From assembly GCA_013298715.1 (NCBI GenBank), contig JAAFIQ010000001.1, forward strand, positions 434,001 to 498,000: a stretch of 64,000 bases of DNA. Direction: 5' to 3'. Below, in pieces: positions 1 to 64,000 of the stretch. Both the position numbers and the translations under genes were made by a program. This stretch comes from Bacteroidota bacterium. GTDB lineage: Bacteria; Bacteroidota; Bacteroidia; B-17B0; Aurantibacillaceae. A model generated the notes under the pieces. That model did not search any database. It had not been told where the DNA came from and saw nothing but the letters and a program-made list of their open reading frames with translations. Each line of letters opens with the position of its first letter. The first letter of the stretch is position 1.

Positions 1-639
1 ATTGAGAATTTGGTTAACAAATTACAATTGGCTCAAAATTTAAAAGTATGGGATTTAGCTTGTGGTAAAGGAAGGCATGCGGTTACCTTAAACAAATACA
101 ATTTACAAGTTACTGGCACTGATTTATCAAGAAATAGTATTAGCGAAGCAAAGAAAAATGAATCTGATACTTTAGATTTTTTTGTACACGATATGCGTTT
201 GCCTTTTAGGTTTAATTATTTTGACGCCGTATTTAATTTATTTACAAGCATCGGATACTTTGAAAATAGAAATGATAATTTTAAAGTATTTGATAGTGTT
301 TACAAAGCACTTAAACCAAATGGTGTTTTTTTAATAGATTTTTTAAATCAGAATTTGATTTCATGTAATGGAAATACAATACTTGTGGAGCAAAGAGAAA
401 ATATTACCTTTAAAATAAATAAACGTATTGAGCATAATAGAGTACTTAAAAAGATTAATTTTGAAGATGGAGATAAGAAGTACTATTTTGAAGAAAAAGT
501 AGACTTGCTTAAAAAAAGCGACTTTTTAGAATTCGCTACCAGCGTTGGGTTTAAGCTGGTTAATAGTTTTGGGAATTATAGTTTAGATGCATACAATGAA
601 TCTACTAGCGAGCGTCTAATTTTATTATTTAAAAAATAA
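1..639 (+). CDS. Class I SAM-dependent methyltransferase (5' partial)
   Basis: The reading frame is open from base 1, so the true start lies outside the window; 212 residues are visible. Motif I (WDLACGKGRHAVTLNK) lies near the visible N-terminus, followed by the acidic ribose-binding strand GTDLSRNSI and the FDAVFNLFTSIGYFEN segment typical of small cytosolic class I methyltransferases of the Methyltransf_11/25 type. These bind S-adenosylmethionine in a Rossmann-like fold; the methyl acceptor cannot be inferred. A TTG at 10 could serve as a start but would place motif I almost at the N-terminus, so it is unlikely. The stop is one base before the ZIP transporter ATG, indicating co-transcription with it and with priA. 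Confidence 0.8.
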   Translation: MENLVNKLQLAQNLKVWDLACGKGRHAVTLNKYNLQVTGTDLSRNSISEAKKNESDTLDFFVHDMRLPFRFNYFDAVFNLFTSIGYFENRNDNFKVFDSVYKALKPNGVFLIDFLNQNLISCNGNTILVEQRENITFKINKRIEHNRVLKKINFEDGDKKYYFEEKVDLLKKSDFLEFATSVGFKLVNSFGNYSLDAYNESTSERLILLFKK

Positions 640-640
640 A

Positions 641-1378
641 ATGACAATTTTATTAGCAATAGTTTGTTTGGCATTGCCTATTATTATAAGCGGGAGTATT
701 GCATTACTAATAAAAATTAATCAAGGTAATTTAAAATTAGTGTTGGCGTTAAGTGCTTCTTATTTATTTTCAATATCAATTATGCACTTGTTGCCTGAGG
801 TTTTTCAAACAACACAAAATGGTAAACAAATTGGATTATTTATTGTTATTGGTTTTTGTCTTCAATTAATAATTGAGTCATTCAGCACTGGAATAGAGCA
901 CGGACACGCACACGCGCATAACACTTCTTGCAAAAACCATTTACCGCATGGAATTATAATTGGCCTATTACTTCATTCATTGCTCGAAGGTCTGCCTATT
1001 TATAATCCACTTGCATCAAACAAAGTTTCTCCAATAAATTTTCAAATAATTTTAGGATTAGCTATGCATAACATTCCTATTGCAATAACATTTGTTACGC
1101 TGCTAAGAGAACATAAAACCTCAAAACAGAAAAATATATTCTTACTCATTATGCTCTCTGCAATGGCGCCATTGGGACTTTTAATAAGCTATGCGCTGCA
1201 TAATATAGGTTTAGGTACAATTATTAATTTTAGTAATATTGCTTTTGCTATTGTAATAGGAATATTTTTACACATAAGCACTGCTATTATGTTTGAAACA
1301 AGCGAGAACCACAGGTACACGTTTAAAAAAATAGCAGTATTACTTATAGGCGTTAGCTTGGCATTTCTTTTAAGTTAA
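641..1378 (+). CDS. ZIP family divalent metal transporter
   Basis: Inner-membrane protein of 245 residues with about eight hydrophobic segments, expected to import zinc or a similar divalent metal into the cytoplasm. The family signatures are visible: HLLPE at the end of the second segment, a histidine-rich loop (HGHAHAHN) between segments 3 and 4, the metal-site helix HSLLEG, and HNIPIA in the next helix. Length is normal for the family. It sits one base after the methyltransferase and three bases before priA, so the three genes form one transcript although their functions are unrelated. Metal specificity is inferred from family only. Confidence 0.88.
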   Translation: MTILLAIVCLALPIIISGSIALLIKINQGNLKLVLALSASYLFSISIMHLLPEVFQTTQNGKQIGLFIVIGFCLQLIIESFSTGIEHGHAHAHNTSCKNHLPHGIIIGLLLHSLLEGLPIYNPLASNKVSPINFQIILGLAMHNIPIAITFVTLLREHKTSKQKNIFLLIMLSAMAPLGLLISYALHNIGLGTIINFSNIAFAIVIGIFLHISTAIMFETSENHRYTFKKIAVLLIGVSLAFLLS

Positions 1379-1381
1379 TTT

Positions 1382-3862
1382 ATGAAGCCTACTTTTTTTG
1401 TAGATATTATTGTGCCTTTGGCTGTACCACTTAAATATACCTATAGGGTGCCACAAGAACTAATAGTAGACCTAGAGGTTGGAAAGCGTGCCTTGGTTCA
1501 GTTTGGTAAATCGCGTATCTATACTGGCATTATTTATTCAATTCACGAACAAGCTCCAAAAAATTATACAGCAAAATACATAGAAGCCATTTTAGATAAT
1601 AAGGCAATTGTAACAAAAGAGCTCTTAAATTTTTGGGAGTGGATTGGTTTTTATTACTGCTCTGCTCCTGGCGAGGTTATGAATGCTGCCCTGCCAAGTG
1701 GCTTAAAGTTAAGTAGCACTTCGCATATTCAACTAAATGCTGAATTTAATTTAGAAGAAGTTGATCATGCTTACTTTAACGAGAAAGAACATAAACTACT
1801 AGACGCTTTGAATCTTACGCCTAGCTTAAGTTTTGATGATGTTATAAAACTGTTAAACATTAAAACCATTCAACCAACTATAAATAGTTTAATTAAAAAA
1901 AATGCAATTTTAATTTACGAAGAAGTAAAAGATAAGTACAAACCCAAGTTACAGGCATACGTTGCACTAAACGAAAAATTTAAAGAAGAGAGTGAACTTC
2001 ATGCCTTATTAAACACCTTAGAAAAAAAAGCATTTAAACAAGCAGAGGCCTTATTGCTTTACCTTCATTTATCACGCACAAATAGTGGTTTAACCAACGA
2101 GTGGATTAGTAAGAACCACCTCTCCAAAACGGTTGATAATGCTGCTATCTCAGCTTTAATAAAAAAAGAAATTTTACTTGAACAACAAGTAGAAGTAGGG
2201 AGACTACTTTTTGCAAAACAAAATTTGTTTTCTAAAACCCTTAGCGATAGCCAACAACAGGCATTAAAAAAATGTCAGGAAGCATTCAATGTAAATAAAC
2301 CTGTTTTATTACATGGTGTTACAGGTAGCGGCAAAACAGAAATTTATATTGAGTTAATAAAAGATAAATTACAACAAAACAAAACTACTTTACTTTTAGT
2401 GCCAGAAATTGCCCTAACAACGCAATTAATTACAAGGCTAAGGGCAGCTTTTGGCGGGCTTGTTGGCGTTTACCATTCACGCTTTAGCGAAAACGAACGT
2501 GTAGAGATTTGGAACAATGTTTTAAACAACGAAGGCGAAAAAAAATATAAAATTATTTTAGGAACACGTTCTGCATTATTTTTACCATTTCAAAATTTAG
2601 GTTTAGTGATTGTTGATGAAGAACACGACCCCTCCTTTAAACAACAAGAACCAAGCCCAAGGTATAATGCAAGAGATAGCGCTTTGTATCTTTGTTCAAA
2701 CTTAAAAGCAAATATTTTATTAGGAAGCGCAACTCCGAGTATAGAAAGTTATACCAATGCGCAAGATGGTAAGTACGAATATGTAACCTTAAACTCACAA
2801 TTTGAAATAAAAGGCGGCACAAAAATAGAAGTGTGTGATGTTACCTATTTTGAACAAACACAGCAAATGAAGGCCAGTCTTACTCCTCCCTTATTTAATG
2901 CTATTGAGAATGCTTTAAAACAAAAAAAACAAGTTATACTTTTTCAAAACAGAAGAGGTTTTGCGCCATATACTGAATGTAAAACTTGTGGGCATGTGCC
3001 GCAATGCGTGCAATGCGATGTGAGTTTAATTTATCATAAAAATTCTCAAAAGCTTTCTTGTCATTATTGTGGTTATAATATAATCCCACCTAAGGTTTGT
3101 GCTGCTTGTGGCAATAATCAGCTTGTGCTTAAAGGCATGGGTACCGAAAAAATAGAAGAAGATATTGAGATTCTATTTCCTAACGCAAAAATTGCACGTA
3201 TGGATTTAGATAGTACACGTAGCAAGTATGCTTACAAACAATTAATTGATGATTTTGAATTAGGAGAAACCCAAATATTAATTGGTACGCAAATGGTTAC
3301 AAAAGGATTAGACTTTAAAAACGTTGGCGTTGTTGGTGTTTTAAATGCCGATTCATTATTAAACTTTCCTGACTTTAGATCGTTTGAACGTTCATTTCAA
3401 CTGCTCACACAAGTGCGTGGCAGGGCAGGTAGAGACAAGGAAGTAGGAAGCGTATATATTCAAACCACAAAGCCAACACATTTGGTTATTAACCATGTTT
3501 TAAACGGAACTTTAACACAATTTTATAAAGAAATTACCGATGAGCGTAAACTATATAGTTACCCTCCTTACACACGTTTGTTTGAAATTAATGTGATTAG
3601 TAAAGATAAAAACGAAGTAGATTATTTAAGCAATGAATTATTTAAAATGCTTAACGAATTTTTTAAGGGACAAATTTTAGGCCCAGAGTACCCTTTGGTG
3701 TCAAAAATAAAAAATAGTTTTTATAAACGACTGGTATTAAAAACTAGTAAAACAGCCTCACCCAAAGAAATAAGAGGTGTTTTGTACGATGCCATTAATA
3801 CATTACAAAGCAATCATAAAAATTGGAATTATAAAATTTCGATAAATGTAGATCCTGTATAA
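1382..3862 (+). CDS. priA: Primosomal protein N' (replication restart helicase PriA)
   Basis: Cytosolic 3'-5' superfamily 2 helicase of 826 residues that recognises stalled forks and reloads the replisome. The N-terminal DNA-binding domain begins with DIIVPLAVPLKYTYRVP, a family hallmark. The Walker A motif GVTGSGKTE lies near residue 311 and the DEEH box near 410. The zinc-binding cysteine cluster (CKTCGHVPQCVQCDV, then paired CxxC motifs) falls at about 533-580. The C-terminal helicase lobe carries GTQMVTKGLDF and QVRGRAGR. Length is slightly above E. coli PriA, as usual in Bacteroidota. It is the last gene of the operon starting left of the window; the next gene converges on it with a 3-base gap. 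Confidence 0.97.
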   Translation: MKPTFFVDIIVPLAVPLKYTYRVPQELIVDLEVGKRALVQFGKSRIYTGIIYSIHEQAPKNYTAKYIEAILDNKAIVTKELLNFWEWIGFYYCSAPGEVMNAALPSGLKLSSTSHIQLNAEFNLEEVDHAYFNEKEHKLLDALNLTPSLSFDDVIKLLNIKTIQPTINSLIKKNAILIYEEVKDKYKPKLQAYVALNEKFKEESELHALLNTLEKKAFKQAEALLLYLHLSRTNSGLTNEWISKNHLSKTVDNAAISALIKKEILLEQQVEVGRLLFAKQNLFSKTLSDSQQQALKKCQEAFNVNKPVLLHGVTGSGKTEIYIELIKDKLQQNKTTLLLVPEIALTTQLITRLRAAFGGLVGVYHSRFSENERVEIWNNVLNNEGEKKYKIILGTRSALFLPFQNLGLVIVDEEHDPSFKQQEPSPRYNARDSALYLCSNLKANILLGSATPSIESYTNAQDGKYEYVTLNSQFEIKGGTKIEVCDVTYFEQTQQMKASLTPPLFNAIENALKQKKQVILFQNRRGFAPYTECKTCGHVPQCVQCDVSLIYHKNSQKLSCHYCGYNIIPPKVCAACGNNQLVLKGMGTEKIEEDIEILFPNAKIARMDLDSTRSKYAYKQLIDDFELGETQILIGTQMVTKGLDFKNVGVVGVLNADSLLNFPDFRSFERSFQLLTQVRGRAGRDKEVGSVYIQTTKPTHLVINHVLNGTLTQFYKEITDERKLYSYPPYTRLFEINVISKDKNEVDYLSNELFKMLNEFFKGQILGPEYPLVSKIKNSFYKRLVLKTSKTASPKEIRGVLYDAINTLQSNHKNWNYKISINVDPV

Positions 3863-3865
3863 ACT

Positions 3866-5014
3866 CTACCGTATTTGCTTTAAATTTTTATGAGAAATTT
3901 TAGAATAAATTTTATAAATAAACGACAAACTTTTTTTGGAGTTAGAATAATTAAGGTATGATTTTTTTGGTTGAGCCATAATTTGTAAAAATTCCGTTTC
4001 GGTTAAATCTAATTTTTTATAAAAATACTCTTTACTTTTTTGAATTTCTATTTCGTTATAAGGCAATGCTTGTAACTCTTTTAGTGCTTCATCTTTGGTT
4101 AGTTGATTGGTTAATATGGAAGTTGATAAAAACAAAACTCTATAATCAATCCCAAATTTTACGGGTAGGATATAAGATTGAACGAATTTAGTAAACTGCG
4201 ACTCATGGTGCTTTGATCCATAAGTTTTCCAGCCTATTTCGTTGAGTTTATCTATAACTTCTGACTTCTTATAATTAAAATAATTGAATGGATAAAAAGT
4301 TTTTACACCAAGAAAATATTTATAATACAACTCTTTGTAGGCTGGTAATAAATAAGTTTGTTTTATTGGTTGGCGTGCAAATTGTTTTATAATTGATTTT
4401 GTATATATAGCATCGCGTGGATTATAGTGCCATTCGTTTATAAAAAATCCTTCTGTAATGTTATTACAACCTAAATAAATAGTTTTTATATTGTGTTTGA
4501 TAGCAGATTTGTATAAACAATGTAGTATGGCTATGTCCGTTGGAGTTTCTATTTCAGGCACAGATGCCAGTAAATGCGCACGTTGCACTTCTTTAAAATC
4601 TTCCCAAGCTAATACATGTGTTTCTAAATCGAGGTTAAATTTTTTACATATAATTTCTATATTTTCAAATGCCTCATTTCTATTCCAACCATTATCAACA
4701 TGCACGAGTAGAGGGTTTAATCCCCACTCAACACACTTTATTGCTAAATAGCAACTATCAGCGCCGCCACTAATACCTATAACACAATGGTATTTAAATT
4801 TTTTTGATTTAGTATTTTCTATAAGCGCGGTAATTTCATTATCGTTAAGTGGTTTAGCTATTAATTCGAGATAATTGTTGCAATAATTACAGTTTCCATT
4901 CGCATCTAAATCAATTGGTGCCATTTCAGAAGTTACTAAGCATCTATTACATGACTTATAATTTATACTCGAACCAGTGTGTTGAACATCCATTTTTCGC
5001 TTACTAAAATACAT
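3866..5014 (-). CDS. N-acetyl sugar amidotransferase (PseA/WbpG-like)
   Basis: PP-loop ATPase family protein. Members transfer ammonia, supplied by a HisH-like glutaminase, to N-acetyl sugars (pseudaminic or legionaminic acid and LPS O-antigen sugars) to make acetamidino groups. The sequence shows a four-cysteine zinc ribbon (CNRC...CNYC) near the N-terminus followed by the PP-loop GISGGADSCYLA. I place the start at ATG 5014; a TTG at 5029 or an ATG at 4993 are alternatives, the last still preserving the zinc ribbon. No hisH/hisF partner is in view. The neighbouring membrane protein and glycosyltransferase suggest a surface-polysaccharide locus. The exact sugar is unknown. Confidence 0.82.
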   Translation of the reverse strand: MYFSKRKMDVQHTGSSINYKSCNRCLVTSEMAPIDLDANGNCNYCNNYLELIAKPLNDNEITALIENTKSKKFKYHCVIGISGGADSCYLAIKCVEWGLNPLLVHVDNGWNRNEAFENIEIICKKFNLDLETHVLAWEDFKEVQRAHLLASVPEIETPTDIAILHCLYKSAIKHNIKTIYLGCNNITEGFFINEWHYNPRDAIYTKSIIKQFARQPIKQTYLLPAYKELYYKYFLGVKTFYPFNYFNYKKSEVIDKLNEIGWKTYGSKHHESQFTKFVQSYILPVKFGIDYRVLFLSTSILTNQLTKDEALKELQALPYNEIEIQKSKEYFYKKLDLTETEFLQIMAQPKKSYLNYSNSKKSLSFIYKIYSKISHKNLKQIR

Positions 5015-5144
5015 TTTTCTAAAAAGCAAAACAATTTTATTGAAAAGATTTACTTGTTAAGGAATTAAGAAATAATAGAAAAAACTTGATCGCCTTTAAT
5101 ACTGAGTTAAAAATTATTAGCTTTATCCTTAAAACTAATTTTAT

Positions 5145-6521
5145 TTGAACGACGATTTGTATAGCTGGTACAGTATTTACGATGCAATCCTTATTCCATT
5201 ATATCTATTGGCTATTTTTATTTTTGCCAAACAGTATGTTAAGGGTAAAATAAAAGTGAATTCACATTACAAATATTTTATTCCGGCTTTAGCATTTAAA
5301 TTGATTGGTTGCCTTGCTTTGTGCGCCGTATATACATTTTATTACAGTGGAGGTGATGTTACCAATTACTTTATTGCAGCGCGAACTTATTTAAATGCGT
5401 TTTTAAATCTTGATTTTGAAATGTTTTGGGAAATGGTAAATTACAAATCAAATAATATTTCGCTTTGCAATTATTATTATAAAGGCTATGGTGTTATTGA
5501 ATTTAGTAGCGATGATTATTATGCATTATTTACCACGGTAATTTCGATTCCGTTTGTTTTGCTTGGCGCTAAAAGTTTTTTTTGCGCTTCTGTTTTGCTT
5601 GCAACGGTGAGTTTATTAGGACTTTGGAAATTATACGAAGTTTTTGTGGAGGAAATGCCACAATTAAAAAAGGAAATGGCCTATGCCGCTTTTTTTATTC
5701 CATCAGTTTTCTTTTGGGGATCAGGTATGCTTAAAGACACATATACTATTAGTGCTGTTGGATTTTTTACTTATGGTTTTTATAATTTTTTTATTAAAAA
5801 GCGAAGGAAAATAAAATTTTTACTTTACTTATTTTGTTCTGCATACATTATGTTATCTATAAAACCATACGTATTATTTGCTTTGTTGCCAGGAAGTTTA
5901 ATTTGGCTAAATTTTTCTCGTCTCAATAAAATCCGAAGCACCCTGCTTCGTTCTGTTGCAATCCCTTTACTTTTAACGGCAACAGCACTTATAATTATGG
6001 GGATTTTTCAAAGTTTAGGAAGTGTTTTGGGTGAATACAGTTTAGATAGAATTTTACTTAAGGCAGCTAAAACCCAACAAGATTTAATACGAGGCGAACA
6101 ATATGGCTCTAATTTTCATAATATTGGTGAATTTGAGCCCACCTTAGCCGGAATAAGTTCTAAAATTTTACCTGCCTTAGAGCAGGCTTTGTTACGCCCT
6201 TACTTGTGGGATTCAAGAAATGTAGTAATGCTTTTATCAGGTATAGAAAATTTTATAATATTAATAATTATTATTATCGTACTGGTTAAAAGTAAATTTT
6301 TTGGTGTTTTTAGGTTGATTTTTTCGGAAGCCATTTTAACCTTCATGTTTGTATTTGCACTGTTTTTCGCTTTCTCAGTAGGTTTAACTACTGCTAACTA
6401 CGGGGCCTTGGTACGATTAAAAATACCTTGTATTCCTTTTTTTGTTGGTGTACTTTTTTATTGCTACAACCACTATACCGCTAAATATAAATTTGAGAAT
6501 AAACAGCCTGCGCTAAGTTAA
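5145..6521 (+). CDS. Polytopic membrane protein, possibly polysaccharide polymerase-like
   Basis: 458-residue integral membrane protein with roughly ten hydrophobic segments (for example residues 12-30, 44-65 and 130-160), separated by a soluble loop around residues 75-125 and another near 285-340. I recognise no catalytic signature. Position between an N-acetyl sugar amidotransferase and a glycosyltransferase makes a Wzy/EpsG-like role in surface glycan assembly plausible, but this is context only. The start is a TTG at 5145. Its last 41 bases overlap the 3' end of the convergent glycosyltransferase gene, so both products use the same DNA on opposite strands there. Confidence 0.72.
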   Translation: MNDDLYSWYSIYDAILIPLYLLAIFIFAKQYVKGKIKVNSHYKYFIPALAFKLIGCLALCAVYTFYYSGGDVTNYFIAARTYLNAFLNLDFEMFWEMVNYKSNNISLCNYYYKGYGVIEFSSDDYYALFTTVISIPFVLLGAKSFFCASVLLATVSLLGLWKLYEVFVEEMPQLKKEMAYAAFFIPSVFFWGSGMLKDTYTISAVGFFTYGFYNFFIKKRRKIKFLLYLFCSAYIMLSIKPYVLFALLPGSLIWLNFSRLNKIRSTLLRSVAIPLLLTATALIIMGIFQSLGSVLGEYSLDRILLKAAKTQQDLIRGEQYGSNFHNIGEFEPTLAGISSKILPALEQALLRPYLWDSRNVVMLLSGIENFIILIIIIIVLVKSKFFGVFRLIFSEAILTFMFVFALFFAFSVGLTTANYGALVRLKIPCIPFFVGVLFYCYNHYTAKYKFENKQPALS

Positions 6522-7644
6522 AATTTCTCTGAGTTTCGGCTAATTCTCTGATTTTTGATTTATGATTTTTTTCGTTTAGAAGTACATTAATTTTCTCAAT
6601 GGCATTTTTGTATTCAGAATGGGTTAATTCCTTTAGCACATAGCCACAATTGTTTTTTTCAATTAATTCACTATCAGTTGAAATATTTTTTGTAATAACA
6701 ACAGGTAAGCCCATTGCCCAATATTCTCCGTTTTTTATTGGAGAACAATAATGTTTTGTTGGAACGGGCTTTACAGGACAAATTGCAAAATCGGCTAAAG
6801 CTAAGTAGTTTTCTATTTCAGAAAATGAAACAGATTTAATAACAATATTTTCGTGCAACATTTTTTTACCAAGCATTAATTCTTCAACGTCACTTTTATT
6901 TTGTTGTGTTAAAATTAGTGCTTTAAAGGAATTGCCCCAATGGCTGAAGCAGGCTTCAAAAAAATCAAATACTTCTTTATCTAAATAAATTCCTCCAAAT
7001 TTTCCAGCATAAACGGCAACAATTTTTTCATTTAAGCCAAACGCATTCATTAAATTATTATTTCTTTCAATTGTTGGAGAAAATTTAATCAAATCTACAC
7101 AAGCGGGTTTTATAAAATACTTAGTTAAATTAATTCGAAATTTTTCTTTAACATAGTCTTGCATTCCTTGCGCCGCAAAAATTACGTGATGTGCTTTTTT
7201 AGCAAGCTGTTTTTCAATGTAAAATAATAATTTAAACTTTATCCCAAATCTTTTCCATTCACCATTTTCTACCATAGCTTCTGCATGCGGTTCAAAGCTA
7301 TCTAACACTAGTTGATGTAAATTTTTTTTATATAATGGCAATGTATAAATACCTGCAGGGGTGCACCAATTGTGCAAAAAAGTTATTTCTTCAATTTTTA
7401 AAATTGATTTAAGAAATAAAAAATTTTGAAAATAATTTACTATTCCATTTTTTATAGAAACAACTTCAATGGTATCTACTTGCTTTTTTTGTCTAACACA
7501 ATCATTTCCTGTAGTAACCAAAATAATTTTTGATTCAGTCCCAAGAATAGTTTTAATAATTTTTAAATAGGGTAATGTATAAGTTTGAATCAAAGGACTT
7601 TCAAAATCCCAAAGCGTTAGAACTAATATGTTTTTTTGTTTTAT
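6481..7644 (-). CDS. Glycosyltransferase, GT4-like; apparent ATA start
   Basis: GT-B fold glycosyltransferase. The C-terminal donor-binding motif reads SPIKNGEYWAMGLPVVIT, the family's G-E-x-A-x-G-x-P pattern, and VYAGKFGG marks the inter-domain strand. The first conventional start is TTG at 7593 (370 residues), but that cuts the first Rossmann strand. The frame stays open upstream and encodes KQKNILVLTLWDFESP, which completes the usual N-terminus (strand plus an LIQTYTLPY segment). The codon where ATG would be expected is ATA at 7644, giving 387 residues. An in-frame TAG lies further upstream. The gene is adjacent to other polysaccharide genes; donor and acceptor sugars cannot be told. Confidence 0.8.
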   Translation of the reverse strand: MKQKNILVLTLWDFESPLIQTYTLPYLKIIKTILGTESKIILVTTGNDCVRQKKQVDTIEVVSIKNGIVNYFQNFLFLKSILKIEEITFLHNWCTPAGIYTLPLYKKNLHQLVLDSFEPHAEAMVENGEWKRFGIKFKLLFYIEKQLAKKAHHVIFAAQGMQDYVKEKFRINLTKYFIKPACVDLIKFSPTIERNNNLMNAFGLNEKIVAVYAGKFGGIYLDKEVFDFFEACFSHWGNSFKALILTQQNKSDVEELMLGKKMLHENIVIKSVSFSEIENYLALADFAICPVKPVPTKHYCSPIKNGEYWAMGLPVVITKNISTDSELIEKNNCGYVLKELTHSEYKNAIEKINVLLNEKNHKSKIRELAETQRNFNLAQAVYSQIYI

Positions 7645-7648
7645 AACT

Positions 7649-7681
7649 AAAAAAGTTGCTAAGGTAAATTTAGCAACTTTT
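7649..7681 (-). terminator. Hairpin terminator of the ABC/M1 operon
   Basis: Inverted repeat AAAAAGTTGCTAA / TTTAGCAACTTTT with a 6-base loop, lying 23 bases after the stop of the 7704-11402 gene on the minus strand and followed there by T-rich sequence. It matches an intrinsic terminator. It also lies just upstream of the glycosyltransferase start, so it separates the two transcription units. Confidence 0.75.
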
Positions 7682-7703
7682 ACATTAATCTAAACAAATG
7701 ATA

Positions 7704-10700
7704 TTAATCGCCACTGCTAATAGTAACACTCATGCCGCCGTCGCCACCATCACTGCCTTTGCCGTAAATATCTTTAATATTATTACGGGGTTCTTTATCA
7801 ATCATTTTATTAAAACTATCAATTCCTAAAAAGTAAGGCTCGCTATCAACTGTAAATTCTATTTTTTGTAGTTTAGAAGTTATTTTTATTTTTTTATTGT
7901 AAAGTATTTTTCCTTGTTGCGATTTGTTTTTATCATTCTTTGCAAATGCAGTTATATCAAACCAATTATTAGGAGCAACTTCTTTTCCTTTACCCAAACT
8001 ATCGCTTTGTGTTTTAATGACTTCAACCGTTGCGTTTACCAAATACTTGCCATTGGGCTGTTTGGTAGCTTTCCATTCTTTAACGGTGTTATCATAAATC
8101 ACAATTCTCTCAAATAAATCCTTCACGGTTTCTTTTAAACTATCAGGAGTAGCCGCTTTTATAAAATTATAAAATTCTTTTGCAGTAGTATATGGCGCGT
8201 TTTGGTAAGCAACTTTTTTAATGTATTTTGCTAATGCTGCATTTAGGGTATCTTCCCCTAAATAGTCTTGTAGCGCGTACATAACAACACTTCCTTTTCT
8301 ATAATGGATGTATTGTTGATTTTCACATTTTAAAAGTGGGACTTCTTTTTTAGCTTCTTGTGTGCGGTTTTGTAAATATTTATCCATTTCATAGCGCATA
8401 AATTTTGTCATGGATTCTTGCCCATATTCTTTTTGCATTACCATTAAGGCGCTGTATTGTGCCATGGTTTCGCTCATAACAGTACAGCCCTGCACATTTG
8501 CGCCAATTACTTGATGTGCCCACCATTGATGTGCCACTTCATGTGCTGTTACATAAAATGGATAGTCTACTTCTGTAGGGTCGGTATCGTTTACTTTTGC
8601 TATAAAACCTATGGCTTCGCTAAACGGAATCGTATTCGGAAAAGATTGTGCAAACGTAGCGTAGCGTGGAAATTCCAAAATGCGAACTTGCTTATGTTGG
8701 TAAGGGCTAAAATTTTTCCAAAAATAATCCAATGATTTTTTAATGCCTTTTATCATTCTATCTATATTATAATCGTGGCCCGGTTGATGATAAATTTCTA
8801 TTGCAACTGGTTTATTTACATTGTAAGGGTTCTGCCACACTTCTTTTTTTACTTGATAACTTGCAGATAAAAAAGCGTAAAAATTTAAAATAGGCGAATC
8901 CATTTTATAATGGTAATAATGCCTCCCGTTTAATTGCCATTCTTTTTGTAAATAACCTGGTGCAATTGCTGTTTGCCCTTCTTTTGTAGAAACAATGCTT
9001 TCAAAACGTATCCAATCTGCATCATTTGATATGTATGTGTTAGCGTAAGCGGCGGTATCATCAATACTGGCAATACGTGATTTGGGCGGTAGTTGATAAC
9101 GTTTACGTTTTGCATTTTCAGCAAGTTCTCCATCAGCATTATAGCCAATGCTTGGAAATAGTCTGTTATTGAAAAAAGTACCATTATATACTACCTGCGT
9201 TTGGTTGGTGTTCATAATGTATTTTTTTGGTCTGTAAGCAATATCAAAATTAAATTTTACAGAGTCCCCGGGCTGCATTGGTTGAGTGAGATTGTAACAA
9301 TAAAAACCTTCTTTTTCTGCTTCATCGAGTTTATGTTTTGCCTCTAATGAAAAGGAGTTTTTTATTAATTCAGGATTAAAGAAAATTACAATTTTATTTA
9401 GTGCAACTTTGTTTTTGTTTTTTAAATAATAATGCCCTTTTACATTTGCTGATTGTTCATCAGGAAAAATATCAACGTTTACAATACTTTCAACTATACG
9501 TGGCTGAGGTTCTTTTTCGTATTTTTTATATTTTTTTTCGTAATCAACAGCTTCTTTTTCTTGGTCTTTTTCAGACTTAAATATATTTAATACACGTTCG
9601 TTGTAGTAGATTAATGAACCACAACTAAAAAAGCCAAGCAATGCAATTGCGGCAGTTACTTTTAATGGAGTAGAATAATTTTTAACAGCTTTTTTTAAAC
9701 GTGGCATAAAAGTGTTTTCTTTTCCACGCTGGTACATGGCAATAGCAAGGGTTGCAAGTAATGTTGTAAATGCAATCCAATAGCCTTTGTGTATAAAGAA
9801 ATTATTTAAAGTATGACCATCTGCATTCATGTCGGAATACTTTAAAGTATCGCCGCTTGAGTTAAATGAAATTAACGAGTTTGAATAGTCAATTGCATTA
9901 AAAATCATTGGTATAGCTAAAAGTATTAAAGCCATTACAAAAAAGCCAACGTATCTGTTTTTAATGAATGTTTGAAGGCTTAAGCCGAGTAACACTATAA
10001 CGGTGGTGCCAAATACCTTAAACAAAATTATTTTTTTTAGATAGAGCCCAATTTCAAAATTGAAATAATTATTGTAAGCTTGAATAGATACGCTTGTAAT
10101 GATTGCAAAAAGGTTAACAATTAAACACATTAAAACCAAAGCTGTAAATTTTGAAAGAAATAGTGTTGAATTGCTAATAGGGCTAGCACCAATAAGCTCG
10201 TCTACCTTGGCATCGCGCTCTCTCCAAATAACAATGGCACAATAAAAAACAACCATAATCATCTGAAAAAAATTAAAAGCACCGCCACTTAACTCAATTA
10301 GTTGGTAAGTAACAGGAAACGTTTGTGTGCCATAAAGCATGCCTGAAAAATTCGATGAAACCGCCGTAAGCAAAATTGAAAGTACAATAACAATATAAAA
10401 GAATACAGATTTTGTAAGTTTACTTAACTCAAACTTGGTTAAAAACTGATATTGTTTAAAAGTAAAACTTAAATCGAATTGTTGAACTACTTTTGGCAAT
10501 TGACTTATAGAAGTTATAATTTTAGACGGCTGTGATGTTGTTGTTTTTTTCTTTCTAGAAAAAATGGTTGTTGGATTTAAAAACTGACTAAAGCTAAACT
10601 TATAATAAGTTAAGAGAAAAATTGCAATTGTGATAGACATGTAGAGTAATCTATTTATCATTACAGCTCCTGAAAATGGAATTAATCGCGTATTAATTTC

Positions 10701-11402
10701 AGCGGGTGTCCAGTATTCGGCAACGATATTTAATGATTCACCACCAAATGGGTCTAACAACGCCGCTAGGGTTTTATTATCTAGGTTGGCGGTCATACTA
10801 CTTGCGAGATTAGCCAAAATAATAAGCAACAAACAACCAATGTAACCGCTTGTCATATTACGGGTATAAGTTACTAGGCTAAAAAATAAAGTTCCAACAA
10901 AAAAAACGTTTGGAACAATAAAGAGCATAAAGGGTTGGAAATAGTTCATGAATCTGAATGCACCAAATTGCCCATTTTCATTACTAGATAAGCCATAAGC
11001 AAATAGAATTCCGAATATTAATCCAGTAGAAACCAAAAAGATTAAAAGTAAACTCGCAGAATATCTACCAACTACATAATTAAATTTTGAAATTGGTTTT
11101 GTGAAATAAAAGGAAAATGTATTGTACTGAAAATCTTTTTGAATGCAACCCGCAATTATTGCAACACAAATTAGTAAAGTAATTAGCCCTAGTAAAAAAT
11201 TACTTACAAACGCAGCAAATAATTGCGACATTACAAAGGCAGAATTAATGTAGGTGTTTGTGTCGTTAACTCCGCCTGATATTAAGCCTGATGCACTTGC
11301 TCCAATTAAAAATGACAAAGCAAAAAACACCAAAAAATAAATGTAAATAGCTGGGCGTTTTAGCCATTGTTTTAATTCAAATAAAAATATTTCTTTAAAC
11401 AT
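7704..11402 (-). CDS. ABC transporter permease fused to M1 family aminopeptidase
   Basis: Protein of 1232 residues. The N-terminal half (to about residue 600) is two ABC-2-type permease blocks with a dozen or so hydrophobic segments, beginning with RPAIYIYFLVFFALSFLI. After a final membrane helix near residue 585-600 comes a large extracytoplasmic M1-type peptidase domain with the zinc site HEVAHQWW near residue 950 and the third ligand Glu in SETMAQYSAL. Nineteen residues separate the second His from this Glu, one more than classical M1 enzymes. The tail is Gly/Asp-rich. The ATPase partner is three bases upstream on the same strand. Such fusions are a known Bacteroidota family of unknown substrate; a role in peptide handling at the membrane is inference. 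Confidence 0.9.
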   Translation of the reverse strand: MFKEIFLFELKQWLKRPAIYIYFLVFFALSFLIGASASGLISGGVNDTNTYINSAFVMSQLFAAFVSNFLLGLITLLICVAIIAGCIQKDFQYNTFSFYFTKPISKFNYVVGRYSASLLLIFLVSTGLIFGILFAYGLSSNENGQFGAFRFMNYFQPFMLFIVPNVFFVGTLFFSLVTYTRNMTSGYIGCLLLIILANLASSMTANLDNKTLAALLDPFGGESLNIVAEYWTPAEINTRLIPFSGAVMINRLLYMSITIAIFLLTYYKFSFSQFLNPTTIFSRKKKTTTSQPSKIITSISQLPKVVQQFDLSFTFKQYQFLTKFELSKLTKSVFFYIVIVLSILLTAVSSNFSGMLYGTQTFPVTYQLIELSGGAFNFFQMIMVVFYCAIVIWRERDAKVDELIGASPISNSTLFLSKFTALVLMCLIVNLFAIITSVSIQAYNNYFNFEIGLYLKKIILFKVFGTTVIVLLGLSLQTFIKNRYVGFFVMALILLAIPMIFNAIDYSNSLISFNSSGDTLKYSDMNADGHTLNNFFIHKGYWIAFTTLLATLAIAMYQRGKENTFMPRLKKAVKNYSTPLKVTAAIALLGFFSCGSLIYYNERVLNIFKSEKDQEKEAVDYEKKYKKYEKEPQPRIVESIVNVDIFPDEQSANVKGHYYLKNKNKVALNKIVIFFNPELIKNSFSLEAKHKLDEAEKEGFYCYNLTQPMQPGDSVKFNFDIAYRPKKYIMNTNQTQVVYNGTFFNNRLFPSIGYNADGELAENAKRKRYQLPPKSRIASIDDTAAYANTYISNDADWIRFESIVSTKEGQTAIAPGYLQKEWQLNGRHYYHYKMDSPILNFYAFLSASYQVKKEVWQNPYNVNKPVAIEIYHQPGHDYNIDRMIKGIKKSLDYFWKNFSPYQHKQVRILEFPRYATFAQSFPNTIPFSEAIGFIAKVNDTDPTEVDYPFYVTAHEVAHQWWAHQVIGANVQGCTVMSETMAQYSALMVMQKEYGQESMTKFMRYEMDKYLQNRTQEAKKEVPLLKCENQQYIHYRKGSVVMYALQDYLGEDTLNAALAKYIKKVAYQNAPYTTAKEFYNFIKAATPDSLKETVKDLFERIVIYDNTVKEWKATKQPNGKYLVNATVEVIKTQSDSLGKGKEVAPNNWFDITAFAKNDKNKSQQGKILYNKKIKITSKLQKIEFTVDSEPYFLGIDSFNKMIDKEPRNNIKDIYGKGSDGGDGGMSVTISSGD

Positions 11403-11405
11403 GGC

Positions 11406-12278
11406 TTAGTTTTTTTTAGTAATAAATGAAAAATACACATCTTCTAAATCTGCCTCTATGGCTTTAAATTCTTTGCCCGGACTAGTATCGCCAACAGCAT
11501 GAATCAAAATTTTCCCTTCGCTAACGCGTGTGCTAATAATAGTGTGTTTGCTTCTATATTCATCTAAAGCTTCTTTTGCAATGGCAGCAGAATATATTTT
11601 GCCTTTCAATAAAGCAAGTGCTTCTTCTGTTTTTCCATCAAACATCACCGTTCCTAAATTCATTACTGCCATGTAATTGCATAAATTTTTCACATCTTCA
11701 ACAATATGTGTACTTAAAATTACAATTATGTTTTCACCAACCTCGCTTAATAAATTATGAAACCTGTTTCTTTCTTGCGGGTCCAGGCCAGCAGTTGGTT
11801 CATCTACTATTATTACTTTAGGGTTTCCTAATAAGGCTTGTGCAATGCCAAAGCGCTGGCGCATGCCGCCACTGTAATCGCCAATGTAGCGGTTCTTAGC
11901 TTCGTATAAATTGGTTTGGTGCAACAAGGCATCGCAAATTTCTTTGCGTTCTGTTTTATTACTAATGCCTTTTAAAATAGCAAAATGATTAAGCATATCT
12001 TGTGCACTTACTTTTGGATAAAAGCCAAAATCTTGAGGCAAATAGCCTAGCACTTTTCGCATCTCGTCTTTGTTATTTAAAACATCTAAATCATCTAACA
12101 TAATACTGCCTTCGCTTGCATCTTGAAGCGTAGCAATAGTTCGCATAAGGCTTGATTTTCCAGCACCGTTTGGGCCTAATAAACCAAACATGCCGTTTTT
12201 AATAGAAAGATTTACGTTGCTTAAAGCTTTTAATCCGTTTGGATAAGTTTTGCTAAGGTTGCTAATTTTTAATTCCAT
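11406..12278 (-). CDS. ABC transporter ATP-binding protein
   Basis: 290-residue cytosolic ATPase that should power the ABC-2 permease/M1 fusion encoded three bases downstream. All ABC signatures are present: Walker A GPNGAGKSS (residues 35-43), Q-loop LPQDFGF, signature YSGGMRQRFGIAQ, Walker B VIIVDEPTAGLDP and the switch histidine in STHIVED. The C-terminal 60 residues form the accessory domain common in this CcmA-like subgroup. The ATG at 12278 fits the start of the first beta strand. It is the first gene of a two-gene minus-strand operon ending at the hairpin near 7649. Confidence 0.94.
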   Translation of the reverse strand: MELKISNLSKTYPNGLKALSNVNLSIKNGMFGLLGPNGAGKSSLMRTIATLQDASEGSIMLDDLDVLNNKDEMRKVLGYLPQDFGFYPKVSAQDMLNHFAILKGISNKTERKEICDALLHQTNLYEAKNRYIGDYSGGMRQRFGIAQALLGNPKVIIVDEPTAGLDPQERNRFHNLLSEVGENIIVILSTHIVEDVKNLCNYMAVMNLGTVMFDGKTEEALALLKGKIYSAAIAKEALDEYRSKHTIISTRVSEGKILIHAVGDTSPGKEFKAIEADLEDVYFSFITKKN

Positions 12279-12633
12279 AATGCTAAAAATACTAAAATTA
12301 CAGGGTTAATACGTATACGAATGTTTAAATGTTACATTGATTACTGTTAATGTTATGAACTGCCTTTTGAGTATTTGTTTGGTAAATAAGACGGATGAAA
12401 AATTTGTTTTTAGACTAACTATACTCAACTCTATTTTTTAACCCTAAACAGACAGTTCAAAAAAAGAACTCTCTACGATTAAGCAACTGTAAGGATTTCC
12501 AGAAAAATCCTTTGTAAGAAATCTTAACAGTTGCTAAATCGGGATAACCCGCAATAAGACAGGTAGCTCGTCGATAACTCGCCTTCTACTGTCTAATTGC
12601 GGTTTAAACAAATTAATTATGTAAATTTACCTT
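12279..12633. other. Intergenic region between divergent ABC genes
   Basis: 355 bases with no credible coding frame. The left half is plain AT-rich sequence and should hold the promoter for the minus-strand ABC operon. The right half (12454-12602) is packed with inverted repeats, described separately. A near-match -7 box (TAAATTTA, 12622-12629) ends five bases before the GTG start of the next gene. Confidence 0.7.
12454..12602. repeat. Cluster of stacked inverted repeats
   Basis: Four hairpins follow one another. (1) AGTTC/GAACT, 12454-12470. (2) Outer stem AGCAACTGT (12482-12490) / ACAGTTGCT (12527-12535) enclosing AAGGATTT/AAATCCTT (12491-12512). (3) GGGATAACCC, 12541-12550. (4) A long imperfect stem GCAATAAGACAGGTAG (12551-12566) / CTACTGTCTAATTGC (from about 12586), flanked by CC and GG. 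No T-tract follows in either direction. It could be a structured RNA leader, an intergenic repeat or a decayed small mobile element. I recognise no known family. Confidence 0.6.
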
Positions 12634-13452
12634 GTGGAGTATGAAATTAAGCCTCAAGGCAAACTAAATATTGGCCTTAAAGAATTATGGGAATACCGCG
12701 AGTTATTTTATTTTTTTACGTTAAGAGACATAAAAGTAAAATACAAACAAACGGTGTTGGGTTTTTTGTGGGCAATTTTGCAACCGCTTGCAATGGCATT
12801 TGTATTCTCTTTTTTTTTAGGGAAGGCTATTAAAAATTACACCAACTTGCAAACACCTTATGTAATTTTTGCCTTAAGCGGATTGGTTATTTGGGGTATT
12901 TTTTCTTCAGGCATTTCGAATGCAGGAAATAGTATGGTAAACAATGCTAACATTATTAAAAAAATTTACTTTCCTCGTTTAATAATTCCAATCTCATCTG
13001 TACTTGTAGGTTTATTCGATTTTTTGATGGCTTTTATTGTTTTTATTGTTTTTAGCTTAGTGTATGGCGTTTCGTTTAATCTGTGCGCATTAATTTACAT
13101 TCCTTTAGCAGTGTTGCTTACAAGTATTACTACATTTGGTGTTGGCACTTTTTTAGCGGCGCTTAATGTTAAGTTCAGGGATTTTAGATATGTTATTCCT
13201 TTTTTAGTTCAATTTTTATTGTTTTTAACCCCTGTTATTTATCCGAGTAATATTAGTAACAATAAATTTGTTCAATTACTTGTTACCATTAATCCTATGA
13301 GTGCTCCGTTAAATTTAATGCGTGCTTCTTTTGAAAATACAGCGATTGAGCTTGTGCCGCTTTTAATAAGCTGTATAATGAGTGTAATTTTTTTTGTTAT
13401 TGGTTTATTTTATTTCAGAAAAACAGAAGCTTATTTTGCCGATTTGGCTTAA
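12634..13452 (+). CDS. ABC-2 type polysaccharide/O-antigen export permease (Wzm/TagG-like)
   Basis: 272-residue inner-membrane permease with six hydrophobic helices. The N-terminal amphipathic signature LKELWEYRELFYFFTLRDIK, followed by VKYKQTVLGFLWAILQPL, is characteristic of the KpsM/TagG/Wzm family, which exports lipid-linked polysaccharides when paired with a Wzt-type ATPase. The GTG start at 12634 gives the normal family N-terminus. The ATPase partner, normally the next gene, is absent here: two small lipoprotein genes follow instead. Either the ATPase is encoded elsewhere or the pair has been separated. A near-consensus -7 box five bases upstream suggests a leaderless transcript. Confidence 0.88.
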   Translation: MEYEIKPQGKLNIGLKELWEYRELFYFFTLRDIKVKYKQTVLGFLWAILQPLAMAFVFSFFLGKAIKNYTNLQTPYVIFALSGLVIWGIFSSGISNAGNSMVNNANIIKKIYFPRLIIPISSVLVGLFDFLMAFIVFIVFSLVYGVSFNLCALIYIPLAVLLTSITTFGVGTFLAALNVKFRDFRYVIPFLVQFLLFLTPVIYPSNISNNKFVQLLVTINPMSAPLNLMRASFENTAIELVPLLISCIMSVIFFVIGLFYFRKTEAYFADLA

Positions 13453-13502
13453 GTTTTACCCAACCTTTCTTTTGGTCTTTTCGTTACTTTAAAAACTTTA
13501 TT

Positions 13503-14066
13503 ATGAAAAAAATTATTTTATTATTTAGCACAGCCTTATTTTTTGGTTGCACCAAAAAGGATTATAGTCCTTATAGTTACGAAGAATCAACAATTTACTC
13601 TGAGAACAATAAACAAAATTTTTCAAACATTGTACTATCTATAAAACCTTACATCATGGTAGCAAACACTAAAAAATACATTGTAAATCAAAAAATAAAT
13701 AAAGTTACTCTCACAATAAATGATGATGATTTTGGCTACAATAGTTCGTTTGGATTAGATACCTCGATAATTTTAAAGCAAACAATAAATAGTTATTTGG
13801 TAACCGACGAGGAGTTGGTTTATAATGCAGTTGTTCCTTTCATTCGTCCTGAAAATGCAACTATAACCGCCGGCGATTACAGCTCGTTATTAAACAATTT
13901 TGTTATTTTAAGAAACGGTTTTTACAGCTGTAGACTAAACTCTTTTGAAATTAAGCTGGCTAACGGTACAATTAAAAAAGTTAGCACCAATATCAGTAGA
14001 ATTATTGAAGTAACGAGCAATACTACCAGTTGCTCTATGGGAAGTTTAGAAGTATTAATTAATTAA
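13503..14066 (+). CDS. Hypothetical lipoprotein (187 aa)
   Basis: A short signal peptide (KKIILLFSTALFFGC) with a lipobox cysteine at residue 16 indicates a lipoprotein. The mature part is Asn/Ser/Thr-rich with many predicted beta-strand stretches and two C-terminal cysteines (near residues 142 and 178). I recognise no domain. It follows the export permease by 50 bases and precedes a second small lipoprotein by 11 bases, so the two lipoproteins are probably co-transcribed. Function unknown. Confidence 0.7.
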   Translation: MKKIILLFSTALFFGCTKKDYSPYSYEESTIYSENNKQNFSNIVLSIKPYIMVANTKKYIVNQKINKVTLTINDDDFGYNSSFGLDTSIILKQTINSYLVTDEELVYNAVVPFIRPENATITAGDYSSLLNNFVILRNGFYSCRLNSFEIKLANGTIKKVSTNISRIIEVTSNTTSCSMGSLEVLIN

Positions 14067-14077
14067 AAATTCTTTTT

Positions 14078-14416
14078 ATGAAAAAAATAGTTTTGCTTTT
14101 ATTGTTTTGCGGTATTTTAGTTTCTTGTCAAAAAACGGCCTCCATAACCGTAACCAATAAAGTTAGTAATTGTAAATTAGAGAATATAAGTTTTGGAGAC
14201 TATAAAATAGGGTCTTCTATAATTACGAATGAATCAACAGCCAAGCTTACTGTTAAAGAAAAAAAACGTGATTTTCCTAAAAAACATCCTTTAAAGTTTT
14301 ATATAATTGCAAATGGAAACAGAGTAATACTGCAAACTGTAGAGGAATTTGAATTAAGCGCAGGAGAAAATTTAGAAATTATAGTTGATAATAGTACGCA
14401 AGTTAAAACGCCTTAA
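14078..14416 (+). CDS. Small hypothetical lipoprotein (112 aa)
   Basis: The signal peptide KKIVLLLLFCGILVSC puts the lipobox cysteine at residue 17. The mature part of about 95 residues is predicted to be beta-rich, with a lysine-rich central patch (KEKKRDFPKKH). No recognised family. It lies 11 bases after the preceding lipoprotein gene and shares its signal-peptide style, suggesting a two-gene unit. Function unknown. Confidence 0.65.
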   Translation: MKKIVLLLLFCGILVSCQKTASITVTNKVSNCKLENISFGDYKIGSSIITNESTAKLTVKEKKRDFPKKHPLKFYIIANGNRVILQTVEEFELSAGENLEIIVDNSTQVKTP

Positions 14417-14534
14417 CATATTAAAATTCATCCAACGTTTATCTAAATCTGCACTAAACTCAAAATAACTCGACAAAAAAATATCAATCAATAAAATTCA
14501 CTAATAAAAAAGGTGTTAATTAAACCGATTTAGC

Positions 14535-14542
14535 TATATTTG
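14535..14542 (+). promoter_or_regulatory. Bacteroidota -7 box TATATTTG
   Basis: Exact match to TAnnTTTG, 26 bases before the ATG of the PNGase F-like gene, giving a leader of about 22 bases. No clear -33 element. Confidence 0.6.
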
Positions 14543-14568
14543 TAATTCAATCTTTAAAATCAAGTACT

Positions 14569-17500
14569 ATGAAAAAATGTATTCTTTTACTTTTAATAAT
14601 CGTTTGCTTTCAAGTAAAAAGTCAAGTAAACGTTGGCGACACCATTAAAATCAAAACCTTTAAGTATGGAAGTACAACGCGTGATACCTTAATTAATTTT
14701 CCTACAGGCAATCAAACCTACGAAAAGATAATTATGAAATACAACATGCGTTGTAAAAATAACTTAGTCTCAACACAGGCTGCTCCCAACCAAGGATGCG
14801 GTGAGTGGGATTACTCTTGTAATACATTTATTGTGGATTCTTCTAAAATAGAATTAAATCCAAAAACCCAGGCAAACCCTATTATCTCTAACTTCACAGG
14901 TAGCGTTTTCCCTTATGTTAGTTACCCTTTGGCTGATTATTATGATTACATGAACACCAACAATAACATCACCTCAGTAACCTCCGAAACTCTTTTTCCA
15001 ATAAGCGCTGGTACTACAACTAACTTAACTCTATTGAAGGCAAATGAGCGCTCAGGGAGAAGCCAATTATTAATAACCGCTACCGAACTAGCAAATGCTG
15101 GATTAACTGCAGGTCCAATTAATGGTTTCTTTTTAAACGTGGCTAATACCGGCGGTACCGTTAATTTTTTTAAAGTAAAAATGCGTTTAGTTTCTGCAAC
15201 AGTTAACCAATTAAGTCTTGCTACTCCTACACTTAGTGGCTTTACACAGGTGTTTAATAACAACTATACTTTTGTTAATGGTAATAACCGTATATTTTTT
15301 AATACACCATTTAGTTGGGATGGAACGAGTAATGTACTTGTTGATTTATCGTTTACAAACACCCAACCATCAACACCAATTGTATTAAACGGCATTACAA
15401 CGGCAAGTAATACTGTACTATTTGCTAACAATAATTATGCAATCGATTTAGCTAATAATGGGCACGTAACCATTAACCCAACTAACCTAAATACCATCAA
15501 TACCGAATTAACAGTAACTTTTTGGGCATTTGGTTCTGCTGCATTATTGCCAACAAGTACATTCTTTATTTACGGTTGGTCAAACAATGTAAATCAACGT
15601 CATTTAAGTATCCATTTGCCTTGGAGCGATAATACTGTATACTACGACGCTGGCCATTCGGCTGGTAGCTTTGATAGAATAAACAAATTATCAGTTGCCT
15701 CAGAAACCGAGGGGCAATGGAACCACTGGGCATTTACAAAAAATACAGTTACTGGCTCAATGAAAATTTATTTGAACGGAACGTTATGGCACTCTGGAAC
15801 AAGTAAAACAAAACCGTTAAGCATATTAAATCTAATTTTAGGAAAAAATGGATTATTGGAAGATAACTATAAGGGATCGGTAAATGAATTAAGTATTTGG
15901 AATAAAGAATTAGCTGCTACAGAAATTCAAAATTACATGAATAGAGAAATTCCAAACACGCATCCAAATTATACAAATTTAGTAGCTTATTACAAATTTA
16001 ACGAAGGCTCTGGAAGTACAGTTTCTGATTCTAAATTTCCAGTTACTTCTCTAGGAACTGGCACTGCTTGGAAATACGATCGTGGCGACCAACTCACACG
16101 TAATTTTGCCGAGTCTACTAACCGCCCGAACATTAATTTTTTTAAAGGAACTTATGTAACAACCACAAACACGCTAATTGTGAGAGATTCAGTTGTTCGC
16201 GCTGCTAACTCAATTTCTAACTATTCAATTACTAATAATTCAACCGTGGTTCCAATGGCGCATGATGCTGTAGTTTTAACCTCAACAAGTTATTCTTACC
16301 AAGCTCTCGCAAAAAATATTTATAATGGCGATAATAATAACGCCTTAACTGGTACAATTGCTGTAATACCAACAGGTACACTAATTATTGGTAGCTTACC
16401 CTATTTAGAACGTTACCCTTTTTACAACGAAATCATGTCGTTTGTAACGCCGTATGGTAAAGGTTTAAGCTTAGGAGTAAACGGTAAGTCGTGGTTTTAC
16501 GACGTAACCGATTTTACCCCACTTTTAAAAGGTCCTAAACGCATGCTAATGTCGCAAGGTGGCGAGTTTCAAGAACAAATGGATATTGATTTTTATTTTA
16601 TTATTGGTACACCTCCTAGAAATGTACTTCAATTTAACCAGCTGTGGCAGGGGGCTCCTAGGCTAGGTGGTGCTCCAATTTTGAGTATAAATTCAGGAGC
16701 TATTTTTCCTGCACTTAATGTGCCTCTTTTAGCCAACGGACAAGCATTTAAGGTGCGTTCTACGCTTACAGGTCATGGTGCGCAAGGAGAATTCCATCAA
16801 AATGGTGGTACTGTGCTTCATAACATTAATGTAAACGGCGGGCCTGCTGAGTTTACTTGGAATATAACGCAAGATTGTTCAAAAAACCCAGTATACCCGC
16901 AAGGAGGAACTTGGATATATGACAGACAGGGCTGGTGTCCTGGCGAAGCAAGTTTATTAAAAGAGCACAATATTACCCCTTTTGTAACACCAGGCACAAC
17001 AGTAAATATTGATTATGGTTGCTCAAACCCACCTAACCCTAGCGGGCAATATGATTACTTAGCTGCTCATCAATTAATAACTTACGGCGGGCCAAATTTT
17101 AGTACAGATGCGTCTATACTTGATGTACTTCATCCTAGCGAGAAAGTATTGTACTCAAGAACTAATCCTATTTGTAGTAGTCCAAAAATATTAGTACAAA
17201 ATACTGGCTCAGTTACCTTAACAAGTATTGCCTTAGAATATTGGATTAATAATGCTACTACTAAGCAAACGTTTACATGGACTGGTTCTTTAGCGTTTTT
17301 AGATACGGTTACTATTAGTTTACCAATTGCAACCTTGTGGCAAAACGGATTACTAAATACCGGCAACGTATTTTACGCTGAAATAAAAACAACAAACGGA
17401 GCGGCGGATAGCTATCCTTACAATAACAAATACACTTCAAGATTTACAAAACCCGATATTATTTCGGATTACTTTTATATAGAAGTGCAAACAAATAACA

Positions 17501-18045
17501 ACTACACTACCAATGACTATAAATTGTATGACGACCAAGGAACACTAGTAGGTTCAAGCACATTTACTGCAAATAATACTGTATTTAAAGATTATTACAC
17601 ATTAACAGGATGTTATAAACTAGTATTTAACGATTATGGTAAAGATGGGTTAACTTGGTGGGCAAATGCTGGGCAGGGCTCAGGGTATCTTAGAGTTAGA
17701 GATGGTTATAACAATAATTTTTTAAAAACGTTTAATTCGGATTTTGGATCATTTATAGAGTATAACTTTACAGCAAGTAGCCCAGTATCATTAAAAGAAC
17801 AAGCGCTTAAAGTTAATTTCTATGTTTCTCCAAACCCATCAAAAGACAAATTTTACATTAATGGTTTAAGAACCAACAATGCTACTATTTACATAACAGA
17901 TGTTTTTGGTAAAAAAATAGCTGAGCTTACCAATGGTTTAAATACTGAAGTAGTGTTTGATGCAAGCGAATTGGCCAAAGGTGTTTACTTTGTAACTGTA
18001 ACGGCTGAAGGAAAGTCAACCACCAAAAAGATTTTAGTGAATTAA
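14569..18045 (+). CDS. T9SS-secreted PNGase F-like amidase with inserted LamG domain
   Basis: 1158 residues with a signal peptide (about 1-19). Residues 25-90 match the PNGase F N-terminal half: KIKTF, then CGEWD with Asp81 at the position of catalytic Asp60 of PNGase F. The second half resumes near 610 (YDVTDF near 645, QEQMDIDF near 670 at the position of Glu118, GPAEFTW near 760 at Glu206, DRQGWCPG near 788). Between them lie a beta-sandwich-like region and a LamG/concanavalin-like module (about 290-445, with GQWNHWAF and KIYLNGTLW). A T9SS type A sorting domain occupies 1085-1158 (starting VSPNPSKDKFYI). Predicted role: surface or secreted removal of N-glycans from glycoproteins. Motif alignment is from memory of the family; activity is inferred. 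Confidence 0.8.
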   Translation: MKKCILLLLIIVCFQVKSQVNVGDTIKIKTFKYGSTTRDTLINFPTGNQTYEKIIMKYNMRCKNNLVSTQAAPNQGCGEWDYSCNTFIVDSSKIELNPKTQANPIISNFTGSVFPYVSYPLADYYDYMNTNNNITSVTSETLFPISAGTTTNLTLLKANERSGRSQLLITATELANAGLTAGPINGFFLNVANTGGTVNFFKVKMRLVSATVNQLSLATPTLSGFTQVFNNNYTFVNGNNRIFFNTPFSWDGTSNVLVDLSFTNTQPSTPIVLNGITTASNTVLFANNNYAIDLANNGHVTINPTNLNTINTELTVTFWAFGSAALLPTSTFFIYGWSNNVNQRHLSIHLPWSDNTVYYDAGHSAGSFDRINKLSVASETEGQWNHWAFTKNTVTGSMKIYLNGTLWHSGTSKTKPLSILNLILGKNGLLEDNYKGSVNELSIWNKELAATEIQNYMNREIPNTHPNYTNLVAYYKFNEGSGSTVSDSKFPVTSLGTGTAWKYDRGDQLTRNFAESTNRPNINFFKGTYVTTTNTLIVRDSVVRAANSISNYSITNNSTVVPMAHDAVVLTSTSYSYQALAKNIYNGDNNNALTGTIAVIPTGTLIIGSLPYLERYPFYNEIMSFVTPYGKGLSLGVNGKSWFYDVTDFTPLLKGPKRMLMSQGGEFQEQMDIDFYFIIGTPPRNVLQFNQLWQGAPRLGGAPILSINSGAIFPALNVPLLANGQAFKVRSTLTGHGAQGEFHQNGGTVLHNINVNGGPAEFTWNITQDCSKNPVYPQGGTWIYDRQGWCPGEASLLKEHNITPFVTPGTTVNIDYGCSNPPNPSGQYDYLAAHQLITYGGPNFSTDASILDVLHPSEKVLYSRTNPICSSPKILVQNTGSVTLTSIALEYWINNATTKQTFTWTGSLAFLDTVTISLPIATLWQNGLLNTGNVFYAEIKTTNGAADSYPYNNKYTSRFTKPDIISDYFYIEVQTNNNYTTNDYKLYDDQGTLVGSSTFTANNTVFKDYYTLTGCYKLVFNDYGKDGLTWWANAGQGSGYLRVRDGYNNNFLKTFNSDFGSFIEYNFTASSPVSLKEQALKVNFYVSPNPSKDKFYINGLRTNNATIYITDVFGKKIAELTNGLNTEVVFDASELAKGVYFVTVTAEGKSTTKKILVN

Positions 18046-18064
18046 TTCGTTAAGCGTAATTAAA

Positions 18065-18137
18065 GGAGAATATGTTATTCTCCAAAAGCTGGTATATTTT
18101 GTCAATCCTTTGGAAAAAATATAACAGCTTTTGATAT
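18065..18137. terminator. Inverted repeats after the PNGase F-like gene
   Basis: Two nested candidates: GGAGAATA/TATTCTCC (18065-18083), and a longer stem in which AAAAGCTG (about 18085) pairs with CAGCTTTT (about 18130), enclosing AT-rich arms. They lie between the convergent ends of two genes, so a bidirectional terminator is plausible; the T-tract is weak. Confidence 0.45.
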
Positions 18138-18226
18138 AATATTGAATTAGAAGAATCTTACAAATTAAGCACGGTTAAAAACTTAGAGAATACAATTAAC
18201 AATAATTAAAACTGTATAATAAGTAG

Positions 18227-20227
18227 CTATCTTACTAACAACACCTTTTTAGAAACAGTAGTATTTTCAAACTCTGCACTTATTAAATAAATTCCGTTCG
18301 CAAAAGTGTTTGAATAAATGGAATATTCTGTACTACCATCAAGTTCTACATCTTTAATTAACTGACCTAGCACGTTATAAATTCTTATACTTTTAGGATT
18401 GCTTTTTAGTTTAAGGGTTATGCCATTTTCGTAATTGACGTTAAAATCGTAGTTTGAATTTGCAGCACAAACACTGGCTATAATTGTACTATATTGAGCA
18501 TAGGCAGAGTAAACCAATTTTAATCTATAATACATAGTCTGCTCACTGTTTCTTGTTTTATCTTCAAAAAAATATTCTTTTAAGTTAGATGATGGTGCTG
18601 AAGATCCTATTTCGCCAATATTTTCCCAGTTAACAGCATTGCTAGATTTTTGTATTACAAACTTTGTAATATCTCTTTCGCTAAGTGTTGAAAAATGAAT
18701 TAATGTGCTCTTTGACTTACAATGTGATTCGAATTTATATAAATCAATTGGCAGGGGAGTGATTAAATTTGCAAGCACAGTGCCATTAGATGTAGGAGTG
18801 GAGGCACAAAATAATAAATTTCCAAAACAAACTAAGGTATTTGTTGCTGGAGGAACCCCACCGCAAGCCCCAGCACTACTACATACAACAGATCCAGCAT
18901 TACCACTTAAAACATTTGTAGTTAATCCAACTGGGGTAGTTGTTAAACCACTTATCCATATTAGTCCACCACCACCTCCACCACCAGGCCCCCGGCAATT
19001 AACATTGTTGGTTACTGCATTACCACCATTTCCTCCAGCAACAGAAAGTGTAATACTATTTGCAATGTTCAATACTTCTAATAGTATTGTTCCTCCTGCA
19101 CCTCCTCCACCCGCACCTTCATTGCCTGTTGTGTTTCCAGCTGCAATACCTACTGCCGAAATCGCATTATTTAATCCACTATTATTAATCAAGGTATTTG
19201 TAACTACTACTACAATCCCGCCCCCGTTTCCACCACTTGTGCCGCCTGCACCATTTTGCTGCCCACCACCTCCGCCGCCGCCCATAAAAATTTTATTATT
19301 AGAAGAGCCACTTATTAAGCTTTTTCCTCCCAAACCTCCAACCATAACATTATCTGTTGCCGAAATCGCAGCTGGTGAACATGTGTTATTTTGAAGAGCA
19401 CCCGCCGCTGGGGTGTTACAATTGATTCCTGTATTATTTCTGCGTAAAGGGCAGTTGCTAAATTGTCTCCCACCATCTCCACCAGGAGCAACATTTCCAC
19501 CACCACCACCACCACCATTATGTTCACCTGAACCTCCACCGCCAGTGGCTAAAGGCCCACGCGCATAATCAAATCCAGCATCTTCTGCAACACCTTCTCC
19601 TTTTTGTGCATAAATACCTTGATAACAGGCTGCAATTGTTCCTGGACTTCTAAACTCACTCCAATTGCACCAAGCAACGCCATCACTAACAGCACTAACC
19701 GCTCCTCCCCTAAAACCAGCGCCATCTGCACTAATTCTAAACCCTGAATTAATTGTAAGGCTTCCTGTAATTTCAATAGCAACAATTCCTCCAATTGTTC
19801 CGTTCCAAGCAGTAGCAGTTATGTTTCCATTTACATTAGCATTTCCAACAACCGATCGAACACGGACAATTTGAACACGGTTGGAGCCACTGGTTGTAAA
19901 GGCGGTAGATGGATTAGATGTCAGTGTTATTATGCTCCCGCCAGGTACATTTTGAACTTGATTAAATTCGAAATTGCCCGCATTGTTTAATGATGAAATC
20001 GTGCCATAAGCTGAAGTATTACTTGTATTAATGCTAGTGCCTTTCATCTGTATAATCATTACTTTATCACCAACAGAGAAGCCTGCGTTGCTTGGAACGT
20101 TTACGTTAGGCCCAGCAATATTAGTTACTTCGGCATAAATATTTACAACACCGTTAAGATTAGTTTGCCCTTTTATTATGTAATTAAAAAAAAATAGTAT
20201 TAAAAAAACAGGCCTAGTTTTTTTCAT
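18227..20227 (-). CDS. Glycine-rich T9SS-secreted surface protein
   Basis: 666 residues with a signal peptide (ending near NYIIKGQ). A beta-rich N-terminal region contains SVGDKVMIIQMKG. The central region (about 230-440) is dominated by runs of four to seven glycines mixed with Asn and Ala, typical of gliding or adhesin-like surface proteins. C-terminal to this are a beta-sandwich (about 490-585) and a type A sorting domain (RIYNVLGQLI ... KKVLLVR). The glycine runs make the opposite strand an apparent proline-rich reading frame, which is a shadow. It converges with the PNGase F-like gene. Binding partner unknown. Confidence 0.82.
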   Translation of the reverse strand: MKKTRPVFLILFFFNYIIKGQTNLNGVVNIYAEVTNIAGPNVNVPSNAGFSVGDKVMIIQMKGTSINTSNTSAYGTISSLNNAGNFEFNQVQNVPGGSIITLTSNPSTAFTTSGSNRVQIVRVRSVVGNANVNGNITATAWNGTIGGIVAIEITGSLTINSGFRISADGAGFRGGAVSAVSDGVAWCNWSEFRSPGTIAACYQGIYAQKGEGVAEDAGFDYARGPLATGGGGSGEHNGGGGGGGNVAPGGDGGRQFSNCPLRRNNTGINCNTPAAGALQNNTCSPAAISATDNVMVGGLGGKSLISGSSNNKIFMGGGGGGGQQNGAGGTSGGNGGGIVVVVTNTLINNSGLNNAISAVGIAAGNTTGNEGAGGGGAGGTILLEVLNIANSITLSVAGGNGGNAVTNNVNCRGPGGGGGGGLIWISGLTTTPVGLTTNVLSGNAGSVVCSSAGACGGVPPATNTLVCFGNLLFCASTPTSNGTVLANLITPLPIDLYKFESHCKSKSTLIHFSTLSERDITKFVIQKSSNAVNWENIGEIGSSAPSSNLKEYFFEDKTRNSEQTMYYRLKLVYSAYAQYSTIIASVCAANSNYDFNVNYENGITLKLKSNPKSIRIYNVLGQLIKDVELDGSTEYSIYSNTFANGIYLISAEFENTTVSKKVLLVR

Positions 20228-20307
20228 AATTTAAATATAAAATAAAAAAGATATAAAATTTTTGTTTTGTTGTTATTTTTTTAGCTTATCTATGTTAATT
20301 TCGACGT

Positions 20308-21279
20308 ATTAAAAATTCAAAATTAATACTCATACTTAGCATTGTATTTGGTTACATAATTCTACAATTTATTTGGTGGGAAATTTTATTAGTAAAACAA
20401 AACTCTCAGCTAATAGATTATAAACAAAAGTTAGTTGAACTTAGTACCAGTAGCTCCGAAATTTTAAAGGCCGAGGTTGATCTGCTCCATAAAAAAAAAC
20501 GAGATCAAACCTACATGATTGTTGGTGAAGGAACGGTGTTTTTACTTTTACTATTGCTCGGATTACACAAAATTCGTGAAGCATTTTTTAAAGAAAAAAA
20601 ATTAATAGAACAACAAAAGAATTTCTTCTTAAGTATTAGCCATGAGTTAAAAACTCCAATTGCCGCAACAAAACTACAACTACAAACCTTGCAAAAACAT
20701 AACTTAGAGAGGGTGCAACAAATGCAGCTTTTGGATAGTGCTTTGCTAGAAAACGAACGTTTAAATTCATTAATTGATAATGTTTTATTGGCGCACGCAC
20801 TGGATAGCGGCGTTCATTCAATAAATTTAACTCAAATAAATTTATCTGAAACATGCCATAATGTTTGTAAGCGTTATTATTCAAAATTAATAGAAAATAA
20901 TAATCTATTAGTACATGTAATAGAAGATACAAAAGTTGTGGCAGATGAATTAAGTTTAGTTTCAATTATAACAAACTTAATTGATAACGCTATTAAGTAC
21001 AGCAATGATGTTCCAAAAATTGAATTGAATGTAAGTAAATTAAACAATAAAGTTAATTTAGAAATTAAGGATAAAGGTGTAGGAATTTCAGAAGAAAATA
21101 AACAAAAAATATTTGAAAAATTTTATAGAATTGGTAGCGAAGAAACTCGCAAAACCAAAGGTACAGGGCTTGGATTGTTTATTGTAGATTTTTTGGTGAA
21201 ACAAAATAACGCATCCATTTCCGTAAAAGATAACTCGCCAAAAGGAACAATTTTTTCAATCGCTTTCAATGAAATTTAA
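20308..21279 (+). CDS. Sensor histidine kinase; apparent ATT start
   Basis: The first conventional start, ATG 20515, would lose the first membrane helix. The frame is open back to a TAA at 20296, and the upstream part encodes KNSKLILILSIVFGYIILQF, a clear membrane segment, then an extracytoplasmic loop of about 40 residues before the second helix (GTVFLLLLLLGLH). The only plausible initiator is ATT at 20308, five bases after a -7-like box (TAATTTCG). This gives 323 residues. The kinase core has H-box ISHELKTPIAATKLQ, N-box NLIDNAIKYS, G1 DKGVGIS and G2 GTGLGLFIV. No response regulator is nearby. It overlaps the binding-protein gene by 11 bases, so it is translationally coupled to the importer. 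Confidence 0.85.
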   Translation: MKNSKLILILSIVFGYIILQFIWWEILLVKQNSQLIDYKQKLVELSTSSSEILKAEVDLLHKKKRDQTYMIVGEGTVFLLLLLLGLHKIREAFFKEKKLIEQQKNFFLSISHELKTPIAATKLQLQTLQKHNLERVQQMQLLDSALLENERLNSLIDNVLLAHALDSGVHSINLTQINLSETCHNVCKRYYSKLIENNNLLVHVIEDTKVVADELSLVSIITNLIDNAIKYSNDVPKIELNVSKLNNKVNLEIKDKGVGISEENKQKIFEKFYRIGSEETRKTKGTGLGLFIVDFLVKQNNASISVKDNSPKGTIFSIAFNEI

Positions 21280-22417
21280 CTATTTTTTTTTATTCGCTTT
21301 TGTTTTATTATTTGCTTCTTGTTCAGAAAAGCAAGAAACTAATACTATCGCAATTACCAATTTAGAATCACAACCCTTAAAGTATGCACAGCGGTTTTCA
21401 ATATGTAAAAGCGATATTGGGACTTTTGTTTTTTTGTTTGGAAATAAAGAACTAAAGGATACCACAGCAACTTACATTATTTTAAGAGATAGTACAATAA
21501 ACTACACAGCTAATAAAAACGAGGTTGTAATTAAAAAGCCAATTCAAAAAATTGCAAGCCTTAGCAGCCTTTATTCATGCATGATTGAAAACCTAAATGC
21601 GCATGAAAAAATTATTGCAGTTGAGAATATTGATTATTACAATTCAGAAAAAATTATTACGAAATTTAATAAAGGAGAAATTACGCAGTTAAGTGTAGGT
21701 CCAAAAATTAATGTAGAACAAACCATAACCCTAAAACCAGATATACTTTTTAACTTTGGAATGCCAGGTGAAGTTGCGACTGAATATGAAAAATTAAATG
21801 CTGCGGGAATTGTAACAGCAATCTGTTTAGATCATTTAGAAAAAGAACCATTGGCGAGGGCAGAATGGATAAAATTTTTTGCGGCATTTTTAAATAAAGA
21901 AACGGAAGCAAATGAACTTTTTTTGAGAATAGAAGCTAATTATTTTCAACTTAAAAAAATTGCACAAGATGCAAAAAGTAACCCAACCGTATTTACAGAA
22001 TTAAAATATGGAGATGTTTGGTATGAACCAGGTGGTAAAAGTTTTATGGCACAATTAATTAAAGATGCAAACGCAAACTATTTGTGGCAAACAGACACTA
22101 ATACTGGCAGCTTACCACTTAGTTTTGAAAACGTTTTGAAAACAGCAAAAAATGCTGAATATTGGTTAAATTTATCTGCAATAAAATCTAAAGAAGAATT
22201 GTTGAAGAGTGATAATCGTTATAAAATTTTTAAGGCTTTTCAACAAAATAAATGTTTTAATAATACGTTGGTTACAAATACAAAAGGCTATTCTACTTAT
22301 TGGGAAAGTGGTATACTTTTTCCAAATAAATTGCTAAGCGATTTAATTCAAATTTTTCATCCTGAATTAAAAGATTCTATTAATGCACCATTTTATTATT
22401 ACAAGCAGTTACAGTAA
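21269..22417 (+). CDS. ABC importer substrate-binding lipoprotein (iron-siderophore/cobalamin type)
   Basis: 382 residues. The signal peptide ends FVLLFASC, with the lipid-attached cysteine at residue 18. The mature protein has the two-lobed FecB/BtuF (Peripla_BP_2) pattern: LSVGPKINVEQTITLKPDIL in the first lobe, the long spanning helix around residues 195-235, and SFENVLKTAKNAEYWLN in the second. It should deliver an iron chelate, haem or cobalamin to the permease encoded next. The ligand cannot be told from sequence. Its start overlaps the histidine kinase stop. Confidence 0.88.
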   Translation: MKFNYFFLFAFVLLFASCSEKQETNTIAITNLESQPLKYAQRFSICKSDIGTFVFLFGNKELKDTTATYIILRDSTINYTANKNEVVIKKPIQKIASLSSLYSCMIENLNAHEKIIAVENIDYYNSEKIITKFNKGEITQLSVGPKINVEQTITLKPDILFNFGMPGEVATEYEKLNAAGIVTAICLDHLEKEPLARAEWIKFFAAFLNKETEANELFLRIEANYFQLKKIAQDAKSNPTVFTELKYGDVWYEPGGKSFMAQLIKDANANYLWQTDTNTGSLPLSFENVLKTAKNAEYWLNLSAIKSKEELLKSDNRYKIFKAFQQNKCFNNTLVTNTKGYSTYWESGILFPNKLLSDLIQIFHPELKDSINAPFYYYKQLQ

Positions 22418-22420
22418 TAG

Positions 22421-22428
22421 TATATTTG
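22421..22428 (+). promoter_or_regulatory. -7 box TATATTTG giving a leaderless permease transcript
   Basis: Exact TAnnTTTG match straddling the end of the binding-protein gene. Its last base is five bases before the GTG start at 22433, so transcripts starting here would begin at or within a base or two of the start codon. Confidence 0.6.
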
Positions 22429-22432
22429 CAAA

Positions 22433-23419
22433 GTGGTAAAATCAAGCAAAATACTTTTTTTAATTCTCACGCTTTTATTCGTCATTTCTTTGTGCACTAA
22501 TTTATGTTTTGCAGGAGATAGTACAATTTCATTTTCTGATTTTTCGGCAGCTAATTTTATTTTTTATGAAATTCGTTTACCAAAAGCTATTACTGCAATT
22601 TGCGCTGGTTCAGCCTTAGCAGCAGCTGGCTTAATTTTACAAATAATTTTTAGAAATCCATTAGCTGGCCCTTATGCTTTGGGTATAAGCTCTGGAGCAT
22701 CTTTAGGCGTTGCTATTGTGGTATTAGCCAATACAAGTTTTGGTTTTTTAGGTAATTACTTTTTTGGGAAAAGTTTAATTCTCCTTTCAAGTATTAGCGG
22801 TAGTTTTTTAGTAACATTTATAATTTTAGCATTGAATAAAAAAACGAATAACAATATTGTTTTACTACTTGTTGGTTTAATGATCTCTCAAATATGCAGT
22901 GCGTTACAAAGCATATTAGAATATTTTGCTAACCCAAATAGTTTAAAAAATTTTATTACCTACTCCATGGGTGCACTAACAAACGCAAGCGCTAACGAAA
23001 GTTTTGTATTATTTGGAATTATAATTTTATCGCTTACCTTGTTATTACTTTTCTCAAAACCTTTAAATGCTTTTTTATTAGGCGAAAAGTACACCAACAA
23101 TTTGGGCTTTAATTACAATCACAAAAGATTTATGTTTCTTGTTTTTACTTCTGTGTTAACGGGGTTAATCACGGCTTACTGCGGCCCAATTGCTTTTATA
23201 GGCATTGCCATTCCAATACTAAGTCGTTGGCTACAAAGTTCATCTAACCAAACAAACCAATTACTTATTTGTGTTATGTTAGGTGCATCAGTATTATTGT
23301 TGGCTGACATAGTTTGTTATTCAATAAACCCAAGTTCTGTTTTACCAATTAATTTAATTACTACCCTATTTGGTGCCCCTATTGTTTTAACTTTACTTTT
23401 AAAAAATAAACAATGGTAA
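22433..23419 (+). CDS. FecCD/BtuC family ABC importer permease
   Basis: 328-residue inner-membrane permease with about nine to ten hydrophobic helices. Family signatures are present: EIRLPKAITAICAGSALA near residue 43, GLILQIIFRNPLAGPYALG with the conserved NPLA-P-LG motif, and ATPase-contact segment GPIAFIGIAIP. It uses a GTG start. It forms the transport channel with the downstream ATPase (7-base overlap) and the upstream binding lipoprotein. It can be transcribed from the operon or from the internal -7 box just upstream. Substrate class: ferric siderophore, haem or B12. Confidence 0.92.
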   Translation: MVKSSKILFLILTLLFVISLCTNLCFAGDSTISFSDFSAANFIFYEIRLPKAITAICAGSALAAAGLILQIIFRNPLAGPYALGISSGASLGVAIVVLANTSFGFLGNYFFGKSLILLSSISGSFLVTFIILALNKKTNNNIVLLLVGLMISQICSALQSILEYFANPNSLKNFITYSMGALTNASANESFVLFGIIILSLTLLLLFSKPLNAFLLGEKYTNNLGFNYNHKRFMFLVFTSVLTGLITAYCGPIAFIGIAIPILSRWLQSSSNQTNQLLICVMLGASVLLLADIVCYSINPSSVLPINLITTLFGAPIVLTLLLKNKQW

Positions 23420-24165
23420 CTAATTCTCCAGCCATAAAATTAATTGATGCAGATTTTGGTTATACCAAAAGCTCTAAAACTACTTCTGTATTAACTAATT
23501 GTAATATTGAACTCAATTTTGGCGATTTTGTTACAGTTATTGGTAACAATGGAAGCGGAAAATCAACCTTACTAAAATCAATTGCAGGTTTAAATCCTAT
23601 TTTAAAAGGAGAGATAGTAATTAATCAAACAAATATTAATAATCTTTCTTACCCACAATTATCAGAGTTGGTAAGTATTGCGCTCACTCAAAAAATTAGC
23701 GGATTTAATTTAACTTGTTATGATTTTGTTGCTATGGGGCAAATTCAAAAAAGTAATTTATTTAACCAACTTTCAAATGAGAGTAAATCAATAATTAGTC
23801 ATGCAATTTCTATTTGTAAATTAACTGAACATCAACACAAATTATTAAATGAATTAAGCGATGGCTTATTTCAAAAAACGGTTATCGCAAAATGCCTAGC
23901 TCAGCAAACGCCAGTAATGTTGCTCGATGAGCCAAGTGCGTTTTTAGATTATTCATCAAAGCATGAGTTGTTTTTGTTACTTAAAGAACTAGCAATCACT
24001 AAAAATAAGTGCATTTTAGTAAGCACACATGAATTAGATTTGGTGCTAAAATACTGCAGTAAAATAATTTTGGTTAATGCTAATAAAATAAATCTTCTAA
24101 CGGTTGAAGAGGCCAAGCAATCGGAATTGTTTAAAAAATTAAGTGGAGGTTTTATAAGTTTTTAA
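23413..24165 (+). CDS. ABC importer ATPase (FepC/BtuD-like)
   Basis: 250-residue cytosolic ATPase for the preceding permease. It has Walker A IGNNGSGKST, Q-loop ALTQK, Walker B VMLLDEPSAFLDY and the switch motif STHELD. The signature loop reads LSDGLFQKTVIAKCL rather than the usual LSGGQ-x-R, so the second Gly and the Gln are replaced; this is often tolerated in this subfamily but is worth noting. It overlaps the permease gene by 7 bases and is the last gene of the importer operon. Confidence 0.92.
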   Translation: MVTNSPAIKLIDADFGYTKSSKTTSVLTNCNIELNFGDFVTVIGNNGSGKSTLLKSIAGLNPILKGEIVINQTNINNLSYPQLSELVSIALTQKISGFNLTCYDFVAMGQIQKSNLFNQLSNESKSIISHAISICKLTEHQHKLLNELSDGLFQKTVIAKCLAQQTPVMLLDEPSAFLDYSSKHELFLLLKELAITKNKCILVSTHELDLVLKYCSKIILVNANKINLLTVEEAKQSELFKKLSGGFISF

Positions 24166-24195
24166 AGATATTTTTCGGTAGTTACATTAAAAAGA

Positions 24196-24203
24196 TACTT
24201 TTG
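24196..24203 (+). promoter_or_regulatory. -7 box TACTTTTG before the SET gene
   Basis: Exact TAnnTTTG match. Its final TTG would be read as an in-frame start codon at 24201, but it sits inside the promoter. The real ATG at 24210 lies seven bases downstream of the box, implying a nearly leaderless mRNA. Confidence 0.65.
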
Positions 24204-24209
24204 CAAACT

Positions 24210-24635
24210 ATGGCTTTAATAGTTAAAAAATCGCAATTACCAAACGCTGGAAAAGGTTTGTATACAACCACTCCCATTAAGAAAGGAGAACGCATTATTG
24301 AATACCTTGGAGAAATTATTGATTGGAGTGAATACGTAAAACGCGTGGCTGAAGACAAAGATGGTTATTTGTTTTTTATAAATAAAAAACGCTGTATCGA
24401 TGCTTACAACACACCTGAGCATAAAGCGCGTTATGCCAATGATGCGGCAGGCTTAACAAGAGTAAAAGGGTTAAAAAATAATTCAGAATACGAAATTATA
24501 AAAGAGAGCTGCTTTATTCTCGCTAAAAGAGATATTGCAGCAGGAGAAGAAATATTTGTGAGCTATACCAAAGAATATTGGGATTGTATTCGCTATAACA
24601 TTAAACACGATTTGTACAAAACAAAAAAATTTTAA
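24210..24635 (+). CDS. SET domain protein (putative protein-lysine methyltransferase)
   Basis: 141 residues consisting of little more than a SET domain. KSQLPNAGKGLYTTTPIKKG begins the fold, IIEYLGEII forms the following strand, and IAAGEEIFVSYTKEYW provides the C-terminal Tyr-containing motif. The usual pseudoknot motif R-x-x-N-H-x-C is replaced by RYANDAAGL, so the conserved NH pair is changed to ND. Activity is therefore uncertain. The start is ATG 24210 because the upstream TTG is part of the -7 box. Twelve bases separate it from pth downstream. Confidence 0.85.
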   Translation: MALIVKKSQLPNAGKGLYTTTPIKKGERIIEYLGEIIDWSEYVKRVAEDKDGYLFFINKKRCIDAYNTPEHKARYANDAAGLTRVKGLKNNSEYEIIKESCFILAKRDIAAGEEIFVSYTKEYWDCIRYNIKHDLYKTKKF

Positions 24636-24646
24636 AAGATTTTTTC

Positions 24647-25213
24647 TTGAATAAATTTTTAATAGTTGGGTTAGGAAATATTGGCGAAGAGTACGCTGAA
24701 ACCCGCCATAACATTGGGTTTAAGATAGTTGATTTTTTAGCTAAAGAAGCAAACACAATATTTAAAAGTGATAGACTTGCAGATGTTGCAGAAATAAAAC
24801 ACAAAGGCAAAACACTTATTTTAATTAAGCCTACAACCTACATGAACCTCAGCGGCAAGGCTCTAAACTATTGGTTACAGGCTGAAAAAATTTCAATTGA
24901 AAATACTTTGGTGTTGGTAGACGAATTGGCTTTACCTTTTGGTAAAATTCGATTAGGTCCAAAAGGCAGCGATGGTGGGCATAACGGACTGAAAAATATT
25001 CAAGACGTTTTAGGTACAACAAATTATCCCCGTTTACGTTTTGGTATTAGTAACGAATTTAATAAAGGAAGCCAAGTGAATTATGTGCTTGGTAAATGGA
25101 ATGAACAAGAATTGCTAACACTCAATCAACGAATTGAAATTTCTGCCAACGCTGTTAAGGCATTTGCCTTTATTGGCTTGCAACGTTGTATGAATGAGTT
25201 TAATGTGAAGTAA
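24647..25213 (+). CDS. pth: Peptidyl-tRNA hydrolase
   Basis: 188-residue cytosolic enzyme that cleaves peptidyl-tRNA released from stalled ribosomes, recycling tRNA. Conserved positions are visible: KFLIVGLGNIGEEYAETRHN with the active-site Asn and His, the KPTTYMNLSG motif, VDELALPFGKIRL and KGSDGGHNGLKNI. It uses a TTG start at 24647; no ATG lies near the expected N-terminus, and length is normal. It is probably co-transcribed with the SET gene 12 bases upstream. Confidence 0.95.
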   Translation: MNKFLIVGLGNIGEEYAETRHNIGFKIVDFLAKEANTIFKSDRLADVAEIKHKGKTLILIKPTTYMNLSGKALNYWLQAEKISIENTLVLVDELALPFGKIRLGPKGSDGGHNGLKNIQDVLGTTNYPRLRFGISNEFNKGSQVNYVLGKWNEQELLTLNQRIEISANAVKAFAFIGLQRCMNEFNVK

Positions 25214-25256
25214 AATTGTATCTTTACTACTGCTTTCATAGCTCACTCTACTTTTA

Positions 25257-26543
25257 ATGAAACAAAAAAGTAATAACATTAAAGAACAATGGAACTTTAT
25301 TTTTAAAGTTTTTCCACTTGTTGATTTGCCATTTAATATTTTAGCCATTTATTCTTCTAACAACTGGCTCATTACATTGGTATTAGCCCTTATTATCCCA
25401 ATTGTTGCCTCAAGTATTCTTTATTTTTCTGAGAAAAAAAATTTCCAGCCCGGTTATCTCATTTTGTTCATTAATGGTTTACTCTTTTTCCCTTACATGT
25501 ATTATTCAGGCACGCAATCTCCAACTTGGTTAACCTTGATTAATATGACGGTTGGCTCATTTTTTATGTTCAATAATTATAAAGTTGGCCAATTTTTTAT
25601 GTCATTTTTATCTATTGTAACTGGTGTTTTCTTCTATTGGATGGGCTCAAGTATTGAGTATGCTGTTATGATAGCCTTTATTAATTTGGGTTTTATTATT
25701 TTATTTAATAGAGCATACCTCTACATGCAGCTTCAACAAAGCAAAATAGAAGAAAAGAATAAAGAGATTGCGTCAAAATCAAAAGATATTACTGATAGTA
25801 TAAACTATGCCAAGCGAATACAGCATGCCGTATTGCCCCAAGAAGAATCTATATATAAAAACCTATCTTCCTCGTTTATTTTTTATAAACCAAAAGACAT
25901 TGTAAGTGGCGATTTTTTTTGGTACTATGAAATTAATAAAGATGAGTTCATTTTTGTGTGCGCCGATTGCACTGGTCATGGGGTTCCGGGCGCTTTTATG
26001 ACGGTTATTGGAAGTAGTTTATTAAATCAAACAGTAATTGATAATAAAGTAAATAAACCATCAACTATTTTATTTGAGCTTGATAGACAAATTAACTTCA
26101 CATTAAAACAACAAGAAAACAGTGTGCTAACCGTGCAAGACGGAATGGATTTAACACTAATAAAAGTAAATAAGTTAACCCGTGAATTGATTATTGCTTC
26201 GGCAAAACGTCCCGTTATTCTTGTAAGGGATAAAAAAATTCAAGAATTTAAAGGGAGTAAATTCTCTTTAGGAGGGATGCTAACAGGCACTAAAGTATTT
26301 GAAGAAACGATTATTAATTATAAGGCTGGTGATTATCTGTATATGTTTACCGACGGATACGTAGATCAATTTGGCGGGCAATCAGAAAAGAAATTTTCCT
26401 CCAAAAGACTCAGAGATTTACTTTTAGAAATCAATAATAATCCTATAACAAAACAAAAAGAAGTGTTAGTTGATTCGCTTAAAAATTGGCAAGGCAGTTT
26501 AGAGCAAGTAGATGATATATTGGTTATTGGAATTGGTTTTTGA
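25257..26543 (+). CDS. Membrane-anchored SpoIIE-type PP2C serine phosphatase
   Basis: 428 residues. The N-terminal 150 residues contain about six membrane helices with no obvious extracytoplasmic sensor domain, then a coiled-coil linker (IEEKNKEIASKSKDITDSIN). The cytosolic PP2C/SpoIIE domain begins near residue 185 with YAKRIQHAVLPQE and has the metal-binding motifs VSGDFFW, ADCTGHGVPGAFM and FTDGYVDQFGG. Proteins of this architecture dephosphorylate anti-sigma antagonists or similar regulators; the target here is unknown, and no STAS or HPK partner is adjacent. The ATG at 25257 directly follows a near-match -7 box (TACTTTTA). Confidence 0.88.
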   Translation: MKQKSNNIKEQWNFIFKVFPLVDLPFNILAIYSSNNWLITLVLALIIPIVASSILYFSEKKNFQPGYLILFINGLLFFPYMYYSGTQSPTWLTLINMTVGSFFMFNNYKVGQFFMSFLSIVTGVFFYWMGSSIEYAVMIAFINLGFIILFNRAYLYMQLQQSKIEEKNKEIASKSKDITDSINYAKRIQHAVLPQEESIYKNLSSSFIFYKPKDIVSGDFFWYYEINKDEFIFVCADCTGHGVPGAFMTVIGSSLLNQTVIDNKVNKPSTILFELDRQINFTLKQQENSVLTVQDGMDLTLIKVNKLTRELIIASAKRPVILVRDKKIQEFKGSKFSLGGMLTGTKVFEETIINYKAGDYLYMFTDGYVDQFGGQSEKKFSSKRLRDLLLEINNNPITKQKEVLVDSLKNWQGSLEQVDDILVIGIGF

Positions 26544-26572
26544 AGTATGAGACTAAAGAATTTCTTAGAAAA

Positions 26573-27184
26573 CTAAGCTGCCACACGTTGCAATACTACC
26601 TTACACGGCACCTCCGACGTTACCTTTAAAACATGTTCAGTGTGTAACGGAATTTGTAAGTAGTCTCCAGAATTTAAAACGTGTACTTCATTATCAAAAG
26701 AAATCTCACAACTACCTTCAACAATTAAAAACCGTTCATATTCATTATCGTGAACTTCTTGGGGAGCGTAGGTTTTTAGCCAAACCACCAGCGATAAGCA
26801 CTGAGGTGTAGAACTAATAATTTTGGCAAAGGCATCATCAAACGCTTGTGGAGGTTCAAAATCAGGTCTGTTAAGCCATTCAGAATAGTCAGCAATTTTT
26901 GAGTTTGAATTTAAAATTGGGGGATTGCTTGGGGTTTCACCGTTTTTTAAACGCTCAGTAAAATCTATTGTAGCTAAAATAAGGGGTTTAACCGTTGGAT
27001 TAGGGTCTGGAATAACAGGAATATCTATGGCTAATAGAGAATTTGTGATAGATTTTATTTCGTTTGCAATTTCAGGGTTAATGCTAATAGCATTTGTGAT
27101 CAAAGCGGTTTCGTTTTCATCCGTTAACCCTAAAACAAATAGTTCTAACAAGCCAGAATCAATATGTAGTTTATCGTTGCTCAA
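26573..27184 (-). CDS. Cupin-domain anti-sigma factor (ChrR-like)
   Basis: 203 residues. The N-terminal half (DSGLLELFVLGLTDENETALI) resembles the anti-sigma helical domain that binds the adjacent ECF sigma factor. The C-terminal half is a cupin barrel (APQEVHDNEYERFLIVEGSC, then LQIPLHTEHVLKV) with histidines that could bind a metal. It lacks a membrane helix and lacks the HxxxCxxC zinc motif of classical ChrR anti-sigma domains. The start is one base after the sigma gene stop, so it is translationally coupled. Predicted to sense a chemical or oxidative signal in the cytosol; the signal is unknown. Confidence 0.8.
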   Translation of the reverse strand: MSNDKLHIDSGLLELFVLGLTDENETALITNAISINPEIANEIKSITNSLLAIDIPVIPDPNPTVKPLILATIDFTERLKNGETPSNPPILNSNSKIADYSEWLNRPDFEPPQAFDDAFAKIISSTPQCLSLVVWLKTYAPQEVHDNEYERFLIVEGSCEISFDNEVHVLNSGDYLQIPLHTEHVLKVTSEVPCKVVLQRVAA

Positions 27185-27185
27185 T

Positions 27186-27734
27186 TTAATCTTTTGTTAT
27201 TTTTCTTAACTCTAACAAGGTTTGCCTTATTTTTGTTTTAATTGTTCCCAATGGTGCATCTAATTTTTCAGCTATCTCAGACTGAGTGTATCCCTGAAAA
27301 TAGGCTAAATCAATAATCTGTTGTTGCTCATCTGTTAGGCTTTTTAATACATCTTTTAAACCTATAGTATTATGGTTTGTGTCTTCAACAAATAATTGGT
27401 TTTTATAATATACGAAATCATCGGGCTCTTGGATGTTGTTTTTTATCTTTTCGTGCTTATTCCTTAAGCTATCAATGGCTGCATTCCTTGCTATATTTAA
27501 CATCCAGGTGTATAATTTGCCTTTGCTTTTTTCGTATTTATCAAAGTTATCCCAAATTTTTACAAATACGTTTTGAAGCACATCCTCAGCCAACTCTTTA
27601 TCTTTGGTAATTGTAAATATGACAATAAATAAAGCCCTGTAATAATTGTCGTACAAATAAGAAAAGGCAGTTTGATCTCTATTTGTAATTAATTCAATTA
27701 ACTGCGGTTCAGAATATGTAATTTTTTTAACCAA
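27186..27734 (-). CDS. ECF RNA polymerase sigma factor
   Basis: 182 residues. Region 2 runs from FSYLYDNYYRALFIVIFTIT through DVLQNVFVKIWDNFDKY with the -10 recognition helix. Region 4 contains LTDEQQQIIDLAYFQGYTQSEIAEKLDAPLGTIKTKIRQTLLELR, given here only in outline, with a helix-turn-helix near residues 145-170. The apparent start is a TTG at 27734. It precedes its presumed anti-sigma (cupin) by one base and probably autoregulates the pair. Target genes are not evident in the window. Confidence 0.92.
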   Translation of the reverse strand: MVKKITYSEPQLIELITNRDQTAFSYLYDNYYRALFIVIFTITKDKELAEDVLQNVFVKIWDNFDKYEKSKGKLYTWMLNIARNAAIDSLRNKHEKIKNNIQEPDDFVYYKNQLFVEDTNHNTIGLKDVLKSLTDEQQQIIDLAYFQGYTQSEIAEKLDAPLGTIKTKIRQTLLELRKITKD

Positions 27735-27767
27735 AAGGTTTGTAAATATAAACTTTTTTACGTGGAC

Positions 27768-28616
27768 TTAGAAGCTGTAATCTTTATAACCTCTGGTAAA
27801 CTCTTCTTCGCTAATGTGTGAGTTTAGTTGAATCTTAGTAAAATCATAGGCTTCAAAAATCCCTACATCATCAAATAAACTTAAAGAAACTGGTAATAAA
27901 CTTTTTTCATCCAAATAAATAATGGCTTTTTTGCAGTATAGATTTGGCACTTTAATGATTCTACCTTTTTTTAAGTAACCAAAATCATTCAGTAAATCAT
28001 TTTTGTATTTAAGCAAATAATCGTTTACACAAATCTTATATGCTATCGAGGTGGCGGTCTCTTTTTCTGACACGGTATAATCTACATAAGCATAATTTTT
28101 GTTTTCATATTCTAATAAAAAACAATTATAACCATTTTTTAGATGCTTGCCTTTGTAGGTGAAGTTTTTATATCCATCTGCATCTTTTCGTAAAGTGTAC
28201 GCTACTGATTTGCCGATAAATTCAAAACCTAATTCGTTTAAGGTGTAATGTTGATTTTTTCTCATCAAATTGCCATACGTATCTAACGTAACACTTACGT
28301 ATGGAAAAACATTTGCTTTCACCAATGCCTTATTTGATGTTTGAGAGGTGTGCAGAATTTCAAGCTTTCTGGCACGATTAATAAAGTACAATTTACGAGG
28401 CTTGGTTTGCAGCTTTATTTCAGAATTTGCTGTTAAGAAATTTTTTTCAATACGCTCTAAAGCAAATATATGCATGCGAAGCGTTTTGATTTTGTGGATA
28501 CTGTCATTCATTTGAAGCATCAACGCTGGTATATTTGGCGCAATGTTCTTATCATCTTTGAAGGATGAGCCAATAATAAACAACAGTGAAATAAATATGT
28601 AAAGTACTTTAAACAC
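27768..28616 (-). CDS. DUF1571 domain protein with LysM-like insertion
   Basis: 282 residues with a cleavable signal or anchor at the N-terminus (FKVLYIFISLLFIIGSS) and a GTG start. The fold has repeated beta strands reminiscent of LolA/outer-membrane-sorting lipoprotein folds, as described for DUF1571. Around residues 180-222 a segment (TATSIAYKICVNDYLLKYKN, then LKKGRIIKVPN) has the spacing of a LysM peptidoglycan-binding module inserted in the domain. Function is unknown; periplasmic localisation is inferred. It is divergent from kdsB, whose promoter lies in the 62-base gap. Confidence 0.7.
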   Translation of the reverse strand: MFKVLYIFISLLFIIGSSFKDDKNIAPNIPALMLQMNDSIHKIKTLRMHIFALERIEKNFLTANSEIKLQTKPRKLYFINRARKLEILHTSQTSNKALVKANVFPYVSVTLDTYGNLMRKNQHYTLNELGFEFIGKSVAYTLRKDADGYKNFTYKGKHLKNGYNCFLLEYENKNYAYVDYTVSEKETATSIAYKICVNDYLLKYKNDLLNDFGYLKKGRIIKVPNLYCKKAIIYLDEKSLLPVSLSLFDDVGIFEAYDFTKIQLNSHISEEEFTRGYKDYSF

Positions 28617-28654
28617 TTGCTAATAAAACAATAAATTTAACCAATAGTTTTATT

Positions 28655-28662
28655 TATTTTTG
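28655..28662 (+). promoter_or_regulatory. -7 box TATTTTTG before kdsB
   Basis: Exact TAnnTTTG match 16 bases before the kdsB ATG, in the short divergent intergenic gap. It should drive kdsB and the closely following queA-type gene. Confidence 0.6.
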
Positions 28663-28678
28663 TTTCTCATAAAAATTT

Positions 28679-29419
28679 ATGTCTATCGTTGGAATAATAC
28701 CATCTCGTTATGCCTCAACCCGTTTTCCTGGTAAACCTTTGGTTGACATTAACGGAAAAACAATGCTTCAAAGAGTTGTAGAGCAGGCTCAACAGGCTGA
28801 TTTATTATCAGATTTGTATGTAGCTACGGATGATGAGCGAATTTTTAAACATGCTGAGGATATTGGAGTAAAAGTTTTATTTACGAAAGAGAATCATCCA
28901 AGCGGTACGGATAGGTGCGCTGAAGCAATTCAAAAACTAAACAAGCCCTTTGATTACGTATTAAACATTCAAGGCGATGAACCGTTTTTAAATCCTGAAC
29001 AAATAAATGAATTGTGCCAAGTGGCTAATGGACACACAGAAATAGCAACACAAATGGTATTATGTAATTCTCAGGAACTATTATTCGACAACGGAGAAGT
29101 GAAAATAGTCTTAAACAAGGATAACGAAGCGCTTTATTTTAGCCGCTTGCCTTTACCATTTATAAAAGGAGTTGAAGAAAAATATTGGCACTCGACTTAC
29201 AGCTACTTTAGGCATGTAGGTATGTATATGTACAGAGCAGATGTATTGCAAAAAATTTCTCAATTATCTGTATCACCACTCGAAAAAGCAGAATCGTTGG
29301 AGCAATTACGTTGGTTAGAAAATGGTTACAAAATTAAATGTGTAGCTACAAAATACGAAAGCCATTGTATAGATACTCCTGAGGATTTAGAGCGCGTATT
29401 AAAATTTATGAATCTGTAA
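28679..29419 (+). CDS. kdsB: 3-deoxy-manno-octulosonate cytidylyltransferase
   Basis: 246-residue cytosolic enzyme that activates Kdo with CTP to CMP-Kdo for lipid A-core assembly. Signatures: GIIPSRYASTRFPGKPL (nucleotide-binding loop), ATDDERI, NHPSGTDRCAEA, NIQGDEPF, and the C-terminal PLEKAESLEQLRWLENG. Length and start match the family closely. The next gene starts two bases after the stop, so the two are co-transcribed. Confidence 0.97.
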   Translation: MSIVGIIPSRYASTRFPGKPLVDINGKTMLQRVVEQAQQADLLSDLYVATDDERIFKHAEDIGVKVLFTKENHPSGTDRCAEAIQKLNKPFDYVLNIQGDEPFLNPEQINELCQVANGHTEIATQMVLCNSQELLFDNGEVKIVLNKDNEALYFSRLPLPFIKGVEEKYWHSTYSYFRHVGMYMYRADVLQKISQLSVSPLEKAESLEQLRWLENGYKIKCVATKYESHCIDTPEDLERVLKFMNL

Positions 29420-29421
29420 GG

Positions 29422-30636
29422 TTGAACCCACAACAAATAAACATAAACGATTTTACTTACAATTTACCTGAAGATAAGATTGCGAAATTTCCTTTAGATG
29501 TAAGACATAGTAGTAAATTACTAATTTATAAAAACCAAAAAATTAGTGATGATACGTTTATAAATTTAAGTTCTTACTTATCTACTAATTCATGTTTAGT
29601 TTTTAATGATACAAAAGTAATTCAGGCTAGGTTGCTTTTTAAAAATAAAAACGGTGCTTCAATTGAAGTTTTTTGTTTAGAACCTGCTGCTATTTATAGT
29701 GAGGTTACTGCGGCTATGCTTAGTCAGGATAATGTAGTATGGACGTGCCTTGTGGGCAATTTAAAAAAGTGGAAAGATGATGAATTAATTTTAGTAAAAA
29801 ATGATTTTGAGCTAAAGGCATCACAACTTTCGAATAATAATTCTACTTTACAAATACAATTTAGTTGGAACAAAAAAAATGTAAGCTTTGCCGAAGTACT
29901 TGATTTAATTGGCGTTTTACCTATACCACCTTATTTAAAACGCGATACTACAGCAAAAGATTTGAAAGATTATCAAACAATTTACGCAAAACACAAAGGC
30001 TCGGTTGCAGCGCCTACGGCAGGTTTACATTTTACAGATGACGTACTTAATTTACTAAAACAAAAAAAATGCAAGCAAACGTTTGTTACATTGCACGTTG
30101 GAGCAGGTACCTTTATGCCAGTAAAAAGTAATACGCTTGTTAACCATAACATGCACGAAGAGTGGATTGAGGTGGAGAAAACGTTTATAGAAAATTTAAT
30201 TACTGAAGAGTTTATTGTTGCAGTTGGCACAACATCGTTAAGGACTATTGAAACCCTTTACTGGATGGGCATTAAGGCAGCGCAAAATAAAAATGCTATT
30301 CTAAATGAAATACAAATAAAACAATGGGATGCTTACGATTTAAAACATCTAATCTCTAAAGAAGAAAGTTTAATTGCTTTAACCAATTGGATGCAAAAAA
30401 ACAGCCTAACCAAGTTAGTTTGCAAAACACAAATATTAATAGCTCCGCCTTATAAGCTTAAAATTGCTAAGGCCATAATTACAAATTTTCATCAACCACA
30501 AAGCACCTTGTTACTTTTAATTGCTAGCGTTGTCGGAATGGAGTGGAAGACAATATACGAACACGCATTACAACACAATTATCGATTTTTAAGTTTTGGC
30601 GACAGTTCGCTTTTGTTTAGTAATACAGAGGTTTAA
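29422..30636 (+). CDS. queA: S-adenosylmethionine:tRNA ribosyltransferase-isomerase (QueA family, long form)
   Basis: 404-residue cytosolic enzyme of the QueA family, which adds the cyclopentene ring precursor to 7-aminomethyl-7-deazaguanine in tRNA during queuosine synthesis. Signatures: FTYNLPEDKIAKFPLD, VFNDTKVIQARL, GVLPIPPYLKRD, SVAAPTAGLHFT and TNFHQPQSTLLLLIASVVG. It is about 50 residues longer than E. coli QueA, with extra sequence around residues 85-130 and 290-340. Bacteroidota often encode such a longer paralogue, so the reaction could be the canonical one or a related one. It uses a TTG start two bases after kdsB. Confidence 0.88.
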   Translation: MNPQQININDFTYNLPEDKIAKFPLDVRHSSKLLIYKNQKISDDTFINLSSYLSTNSCLVFNDTKVIQARLLFKNKNGASIEVFCLEPAAIYSEVTAAMLSQDNVVWTCLVGNLKKWKDDELILVKNDFELKASQLSNNNSTLQIQFSWNKKNVSFAEVLDLIGVLPIPPYLKRDTTAKDLKDYQTIYAKHKGSVAAPTAGLHFTDDVLNLLKQKKCKQTFVTLHVGAGTFMPVKSNTLVNHNMHEEWIEVEKTFIENLITEEFIVAVGTTSLRTIETLYWMGIKAAQNKNAILNEIQIKQWDAYDLKHLISKEESLIALTNWMQKNSLTKLVCKTQILIAPPYKLKIAKAIITNFHQPQSTLLLLIASVVGMEWKTIYEHALQHNYRFLSFGDSSLLFSNTEV

Positions 30637-31050
30637 TAAATATAAAAAGAAAAAAAGTAGTTTTTACTTATATTTTTAATCGGTTCGTTTTAAAGGAGAA
30701 GATGTGTAATGCCAAGTTGAATTACAACTTAAAGAAAATTACTATAATTGATGAATACACCTTATTTAGGGTTCACTCAAAATGTATAAAAATTAACTGA
30801 ATCGACCTGCCTAAGGCGGGCAAGGGCAGCGAAGTGAAGATGTATATAAATACTTCGAACTGACCTGCCTGCGGCAAGCAGGGCTAACGACGAGTCAGTT
30901 AATTTTTATCAAGCCAAAAACGCAAATAAAACTCTATTTTTATCTGTAAGGATTTTCTGAAAATAGTTCAAAAAACTTTGCACATAAAAATGTATTTAAC
31001 CCTTACATCTCTTATCAGTTGGCATATTTGCGTTTTTGAGTGAACCCTAT
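30637..31050. other. Non-coding gap holding a repeat element
   Basis: 414 bases between the end of the queA-type gene and the end of dxr (convergent). The first 130 bases are AT-rich with no clear gene. The rest is the inverted-repeat element at 30769-31047. Confidence 0.8.
30769..31047. mobile_element. MITE-like element with terminal inverted repeats, copy 1
   Basis: The element starts with GGGTTCACTCAAAA (30769-30782) and ends with its reverse complement (TTTTGAGTGAACCC, ending 31047). TATTTA occurs immediately outside both ends (30763-30768 and 31048-31053), consistent with a 6-base target duplication. Inside are two further inverted pairs: ATAAAAATTAACTGA (30786-30800) / TCAGTTAATTTTTAT (30895-30909), and AAAAACGCAAATA (30916-30928) / TATTTGCGTTTTT (31025-31037). 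A GC-rich core ACCTGCCTGCGGCAAGCAGG begins at 30863. No transposase frame is present. The right duplication includes the dxr stop codon. A diverged copy in opposite orientation lies at 46970-47211. Confidence 0.7.
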
Positions 31051-32208
31051 TTATTTTAATAGCCCCTTCACAACTTCCCTTGTTTCCTTATCACACGCAA
31101 CATAATCATCATAACTTGGTTTTGTTATAAACGAAATTTTATTCATAGCTGCTTCAACTAAATCGCTCATTTGTAAAAAGCCTATTTTATCTTCTAAAAA
31201 AGCTTGGACTGCAATTTCATTAGCCGCATTTAATACGCAAGGCATATTGCCACCTTTGTGCATGGCATCGTAGGCTAATTGCAAATTTCTGAATGTTTCT
31301 AAATCAGGTTTTTCAAAGGTTAGGTTAGGGTAATTTAAAAAGTTAAAACGCTCAAACGTATTTGTTAAGCGTTGCGGAAAAGCAAGCGCATATTGAATTG
31401 GCAGTTTCATATCAGGTAAACCCAATTGCGCTTTTAAACTTCCATCTGTAAATTGAACAAGGCTATGCACAATACTTTGTGGGTGAACAATTACATCAAT
31501 CTGTTCTGGCTTTAAATTAAATAACCATTTCGCTTCAATTACCTCAAGCCCTTTATTCATGAGGCTAGCACTATCTATTGTAATTTTTGCACCCATGCTC
31601 CAGTTTGGATGTTTTAGCGCTTGTGCTTTGGTAACTTGTTCTAAGTCTTTTCTATTTTTTCCTCTAAAGGGGCCACCACTCGCTGTTAAATAAATTTTTT
31701 CAATTGGGTTCATCCATTCGCCCACTAAACATTGGAATATGGCAGAATGTTCACTATCCACGGGGTATAAAGACACATTGTTTTCTACTGCCAAGTTAGT
31801 AACTAATTCGCCCGCTACAACCAATGTTTCTTTATTTGCTAAGGCAATTTGTTTTTTATGTTTTATAGCATTTATGGTGCTTGCCAAACCAGCGTAGCCA
31901 ACAATGCTCGCTACAACTGTATCAATGGTTTCCATCTCAACAATTTGTTCAATGGCTTTGGCGCCTGAAAAAACTTTTATATCTTTTGGTTGTAAAACTT
32001 CCTTTACTTGTTGGTACTTACTTTCATCACCAATTACAACAGCATTAGGATTAAATGCAAGTGCTTGCTGAATGAGCAAATCTGCATTGCTATTTGCAAC
32101 CAATACTTCTACTTCAAAATTTGATGGATTTTCTTTAATAACCTCTAAGGCTTGTGTACCAATGCTTCCTGTGCTTCCTAAAATTGCAATGCGTTTTTTT
32201 TCTTTCAT
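31051..32208 (-). CDS. dxr: 1-deoxy-D-xylulose 5-phosphate reductoisomerase
   Basis: 385-residue cytosolic enzyme of the non-mevalonate isoprenoid pathway, converting DXP to MEP with NADPH and a divalent metal. Signatures: ILGSTGSIGTQALEVI (NADPH site), NKETLVVAGE, PVDSEHSAIFQCL with the metal-binding Asp and Glu, TASGGPFRG, and HPNWSMGAKITIDSASLMNK. Length is normal. A -7 box (TAAATTTG) lies ten bases upstream of the ATG. Its stop codon overlaps the target-site duplication of the adjacent repeat element. Confidence 0.97.
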   Translation of the reverse strand: MKEKKRIAILGSTGSIGTQALEVIKENPSNFEVEVLVANSNADLLIQQALAFNPNAVVIGDESKYQQVKEVLQPKDIKVFSGAKAIEQIVEMETIDTVVASIVGYAGLASTINAIKHKKQIALANKETLVVAGELVTNLAVENNVSLYPVDSEHSAIFQCLVGEWMNPIEKIYLTASGGPFRGKNRKDLEQVTKAQALKHPNWSMGAKITIDSASLMNKGLEVIEAKWLFNLKPEQIDVIVHPQSIVHSLVQFTDGSLKAQLGLPDMKLPIQYALAFPQRLTNTFERFNFLNYPNLTFEKPDLETFRNLQLAYDAMHKGGNMPCVLNAANEIAVQAFLEDKIGFLQMSDLVEAAMNKISFITKPSYDDYVACDKETREVVKGLLK

Positions 32209-32217
32209 AAGTAGTTA

Positions 32218-32225
32218 CAAATTTA
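32218..32225 (-). promoter_or_regulatory. -7 box TAAATTTG for dxr
   Basis: Exact TAnnTTTG match read on the minus strand (CAAATTTA on the plus strand), ten bases upstream of the dxr ATG at 32208. Leader length would be about 5-6 bases. Confidence 0.6.
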
Positions 32226-32256
32226 AAATAAAGTTTTAGGATTAAATAAATAAGTT

Positions 32257-32264
32257 TAACTTTG
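32257..32264 (+). promoter_or_regulatory. -7 box TAACTTTG upstream of the TPP riboswitch
   Basis: Exact TAnnTTTG match. The predicted transcription start (about 32268-32270) falls a few bases before the first conserved riboswitch position, so nearly the whole leader is the aptamer. Confidence 0.6.
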
Positions 32265-32271
32265 AACCATC

Positions 32272-32462
32272 TTAAGGGGTGCTTTATAATTAAGATTTTA
32301 AGAACTGAGATTTAATATTTTTAAATCTACTTCAAAAATCTTAAAATAATAAAGCTGAGATTATACCCAATAACATAAAAGCCAAAAAACTTTTGTGTTA
32401 TGCACCTGATCAGGATAATGCCTGCGTAGGGAAATTAGTTAAAATAATACACGCCCCTTGTG
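32272..32462 (+). promoter_or_regulatory. TPP riboswitch (THI box)
   Basis: All THI-box landmarks occur in order: GGGGTGC (32276-32282), CTGAGAT (32355-32361), ACCC (32365-32368), ACCTGATC (32404-32411), GGATAATGCC (32413-32422) and GCGTAGGGAA (32424-32433). P2 pairs GGGGT with ACCC. P3 is unusually long: CTTTAT/ATAAAG at its base, then ATTTTAAGA/TCTTAAAAT and an inner AGATTT/AAATCT hairpin. An extra hairpin (AACATAAAAG/CTTTTGTGTT) sits between P2 and the conserved ACCTGATC. Downstream, GCCCCTT near 32453 could pair with AAGGGG at 32274-32279 as an alternative structure. It controls the TonB-dependent receptor, pointing to thiamine or precursor uptake. Confidence 0.93.
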
Positions 32463-32492
32463 TTGTTATGTTTAATTTAAAATGAATTTGTA

Positions 32493-34925
32493 ATGAAAAA
32501 TTACATCAGAAAAAAGGTACTCGCATTACTTTTATTAAGTAACAGCATTTGTATAGCACAACAAACAAATAGCATTAAAGGAACATTAATTAACCTAAAC
32601 AATGAGGCTGTACCCTTTGCTACAATTGCTCTACGCAAAACTACAAAAATTACACAAAGTAATTTAGATGGCAAATTTGAGATTAATAATTTATCTAGCG
32701 GAACATATGTGGTAGAAATAAAATGTATTGGCTATAAAACAAAATTAGATACGTTGTTCCTGTCAACAAGCACAAATTACAAGGCTATTTTAGAGTTTAG
32801 TAATGAAAACTTAGATGAAGTTGTTGTAAAAGCCACACGCGTAACCAACCAAAACGGGATGGTGTTTAATAATTTAAGTAAAGAAGAAATTAGCAAACAA
32901 AATTTAGGGTTAGATGCACCAATGATTTTAAATCAATTACCTAATGTGGTTGCAAATAGCGATGCTGGAAATGGCATTGGTTATACTGGAATTAGAATTA
33001 GAGGGACTGATGGCACTCGGATTAATGTTACTATAAATGGAGTTCCGGTAAACGATGCCGAGAGCCAAGGAACATTTTGGGTAAATATGCCCGATTTATT
33101 ATCGAGCGCAAATAACATACAAGTGCAACGAGGTGTTGGCGCAAGTAGCAATGGTGCAGGTGCTTTTGGCGCCACTATCAACTTTCAAACAAACCAACTA
33201 AACGAAAAAGCTTACGCCAATGTAATTAGTACTGCTGGTTCGTTTAATACTTTAAGAACAACCTTGGCGGCTGGAACTGGCTTGTTAAATAATAAATTCA
33301 CTTTAGATGCTCGCGCATCAAGAATTACAAGTGATGGCTATGTGGATAGAGCAAGCAGTAATTTGCAATCGTATTATTTATCGGCAGCTTATTATGGAAA
33401 AAAATCTGTTTTGAAATTTATTAATTTTTTAGGGCAAGAAAAAACGTATCAAGCTTGGTATTATGTGCCAGAAGACACTTTAAAAAAAGGGAATAGAACG
33501 TATAATTCAGCAGGCGCTTATTACGATACCGATGGAAAATTAAAGCATTACAGTAACGAAACAGATAATTACAAACAAAACAACTTTCAATTACATTTTA
33601 TTAGCACACTAAATAGCAGATGCACGTTTAATGTTACAGCGCATTACACAAAAGGCGCGGGGTATTATGAGCAGTACAAACAAAACCAACTTTATAGTAA
33701 TTACAATTTGAACGATGTTGTTACAGCGAAAGGCGATACTCTAACTAGCACAGATTTAATAAGAAGACTTTGGTTAAATAATGATTTTGCAGGAGGCTTG
33801 TTTAATTTTAATTTAACTGCAAACAACAAATTAAAGTTTATAATTGGTGGCGGCGGAAATACCTATTTTGGAAAACATTACGGAAAATTAAGATGGTTAC
33901 AAAACGCGTCTAATGGCGAAATTGATCATGAATACTATTTTAATACCGCAAATAAAACAGATCTTAATTTTTTCATAAAAACAAATTATACGCCTACAAG
34001 CAAACTTGCAATATACTTGGATTTGCAAGGCAGGCAAGTGGATTATAAATTCTTAGGTTATGATGATTTATTACGTCGTGCCCCTCAAATAGCAAGTTAC
34101 TTTTTCTTTAATCCCAAATTAGGAACGAACTATTCACTCAATAAAAATATATCAGTTTATGCCAGTTTTGCCGTGGCTAATAAAGAACCAAATAGAGATG
34201 ATTTTATTCAATCGAATGCAAAAAGTCGCCCAAAATACGAAACACTTTATGATACCGAAACAGGAATTAAATACATAAACAACAGCACTGTATTTAATTG
34301 TAATTTGTTTAATATGAATTACAAAAACCAATTGGTGTTAAACGGACAAGTAAATAATGTTGGGGCTTATAATCGTGTGAACGTAGATAAAAGTTATAGA
34401 AGAGGCATAGAACTTGAATTTCAAAAGCAAATTGTAAAATGGTTTGTAGTGAATTCTAACCTAAGTCTTTCCTCAAATAAAATTAATGGATTTACTGAGT
34501 TTATTGATAGTAGCGATGCTGCCTATACAGTTTATACACAATATAAAATTAATTACACCCAAACGGATATTTCTTTTTCTCCAAGCGTGGTTGCAGGCTT
34601 ACAACTTATTTTTAAACCAATTAAAAATTTAGAAATAACATTTAGCAATAAATACGTTGGCCGACAATACTTAGATAACACTTCAAATAACAAACGCAGT
34701 ATAAACCCTTATAATGTTGTGGATGCAAGATTAAATTATGCAATAAAAACGAAATTTATCCCAGAAATTAATTTTATGTTTTCGCTGTATAACGTTTTAA
34801 ATACAAAATACGAAACTAATGGTTACACCTTCAGCTACTACACCGATGCACAACTTATTACACAAAATTTTTATGCACCAGCCGCACCAATTAATTTTTT
34901 AGGTGGGGTTAGTTTGAGATTTTAA
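32493..34925 (+). CDS. TonB-dependent receptor, probable thiamine-compound transporter
   Basis: 810-residue outer-membrane protein. After a signal peptide (ending NSICIAQ) comes a carboxypeptidase-like regulatory domain (IKGTLINLNNEAVPFATIAL). The plug follows from about residue 115 (NLDEVVVKATRV, then GIRIRGTDGTRINVTINGVP, and VQRGVGASSNGAGAFGATIN), then a 22-strand-type barrel ending FLGGVSLRF. Energised by TonB, it should import a large or scarce substrate into the periplasm. The TPP riboswitch in its leader ties it to thiamine pyrophosphate limitation, so thiamine or a phosphorylated or precursor form is the likely substrate. No inner-membrane thiamine transporter is adjacent. Confidence 0.9.
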   Translation: MKNYIRKKVLALLLLSNSICIAQQTNSIKGTLINLNNEAVPFATIALRKTTKITQSNLDGKFEINNLSSGTYVVEIKCIGYKTKLDTLFLSTSTNYKAILEFSNENLDEVVVKATRVTNQNGMVFNNLSKEEISKQNLGLDAPMILNQLPNVVANSDAGNGIGYTGIRIRGTDGTRINVTINGVPVNDAESQGTFWVNMPDLLSSANNIQVQRGVGASSNGAGAFGATINFQTNQLNEKAYANVISTAGSFNTLRTTLAAGTGLLNNKFTLDARASRITSDGYVDRASSNLQSYYLSAAYYGKKSVLKFINFLGQEKTYQAWYYVPEDTLKKGNRTYNSAGAYYDTDGKLKHYSNETDNYKQNNFQLHFISTLNSRCTFNVTAHYTKGAGYYEQYKQNQLYSNYNLNDVVTAKGDTLTSTDLIRRLWLNNDFAGGLFNFNLTANNKLKFIIGGGGNTYFGKHYGKLRWLQNASNGEIDHEYYFNTANKTDLNFFIKTNYTPTSKLAIYLDLQGRQVDYKFLGYDDLLRRAPQIASYFFFNPKLGTNYSLNKNISVYASFAVANKEPNRDDFIQSNAKSRPKYETLYDTETGIKYINNSTVFNCNLFNMNYKNQLVLNGQVNNVGAYNRVNVDKSYRRGIELEFQKQIVKWFVVNSNLSLSSNKINGFTEFIDSSDAAYTVYTQYKINYTQTDISFSPSVVAGLQLIFKPIKNLEITFSNKYVGRQYLDNTSNNKRSINPYNVVDARLNYAIKTKFIPEINFMFSLYNVLNTKYETNGYTFSYYTDAQLITQNFYAPAAPINFLGGVSLRF

Positions 34926-34951
34926 TCTATTAGTAAAAAACTTATTATTAC

Positions 34952-35908
34952 TTAGGATTTTTGCCACTTTTTAACTGCATGAAGATATGAACTTGCCTCT
35001 GAGTAGCCTAATAAATAGGCAATTTCTTGAGTTTTCATTTTATACCCCTTCGATAAGTAGATAGATAATTCATTTTTAATACCATCAGCTATCATGCGAA
35101 AGGATGAATTTTCATTAGAAAGTTTACGCTGTATAGTTCTGATACTAAATGGAAAATGAGTAGCTACTTGCTCAAAATTAGGAATTTCAGGTTTACATAA
35201 ATTTAAAATCATATTTCTAATTTGAACCGAAAATGGTGATAAACTATGTTTCTTTGTATTTATGAGTTGTAAAAATTTCGGCAATAAAATCTCTATTTGT
35301 TTCACCTTACTTACGTTTATTTCTGTGTTCAAAACAGTTTTTGGCAACATGAAGTTATACCCTTTACCTTTTGTAATTTTATCATTTATTAATTTTTTCA
35401 TCTCACCAATACTTGAATCCGGCAACTCAATAGTTAAACTAGAATCTATTGGTAGAATAAGTTTCAATTCACGATATATGAAGCAGAAAACAAAATCCAA
35501 GAATTGTTTTTTTAGTTTTGCTTCCTCAATTTCGCACGTTAAACTCAATATATATCCAGTTTCTTTTAACCTATCTTCTATACGAACCACAGGAAATGTG
35601 TTAGCCAAATAATTTTTCAAGATAAAAACGGCTTGCTGAATACTCGTTGTATTCAAAGAAATTTGAACAATAAAACCTAAAGCTTTTAAATTCAAAAAAC
35701 TGCCATAATGAATTCCAAAATCCTTATCCTTAGTCGCAGACATCAAAGCTTTAAAAACATTTTGATACTCAAAGAATGTAACAGTCATATCTTGGTTGCA
35801 CAAATCTAATTTTTTTTCAATTAAATGATTTCGCAACATAACCTCTGAAATACCTTTATAGGAAGCGTATTCAATTAAGTTGGCAACATATGTGGCTTTT
35901 ATTTTCAT
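34952..35908 (-). CDS. AraC family transcriptional regulator with short C-terminus
   Basis: 318 residues from the ATG at 35908; a TTG at 35926 is possible but adds only six residues and lies close to where the promoter should be. The N-terminal ligand-binding region is of the Arabinose_bd type found in OruR-like regulators (near residues 15-190). The C-terminal double helix-turn-helix shows RTIQRKLSNENSSFRMIAD and YKMKTQEIAYLLGYSEASS. The protein stops at HAVKKWQKS, where relatives usually continue about ten residues through the G-x-x-P-x-x-Y-R tail, so the second helix-turn-helix is slightly clipped. It is divergent from a SRPBCC membrane protein gene, a likely target. Ligand unknown. Confidence 0.82.
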   Translation of the reverse strand: MKIKATYVANLIEYASYKGISEVMLRNHLIEKKLDLCNQDMTVTFFEYQNVFKALMSATKDKDFGIHYGSFLNLKALGFIVQISLNTTSIQQAVFILKNYLANTFPVVRIEDRLKETGYILSLTCEIEEAKLKKQFLDFVFCFIYRELKLILPIDSSLTIELPDSSIGEMKKLINDKITKGKGYNFMLPKTVLNTEINVSKVKQIEILLPKFLQLINTKKHSLSPFSVQIRNMILNLCKPEIPNFEQVATHFPFSIRTIQRKLSNENSSFRMIADGIKNELSIYLSKGYKMKTQEIAYLLGYSEASSYLHAVKKWQKS

Positions 35909-35955
35909 ACTATAAATTTGGCGCAAAATATCAATATTATCAAGTTTATTGCCTC

Positions 35956-35963
35956 TATTTTTG
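35956..35963 (+). promoter_or_regulatory. -7 box TATTTTTG before the SRPBCC gene
   Basis: Exact TAnnTTTG match 18 bases before the ATG at 35982, in the short gap shared with the divergent AraC-type regulator, which could therefore control it. Confidence 0.55.
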
Positions 35964-35981
35964 TTTCATTAATATAAAAAA

Positions 35982-36809
35982 ATGAATAAACTTCAAAAAT
36001 CACTACTTCTAAACGGATTATTTTCTGGTACTTCTGGAATAACATTAATCTTACTGAATAATCAGATTGCAAGTCTATTTGAAACTAATAACTCAATTGT
36101 ATTTGTCGTAATTGGGTTTGCATTGCTATTTTTTGCAAGCACAATTATTTACGAAACTATAAAGCAACGTCCCATTGGTGTTTTATGGATTGTTATTCAA
36201 GATTACCTTTGGGTTGCTGGTAGTATTATAATTCTTATAATTAACCCATTCCAAATTTCAACAGCTGGCAATTTACTCATTACGTTAATTGCCTTAATAG
36301 TTTTGTTTATAGGTATTATCCAAGCTAATGCCCTATCAGAGTTAGATAGTCTAAAGAACGATACAAAAAAGCAACTTCTATTTGAGCGAATTATATCGGC
36401 AGATAAACACTCCGTGTGGGAAACAATATCTGATGTTGCAAACTATGATAAAGTTGCTCCAAATATAGATAAAGTGAAAATTGTTTCAGGCAATGGAGTT
36501 GGATTGGTTAGAAGTTGCTCTCATAAAAAAGACATTTGGACAGAAACTTGTACCATGTGGGTTGAGGGGAAGGCCTATTCATTTATTGTAAACACTTCTG
36601 ACCCGAGATATCCTCATCCCTTCAAATTTTTAAAAGGCACTTGGGAGTTGCAAGAACTAAATTCTTATTCAACAAAAATCACAATTTATTTTGATTTCCA
36701 ATATAAACGTAGCTATCAAAATTGGCTATTCCATCCCTTAATGAAAGGTAATTTTTCTAAAACTATACATGAACTTCTTGATAATTGGCAAAAAATTCTA
36801 GAAGACTAA
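35982..36809 (+). CDS. Membrane protein with C-terminal SRPBCC domain
   Basis: 275 residues. The N-terminal 115 residues form about four membrane helices (for example FVVIGFALLFFASTIIYETI). Residues 125-275 fit a polyketide cyclase-like SRPBCC ligand-binding domain: ERIISADKHSVWETISDVAN at its start, VRSCSHKKDIWTETCTMWVE in the middle strands and SKTIHELLDNWQKILED as the closing helix. This domain forms a hydrophobic cavity; ligand or reaction is unknown. It is divergent from an AraC-type regulator. Confidence 0.75.
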   Translation: MNKLQKSLLLNGLFSGTSGITLILLNNQIASLFETNNSIVFVVIGFALLFFASTIIYETIKQRPIGVLWIVIQDYLWVAGSIIILIINPFQISTAGNLLITLIALIVLFIGIIQANALSELDSLKNDTKKQLLFERIISADKHSVWETISDVANYDKVAPNIDKVKIVSGNGVGLVRSCSHKKDIWTETCTMWVEGKAYSFIVNTSDPRYPHPFKFLKGTWELQELNSYSTKITIYFDFQYKRSYQNWLFHPLMKGNFSKTIHELLDNWQKILED

Positions 36810-36853
36810 ACTTTATTGATTACTTAACTATAGAGCAAGGTCAGTTTAAGGTT

Positions 36854-37402
36854 TTAAATTTCTGAATACTTCCATTCACTTTTTACTAATGCAAATAATT
36901 CCAAATCGCTAAAAGTACGATTTATAAACTCGGCTTCTTTTAGTGTGCCTTCATGTTTAAAGTTTAAACGTTTGGGTATTGCCTGACTCCTATAATTTGT
37001 AGGGGCGCATTTAATTTCAATTCTATTCAGATTCAATTCTGCAAAACAGTAATCTATTAACTTTTTACAAGCCAACGTCATTATTCCTTGCTTTTGATAA
37101 TTCGTAGCTAACCAGTAACCAATTGAAGTGGTTTTGTTAGTCCAGTCTATTTTATGAAGCGAGATTAATCCCACAATTTTATTTTCTATAAGAATTGAAA
37201 AGTCTAAACCCAACTTTGTTTCGTAACGATTTTTGCAGTAAGAAATGAAATTACGCGTGTCTTCAATAGATTTTGTGCCGTCAACCCAAGGCAACCATTC
37301 CCTTAAATAGAATCGATTGCAATCTACCAAACTAAAAACTTCTAAGACATGAGATTCATTCAATAAAACTAACCGTGAACTATTATTCAGAGAAATTTCC
37401 AT
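36854..37402 (-). CDS. GNAT family N-acetyltransferase (RimJ/RimL-like)
   Basis: 182-residue cytosolic acetyltransferase. It has the RimJ/RimL pattern: an N-terminal region with YLREWLPWVDGTKSIEDTRN, a middle strand FSILIENKIVGLISLHKID, the acetyl-CoA loop YWLATNYQKQGIMTLACKKL (Q/R-x-x-G-x-G/A position replaced by QKQGIM), and NRIEIKCAPTNYRSQAIPKR. Related enzymes acetylate ribosomal protein N-termini, antibiotics or small metabolites; the substrate is unknown here. No operon partner: 26 bases separate it from the DoxX-type gene on the same strand. Confidence 0.88.
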   Translation of the reverse strand: MEISLNNSSRLVLLNESHVLEVFSLVDCNRFYLREWLPWVDGTKSIEDTRNFISYCKNRYETKLGLDFSILIENKIVGLISLHKIDWTNKTTSIGYWLATNYQKQGIMTLACKKLIDYCFAELNLNRIEIKCAPTNYRSQAIPKRLNFKHEGTLKEAEFINRTFSDLELFALVKSEWKYSEI

Positions 37403-37428
37403 TCAAGTTTAATTGGGCTTTAACGCGT

Positions 37429-38391
37429 TTAGTCCTCTAACTTCCCTGTCTTCACCCAGTTTTCAACATGGTATTGGTTCAGCTCAAAGTAATCTACTTT
37501 TTTTACTACAATACCATTATCAATATAATAAATGCGTGGCAAGTGCGCCGAGGCAAGCTGCACAAAACTTTTTCCTAAGCAAAAACTATTTGGTATGTTA
37601 TCTGCTTTTGTGTCTTCCAAAAATTCTTCTAATTTTTTTCCTTTATCTCCATTTAGTACAAAGTAAATTGATAATTCAGGATTATTTTTTTTAATGAGCC
37701 TGAATTTTTTTGCAGCAATTCTACAGTGAGGACAACTTAAACTCAAAAATGCCAATACGTGTTTTCCTTTTCTTAAATCTATTTTTGGAATATCTACTTT
37801 ACTTGTGTCTTCTGGGCTGTAGAGCAAATTTAACTCTAATGGATAATTTACTTTTTCATCTTGGTTGTTCGAAGTATAAGTGTAATCAATAGGTTGGTAA
37901 ATTAAAGTTACCGTTGTGCATCCTAAAAAAATAAACGAATAAAGTAATTTATTAAAACGTTTCAAATCCCACCCTTCCCACAAAAAATAAATGATTGCGC
38001 TAACTGCTATCATTACTATGTTTTTATAAATTGCTTGCTCGGGTGTCATAATCACATGCTCTCCAAAACAACCACAATTGCCTTTGTTACCGCTAGTTGA
38101 AATTACAATGAGTAAATAAATTATAAAGAAAAGTAAAATAGAAACGGTTAAAGGCAGAGTAAATTTTTTGAGTTTAAAATTTAAGATTAAAAGCGCTCCA
38201 ACAAAAAATTCTAATATTATCATTAGCCTGGCAAATACAGGAGCTGTGTACCAATTGCCAATACCAATATCAACAAACGAAAACTCAAATGTTTCAATCA
38301 CAGGTAATAATTTTGTGTAACCAGAGTACAAAAAAACCAAACCCATTGCAATAGAAAGTACAGAAGCTGTTATAATTTTAAACCATTTCAT
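37429..38391 (-). CDS. DoxX/MauE-type membrane protein fused to a thioredoxin-fold domain
   Basis: 320 residues. The N-terminal 150 residues carry four or five membrane helices of the DoxX/MauE family (FLYSGYTKLLPVIETFEF at the first loop). A conserved cysteine-containing loop (KGNCGCFGE) would face the periplasm. Residues 205-320 form a thioredoxin-like domain with the redox motif CPHC near residue 218 and a cis-Pro-like segment (HLPRIYYI). The layout suggests a membrane-bound thiol relay, with the membrane cysteines exchanging electrons with the CPHC site. Fusions of this kind occur in Bacteroidota. Redox partner unknown. Confidence 0.82.
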   Translation of the reverse strand: MKWFKIITASVLSIAMGLVFLYSGYTKLLPVIETFEFSFVDIGIGNWYTAPVFARLMIILEFFVGALLILNFKLKKFTLPLTVSILLFFIIYLLIVISTSGNKGNCGCFGEHVIMTPEQAIYKNIVMIAVSAIIYFLWEGWDLKRFNKLLYSFIFLGCTTVTLIYQPIDYTYTSNNQDEKVNYPLELNLLYSPEDTSKVDIPKIDLRKGKHVLAFLSLSCPHCRIAAKKFRLIKKNNPELSIYFVLNGDKGKKLEEFLEDTKADNIPNSFCLGKSFVQLASAHLPRIYYIDNGIVVKKVDYFELNQYHVENWVKTGKLED

Positions 38392-38417
38392 AAACTAACC
38401 TAAAAGTAAATATTTTA

Positions 38418-38960
38418 TTAATCATGTGTTATATATTTTTTTAGTTCTACCCAACTGTTTCCAACAAATTTTAGCACACTCACTTCATTAAATATAAAGG
38501 AAAAATTTATTTCATTTTTGTTTATTGCTTCCCAAACTTCGTTAAATTTATTTTTTTTCAAATCTCTAAATGCCAATGTTATGTGAGGTTTAAATCCGTA
38601 TGTGTTATCTTGTTCATTTGTAATTTTTAAATGTTTTTGTAAATGCCATACCAATTCTTTTTGATAATTACTTAGTTCTTTATTTGGTTTAATATCGGCA
38701 TAAATAACGCGTGGTTCAAAACTATTAAATCCGCTAACTTCAAGATGAAAACCTTTTGGTTTTTCAAACGATTCTATAGCCTTAAACAACTCCATTTCTT
38801 TATCAACTTTCCATTCAAAAGGTCTATGTAAAGTAATGTGAGCTGGACTTCTTAAAGGTCCCTTTAGCCCAAATTTTTCAAACAAATAAAATTTTATTTT
38901 TTCAATTTCGTCCAAATAGGGTTGCGGTAAAATAATGGCTATAAAGTACTTTTCTTTCAA
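38418..38960 (-). CDS. 2H phosphoesterase (2'-5' RNA ligase-like)
   Basis: 180-residue cytosolic protein with the two HxT motifs of the 2H superfamily: HITLHRPF near residue 42 and HITLAFRD near residue 126. These histidines line a shared active site that cleaves or forms 2',5'- or 2',3'-cyclic phosphodiester bonds. It resembles LigT/YjcG-like proteins; the physiological substrate is unknown. It is divergent from the sugar nucleotidyltransferase operon, with 57 bases between. Confidence 0.85.
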   Translation of the reverse strand: MKEKYFIAIILPQPYLDEIEKIKFYLFEKFGLKGPLRSPAHITLHRPFEWKVDKEMELFKAIESFEKPKGFHLEVSGFNSFEPRVIYADIKPNKELSNYQKELVWHLQKHLKITNEQDNTYGFKPHITLAFRDLKKNKFNEVWEAINKNEINFSFIFNEVSVLKFVGNSWVELKKYITHD

Positions 38961-38992
38961 TTTATTAACGGGTTTTTATTCGCAAATTATGT

Positions 38993-39000
38993 TATTTTTG
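38993..39000 (+). promoter_or_regulatory. -7 box TATTTTTG before the envelope operon
   Basis: Exact TAnnTTTG match 17 bases before the ATG at 39018. It probably drives the four overlapping genes 39018-43994. Confidence 0.6.
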
Positions 39001-39017
39001 TGTGATTTTACAAGTTT

Positions 39018-40028
39018 ATGCAAATTATTATTCCAATGGCTGGCAAAGGAAAGCGCATGCGTCCGCACACGCTTACAACTGCCAAACCACTTATACCAGT
39101 AGCTGGTAAACCAATTGTACAACATTTGGTTGAAGATATTACAAAAGTTTGTGGCGAAAAAGTTACCGAAATTGCTTTTGTTATTGGCTCAGATTTTGGC
39201 GAAGAGGTAGAAAAAAATTTAATTAAAGTAGCCGAAAGCCAAGGCGCTGTTGGCAAAATTTATTATCAGGATGTGGCTTTAGGCACTGCGCATGCTATTA
39301 TGTGCGCTAAAGATTCAATAAAAGGGAAAACCGTTGTAGCCTTTGCCGATACCTTGTTTAAAGCAGATTTTGTAATGGATACCAATAAAGAAGGTGTTAT
39401 TTGGGTTCAAAAAATTAACGACCCAAGGCAATTTGGGGTTGTAAAGCTAGATTCAAATAACGTGATAACAGATTTTGTTGAGAAACCGCAACTGTTTGTA
39501 AGCGATTTAGCAATTATAGGAATTTATTATTTTAAAGATGGCGATAATCTTAAAGAAGAACTACAATATTTATTAGATAATAACATTACTGAAAAAGGCG
39601 AATTTCAGCTTACTAATGCTTTAGAAAACATGAAAGCAAAGGGTATAAAATTCGAGCCAGGTCAAGTAACAGAATGGTTAGATTGTGGAAATAAAAATGC
39701 CACTGTTTACACCAACCAACGTGTGTTAGAGTTTAAAAAGGGAAAACCTGAGTTAAAAGGAGCATCTATAAAAAACAACAATTCACTAATTATTGAACCT
39801 TGCTTTATTGGAAATAATGTCGAACTTACCAATTGCATTATTGGCCCACATGTTAGTATTGGCGAAGGAAGTAAAGTAAGTAATAGCATTTTAGTTAACT
39901 CAATTATTCAAAATGCGGCAATTATAAATAATGCTAACATTAGCAATAGCATGGTTGGTATTGGAGCCGAAGTAAACGGAAAATCAATAGATATAAGCAT
40001 TAGTGATTACACCCAACTTGTTGTTTAA
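39018..40028 (+). CDS. Sugar-1-phosphate nucleotidyltransferase with left-handed beta-helix
   Basis: 336-residue cytosolic enzyme. The N-terminal nucleotidyltransferase domain opens with IIPMAGKGKRMRPHTLTTAK, the G-x-G-x-R...P signature. It continues with GTAHAIMCAKD, VAFADTLFKA and VEKPQLF. The C-terminal third (from about residue 250) has the hexapeptide repeats of a left-handed beta-helix (CFIGNNVELTNCIIGPHVSI). It couples a sugar-1-phosphate to NTP; glucose-1-phosphate thymidylyl- or uridylyltransferase is most similar, but base and sugar are not decided. First gene of an operon with overlapping ORFs, a gene order I recall as conserved in Bacteroidota. Confidence 0.9.
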   Translation: MQIIIPMAGKGKRMRPHTLTTAKPLIPVAGKPIVQHLVEDITKVCGEKVTEIAFVIGSDFGEEVEKNLIKVAESQGAVGKIYYQDVALGTAHAIMCAKDSIKGKTVVAFADTLFKADFVMDTNKEGVIWVQKINDPRQFGVVKLDSNNVITDFVEKPQLFVSDLAIIGIYYFKDGDNLKEELQYLLDNNITEKGEFQLTNALENMKAKGIKFEPGQVTEWLDCGNKNATVYTNQRVLEFKKGKPELKGASIKNNNSLIIEPCFIGNNVELTNCIIGPHVSIGEGSKVSNSILVNSIIQNAAIINNANISNSMVGIGAEVNGKSIDISISDYTQLVV

Positions 40029-41766
40029 ATTTAAACATCATATTTTTTTAATTCTCGCAGCAAGTTACTTGCTATTAAACGCATGCAAAGTAGCCAAAGC
40101 AAAAGGAACTGCGGGCGAAATCAAATCTGAAGTTAAGTCATCTAAAATAGAACCGGCTTTTGGAAATAAGTTTATTGATGGCTGTAATGCCCGAATGAAA
40201 CGCAATTACGATGAAGCGTTGGTGTTGTTTTTGGATTGTGCAAAAATGGATCCTTCAAATGCACCAACACGCTATGAGTTAGCTAAACTGTATTTAGAAA
40301 AAAACAATAATTTACTAGCATTAGAAAATGCCAAGCTGTGTGCCGCTGCTGACAGTAAAAATGAATATTACCAAATTATTTTAATTGATTGTTATAACGC
40401 AAACAAGCAGTACCAACAAGCCATTAAAGCAAGAGAAAATTTGGTAAAATCGTTTCCAAACAACTCCGAGTTCAAAGAGGATTTGGCTATTCAATACTCC
40501 ATTGCGGGCATGAATGATAAAGCACTCGCAATTTATAACGATTTGGAAGTTGTGTATGGAGTAAATGAACAAATATCTTTAAACAAAGTAAAACTATTTA
40601 AACGTCAGCAAAAATTAAAAGAAGCCGAGGCAGAACTTCTAAAACTAAGTGCAAGTAATGAATCTGAACCACGGTATTGCGCTTATTTAGCAGAATTTTA
40701 TGAGGAAAAAGGAGATAAAGTGAAAATGAAAGAAATGTACGACAAAATTTTAAAATTAGACCCAAACAACCCAACAGTAAATTTAGCCTTGAGCGATTAT
40801 TACTACTCAATCAACCAACCTAACGAAGCATTTACTTTTTTAAAACAAGCTTTTTTAAATCCGGAATTAGATGTAAACACAAAGGCCAGCATTGCATCTA
40901 CTTATTATAGCAGAGCTGAACAAAATCCAAAAAGTAATTACAAAGAACAAGGAAGAGAATTAAGTAGCTTATTTTTAAAAGCACATCCCAAAAATACAGA
41001 TGCTAATGGAATTTATGCTGATTTTTTAATGCTTGACGATAACAAAGTAGAAGCATCAAAATATTATTATAACGCGGCCTTTACCGAAAAAAACAACTAC
41101 CATGTTTGGGAACAATTACTCTTTATTTACCACGATTTGCGGAATTATGATTCGCTAGAAGTTGTTAGCACAAAGGCCATGGATATTTTTGCTAGTCAAC
41201 CAAATCCTTATTTTTTTAATGGTGTAGCCAATTTAAAATTAAAAAATTATAAAAAAGCGGCTCAATCATTAAAAGACGGATTGGAGTTTGTTGTAGATAA
41301 CAAGGCGCAAATGCTTAATTTTTATGCTAATTTGGGCGATGCGTATAATTCTTTAAAAGAATTTGAAAAATCGGATAAAGCCTTTGATGATGCGTTAAAA
41401 ATTGATGCAGATAACACAATGGTATTGAATAATTACGCTTACTATTTATCGCTCAGAAAAACAGGTTTAGACAAAGCGGAGAAATTGTCAAAAAAATGTA
41501 ATGAGCTAGCGCCTAACAATCGCAATTATATGGATACTTACGGTTGGATTTTATTTCAACAAAATAAATTTTTTGAGGCAGAAACTTGGTTAGGCAATGC
41601 CGTAAAAATTGGCAATCCAAACCCAAATATTTTAGAGCATTATGGTGATGTGTTGTATAAGCTTAATAAGATTGATGATGCTATGAAGCAATGGGAACTT
41701 GCAAAAAAAGCAGGCAGCACTAACCCGCAATTGGATACCAAAATAAAAACAAAAAAAATTGATTAA
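40021..41766 (+). CDS. TPR-repeat lipoprotein
   Basis: About 581 residues. I place the start at TTG 40021 (FKFKHHIFLILAASYLLLNAC, lipobox LLNAC); GTG 40003 and TTG 40018 are in-frame alternatives, all overlapping the end of the preceding gene. The mature protein is a long array of tetratricopeptide repeats, for example EALVLFLDCAKMDPSNAPTR, FYEEKGDKVKMKEMYDKILK and YNSLKEFEKSDKAFDDALKI. This is a helical scaffold for protein contacts on the periplasmic face of a membrane. Its place between a sugar-activating enzyme and cell-wall proteins suggests an envelope-assembly role; this is inference. Confidence 0.88.
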   Translation: MFKFKHHIFLILAASYLLLNACKVAKAKGTAGEIKSEVKSSKIEPAFGNKFIDGCNARMKRNYDEALVLFLDCAKMDPSNAPTRYELAKLYLEKNNNLLALENAKLCAAADSKNEYYQIILIDCYNANKQYQQAIKARENLVKSFPNNSEFKEDLAIQYSIAGMNDKALAIYNDLEVVYGVNEQISLNKVKLFKRQQKLKEAEAELLKLSASNESEPRYCAYLAEFYEEKGDKVKMKEMYDKILKLDPNNPTVNLALSDYYYSINQPNEAFTFLKQAFLNPELDVNTKASIASTYYSRAEQNPKSNYKEQGRELSSLFLKAHPKNTDANGIYADFLMLDDNKVEASKYYYNAAFTEKNNYHVWEQLLFIYHDLRNYDSLEVVSTKAMDIFASQPNPYFFNGVANLKLKNYKKAAQSLKDGLEFVVDNKAQMLNFYANLGDAYNSLKEFEKSDKAFDDALKIDADNTMVLNNYAYYLSLRKTGLDKAEKLSKKCNELAPNNRNYMDTYGWILFQQNKFFEAETWLGNAVKIGNPNPNILEHYGDVLYKLNKIDDAMKQWELAKKAGSTNPQLDTKIKTKKID

Positions 41767-42631
41767 TAAAATAAAATATCTTCTTGCAATAAGTTTGTTG
41801 TTTGGTGTGTGGGCTTGTAAATCAAAAAAGAATACGCAGCAAACGCCTACCACTGTTGTAACACCCACCGATACCTTACAAGGTAAATGCCGTTTAGATT
41901 TTAAAAACGGAAAAGCGCTCAGCAAATATGTAAAAGAAAATGAATTTACCTATAAATGGGTTTACGCTAAAGCAAATGTAGAAAGCAACATTGATAACGA
42001 AGAAAATTCGTTTGATGTAAAAGTGCGTGCGAGATATGATAGCGCTATCTTTATTACTATTGAGAAACTATCTATTGATGTTGCAAAAATATTAATCACC
42101 AAAGATTCAGTTAAAGTAAGAATTGATGTTAAAAAACAATATTTTAAAGGTGATTTTAAATTTTTAAACGAGGTCTTAAATACCGATATTGACTTTGAAG
42201 TGCTGCAAGCAGTAATGTTTGGTAATAGCGCAGAGTTTCTTGACGATGAAACTTCATTAAAAGGTGTAACCAATCGTACGGATTGCGTTTATATGTTAAG
42301 TACCGAGCGCAAACGCCGTCTGCGCCGCATACAAGCTGGCGATAACCCAATTAAAAAAGAGCTACAAACACTAACACTTAATCCTGAAAATTTTAAAATA
42401 CTTAAAAACGAATTTATTGACCCTCTAACTAATCGCATTTTTTTGGCTAATTACAGTAATTTCACGCAAAAAGATAGTGTTTATGCACCATACCATGTTA
42501 ATATTGACATACTAGCCGAGAAAAAAGCAAAGGTAAAAATTGAGTATGTTCGCATAGAGAAAAATGTTCCACAAAAAATACAACTCAATATTCCAAAAAG
42601 CTACGACGCTATTGAAATTAAAAAGAAATAA
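41759..42631 (+). CDS. DUF4292 family lipoprotein
   Basis: 290 residues with a TTG start overlapping the preceding stop by 8 bases. The signal peptide (KIKYLLAISLLFGVWAC) places the lipobox cysteine at residue 20, followed by a Lys/Thr linker. The mature part has long beta strands (NSFDVKVRARYDSAIFITIE, VRIDVKKQYFKGDFKFLNEV) consistent with a LolA/LolB-like half-barrel, as proposed for DUF4292. It could carry or insert lipids or lipoproteins at the outer membrane, but no activity has been assigned. It overlaps the next gene's start, so it is translationally coupled. Confidence 0.85.
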   Translation: MINKIKYLLAISLLFGVWACKSKKNTQQTPTTVVTPTDTLQGKCRLDFKNGKALSKYVKENEFTYKWVYAKANVESNIDNEENSFDVKVRARYDSAIFITIEKLSIDVAKILITKDSVKVRIDVKKQYFKGDFKFLNEVLNTDIDFEVLQAVMFGNSAEFLDDETSLKGVTNRTDCVYMLSTERKRRLRRIQAGDNPIKKELQTLTLNPENFKILKNEFIDPLTNRIFLANYSNFTQKDSVYAPYHVNIDILAEKKAKVKIEYVRIEKNVPQKIQLNIPKSYDAIEIKKK

Positions 42632-43994
42632 TTTTCTTTTTTTGGTAATATTTATTTTCGCACTTTTCTCTTCATCTCCTCTTTCAGCTCAAACCGGAAG
42701 TAAAACTTCAAAAAAAGATTTAGAGAATAAAAAATCTAAATTAAACGATGAGATAAAAGAAATTAACACCATGATTAATGAAACTAAAGCTAACAAAAAG
42801 TCAAGCTTAGGAGCCTTGGTAAACATTAACATGAAAATTGAATTACGCCAGGAGCTAATAAATACAATAAATTCCGAAATTGCTGAACTTAACAAACAAA
42901 TAAAACAGAACGAGTTTCGAAACGATAATCTTAAAGCGAGTTTAATAAAATTAAAATCAGATTACAGCAAAATGATTTTACATGCACAACGTAATCAAGA
43001 TACGTATAACAAACTTCTATTTATTTTTTCGGCAGATAATTTTAACCAAGCCTACGTTCGCCTAAAGTATATGCAGCAGTATAATGAGTTTAGAAAAAAA
43101 CAAGCCATTGAAATAGTAAATACCCAAAGCGAACTTTTAAAAAATTTAAACGAGCTACGCTCTCAAAAACATGAAAAAAATGTTTTATTAGGGAATGAAC
43201 AAGACGAAAAGGAATTATTAAATTCTGAAAAAGTTGAGCACGAACAAGTGTTAACAAGCTTACAACAAAAAGAAAAAGAATTAAAACAGGAGTTAGAAAA
43301 AAAGAAACAAGATGCCATTGCCTTACAAGTTGCTATTAAAAAATTAATTGCAGAAGAAATAAAACGCAAAGCCGAAGAGGCAGCTAAGCAAGCCATGGCA
43401 GATGCTGCAGCAAAAAAAGCAAAACTTGATGCAGAGAAAAAAGCCAAGAAAGATAAAAAAGGAAACATAAAAACTACTGAGCCTAAAGAAAATAAAGCAG
43501 AAGCAATTGTAGATGTAAAGCCAGAAAAAAAGGAAAATTTATTTATGCCAGAACTTACCGCTGAGGCAGAAGCCCTGAGTGATGATTTTGAAAATAACAG
43601 AGGTAAACTACCTTGGCCAGTAGCTAAGGGGTTAATTTGTGAGCCTTACGGCGAACACGAGCACCCGTTAATTAAAGGCTTTATGGTGGTTAATAACGGT
43701 GTGGAGATGTGTGTAACCAAAGGAACACAAGCAAGGGCAATATTTGCAGGGGAGGTTACAGGCATTACAATAGCACCAAATGGTAGTAAATTAGTAATTG
43801 TAAGGCATGGCGAGTACTTAAGCGTTTACACCAACCTCAGCGATGTACTAGTAAAAACCGGACAAAAAATTGCGGTAAAACAAGCTATTGGCACCATCAT
43901 GTTTAATGAAGATGATGCCAAGGCCAGCATGAATTTTCAAATTTGGAAAGGACAACGCACCATGGATCCAAGCGGCTGGTTGTTTAGTAGGTAA
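42612..43994 (+). CDS. EnvC-like murein hydrolase activator with degenerate LytM domain
   Basis: About 460 residues from TTG 42612, which begins directly with a signal peptide (KLKRNNFLFLVIFIFALFSS ending PLSAQ); an upstream ATG at 42564 would bury that signal behind 16 residues and overlap the preceding gene by 68 bases. Then come a long coiled coil (residues 30-260), a Lys/Ala/Glu-rich linker, and a LytM/M23 domain (about 335-460). The zinc ligands of active M23 enzymes are missing: the HxGxD position reads NNGVEM, and the HxH position reads MNFQIW. It should therefore activate an amidase rather than cut peptidoglycan, as EnvC does in E. coli. Last gene of the envelope operon. Confidence 0.88.
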   Translation: MKLKRNNFLFLVIFIFALFSSSPLSAQTGSKTSKKDLENKKSKLNDEIKEINTMINETKANKKSSLGALVNINMKIELRQELINTINSEIAELNKQIKQNEFRNDNLKASLIKLKSDYSKMILHAQRNQDTYNKLLFIFSADNFNQAYVRLKYMQQYNEFRKKQAIEIVNTQSELLKNLNELRSQKHEKNVLLGNEQDEKELLNSEKVEHEQVLTSLQQKEKELKQELEKKKQDAIALQVAIKKLIAEEIKRKAEEAAKQAMADAAAKKAKLDAEKKAKKDKKGNIKTTEPKENKAEAIVDVKPEKKENLFMPELTAEAEALSDDFENNRGKLPWPVAKGLICEPYGEHEHPLIKGFMVVNNGVEMCVTKGTQARAIFAGEVTGITIAPNGSKLVIVRHGEYLSVYTNLSDVLVKTGQKIAVKQAIGTIMFNEDDAKASMNFQIWKGQRTMDPSGWLFSR

Positions 43995-44036
43995 GAATTT
44001 TTTGAAATTAATTGAAAATTATAAAACCGACACAAA

Positions 44037-44914
44037 ATGCGACTTCGTTTATACTTAGTTTTTATAGTTGTACTTTTTTCATGCGATGAGCCAATTGTTC
44101 AAAAAGCACCTATTGACAAACTAGCATACGAATTCTGTGCTACTTTAAAAAAAACGATAAAGAAAAATTTAAGAACTATTTTTCGTCAGACGCAATAAGT
44201 AAGGTATCGGTTGGTCAGTTTGATTATGTTTACAATAATGCTGTTGCCGCAGTAAATGATTATGAATTACCTTCCTTTGATTATTGGAAAGAATATAGAA
44301 CCTTTTTTAATCATGATAGTTTGAATAGAATTATTAGAATAGGAATTCCATTTATTGCCAAAGCAACAACTTCTCAGCCTAAAGCCTACTTTATGCTTCG
44401 TTATAATCCAGAAATGAAGTTTGATGCGTTGAACCTAACGCCTCTGCCGAAGTCCAAAGACCTACCAGATCGAATGTTTCCAAATAGAAAAGAAAAATTT
44501 GAGTTTACAGAGAAGGACTTAGTAAGTATAAGAGTTTATTTTCTTCCTGGACCAAACCCAAAGGCCGATCAATCAAAATCTATCTTGTTCAAAAACTTAG
44601 ATTTCACTCCAGAGATAATATCCGATTTTAAAAATGTGATAGATATCCTAAATTCTTCAAAAATTACATCCTCGGAAAAAGGGGAGATTCAGGAGCAAAA
44701 AAACACCAATGATTTAAAAGCAATAATTTACCAATTTAAAGACGGAAATGAAACCATCAATCTTAGTGTACTTAACCCAAGTCAATTAGAAAAATATGTT
44801 GAAGTAAATACTTTCTATATTGTAAATGCCGCTATTCACTATCAAATTTCTGATACGGACAAAATAAAAATTCAAACACAGCTTAATAAAATTATTTCAA
44901 AATACTTGAAATGA
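44037..44914 (+). pseudogene. Lipoprotein gene with a -1 frameshift at a poly(A) run
   Basis: ATG 44037 begins RLRLYLVFIVVLFSCDEPIV, a good lipoprotein signal (Cys16), but this frame stops at 44196 after 53 codons. The -1 frame is open from at least 44141 to the stop at 44914. It continues the protein (YFKKNDKEKFKNYFSSDAIS and onward), so the two parts together would give about 292 residues. The switch falls in T3A8 (44144-44154), which contains TTTAAAA in the zero frame, a possible slippery site. A one-base deletion, an assembly error in the homopolymer, or programmed frameshifting could each explain it. The ATG at 44321 is not a natural start. I recognise no domain. Confidence 0.75.
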
Positions 44915-45013
44915 ATTTCAGTTCAGTAATGAAATGATTAATATTTCTGATTATATATTGATTTGAAAAAGCGGAATAGTAAAACTTTTAAAGTATTCTA
45001 TGAATAAAAAACC

Positions 45014-46858
45014 CTACTCCACCGTTACACTTTTTGCTAAATTTCTTGGCTGGTCAACATTGCAGCCTCGCATTACCGCAATATGGTATGACAATAACTG
45101 CCATGGCACAACTGCTACAAGTGGCACTAATAACTCATCTGTTTCAGGAATTTCTATTGCATAATCCGCAACCTTTTTCACGTCTTTATCTCCCGCAGTT
45201 ACAACTGCTATTATTTTTCCTTTACGCGCCTTTACTTCTTGTATATTGCTTACTACTTTTTCGTAATTAGCGCCTTTCGTAGCTATTACAAATACTGGCA
45301 TTTCATCGTCAATTAATGCAATTGGTCCGTGTTTCATTTCAGCTGCTGGGTAACCTTCTGCGTGTATGTAGCTAATCTCTTTTAATTTTAAGGCTCCTTC
45401 TAAAGCAACTGGGAAACTCACGCCACGCCCTAAATACAAGGCATTGGTACTATCTTTATACTGATAAGCAATTTCTTTTATTTTGTCATTTAATTTTAAT
45501 ACTTCTTCAATTTTTGTTGGTATTGCTTCTACTTCGTAAAGCAATTGTCTAAATCTGCTTTCTGCTAAGGTGCCACGCACTTTTGCCAATTCTAAAGCCA
45601 TCAACGTAAGCACAGTAATTTGTGCTGTAAACGCTTTGGTAGAAGCAACTCCAATTTCAGGGCCAGCGTGCGTGTAGCTCCCTCCATGTGTGGCGCGGGC
45701 TATGGTACTGCCAACCACGTTACAAATTCCCAAAACCAGCGCACCTTTCGATTTTGCTAATTCTATGGCCGCTAATGTATCTGCTGTTTCTCCACTTTGC
45801 GATATGGCAATTACAATATCATCTTCGTAAATGACAGGATTACGGTACCTAAACTCACTTGCATATTCAACTTCAACAGGTATACGTCCCATTTCTTCAA
45901 ATAAATATTCGCCAACCAAACAAGCGTGCCAACTAGTGCCACAGGCTACAAAAATAATTCGTTTTGCTTTTTCAAATTTTTTACGATGGTCTTCAACGCC
46001 ACCTAATTTAATTTCGCCAGTTGAAGCATTAAGCCTTCCGCGCATGCTATCCAAAACAGAGCGTGGTTGCTCATAAATTTCTTTTAGCATAAAGTGGTCG
46101 TAACCGCCTTTTTCAATACTTTCAAGCTCCAAGGTTAGTTCTTGAATAAATGGTGTAATTTCTTTATCTTTTAAATTACGTATTTTAAGTTGTTCGCCTC
46201 GGCGCAATGAGGCAACTTGTTCATCTTCTAAATACACTACATTTTTTGTGTACTCAATAATTGGAGAAGCATCCGAGGCAATAAAAAAATCATCTTCGCC
46301 AATACCAATTACCATTGGGCTGCCTTTTTTGGCGGCTACTAAAACATTAGGGTCGTTTTTATCTAGCACCACAATGGCATAAGCACCAATAATCTGGTTT
46401 AATGCTGTTTGCACAGCAACGCTCAATTTACATTTTTCGTGGAGTTGAATTTCTTCAATTAAATGAACTAGAACTTCGGTATCTGTTTGAGATAAAAAAT
46501 TATGCCCACGTTTAATTAAATTCTCTTTTATTGCAGCATAATTTTCAATGATTCCATTATGAATCATAACTAAATTTTTGCTTTGGGAGTAGTGCGGGTG
46601 TGAGTTTACATCGTTTGGTTCGCCATGTGTAGCCCAACGGGTGTGACCAACACCAATATTTCCAGATGTATTGTTTTCTTTTGCAAACGCAACAAGTTCA
46701 GCCACTTTACCTTTCTTTTTAAATACATTAAGGCTACCGTTCTTATCAATCATCGCCACTCCAGCACTATCGTAACCTCTGTATTCTAAACGTTGTAATC
46801 CTTTAATCAAAATTGGGTAAGCTTCTCTGTTACCAATATATCCTACTATTCCACACAT
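45014..46858 (-). CDS. glmS: Glutamine--fructose-6-phosphate aminotransferase (isomerizing)
   Basis: 614-residue cytosolic enzyme that makes glucosamine-6-phosphate from fructose-6-phosphate and glutamine, the first step to UDP-GlcNAc, peptidoglycan and lipid A. The N-terminal glutaminase starts CGIVGYIGNREAYPIL with the nucleophilic Cys2 and has GHTRWATHGEP and HNGIIENYAAIKE. Two SIS domains follow (CGTSWHACLVGEYLFEEMG; SQSGETADTLAAIELAKSKG; HAEGYPAAEMKHGPIALID). It ends in the conserved PRNLAKSVTVE. Length is normal. The leader up to 46966 shows no glmS-ribozyme-like feature that I recognise. Confidence 0.97.
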   Translation of the reverse strand: MCGIVGYIGNREAYPILIKGLQRLEYRGYDSAGVAMIDKNGSLNVFKKKGKVAELVAFAKENNTSGNIGVGHTRWATHGEPNDVNSHPHYSQSKNLVMIHNGIIENYAAIKENLIKRGHNFLSQTDTEVLVHLIEEIQLHEKCKLSVAVQTALNQIIGAYAIVVLDKNDPNVLVAAKKGSPMVIGIGEDDFFIASDASPIIEYTKNVVYLEDEQVASLRRGEQLKIRNLKDKEITPFIQELTLELESIEKGGYDHFMLKEIYEQPRSVLDSMRGRLNASTGEIKLGGVEDHRKKFEKAKRIIFVACGTSWHACLVGEYLFEEMGRIPVEVEYASEFRYRNPVIYEDDIVIAISQSGETADTLAAIELAKSKGALVLGICNVVGSTIARATHGGSYTHAGPEIGVASTKAFTAQITVLTLMALELAKVRGTLAESRFRQLLYEVEAIPTKIEEVLKLNDKIKEIAYQYKDSTNALYLGRGVSFPVALEGALKLKEISYIHAEGYPAAEMKHGPIALIDDEMPVFVIATKGANYEKVVSNIQEVKARKGKIIAVVTAGDKDVKKVADYAIEIPETDELLVPLVAVVPWQLLSYHIAVMRGCNVDQPRNLAKSVTVE

Positions 46859-46969
46859 AAGTATAGTTTTTTTTAACGATTAAATATACATTTTTTTGAG
46901 ATATATTAGGCTTAAAATTGCATTTATTGCCAACTTTGGGCGAAATAGGAGCGCCTTGTTGTCTGTTAG

Positions 46970-47211
46970 GTTCACTCAAAATGTTGGCTGAGTTACTAAC
47001 AGTTCACTTAAAAAACGCAAACATACTAATTAACAAGAGATTTGAGACTTAAATCCCTTCTTATATTCAAATATTTTTGAACTCTTTTGAGAAAATCTAT
47101 GCTAAAAAAATTAGAGTTTTTTTGTTTTTTGGCTTGATAAAAATTAACCAACTCACCGTTAGCCCTGCTTGCTGCGGGCAGGTAGATTCAGTTAATTTTT
47201 ATAAATTTTAG
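46970..47211. mobile_element. MITE-like element, copy 2, diverged and inverted
   Basis: Read on the minus strand this region parallels copy 1 (30769-31047). Shared blocks include TATAAAAATTAACTGAAT, a GC-rich core with GCAAGCAGGGCTAACG, TTAATTTTTATCAAGCCAAA, GATTTTCT, and the end motif with GCGTTTTTTAAGTGAAC. One end is duplicated: GGTTCACTCAAAA occurs at 46970-46982 and a second version, GTTCACTTAAAAAACGC, at 47002-47018. The other end (near 47211) lacks the terminal inverted repeat. It therefore looks like an older, decayed copy. It has no open reading frame. Confidence 0.65.
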
Positions 47212-47256
47212 ATATGATAAACGTAAAAAATCATAACTGTCATTACTGAAAGAAAT

Positions 47257-47292
47257 TAAAAAAGCGAACTCTTTTAAAGTCCGCTTTTTAAT
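47257..47292 (-). terminator. Terminator of the T9SS repeat-protein gene
   Basis: Stem AAAAAGCGAACT / AGTCCGCTTTTT with one mismatch and a 7-base loop, located 18 bases beyond the stop of the minus-strand gene ending at 47310. It is flanked by T-rich sequence on the minus strand. Confidence 0.65.
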
Positions 47293-47309
47293 TTAATAAA
47301 ACCTAAGGT

Positions 47310-49967
47310 TTAATTTTTTACTAAACGGAAAGTTGCTCCTGTTTCGTTACTACCTTTAACCTTTAAAATATAAATACCGTTAGCCTGTTCAGTTAAGTTA
47401 ATAATTTCAGTTTCATTACTTACTTTTTTGTATAAAATTAATTGTCCTAAAGCATTAATCACGGTTACATTAATTAAAGAACCACTTGTGTTTTTAATAG
47501 TGAACAAACCATTACTTGGATTAGGGAATACCAAAACATTAGTACTTGCAATTGAAGAAAAATTATTGATACCGGTGCACGGCGAAACAGATTGCGTAAT
47601 AGTAGCAACATTGCTACAGCCATTTGCGTTAGTTCCATTCACTGTATAAGTTGTAGTTATTGTAGGAGAAACCGCAATTGCTGCTGTGTTTGCGTTTGTA
47701 TTCCAAGTATATGAGTTAGCGCCACCTGCAGTAATGCTTGCTGTTGTTCCTACGCACAATATACTCGTATTTGAAATTGCAGTGATAGTAGGTAAAGCAT
47801 TTACTGTAACAGAGCTAATTGCGTTTCCAACACAACCATTTGCGCCTGTGCCAGCTACAGAATAATTACTTGTACTGCTCGGTGTAACAACCGAAGACCC
47901 CCCACTAATGGTATAAGTAATTGCGCCACTCGGACTAATTGTAAATGAATTTCCACTGCAAATTGCGCCAGAGTTAACATTTAAAGTTGGTGAAGCATTT
48001 ACAGTTACGGAGCTAATCGCGGTGTTTGAACTTACACAGCCTTGAGCGCTTGTTCCAACAACGTTATAAGTTGAATTGGTTGTTGGTGATACAACTGAGC
48101 TGCCACCACTAATTGTATAAGTACTTGCGCCGCTAGGAACAATTGTAAAACTATTACCGCTACAAACCGCCCCGCTATTTACACTTACTGTTGGCAAAGC
48201 ATTTACGGTAATCGAACTTATTGCCGTGTTTGAACTTACACAACCTTGGGCACTGGTACCAGTAATATTATAACTTGTGTTTATAGTTGGTGTAACAACC
48301 GAAGAACCACCACTTATCGTATAAGAGTTTGCGCCACTTGGACTAATGGTAAATGAACTACCACTACAAATTGCTCCAGAGTTAACACTTACTGTAGGTA
48401 AGGCATTTACCGTAACCGAACTTACCGCCGTGTTTGAACTTACACAGCCTTGAGCGCTTGTGCCAACAACGTTATAATTGGCATTAGTTGTTGGACTAAC
48501 AATCGCAGAGCCGCCGCTAATAGTATAGGTATTTGCTCCGCTTGGTAAAATTGTAAATGAACTTCCAGAGCATATTGCACCGCTATTTGCAGTAATAGTT
48601 GGTGTGGCATTTACGGTTACGTTGCTCGTTGCAGTGTTTAAACTAATACAGCCAGCGGCGTTTGTACCCCTTACAGTGTAACTATTATTTGATAATGGAC
48701 TTACGACATTAGATCCTCCTTGTATGGTATAGGTATTGGCACCGCTTGGTAAAATTGTAAATGAACTTCCAGCACATATAGAGCCACTGTTTACGGTAAT
48801 TGTAGGTGAAGGACTTGCGTTTATCGTAAAGGTGTTTAAAACTGTACACCCACCCGAAGCACTAATTTGAACTGAATAACTGCCTGCACTCAAACCACTT
48901 ACAAGAGCTAAAGTTGATGATATGGGAGACCAACTATAAGTGAATGGGCCTGTGCCACTAATAATGCTGGCCGTTGCAATACCCGTAGAAAAACCAGAAC
49001 AAGTTGCTGTTGTTATAATTGCTGCGTTTAGTATTACAGGTGCAACTGTTCCTCCTACCGCAGGTGAGATAGTCCCTGTGCCTAATAAAGTTCCGTTATA
49101 ATCTAAACGAATACGCCCGGCACTACCAACTGCTCCTGTTCCAAAATAAGGTGTTCCTGGCACTGCTGATGCCCCGCCAAGTCCGCCTAAGGCACTAATG
49201 CTTCCGTTATTAGTAATAGAATTCGCACCTAACCATATAGTTCCTCCAGAACCACCACCGCCACCGCCGCAGTTACCATTACCGTCAGATCCCCCATTCC
49301 CTCCTCTTGATTGCACAGCGCCGCCGGAACCAATAATTATAGAGGCTGCGGAATTAATCACAATTACACCGCCACCAGCACCGCCGCCACCAGCACCACA
49401 ATTATACCCGCCAGAGCCTCCACCACCGCCAGAACCACCGTCCAAATTAGTAACGAGCGAATTACCATAAATTGGTCCGCCAAAACCGCCAGAGGAATTA
49501 CCGCTTGAAGCTCCGGCAATTTCATAACCCGCACCTCCTCCGCCAGACCAACCGTTACCTTGATTATTTACTGACCCTAAACCACTTCCAACCCCAGCAA
49601 TTATTGGTCCTAAGCTCGAACTATAAGAACCATTACCCCCATTTCCTCCTCCTGCCACACCTATACCACCTATACCCCCTGAAGCAAAAGTAACACCATT
49701 TGTGCCATTCCCTCCATTAGCTGAAAGCGTTCCGTTAATTGTTACAGCGCCAGTTGTTAATACTTTTAAAGGCACGGTTCCGGTTATAGTAACTAGCACA
49801 CCCGGATCAATATTAAAGGTGGTAAAATTGTAAGTCCCACCCGCTAGCGTAGTGTTTGTTGTGGCGGAGTAAGCACCATTAGAACCGTTGCCCGTGTTAT
49901 AACAGGTCTGACTTTTTAAAGAGCTTATAGCCAATAATCCAGCTAAAATTAGTTTTAATTTTTTCAT
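47310..49967 (-). CDS. T9SS-secreted glycine-rich protein with tandem Ig-like repeats
   Basis: 885 residues from ATG 49967; the upstream TTG at 49982 is part of the -7 box. The signal peptide ends AISSLKSQ. Residues 90-330 are Gly/Asn-rich (for example GGGGSGGYNCGAGGGGAGGG). One SprB-like repeat (about 330-385) is followed by six tandem modules of about 68 residues, each with S-G-A-I-C-S-G-S-S-F-T-I then PSGANTYTISGGS and ending SSVTVN. A type A sorting domain follows (VLVFPNPSNGLFTIKN to the C-terminus). It is a predicted cell-surface adhesin or matrix protein. The modules resemble those of the M43 protease at 57162-61145. Confidence 0.85.
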   Translation of the reverse strand: MKKLKLILAGLLAISSLKSQTCYNTGNGSNGAYSATTNTTLAGGTYNFTTFNIDPGVLVTITGTVPLKVLTTGAVTINGTLSANGGNGTNGVTFASGGIGGIGVAGGGNGGNGSYSSSLGPIIAGVGSGLGSVNNQGNGWSGGGGAGYEIAGASSGNSSGGFGGPIYGNSLVTNLDGGSGGGGGSGGYNCGAGGGGAGGGVIVINSAASIIIGSGGAVQSRGGNGGSDGNGNCGGGGGGSGGTIWLGANSITNNGSISALGGLGGASAVPGTPYFGTGAVGSAGRIRLDYNGTLLGTGTISPAVGGTVAPVILNAAIITTATCSGFSTGIATASIISGTGPFTYSWSPISSTLALVSGLSAGSYSVQISASGGCTVLNTFTINASPSPTITVNSGSICAGSSFTILPSGANTYTIQGGSNVVSPLSNNSYTVRGTNAAGCISLNTATSNVTVNATPTITANSGAICSGSSFTILPSGANTYTISGGSAIVSPTTNANYNVVGTSAQGCVSSNTAVSSVTVNALPTVSVNSGAICSGSSFTISPSGANSYTISGGSSVVTPTINTSYNITGTSAQGCVSSNTAISSITVNALPTVSVNSGAVCSGNSFTIVPSGASTYTISGGSSVVSPTTNSTYNVVGTSAQGCVSSNTAISSVTVNASPTLNVNSGAICSGNSFTISPSGAITYTISGGSSVVTPSSTSNYSVAGTGANGCVGNAISSVTVNALPTITAISNTSILCVGTTASITAGGANSYTWNTNANTAAIAVSPTITTTYTVNGTNANGCSNVATITQSVSPCTGINNFSSIASTNVLVFPNPSNGLFTIKNTSGSLINVTVINALGQLILYKKVSNETEIINLTEQANGIYILKVKGSNETGATFRLVKN

Positions 49968-49979
49968 GTGATCTTTATT

Positions 49980-49987
49980 CAAATATA
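49980..49987 (-). promoter_or_regulatory. -7 box TATATTTG before the repeat-protein gene
   Basis: Exact match on the minus strand (CAAATATA on the plus strand), 12 bases before the ATG at 49967. The TTG that an ORF caller would choose lies inside this box. Confidence 0.65.
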
Positions 49988-50357
49988 TAAATTAAAAACC
50001 TCACTTAAATTAAATGTGATGAAAGTGCCAAACTTTGAGGCTGAATGAAATAATTATAAAAAAATCTTCGACGAGTGCTAAAGGGCTTTGCTGTGAGCTT
50101 AGCTAAATTCTATCAAGATTTTAAGACGTTACGTAAAAACATAATTATCAAAAAACCAAACCCCGCAAAGCTTATAGCAATGCGGGGTCAACCAAATCTC
50201 AATCAACCAAATTGAGCATTATTTTTTGTTTTCTTTAAATTTTAACCATCTCAAAAACTAAAAACAAAGCAAAACAATTCTAAAACCAAGTTACCTTTTA
50301 GCCCAAATTGACTAAAAAGCACTTAGTAAAAAACTCAAATAAGTTATTTGTTTGGAT
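49988..50357. other. Intergenic region downstream of recA
   Basis: About 370 bases without a gene. The only structured feature I see is the recA terminator hairpin at 50160-50188. The rest is AT-rich. Confidence 0.7.
50148..50188 (-). terminator. Rho-independent terminator of recA
   Basis: Perfect 8-base stem ACCCCGCA / TGCGGGGT (50160-50167 and 50181-50188) with a 13-base loop. On the minus strand it is followed by TTGGTTTTTTG. It lies about 170 bases beyond the recA stop, so recA mRNA would have a long 3' untranslated region. Confidence 0.8.
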
Positions 50358-51425
50358 TTATTCTGCTGGTGCTGCTTCTTCAGCTAACACTTGCTTAATT
50401 TTTGCTTCTATTTCTTCGGCTAAATCTACGTTTTCTAAAAACAATGATTTCACTGCGTCACGACCTTGTCCTAATTTCGTTTCATCGTAACTAAACCAAG
50501 AACCCGCTTTTTTAATAATTCCTTTTTCTACACCAATATCAATTATTTCACCAACCTTACTAATTCCTTCACCAAAAATTATATCAAACTCTGCTTGGCG
50601 GAAAGGAGGAGCTACTTTGTTTTTAATTACTTTAACACGCGCACGGTTACCACTCACCACATCGCCTTCTTTTAATTGGCTTACCCTTCTAATGTCTAAC
50701 CTAACAGAAGCATAAAATTTTAAGGCGTTACCACCCGTTGTTGTTTCGGGATTACCAAACATAATACCAATTTTTTCGCGTAATTGGTTAATAAAAATAC
50801 AGCAGCAACCTGTTTTACTAATGGTACCAGTAAGTTTACGCAAAGCTTGGCTCATTAAGCGTGCTTGAAGGCCCATGCGGCTGTCTCCCATTTCACCTTC
50901 AATTTCGGCTTTTGGGGTTAAGGCAGCCACAGAGTCAATTACCACTAAATCTACAGCACCACTGCGTATTAAATTGTCTGCAATTTCTAAAGCCTGCTCA
51001 CCATTGTCTGGTTGTGATATTAACAAACTCTCCGTATCGACACCTAATTTCTCTGCATAAAATCTATCAAAGGCATGCTCAGCATCTATAATGGCAGCAA
51101 TACCCCCTGTTTTTTGTACGTTGGCAATCGCATGTATAGCTAAGGTAGTTTTACCAGAACTCTCTGGTCCGTAAATTTCTACAATACGCCCTTTTGGTAA
51201 ACCGCCAATTCCTAAAGCAATATCTAAACCTAGAGAGCCTGTGCTAATGGCTTCCATTTGCTCCACTTTGCTATCGCCAAGTTTCATAATGGTGCCTTTG
51301 CCGTAAGTTTTTTCTAACTTATCTAAAGTAAGTTGCAATGCTTTTAATTTTTCTGAGTTAACCGATTTTTTTCCTGAAGTGTTTTCGATTTCATCTAATA
51401 CATCTTCTGCTGTTTTTCTTGCCAT
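50358..51425 (-). CDS. recA: Recombinase RecA
   Basis: 355-residue cytosolic ATPase for strand exchange and SOS co-protease activity. Signatures: Walker [16 protein letters not shown], the DAEHAFD motif, [20 protein letters not shown], loop 2 region [20 protein letters not shown] with the conserved NPETT, and [14 protein letters not shown]. The C-terminal tail ends [12 protein letters not shown], acidic as usual. An upstream -7 box (TACCTTTG) implies a leader of about 90 bases. I see no obvious LexA-type palindrome in the leader. A terminator follows on the same strand. Confidence 0.98.
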
Positions 51426-51521
51426 ATATATTTATTTTTATTTATTACTTGTTTTAATAAAGCTAAAAGAGTTATTAATTACTTATTTGATTATTTATTA
51501 ACTATCTCTGTAACTTCTTCA

Positions 51522-51529
51522 CAAAGGTA
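51522..51529 (-). promoter_or_regulatory. -7 box TACCTTTG upstream of recA
   Basis: Exact TAnnTTTG match on the minus strand (CAAAGGTA on plus), about 97 bases before the recA ATG. The sequence between is very AT-rich. Confidence 0.55.
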
Positions 51530-51681
51530 ACGGTAAAAAAAAGCAATGTGTTGCTATACTTTGTAGTAATATTAAAAATTGTAGTAAAATCAGGGGTTCT
51601 ACAGAGGATAAATTCTGAAACAAAGACAAATAATCAAAATTTTCTTTTGAAGAAAAGAGAATAAATTTAGAAAACGCACAT

Positions 51682-51912
51682 TTACTTCACCGTAGGCGTA
51701 GCAACCGCAGTTGGTTGTGCAACGGGTTGAGGCGCAGCAGGCTCGTTAATTATTTGCAAGGGTTCGGCCATGCGTGCTTTAATAGTTGCAGTCATCGAAT
51801 CTTGAATAATTTTGTTACGGGCATCGCTTTTAACACGGTCTTCTGCTGCTGGCCCGCAAGCAATTACTAATAAAAATGTAGATAAAACTAAACTGTATTT
51901 TAAGATTTTCAT
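51682..51912 (-). CDS. Small lipoprotein (76 aa), paralogue of the 83-aa lipoprotein upstream
   Basis: The signal peptide KILKYSLVLSTFLLVIAC puts the lipobox cysteine at residue 19, followed by GPAAEDRVKSDARNKIIQDS and a Pro/Ala/Thr-rich tail. The mature N-terminus CGPAAED closely resembles CGPSAEE of the neighbouring gene, with a similar alpha-helical stretch after it, so the two arose by duplication. No known domain. A periplasmic or outer-membrane helical lipoprotein is inferred. Confidence 0.7.
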   Translation of the reverse strand: MKILKYSLVLSTFLLVIACGPAAEDRVKSDARNKIIQDSMTATIKARMAEPLQIINEPAAPQPVAQPTAVATPTVK

Positions 51913-51993
51913 GGAACTAATTTACGATTATTTTTTTCTACTATAAAACTTTCCTTTAAAGCTAAATTTAGTTTAAAGAAAGCCTGAAACAGA

Positions 51994-52020
51994 AAAGCCC
52001 CAAACACAAGGTTTGAGGCT
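51994..52020 (-). terminator. Terminator after the 83-aa lipoprotein gene
   Basis: Stem AGCCTCAAAC / GTTTGGGGCT (minus-strand reading) with a 5-base loop and one mismatch, followed by TTTTCTG. It lies 25 bases past the stop of the gene at 52045-52296. Confidence 0.7.
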
Positions 52021-52044
52021 AATCAGCTAACTAAACACAAATTC

Positions 52045-52296
52045 TTAGTGCTTTACTTCAGCAGTTGCAGTAGCAGCAGCGTCAGTTGCAGTAGCAGCAG
52101 CGTCAGTTGCAGTTGCAACAGCAGCATCAGTAGCAGTTGATACAGCTGCGTTCATCGACTCAGTTAAAGCGTTAGCAATAGAATCAGCGATACGTTTTGC
52201 ATCAGCCTCGATTTTAGCTTTTTCTTCAGCTGAAGGACCACAAGAAACCATAGTAGCAACTAAAGCTACAGCAATGATTGAGAATACTTTTTTCAT
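52045..52296 (-). CDS. Small alanine/threonine-repeat lipoprotein (83 aa)
   Basis: The signal peptide KKVFSIIAVALVATMVSC puts the lipobox cysteine at residue 19. A charged helix follows (GPSAEEKAKIEADAKRIADS), then a low-complexity tail of TATDAAA-type repeats ending AEVKH. The tail is encoded by a 21-base tandem repeat (52063-52083 and 52084-52104, with a third imperfect unit to 52128). The organisation recalls small Lpp-like helical lipoproteins, but there is no recognisable family. It is paralogous to the 76-residue lipoprotein downstream. Confidence 0.72.
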   Translation of the reverse strand: MKKVFSIIAVALVATMVSCGPSAEEKAKIEADAKRIADSIANALTESMNAAVSTATDAAVATATDAAATATDAAATATAEVKH

Positions 52297-52512
52297 TTTT
52301 TAAATTTTAAATTGTTGTTAATTGTACATTTATACCCTATTGTTAAATAAGTAACCCAAAAAAAGTAATTATTTTTTAATTTTTTTATAAATGCCTGTAA
52401 ATCAATGTGATAATTTTGAATAAAATTCGGTTACCAGTGTTATAAACAAAAAAATAAAAAATTATAGGGTTACCTTTAGCGCTTTAAAGTATAAATCTAA
52501 CACACGGCCTTT

Positions 52513-53094
52513 ATGTCGAAACCAAATTTGCAGTTTACCGATAACCAATTTATTGATGGTTTGAGAAACAACAACAATGAGGTTTTAACGGCCCTGTATA
52601 AAAAGTATTATAACTTCGTTCTTAAACTTATTGTAAACAATAGTGGTAACTCTGAACAGGCACAAGACATTTATCAAGAAACGATAATTGTTGTGTTTGA
52701 AAATTGTAAAAAACCCGATTTTCAACTCAATTGCCAATTGCAGACTTACATTTATTCAATAGCCAAACGATTATGGTTAAAGCAATTAAAGAAAAACGGT
52801 AATTCGTATTTTTTTAGAGAAGATGAAGAAAATGAAATTGAAGATGTAGAAAGCGATATGAGCATTTATCATCAAAAAGAAACGGATTTGGATAAAATGC
52901 AACAGAGTCTTACACAACTTGGTGAGCCATGCAAAACGTTGATTAATGATTTTTACATCAATAAAAAAAGCATGGATGAGATAGCAGAAAAATTTGGTTA
53001 CACAAATGCAGATAATGCAAAAAACCAAAAGTACAAATGTTTACAACGATTAAAGAAATACTTTTTTGAAAAAGAAGAAAATATTGAAGATTAA
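52513..53094 (+). CDS. ECF-type RNA polymerase sigma factor
   Basis: 193 residues. Region 2: LYKKYYNFVLKLIVNNSGNS followed by AQDIYQETIIVVFENCKK and the RLWLKQLKK helix. An acidic linker (EDEENEIEDVESD) precedes region 4 (LTQLGEPCKTLINDFYINKK; helix-turn-helix around DEIAEKFGYTNADNAKNQK). The N-A-K-N-Q-K-Y-K-C recognition helix is typical of a Bacteroidota sigma group. It is followed after 12 bases by a membrane protein with an anti-sigma-like N-terminus fused to a protease, its likely regulator. Confidence 0.92.
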   Translation: MSKPNLQFTDNQFIDGLRNNNNEVLTALYKKYYNFVLKLIVNNSGNSEQAQDIYQETIIVVFENCKKPDFQLNCQLQTYIYSIAKRLWLKQLKKNGNSYFFREDEENEIEDVESDMSIYHQKETDLDKMQQSLTQLGEPCKTLINDFYINKKSMDEIAEKFGYTNADNAKNQKYKCLQRLKKYFFEKEENIED

Positions 53095-53106
53095 AAAGAT
53101 AGAGAT

Positions 53107-54183
53107 ATGAGGAATACAGATGTGTTTGATTGCTATTTAAACAACGAACTTAACGAAACCGAAAAGGTAGCGTTTGAAACACGATTAAAAAACGATCATC
53201 TTTTTTGTGATGCTTTTGAGCATCATAAAAAGTTAATAAATACGTTGCAAGAATACACTAACCAAACAAACCTAAGAGCTACTTTAAAAGCCATTCACGA
53301 AAAAGAATTTGGCGGCCATGCACAAGTTATTTCCATTAACGCTCCAATAGGATTTTTTAAACGTTATGGTAAAACAATGGCTGTGGCGGCAAGTACCGCT
53401 GCAATAGTAATGTTTTGCTCAATAGCGCTTTTCAATCAACAAAAGCAACAACAAGAGGAGCTTACCACATTAGGTAAAAAAGTGTTGGCCTTAGAATACA
53501 CCAACGATGCCATTGTTGAAGAAATAGTAAAAACCAACACAAAATTAAATTACGTACCTGCAAATTATGAAGGAAGCGCTTTTGCCCTAAATAACAACGG
53601 CTACATTGTTACTAGCTACCACACTATTAAAGATGCAGATAGTATTTTAATTGAAAACGCAAATACAAAAAGAACGTTAACCACAGTGGTTTATCAAAAC
53701 CCAAAATTAGATATTGCTGTATTGCATGTAAACGAAATTTTAGTTGCTAAAGATTGGCAAGTGCCGTTTTGCATAAGCGATAGAACCCTTGATATTGGCG
53801 AAAAAATTTACACCTTGGGGTATCCGCGTAAGGACATTGTTTACGGCGAAGGATCTATTAGCTCGTTAAGTGGATTTAATAACGACTCAAAAATGTATCA
53901 AGTTTCTATTCCGGTAAACCCGGGTAATAGCGGTGGACCGGTGTTAGACGAACAAGGTAATTTAATTGGAATTGTGCGTGGAAAAAACAAACAAGCCGAA
54001 GCCACTGGTTTTGCCTTAAAAACTCATGAATTAATTGAAGCAGTTGCTAACTGCGCTAAAGAATTACAAAAAGAAGATTTAGTAATTAGCGCCAAAAAGT
54101 CGAATTTAAAAGGTGTTAAACGCACCGAACAAATTAAACGCATAACACCTTATGTGTTTAATGTATTGGTTTACAAAAACTAA
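53107..54183 (+). CDS. Anti-sigma-like domain fused through a membrane helix to a trypsin/HtrA-like protease
   Basis: 358 residues. The N-terminal segment (DVFDCYLNNELNETEKVAFE and onward to about residue 75) matches the short helical domain common to Bacteroidota anti-sigma factors. A membrane helix lies at about 93-112 (MAVAASTAAIVMFCSIAL), then a short coiled coil (QQKQQQEELTTLGKKVLALE). The C-terminal 200 residues form a chymotrypsin-fold protease with the triad in order: His in VTSYHTIKDAD, Asp in LDIAVLHV, Ser in NPGNSGGPVLDE. No PDZ domain follows. The topology puts the anti-sigma part in the cytosol and the protease in the periplasm. It is probably co-transcribed with the sigma factor 12 bases upstream. 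Confidence 0.85.
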   Translation: MRNTDVFDCYLNNELNETEKVAFETRLKNDHLFCDAFEHHKKLINTLQEYTNQTNLRATLKAIHEKEFGGHAQVISINAPIGFFKRYGKTMAVAASTAAIVMFCSIALFNQQKQQQEELTTLGKKVLALEYTNDAIVEEIVKTNTKLNYVPANYEGSAFALNNNGYIVTSYHTIKDADSILIENANTKRTLTTVVYQNPKLDIAVLHVNEILVAKDWQVPFCISDRTLDIGEKIYTLGYPRKDIVYGEGSISSLSGFNNDSKMYQVSIPVNPGNSGGPVLDEQGNLIGIVRGKNKQAEATGFALKTHELIEAVANCAKELQKEDLVISAKKSNLKGVKRTEQIKRITPYVFNVLVYKN

Positions 54184-55049
54184 TATTCTAAATACGGTTT
54201 TAACTTCTGGAAAAGTGCTTCATCGTTAATTAAGGTTTTTAAACTCTCTTCGGTGAGATTTTGTTTACGTTTATAATTAAAAATCAGCTTTGTTAATTCA
54301 TAAGTAAAGTAAGGATTTTTATTGATTGTTTTAAAATCGGCTTCGTTGATGTTTAGTTTTTCTACTTTTGATGGATCAACTTTTACATTGTTCTTAATAT
54401 TTTCAAACATCTCGGGCGTAAAGCCATAAACCTCTGTTAGCTGATTAATTGTTACGTAGCCTCCAAGCATACTTTTGTATTTTAATATGCGTTTTGCAAA
54501 ACTTGGGCCAATCCCTTTTAATTCCAATAACTGCAAACTATCCGCCGAATTTAATTCAAGTATAAAATTTGATTTTTTTCCGCCAGAAGTTTTTTCTTCA
54601 TTTTTTGTTGATGATTTTTCAATAACGATATAATCTTCTAATTGATTGTACAAATAATCACTCACACCATAAATTTTTTTTAGGTCTTCTTTTTGTTTAA
54701 AAATAAATCCTCTGTTTCTAAATTTAATAAATGTAGCAGCCGTTTTTTCTCTAAAGCCAAGTTGTACCAATTGTTTTTCTGTAACCGTGTTTGGATTAAA
54801 AGCGAATAATTGTGCAGGTTTTTTATTAGAAGCGTAGTGGTAATTTTTATAATTTTTGTTCGAGACATAGGCACTGTCAATTCCTTGTTCTATCAAAGGA
54901 AGGTTGTGAACCGTTATGTTTGCTGGAGTTATAAAATAGTTAATGTTTAATCGTAAAATCAACAATAAAAACATTACAATGCAAAGCACAAGTAATCCGT
55001 TTCGTTGCTGTTTATTAAATCCGAAATAGCTATTTAAAAACTTAAACAT
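54180..55049 (-). CDS. Membrane-anchored helix-hairpin-helix (ComEA-like) protein
   Basis: 289 residues from ATG 55049; upstream in-frame sequence belongs to the end of the permease gene. One N-terminal membrane helix (LLVLCIVMFLLLILRLNI) is followed by HhH motifs: around residues 90-130 (LVQLGFREKTAATFIKFRNR), 165-205 (LLELKGIGPSFAKRILKYKS) and 230-285. Such proteins bind DNA non-specifically; the ComEA-like design suggests a periplasmic DNA-binding role in uptake, though no other competence genes are in view. The start codon overlaps the permease stop by 8 bases, so the two are coupled. It converges with the protease gene, sharing 4 bases. Confidence 0.85.
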   Translation of the reverse strand: MFKFLNSYFGFNKQQRNGLLVLCIVMFLLLILRLNINYFITPANITVHNLPLIEQGIDSAYVSNKNYKNYHYASNKKPAQLFAFNPNTVTEKQLVQLGFREKTAATFIKFRNRGFIFKQKEDLKKIYGVSDYLYNQLEDYIVIEKSSTKNEEKTSGGKKSNFILELNSADSLQLLELKGIGPSFAKRILKYKSMLGGYVTINQLTEVYGFTPEMFENIKNNVKVDPSKVEKLNINEADFKTINKNPYFTYELTKLIFNYKRKQNLTEESLKTLINDEALFQKLKPYLEY

Positions 55050-56478
55050 GTTTATTTTTACTATTAAACAAATAATATATAGGCACACCAAGCGCCATTA
55101 TTACTAATCCCCATAGGGTGTTTTGAGGTTTAAATACGATAAGATTTATACAAATTGCTGCAGTAATTAAAATGTAAAATGCAGGTAATAAAGGATAACC
55201 AAAAGCTTTGTAAGGGCGTGCTAAATCTGGAAATTTTTTCCTGAAATAAAACAACGTGCTAATTGTAACAATGTAAAAAATTAAACTTGCAAAGGTGCTA
55301 TAATTTAATAAATCGCCGTAACTGCCGCTTAAACATAACACACATGCCCATAAGGCCTGTATCCAAAGCGCATTAGCTGGGACTTGATTTATGTTTAATT
55401 TTTTTGCGGCTTTAAAAAATAAATTTTCGTTAGCCATGCTTTCAAATAAACGTGCGCCAGAAAGTATTAATCCGTTATTACAACCAAAGGTTGAAATTAC
55501 AATTAAGCCAGCCATTAAGTATTCGCCCGCAACACCAAACACGCTTCCAAGCGCAGCAGAACCTACCCTATCAAATGATGCATGAGCAACACCTCTTTCA
55601 ATAATGGTAGCAGAATTTTCAACACCAATTGCGGGTAACAACATGTAGTAAGCTAAATTAGCAAGTATATAAACAACAGTTACAATTAATACACCAAAAA
55701 ATAATCCTAAAGGAATATTACGTTGAGGTTCTTTAATTTCGGCGGCTATAAATGTAACATTGTTCCAAGCATCGCTGCTAAACAAAGCGCCTATTAAAGC
55801 CACGCCTAAAGCGCTAAGCAAATCGCTTAAATTAAATTTATATTCAAAGTCAGATAAAAAATTTGGGTTTGGGTTAAAAGGCAAATTTAAGTTAGTGCCA
55901 AAATAATTTAATTTGTAGCCAACAATTAATCCAACCAAAATTAATCCAAACAAGGCAATTAGCTTGGTGCTAGTAAACAAGCATTGAATAATTTTTGCAT
56001 TATTTATTCCTAAACTATTAATATAGGTAAGCACTAAAACACTTGCCACAGCCAGTAATTGCGCATTGTTTATTGAAAAAGAATAAATCGTAAGAAAAGT
56101 ATTATCAGGTGAAAATATTGGAAAAAACACCGCCATAAATTTAGCAAAGGCCACAGCTACCGCAGCAATTACGCCTGTTTGAATAACTGTAAAAACAGTC
56201 CATCCATAAACAAAAGCTGTTAATTTACCATAGGCTTTTTTTAAATAAAAAAATTGGCCGCCTTCTTCTGGAAGCATGCCTGCGAGTTCGCCATAACTTA
56301 AAGCTGCAAGCAACGTAATAACTCCGCTAAATAACCAACAAGCCAAAACCCAATAAGCAGATCCCAAAACACGCGTCATCTCTGCACTCACAATAAAAAT
56401 ACCAGAACCAATCATGCTGCCAGATACCAACATAATTGTATCAAATAAATTTAAAGTTCGTGTTTTAGTTTGCTTCAT
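55042..56478 (-). CDS. APC family amino acid permease
   Basis: 478-residue inner-membrane transporter with about twelve helices. The family's first helix pattern GSMIGSGIFIVSAEM and the ALSYGELAGMLPEEGGQFFY motif are clear, as is NNVTFIAAEIKEPQRNIPLG. It resembles LAT-type or YfnA-like permeases that carry neutral amino acids; substrate is not determined. The downstream HhH gene overlaps its stop codon. It is divergent from a small membrane protein gene, with the promoters in the short gap. Confidence 0.92.
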   Translation of the reverse strand: MKQTKTRTLNLFDTIMLVSGSMIGSGIFIVSAEMTRVLGSAYWVLACWLFSGVITLLAALSYGELAGMLPEEGGQFFYLKKAYGKLTAFVYGWTVFTVIQTGVIAAVAVAFAKFMAVFFPIFSPDNTFLTIYSFSINNAQLLAVASVLVLTYINSLGINNAKIIQCLFTSTKLIALFGLILVGLIVGYKLNYFGTNLNLPFNPNPNFLSDFEYKFNLSDLLSALGVALIGALFSSDAWNNVTFIAAEIKEPQRNIPLGLFFGVLIVTVVYILANLAYYMLLPAIGVENSATIIERGVAHASFDRVGSAALGSVFGVAGEYLMAGLIVISTFGCNNGLILSGARLFESMANENLFFKAAKKLNINQVPANALWIQALWACVLCLSGSYGDLLNYSTFASLIFYIVTISTLFYFRKKFPDLARPYKAFGYPLLPAFYILITAAICINLIVFKPQNTLWGLVIMALGVPIYYLFNSKNKHV

Positions 56479-56494
56479 AAATGATAAAGATAAT

Positions 56495-56502
56495 TAAATT
56501 TG
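56495..56502 (+). promoter_or_regulatory. -7 box TAAATTTG
   Basis: Exact match 15 bases before the ATG at 56518. An in-frame TTG at 56500 is part of this box and cannot be the natural start. Confidence 0.65.
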
Positions 56503-56517
56503 CATTTCTTTTTAAAC

Positions 56518-57057
56518 ATGAAGGTAATTAGCGATAGAGTTAGTATTTTATCAAAAGATAATTTAGTAAGTGTTGTAATTTTAAGCAACACCAGTAAACA
56601 AAAATTAATAGGTTTGTTTTTGTGGCTCTTTGCCTGGACAGTATGTGGGCTTATTGTTTTTATTAATTATTTTAAAACCACCGATCAAAATGCTAAGCTT
56701 TTTATAATTGTTTATTTATCGTTTTGGGCTTATTTTGAATATAAAATAGCTAAAGTTTTTATGTGGAGGCGCAATGGAAAAGAAAAAATTTGGTTGAAAG
56801 AAGGATTTTTAAATTTGCAAAAAGAAATTAATGGCCGAGGAAAAGTAACCGAATACGAAGTGAGTTTAATAAATGATTTTAAAGAAATTGAACTAAGTAA
56901 TACCAGCTGGGCTGATAATATTAATCAAAGTTTTTGGGTAAAAGGCGGTGAGCGCTTAAGTTTTGAGCATCAAGGCAAAGTAGTTTTGTTTGGTATGCAA
57001 CTTACCGAAAATGAGGCTTTTGAAATTTACAAAGCCTTAAAAAAACATTTAACATAA
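56518..57057 (+). CDS. Small membrane protein of unknown function (179 aa)
   Basis: Start at ATG 56518, because the upstream TTG lies in the -7 box. Two adjacent membrane helices lie at about residues 23-43 (LIGLFLWLFAWTVCGLIVFI) and 52-70. They are followed by a cytosolic beta-rich region with FKEIELSNTSWADNINQSFW and a Gly-Gly turn, resembling the membrane-tethered PH-like fold of small bacterial proteins. Function unknown; no operon partner. Confidence 0.7.
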   Translation: MKVISDRVSILSKDNLVSVVILSNTSKQKLIGLFLWLFAWTVCGLIVFINYFKTTDQNAKLFIIVYLSFWAYFEYKIAKVFMWRRNGKEKIWLKEGFLNLQKEINGRGKVTEYEVSLINDFKEIELSNTSWADNINQSFWVKGGERLSFEHQGKVVLFGMQLTENEAFEIYKALKKHLT

Positions 57058-57115
57058 GAATAACCTTTTGTTAATTTCGACAAACGGTAAAATAAATAGC
57101 TGAATATTTTAAGGT

Positions 57116-57123
57116 TAAATTTG
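57116..57123 (+). promoter_or_regulatory. -7 box TAAATTTG before the M43 protease gene
   Basis: Exact TAnnTTTG match 38 bases before the ATG at 57162, in an otherwise AT-rich gap. Confidence 0.5.
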
Positions 57124-57161
57124 TTTAGGTTTATATTGCACATAAATTTAAGTTAACTTAT

Positions 57162-60100
57162 ATGATTAAAAATCTAACTCTTTCATTAGTAGCTGCTTCC
57201 TTATTTTCAGCTAACCTAAGCCAAGCCCAACTCAGAAATTGTGCAACTAGTGCGCCTTCCCTTCAATACGAAAACTGGGTGCAAAGTTTATACCCATCAA
57301 GCGGGCCTGGAAAAGGCGGTAGCAGTAATAATAGCACTCAAGCAATATTTAATATTCCTGTTATAGTGCACGTAATTCATAATAATGAGCCTATTAATTC
57401 GAATACAGCGAATACAGGTAATAATATAAGTACTGCCCAAATCTTAGATCAAATAAATATTTTGAACGCTGATTTTAACGGTACTAACCCTGATACTACT
57501 CTAATTCCTGCAGTTTTTAAACCATTGTTAGGGAAGTTTCAGGTTAACTTTTGTATGGCGGTTGTAAACCCAACAGGTGGCGTACTTGCAACTCCCGGAA
57601 TTGACCGTATTAACAGAGTTTCTAAAGGGTGGAATGCATTTCCATACACCATGGCATACGTAGATGGAACTGTAAAACCTAACAGTATTTGGGATCCTAA
57701 CCGTTATTTTAATCTATGGGTTGTTCCTTTAAGCGGAGGCACATTAGGCTATGCCACCTTCCCTATGCCAGGAGCATCTGGGCTTGGAGGCTTAACTTCA
57801 AACTTTGGAACGCCAACTACAGATGGTGTTGTAATACCTGGTGCTTATTTTGGAAGTATAGGAACTGCTTCCTTAACAATATACAATAAAGGTAGAACAG
57901 CAACGCACGAAGTTGGCCACTGGATTGGTTTGCGCCATATTTGGGGCGATGGAACGTGTGCAACGGATTTTTGTAACGATACACCTCCTGCGCAAAATGC
58001 AAACGGACCTTGCCATACGCATCCATATAAACTTGGCACATGCGGAGGAAATACAACAGGTGAAATGTTTATGAATTATATGGATTATACAAGAGATAAT
58101 TGTATGTACATGTTTACAATGGATCAAAAAAACAGGGCACAATTGGTTATGACTCATTCGCCTATGCGTGTAACACTATTAACATCTACGGTTTGTAATT
58201 TACCAACAACTACAGATGATCTGGCCATATTGAACGTAATTTCTCCAACTTATTCTCAAGTAATAAATTGCGCAAACAGCATTACGCCGCAAATACGAGT
58301 TTCAAACCTAGGTTCAAATTTAATAAGCAGCGCTGTTTATAATTATAGTGTAAACGGCATGCCTTTGCAAACATTTAACTGGACAGGTAACCTTGCGCCT
58401 GGTGCAACACAAACAATTACCTTACCAGCAATTACGAATATACCTAGCGGAAATAAAGCATTTAGTGTTACCGCAACCTCGCCAAACGGAGGTGTTGATA
58501 ATAACCTTACAAACAATAATAATATGCAGAACTTTAGCATTATTAACTCATTTACCATGAATGCCAGCTCAGCAACTATTTGTGCAGGAAGTCCTGCTAC
58601 ACTTACCGCGAGTGGAGGAGCAACTACCTATTCTTGGAATCCAGGTGCGATAACAGGAACCCAAGTTGTATTTAGCCCGGCTTCAACTACAATATATACT
58701 TTAACAGGTAGTACCGGAACGTGCTCAAACACAAGAACAACAACAATTGTTGTGTCTGGTTCGTTAAGTATAAATGTAAATACTGCTTCTATATGTGCTG
58801 GAAGCTCAGCAACACTAACGGCAAGCGGAGCTACAACCTACACGTGGAATACAGGCTCTAACTTATCAAGTATTGTAGTAAATCCAACCAGCACAACTCA
58901 ATATACTGTTAGTGGTAATAATGGCAGTTGCAGTGGTAATAAAACAACAACTGTAGTTGTAAGTATTACTCCAACAGTTACTGTAAATTCACAAACAATT
59001 TGTAACGGTTCTAACGCAACGTTAACTGCCGTTGGCGCAACTAACTATAGTTGGAATACTGGTGCTACAAGTTCTGTAATAAATCCTAACCCAACAAGCA
59101 CAACAGTTTATACAGTAATAGGTACCAATGGAACATGTTCAAACACAAAAACCTCTACTGTTACCGTTAATGCTAGTCCTACAGTTAATGTTAATTCGGC
59201 ATCTATATGTTCAGGGGGGTCTGTAACACTTACCGCCACTGGTGCAACAACCTATTTATGGAATACTGGGGCCACTGCTTCCTCAATTGTTGTTAGCCCA
59301 GTAAGTACAACTAACTATACTGTTACTGGTACAAATGTATCGTGCAGTAACACAAAAACAACTTCGGTAATTGTAAACACTACACCTACAGTTTCTGTAA
59401 ACAATGCAACTATATGTAATGGCAACACAGCAAATTTATCTGCAAGCGGAGCAACAACGTATACATGGAACACTGGTGCCACCACCAATGCAATTAATCC
59501 AAATCCAACAAGCACAACAATTTACACAGTTTCTGGCTTTAATGGAATTTGTGTTAATACAAGAACGGCGATAGTTGTTGTAAATGCAAACCCTACAATT
59601 ACTGCTAATAGTGCTACCATTTGTAGTGGTAACAACGCCAACATAACCGCCGCTGGAGCTACAACTTATACTTGGAACACAGGAGCAAATACATCAGCTA
59701 TAAATGTGAGCCCAATTGCAACAACAATATACACTGTAAATGGCACTAGTGCTAATGGCTGTGTTGGGACTAGAACAACAATTGTAAATGTAAATGCTAC
59801 CCCTACAGTTGCTGTAAATAATGTTACAATTTGTACTGGCGGAACAGCAACTTTAACTGCGAGCGGTGCAGCTACTTACGTATGGAATACTGGCGCTACA
59901 TCTGCAAACATTGCGGTTACACCAACTGTAAATACAACTTATACGGTTATTGGAACTAGCAATGGTTGTACTAATACAAAAACTGTTTCTGTTGCCATTG
60001 GATCAGCACTGAGTATAAATATTGCCGCATCAAACACAGCAATCTGTAATGGCAACTCAGTAAACCTAACAGCCAGTGGTGCCACTACGTATACTTGGAA

Positions 60101-61145
60101 TACTGGCGCTAACGTATCTGGGATTTCGGTTTCTCCAACATCAAACACTACTTACACAGTTAACGGCACTTCAGGTGCGTGCGGTGGAAGTAAAACCATT
60201 TCTATTGTAGTTAATTCAAACCCAAGTGCAACTACAACGCAAACAAATGTAACTTGCAATGGCTTAGCAAACGGTGCATTAAACGTATCACCTAGTGGTA
60301 ATGGGCCATTTACAATTAATTATTTACCAAGCGGCCCAAGCAATTTGGTTGCTGGCACCTATTCAGTTATTGTTACAAGCGTAAATGGTTGTTCATTTAA
60401 CACAAGTGCAACAATTACTCAACCAGCAGTACTTTCGGCTAATGTAAACGCCAACAATACGTCGTGCAACACATCGTGTAATGGTTCAGCTTCAGCAATT
60501 GTTACTGGTGGTACAGCAGGATATAATTACACAGTGCTACCTACAGGAGGCAATGCTGCCAATGCCGCAAATTTGTGTGCCGGTTCTTATACTTACCTAG
60601 TTAAAGATGCTAACGGTTGTAACACAAGCGCGGTATTTTCTATTGCAAATGGTACAACTGGTTTAAACATTGCAGCTTCAAGTACTTTAGCTTCGTGTGC
60701 TACTTGTACAAATGGTGTTATTACAGCTACGAGTAACGGTACTGGTCCATTTACTTATGTTTGGACTCCGGGGAACTTCACCACACAAACAGTTTATGAT
60801 GTAGCGGTTGGGTGTTACACAGTTACAATTACCGATAACAGCGGATGCACAGGAACCAATACAACATGTGTAAACTATTCTACTTCAACAGGATTGTTAT
60901 CTGCTAGTTTAGATGCAAGTCAAGTTTTAGTATATCCAAATCCAAATAATGGTGTGTTTAATGTTCTAAGTAATGTTCAATTAAACAAGTACCAATTATT
61001 TGATGTTACTGGTAGAATTATTTCAGAAAACAAATTAACTGCAGGTGTAAAAGAAGTAAATTTAACAACGCTTGCCTCTGGAATCTATTACATTAAAGTA
61101 TTTGGCGAGCAAGGCTCAGTAAGTAAAAAAATAGTGAAAGAGTAA
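57162..61145 (+). CDS. T9SS-secreted M43 metalloprotease with adhesin-like repeats
   Basis: 1327 residues. The signal peptide ends near NLSQAQ. The cytophagalysin/pappalysin (M43) domain spans about 50-345, with the metzincin zinc site HEVGHWIGLRH near residue 249 and the Met-turn region GEMFMNYMDYT near 305. A CARDB-like module (about 345-460) is followed by eight tandem modules of about 69 residues with core IC-x-G-x-x-x-x-L-x-A-x-GATTYTWNTGA (about 465-1010). About three SprB-like repeats (from VTCNGLANGALNVSPSG) and a type A sorting domain (VLVYPNPNNGVFNVLS to the end) complete it. Predicted secreted or surface protease held by an extended stalk. A terminator hairpin follows. Confidence 0.9.
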   Translation: MIKNLTLSLVAASLFSANLSQAQLRNCATSAPSLQYENWVQSLYPSSGPGKGGSSNNSTQAIFNIPVIVHVIHNNEPINSNTANTGNNISTAQILDQINILNADFNGTNPDTTLIPAVFKPLLGKFQVNFCMAVVNPTGGVLATPGIDRINRVSKGWNAFPYTMAYVDGTVKPNSIWDPNRYFNLWVVPLSGGTLGYATFPMPGASGLGGLTSNFGTPTTDGVVIPGAYFGSIGTASLTIYNKGRTATHEVGHWIGLRHIWGDGTCATDFCNDTPPAQNANGPCHTHPYKLGTCGGNTTGEMFMNYMDYTRDNCMYMFTMDQKNRAQLVMTHSPMRVTLLTSTVCNLPTTTDDLAILNVISPTYSQVINCANSITPQIRVSNLGSNLISSAVYNYSVNGMPLQTFNWTGNLAPGATQTITLPAITNIPSGNKAFSVTATSPNGGVDNNLTNNNNMQNFSIINSFTMNASSATICAGSPATLTASGGATTYSWNPGAITGTQVVFSPASTTIYTLTGSTGTCSNTRTTTIVVSGSLSINVNTASICAGSSATLTASGATTYTWNTGSNLSSIVVNPTSTTQYTVSGNNGSCSGNKTTTVVVSITPTVTVNSQTICNGSNATLTAVGATNYSWNTGATSSVINPNPTSTTVYTVIGTNGTCSNTKTSTVTVNASPTVNVNSASICSGGSVTLTATGATTYLWNTGATASSIVVSPVSTTNYTVTGTNVSCSNTKTTSVIVNTTPTVSVNNATICNGNTANLSASGATTYTWNTGATTNAINPNPTSTTIYTVSGFNGICVNTRTAIVVVNANPTITANSATICSGNNANITAAGATTYTWNTGANTSAINVSPIATTIYTVNGTSANGCVGTRTTIVNVNATPTVAVNNVTICTGGTATLTASGAATYVWNTGATSANIAVTPTVNTTYTVIGTSNGCTNTKTVSVAIGSALSINIAASNTAICNGNSVNLTASGATTYTWNTGANVSGISVSPTSNTTYTVNGTSGACGGSKTISIVVNSNPSATTTQTNVTCNGLANGALNVSPSGNGPFTINYLPSGPSNLVAGTYSVIVTSVNGCSFNTSATITQPAVLSANVNANNTSCNTSCNGSASAIVTGGTAGYNYTVLPTGGNAANAANLCAGSYTYLVKDANGCNTSAVFSIANGTTGLNIAASSTLASCATCTNGVITATSNGTGPFTYVWTPGNFTTQTVYDVAVGCYTVTITDNSGCTGTNTTCVNYSTSTGLLSASLDASQVLVYPNPNNGVFNVLSNVQLNKYQLFDVTGRIISENKLTAGVKEVNLTTLASGIYYIKVFGEQGSVSKKIVKE

Positions 61146-61164
61146 ATTTACATTCAAAAGAAGC

Positions 61165-61202
61165 ATTCAAAAAACCCTCGCGAATAAGTGAGGGTTTTTT
61201 GT
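61165..61202. terminator. Bidirectional terminator
   Basis: AAAAAACCCTC / GAGGGTTTTTT around a 9-base loop, 20-some bases after the M43 gene stop, and also positioned to terminate the convergent gene ending at 61215. T-tracts occur on both strands. Confidence 0.85.
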
Positions 61203-61214
61203 TTTGAGGAAGTG

Positions 61215-62657
61215 TTATCGTTTTTTATTAGCGCAAATTCTAAGCATAATGTTATACTTTAAACCTTGGTAACTCGATTTGGCTTGATAAAAAATAAAAT
61301 TTGCTGTATCGGTTTTAATGAGTTTAAAATTACCACCAAGGTGATCGTTTTCATAGTTGTTAGAATAGTCGTTCACAAGAACTGGATTATTTTTATGAGG
61401 GGTAAATGTATTTCCGCTATCCGTTGAAAAATAAACGCCTAATTGAGCATCGCCCACATTACCCGATTTATCAAGGTACATGCGCTTTGTAATGTAATGA
61501 TGCCAAGCACCCATTTTGAACTTTTTTGTACCCGCAACCATTAATAAAATAGTATCCTTATTAATCTCAATGTAGTTGGGTTCAATACATTTTTCAGAAC
61601 TTCGCCAACCCGTGTGTTGGTCTAGTACAGGATTGTTTTTATTTTGTTCCCAATGAATTAAATCGGTAGAACGCGCCATACCAACGGATTCATACTCTTT
61701 AGAATTTACACCATCGTAAAACAAAATAAATTCATTTTTGTAGTGTTTCACTTTCGCATAAAAAACAGAAGTTTCATTCCAGCTCCCGCTCTCCCCCGGC
61801 GATAATATAGGATTTTTATAAACACTGTAAGGTCCTAAAATACTAGTAGCAGAAACAGCAATGCCAACATGTCTCTTTCCATCTGTGTCGTAGCCATCTA
61901 GAAACAGATACCACTTGTTTTTAAACCTTACAAGGTCGGAGGGAGACGCCGCTTGAGCAACTGTGTTGGTTTTATCAAAGCCAGCCCACGTACAATTTTT
62001 GAAATCATTAGGTGTAAGAATAGGATTACCATGGTTTGCTTCTTGCCAATGAATTAAGTTGCTTGAAATTGCTGCATAAACCTGCATTTTAGAAGTATCG
62101 CACTCGGTTACAAGCATCACCCATTTATTTATAATGCTATCAAATGCAATTGAAGAGAAAGACATACTTTTTCCGCCAAACTCTGGCCACAATGTTGAAG
62201 TGATTACTGGTGTGCCGAGACTGTTAGTATAACCGCCAGGATTTTTGTTCCAAAAAACCACACGTTGTTTTGAAACAGGAAAGCCTGAGCCGCGCTTTAG
62301 CACTCCTAAATAAATTATAGATCTTTTTGTATCAATTGCTTTTATCTCTCTTATGTTTTCAACGCCCGCATCATACAGTGGCACATTGCTTCCCCAACCA
62401 ATCGTCCAATTTTTTAAATTAGTTTCATTAATAAAAAAATGAGTAGGGAGATTTATGCGTATTGACGAATCGTTGGCAGAAAAACTTTCTACAGTAAAAT
62501 AATTTCCTTCGATGGTATTATCTTGCTCATAATTTACAAGCATACACGGCTCGAATAATGGTGCTGAAAAAGAACTTGTTTTTAATACTTCTTCTTTGCA
62601 GGCACTCATAAAAAGTACAAGGGTTGGTAATAAATATAGATAAGGTAAACGAAACAT
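61215..62657 (-). CDS. GH43-like five-bladed propeller lipoprotein
   Basis: 480 residues from ATG 62657, which opens directly with the signal peptide (FRLPYLYLLPTLVLFMSAC, lipobox Cys20). Upstream in-frame sequence contains a -7 box and is not coding. The mature protein contains repeated blade motifs typical of GH43/GH32-type propellers: VGMARSTDLIHWEQNKNNPV, ISSNLIHWQEANHGNPILTP, RFKNKWYLFLDGYD and NEFILFYDGVNSK. It is predicted to bind or cleave glycans at the cell surface. I could not confirm the three catalytic acids by eye. It lies next to a TonB-dependent receptor, as carbohydrate-uptake genes often do. Confidence 0.72.
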   Translation of the reverse strand: MFRLPYLYLLPTLVLFMSACKEEVLKTSSFSAPLFEPCMLVNYEQDNTIEGNYFTVESFSANDSSIRINLPTHFFINETNLKNWTIGWGSNVPLYDAGVENIREIKAIDTKRSIIYLGVLKRGSGFPVSKQRVVFWNKNPGGYTNSLGTPVITSTLWPEFGGKSMSFSSIAFDSIINKWVMLVTECDTSKMQVYAAISSNLIHWQEANHGNPILTPNDFKNCTWAGFDKTNTVAQAASPSDLVRFKNKWYLFLDGYDTDGKRHVGIAVSATSILGPYSVYKNPILSPGESGSWNETSVFYAKVKHYKNEFILFYDGVNSKEYESVGMARSTDLIHWEQNKNNPVLDQHTGWRSSEKCIEPNYIEINKDTILLMVAGTKKFKMGAWHHYITKRMYLDKSGNVGDAQLGVYFSTDSGNTFTPHKNNPVLVNDYSNNYENDHLGGNFKLIKTDTANFIFYQAKSSYQGLKYNIMLRICANKKR

Positions 62658-62667
62658 TTTATAGCTA

Positions 62668-62675
62668 CAAATATA
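62668..62675 (-). promoter_or_regulatory. -7 box TATATTTG before the propeller lipoprotein
   Basis: Exact match on the minus strand (CAAATATA on plus), 10 bases before the ATG at 62657. It lies between the stop of the receptor gene (62722) and this gene, so the lipoprotein has its own promoter. Confidence 0.65.
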
Positions 62676-62721
62676 AACGCTCTTTTTTAAGCTCCGCCAA
62701 TATGTGCGTAATAGAATAAAA

Positions 62722-64000
62722 TTAAAAATCAACCTTCACATAAAATAATGGTAAAAAACCTAATTGATAATTTCTGGTGAATGGGTCAGCGCTTATGTTT
62801 GCAGGGTCTGGTGAATAACTTAAGGCTAAGATATTTTTGGTGTTTAAAATATTAACCAAATCTAAGGCCAACTCTGTCCCAACTTTTTTGCCATTTATTT
62901 TAAAGGATAATCTAAAATCTAATCTGTTATATGCAGGAAATTGTAAAGTGTTTACTTTATCATCTTGCGCAACAATATCCATAACAGCATTGCTAGCAGC
63001 AATATTTACAGGGGAATAACGCCTGCCACCACCATACGTTGCTTTTAAACCAAAACTTAGCGAATTTCTTTTTGCCTTTCCAACATTGTATTCTAAGCCA
63101 CCTAAGGCGTTTATAATATAGTTCCCATTGAAGTCTGTATTGGCCGTAATACCATTGCTACCTGTATATTTACTTTCAAACAAGCTGGCACTCATCATGT
63201 AAAAATAATGGTTGTGATATAATTTCTCTAATGTTAGCTCAACTCCATAATTATAACCCGTGCCCGTATTTTGCATATTGTAAATAGGGAAAAACCGATT
63301 GAATGTTGCACCCCTGTTTAAGGCACTAACGCTTGATTTTACAGCATATACAGGCACATTCCACAAATATTGATAGTACAGCTCTGTTTTTATTTTTAAA
63401 TAGTTTGTGGCAAAAAAATCATATCCAAAAACTAGGTGTTGACTTTTTGTAAAACCTAAATCTTTGTTCGCCAATTGTTTTTCTGTATTTGGAAATAAAA
63501 AATTATTTTTTACGATGCTATCAGGTATGGCAAAATACAAATATGTTTGTTGCATTTGGCTGTGTAAACCGTAAGATAGGCTTAATAATTGATTGCGCTT
63601 TAATTGATAGCGGAAACTTGCTCTCGGTTCAACGGCATATTTATTATTGAGCGATAAAAACTGACTAAATAAGCCACCATTAAAACTTAATTGTTCGTTA
63701 AATTTATGTACGTAAGAAAAGTAGGGTTGCAACAAGTAAAAATTAGTTTTTGTAAGAATTCTGTTTTTAAACGGTTTGGACTCAATGCTCGCTGTAACTG
63801 TATCGTAAAGAGAATTTATTTTTATATAATCATCAAAGTCCGCATCAATTCTATTTAAAAATGCACCTGCTTTAAAACTATTTTTAGGATTTATTTTGCT
63901 TTTAATGTACCAACTTAATGTGCTTTTTGTTTCAATAAATTTGTAGTCTAAAATTTTTGGAAGCGTATCTTTTGGTACAAAATCTTTATTACGCAAAACT
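62722..64000 (-). CDS. TonB-dependent receptor, C-terminal part (5' end outside window)
   Basis: The frame is open through base 64000, so the N-terminal signal, regulatory and plug domains are not seen; about 425 residues of the barrel are visible. The pattern of alternating strands with aromatic girdles (for example FLQPYFSYVHKFNEQLSFNG, SFRYQLKRNQLLSLSYGLHS) and the terminal FLPLFYVKVDF, ending in Phe, is that of an outer-membrane barrel of the TonB-dependent or carboxypeptidase-regulatory-like receptor group. Substrate unknown. It precedes the GH43-like lipoprotein on the same strand. Confidence 0.8.
   Translation of the reverse strand, partial: VLRNKDFVPKDTLPKILDYKFIETKSTLSWYIKSKINPKNSFKAGAFLNRIDADFDDYIKINSLYDTVTASIESKPFKNRILTKTNFYLLQPYFSYVHKFNEQLSFNGGLFSQFLSLNNKYAVEPRASFRYQLKRNQLLSLSYGLHSQMQQTYLYFAIPDSIVKNNFLFPNTEKQLANKDLGFTKSQHLVFGYDFFATNYLKIKTELYYQYLWNVPVYAVKSSVSALNRGATFNRFFPIYNMQNTGTGYNYGVELTLEKLYHNHYFYMMSASLFESKYTGSNGITANTDFNGNYIINALGGLEYNVGKAKRNSLSFGLKATYGGGRRYSPVNIAASNAVMDIVAQDDKVNTLQFPAYNRLDFRLSFKINGKKVGTELALDLVNILNTKNILALSYSPDPANISADPFTRNYQLGFLPLFYVKVDF

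Follow-up and report, generated by a model that had tools for sequence, protein, structure and literature searches.

Recurrent pairing of an ECF sigma factor gene with a putative anti-sigma/trypsin-fold protease fusion in Bacteroidia

Directly behind an ECF sigma factor gene of a Bacteroidota genome lies a single reading frame that joins a putative anti-sigma domain, one membrane helix and a trypsin-fold protease, and this sigma-fusion arrangement, with a similar promoter ahead of it, recurs among the compared sequences in many Bacteroidia. The architecture, the pairing, the intact catalytic triad, the promoter motif and the neighbouring lipoprotein gene can all be read directly from the DNA. 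Taken as a whole, the anti-sigma-protease unit is in our judgement probably an autoregulated envelope-response module. Three features are additions to a preliminary description of the locus: the promoter motif, the Ala-Ala motif of the membrane helix and the divergent gene for a lipoprotein.

The locus and its conservation

Positions refer to the window, that is, the whole stretch of 64,000 nucleotides that was analysed. The sigma gene (52513..53094, + strand) encodes 193 aa that match the ECF sigma superfamily model TIGR02937 at 69.1 bits (cut-off 42.9) and, in region 2, PF04542 at 39 bits (cut-off 24) in a Pfam scan. The same scan of the 193-aa protein gave no Pfam match for region 4, and a C-terminal helical domain of the sigma factor is predicted with a pLDDT of 92-95 in a joined sigma/anti-sigma model. 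The gene for the fusion of anti-sigma domain, single membrane helix and trypsin-fold protease (53107..54183, + strand, 358 aa) starts 12 bases past the end of the sigma gene, in the identical frame. Both reading frames are present at the positions given in the preliminary description of an ECF sigma factor beside a protease-bearing protein.

The fusion is matched in 81 of the 87 genomes of the order (E <= 1e-15), and in 61 of the 62 that are near-complete, so it is not a product of chance; the sigma factor is matched in 84 of the 87 (E <= 1e-20). The preliminary description had proposed searching genomes for a conserved pairing of this architecture with the sigma gene, and such a pairing is found in three sets. 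Among the fusion loci read in the order, a same-strand sigma gene lies directly upstream in 50/50, one of them (L031) with the sigma frame split into two pieces. A scan of named genomes returned at least 80 loci, 11 of full length and 69 with the protease only; the sigma gene lies directly upstream in 11/11 full-length loci, which include Mucilaginibacter, Pedobacter, Sphingobacterium, Hymenobacter and Chitinophagales, and in 0/69 of the protease-only loci that serve as control, seven of which have a sigma-like ORF farther away and a few of which have little upstream sequence. From 395 genomes drawn evenly over the phylum, 37 matches at E <= 1e-40 were obtained, comprising 29 fusions and eight protease-only proteins; the sigma gene is directly upstream in 29/29 fusions (window included) and in 0/1 of the protease-only matches, one of the eight having a locus, which brings both controls to 0/70. 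The 29 fusions are 28 without the window, L139 duplicates L059, and the window sits in two of the three sets. Since the 29 fall into five families, the arrangement is widely distributed within part of the class, whereas most of the phylum sampled either lacks it or has it in a form that goes unrecognised.

In a plasmid search, a Novosphingobium match covering residues 10-313 was rejected: it is a 283-aa HtrA-like ORF preceded by a stop, and the ORFs listed around it include no sigma gene. On an Ensifer plasmid (L230:2246-5363, + strand) a trypsin-like peptidase gene lies between hypothetical and site-2 protease genes, and in another locus (L035:2122-6852, + strand) an ECF sigma gene is followed by the gene of a 400-aa membrane protein and then by that of a 991-aa protein which looks like a TPR protein with a CHAT protease.

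A shared promoter motif and small lipoprotein genes

An ECF-type promoter motif, GGTTAC-N15-GTATAAA, precedes the sigma gene at 52468..52495 (+ strand). The motif GGTTAC-N15/16-GTATTAA or a near variant of it is found before the sigma gene in 47/50 order loci and 36/39 others (83/89), against chance expectations, from shuffles of the same stretches, of 0.13 for the order and 0.10 for the others, about 0.2 together. The earlier suggestion that synthesis of the protease is tied to the sigma factor it restrains is supported in part, in that sigma and fusion lie in one operon behind this conserved ECF-type promoter. In the window the sigma start codon stands 18 bases past the -10-like element, and in Sphingobacteriaceae the sigma gene often starts with GTG a few bases past it; this closeness, noted in the window and in L057-L066 and other loci, suggests very short leaders or none.

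On the opposite strand, the motif occurs again at 52329..52356 (- strand), ahead of a divergent gene for a small lipoprotein-like protein of 83 aa (52045..52296, - strand); a second such gene of 76 aa lies behind the first (51682..51912, - strand), and its membership is uncertain. A divergent small ORF with a lipobox-like signal is present within 900 bases in 35/50 order loci and 33/38 others (68/88), the signal being called by a simple pattern for which the sigma-strand control gives 2 and 5. The divergent-strand motif itself is found within 700 bases in 28/50 and 27/39 loci, respectively. Exact motif sites number five genome-wide, versus one for the reversed pattern; the five are located before the sigma gene, the lipoprotein gene, a gene for a 334-aa lipoprotein-like DUF4349 protein and, in two cases, no clear target. 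Twelve genomes hold 29 sites versus 8 in the control, and the first ORF downstream is a sigma gene in 10, a lipoprotein-like gene in 10 and neither in 9; given these nine and the eight control sites, about a third of the sites may be due to chance. The promoter could be used directly as a reporter, and its sites supply a set of target genes.

The fusion protein and a possible one-chain switch

The N-terminal domain (residues 1-69; 53107..53313, + strand), with model helices at residues 3-11, 17-29 and 31-69, is very probably an anti-sigma domain, and we read it as a zinc-less, class-I-like one. The window's own N-terminus (1-87) matched no Pfam family, so this reading is based on profile comparison by hhalign and on the sigma adjacency of other genes. 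A Pfam scan of 29 N-termini touched zf-HC2 most often (7/29), with a best E of 0.0057, which is below significance. By hhalign, the N-terminal profile aligns with zf-HC2 anti-sigma domains at a probability of 72 and a score of 29.1; the comparison profile was made from 14 of the 17 sigma-preceded loci among 22 Bacteroidia loci read. As controls, 50 column-shuffled decoys gave at most 3.5 in probability and 16.6 in score, the reversed profile gave 8.5 and ten sigma windows 13.7. The His/Cys zinc ligands of the ZAS/zf-HC2 type are absent from the alignment of the 29 N-termini; zinc-less class I anti-sigma domains exist, and thus the missing ligands bar the term "zinc anti-sigma" alone. Compared by profile with the PDB, the N-terminus had nuclear receptors as its best matches (E 0.027), which were taken as helical chance matches, and no anti-sigma chain appeared among the 60 matches shown.

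A profile of the 29 N-termini was then searched against 61 genomes of the phylum and 26 of the genus. Twenty-six of 27 further genes with this domain have a sigma gene directly upstream (the exception is L240), or 22 of 23 when four trypsin fusions are left out. The 27 consist of 23 of the 24 rows of one search (the window left out), L138 and three non-orthologue rows with a locus; in one domain search, more than 20 weaker rows had no locus and hence lie outside the 27. In the window's genome the profile finds three places at E <= 1, namely the window itself, a protein of 811 aa that bears cytochrome c (L137) and a membrane protein of 414 aa (L138); all three genes immediately follow a sigma gene. 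From the 26/27 adjacency we take the domain to be modular and to go with sigma genes; together with the hhalign score above all decoys, this bears out the anti-sigma-type N-terminus of the preliminary description. An 811-aa protein (L033:2486-4921, - strand), encoded immediately downstream of a paralogous ECF sigma gene, combines the shared N-terminal domain with a cytochrome c domain and an Ile-Ala-Ala membrane helix, and is perhaps a redox-sensing anti-sigma factor. Against the anti-sigma reading, about the first 40 residues of the domain are missing from two of the 89 fusions, both of one family (L154 and L161), although the triad and the adjacent sigma gene are retained.

With a pTM of 0.73, the joined sigma/anti-sigma model is confident by its internal measure, but it has no Foldseek match at E <= 0.001. 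Its sigma domains deviate from those of solved sigma/anti-sigma complexes by 8.7-14.2 A rmsd over both domains, the value for SigK/RskA being 14.2 A over 147 residues, and the model was set aside as proof of sigma binding because its sigma arrangement is unlike the solved complexes. Gene neighbourhood reveals partnership and not its sign, and FecR-type proteins can act as sigma activators. That the N-terminus would be an activator or scaffold of the sigma factor instead of its inhibitor is nevertheless very unlikely in our estimate, given that the zf-HC2 domains matched by the profile are those of anti-sigma factors.

The anti-sigma domain is followed by one membrane helix, as had been described, at about residues 91-110 (53377..53436, + strand), recognised from the sequence and from column composition. 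It carries Val93-Ala94-Ala95 (53383..53391, + strand); the Ala-Ala pair is found in 89/89 homologues, and the residue before it is always hydrophobic (89/89: V 57, I 17, M 8, A 3, F 2, L 2). After cleavage, RseA has a VAA end. In RsgI anti-sigma factors, according to the available text of one study, XAA motifs of the membrane helix are exposed by the RseP cut and recognised by ClpXP (PMC12203970). The juxtamembrane helical linker (residues 111-150; 53437..53556, + strand) is a candidate site of a first cut; in the model a long helix, 80-141, contains the membrane stretch. The genome encodes an M50 site-2 protease (PF02163, 178.4 bits); since the same family was also detected in each of the 14 control genomes, finding a member here says little when taken alone.

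The protease core occupies residues 151-292 (53557..53982, + strand), where Trypsin_2 (PF13365) matches residues 156-289 at 80.8 bits (cut-off 27.6). An AlphaFold model of the fusion, built from 12 sequences (mean pLDDT 71, pTM 0.50), aligns in its protease part with HtrA1 (8se7: Z 16.2, 4.2 A, 166 residues) and with DegS (2qf0: Z 15.4, 4.3 A, 165 residues) by Foldseek and VIA-align. The term "HtrA-like" of the preliminary description accordingly holds for the fold and not for the domain set: the Pfam scan of the fusion gave no PDZ match at E <= 1, and the 25 families listed for a set of 25 fusion members likewise include no PDZ. The best NCBIfam match is to the MarP family of membrane serine proteases (residues 108-319) at 83.7 bits, far below the curated cut-off of 250; to our knowledge, MarP has no anti-sigma domain. 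The catalytic residues His172 (53620..53622), Asp202 (53710..53712) and Ser275 (53929..53931, all + strand) stand in chymotrypsin order, and the triad described before is not only intact here but kept in 89/89 homologues, a set of 88 distinct sequences over residues 100-357 with 25-59% identity to the window protein. Ser275 lies in GNSG in 88/89 and in GQSG in one (L167).

This constancy argues that catalysis matters. It also weighs against a role of the trypsin-fold domain as a ligand sensor alone, with catalysis irrelevant, a role that has been suggested for the RsgI9 S1C domain; the protease-like domain of that protein is said, in the part of the source available, to bind cellulose (PMC12203970), and its S1C-NTF2 part (7sjy) is at rank 13 among the structural matches of the fusion model, but we would give such a sensor only a slim chance.

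The proposed mechanism runs as follows. At rest, the domain of residues 1-69 would hold the ECF sigma factor at the inner membrane. An envelope signal would activate the periplasmic trypsin-fold domain, which might then cleave first, at a site close to the membrane, either the chain it belongs to or an adjacent copy. The M50 site-2 protease (RseP) would subsequently cut the membrane helix, and the hydrophobic-Ala-Ala end left behind, by analogy with RsgI and RseA, would be passed to ClpXP. The freed sigma factor would transcribe its own operon and the small lipoprotein genes from GGTTAC-N15/16-GTATTAA. Taken alone, self-cleavage as the first cut has about an even chance in our view. The whole reading, a one-chain switch of sensor, site-1 protease and anti-sigma factor that ends its own inhibition by a self-cut and is wired by its promoter to small lipoproteins, is held more tentatively, at somewhat less than even. 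An additional, unlinked site-1 protease may also exist.

The main rival to self-cleavage as the first cut is a true anti-sigma factor whose protease is the effector: a membrane-tethered quality-control enzyme with its dose set by the sigma factor it restrains, and with release through another site-1 protease or through binding alone. The strongly constrained core (mean conservation 0.63, versus 0.44 for the anti-sigma domain) and the autoregulated operon would suit such an effector, self-cleavage is inferred, and a separate HtrA with PDZ domains is encoded elsewhere in the same genome (L002). On the other hand, a tether would be odd for general quality control, each anti-sigma factor lost would cost a protease, and the Ala-Ala motif is in keeping with a cut of the fusion chain inside the membrane. 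We regard the effector reading as rather unlikely. The C-terminal tail (residues 331-358; 54097..54180, + strand), with a helix at 339-349 and a strand at 350-357 in the model and the consensus ..QIKK..YVF.VKVY, has a mean conservation of 0.61, close to the 0.63 of the core, and perhaps exerts protease control in place of a PDZ domain.

Relation to known anti-sigma systems

In the literature searched we recognised no description of an anti-sigma/protease fusion of the ECF sigma type; the group may already be catalogued in the main ECF classification or in the work on RsgI9 autoproteolysis, both of which lay outside that search. According to the available part of a survey, the share of ECF sigma genes with an adjacent class I anti-sigma domain is only 6% in Bacteroidetes versus 32% over all phyla; the survey suggests other control modes for Bacteroidetes ECF sigma factors (PMC7406223). 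The zinc-less domain described here, found behind sigma genes in nearly every further case, may belong to the missing Bacteroidetes anti-sigma set. If the one-chain switch is true, part of the Bacteroidia would have in it a main envelope-response system that has not yet been given a name, built on a family of zinc-less anti-sigma factors overlooked by curated models.

Among known proteins, the membrane anti-sigma factors of Bacteroidia with zf-HC2 domains share the helix pattern YLxGxLSxxE..FE..L, have the sigma gene directly upstream in 17/22 loci and often begin their membrane helix with Ala-Ala; unlike the fusion family, they carry His/Cys zinc ligands. RsgI9 of Clostridium thermocellum is likewise a membrane anti-sigma factor with an outside domain of S1C fold and Ala-Ala in its membrane helix (PMC12203970), combining an anti-sigma-I domain with S1C peptidase-like and NTF2 domains, so that there is a precedent for joining an S1C domain to an anti-sigma factor. 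It differs, as far as the available text of that source goes, in being of the SigI type and not ECF, in being called an orphan, and in undergoing autocleavage in another periplasmic domain, with its S1C domain described as polysaccharide-binding (PMC12203970).

The closest parallel in layout is the sigma-E/RseA/DegS/RseP system of E. coli, with which the locus shares an ECF sigma factor, a single-pass anti-sigma factor, a periplasmic protease of DegS fold and the presence of an M50 protease. DegS of E. coli, in the part of the source available, is a protein separate from RseA and has a PDZ domain (PMC8103513), whereas here protease and anti-sigma factor form one ORF (53107-54183) with no PDZ domain; the placing of sensor, protease and anti-sigma factor on one chain, pointed out in the preliminary description as a difference from E. 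coli, thus stands. Should the protease act on the chain that carries it, the inhibitor itself would contain the opening step of the sigma-E cascade.
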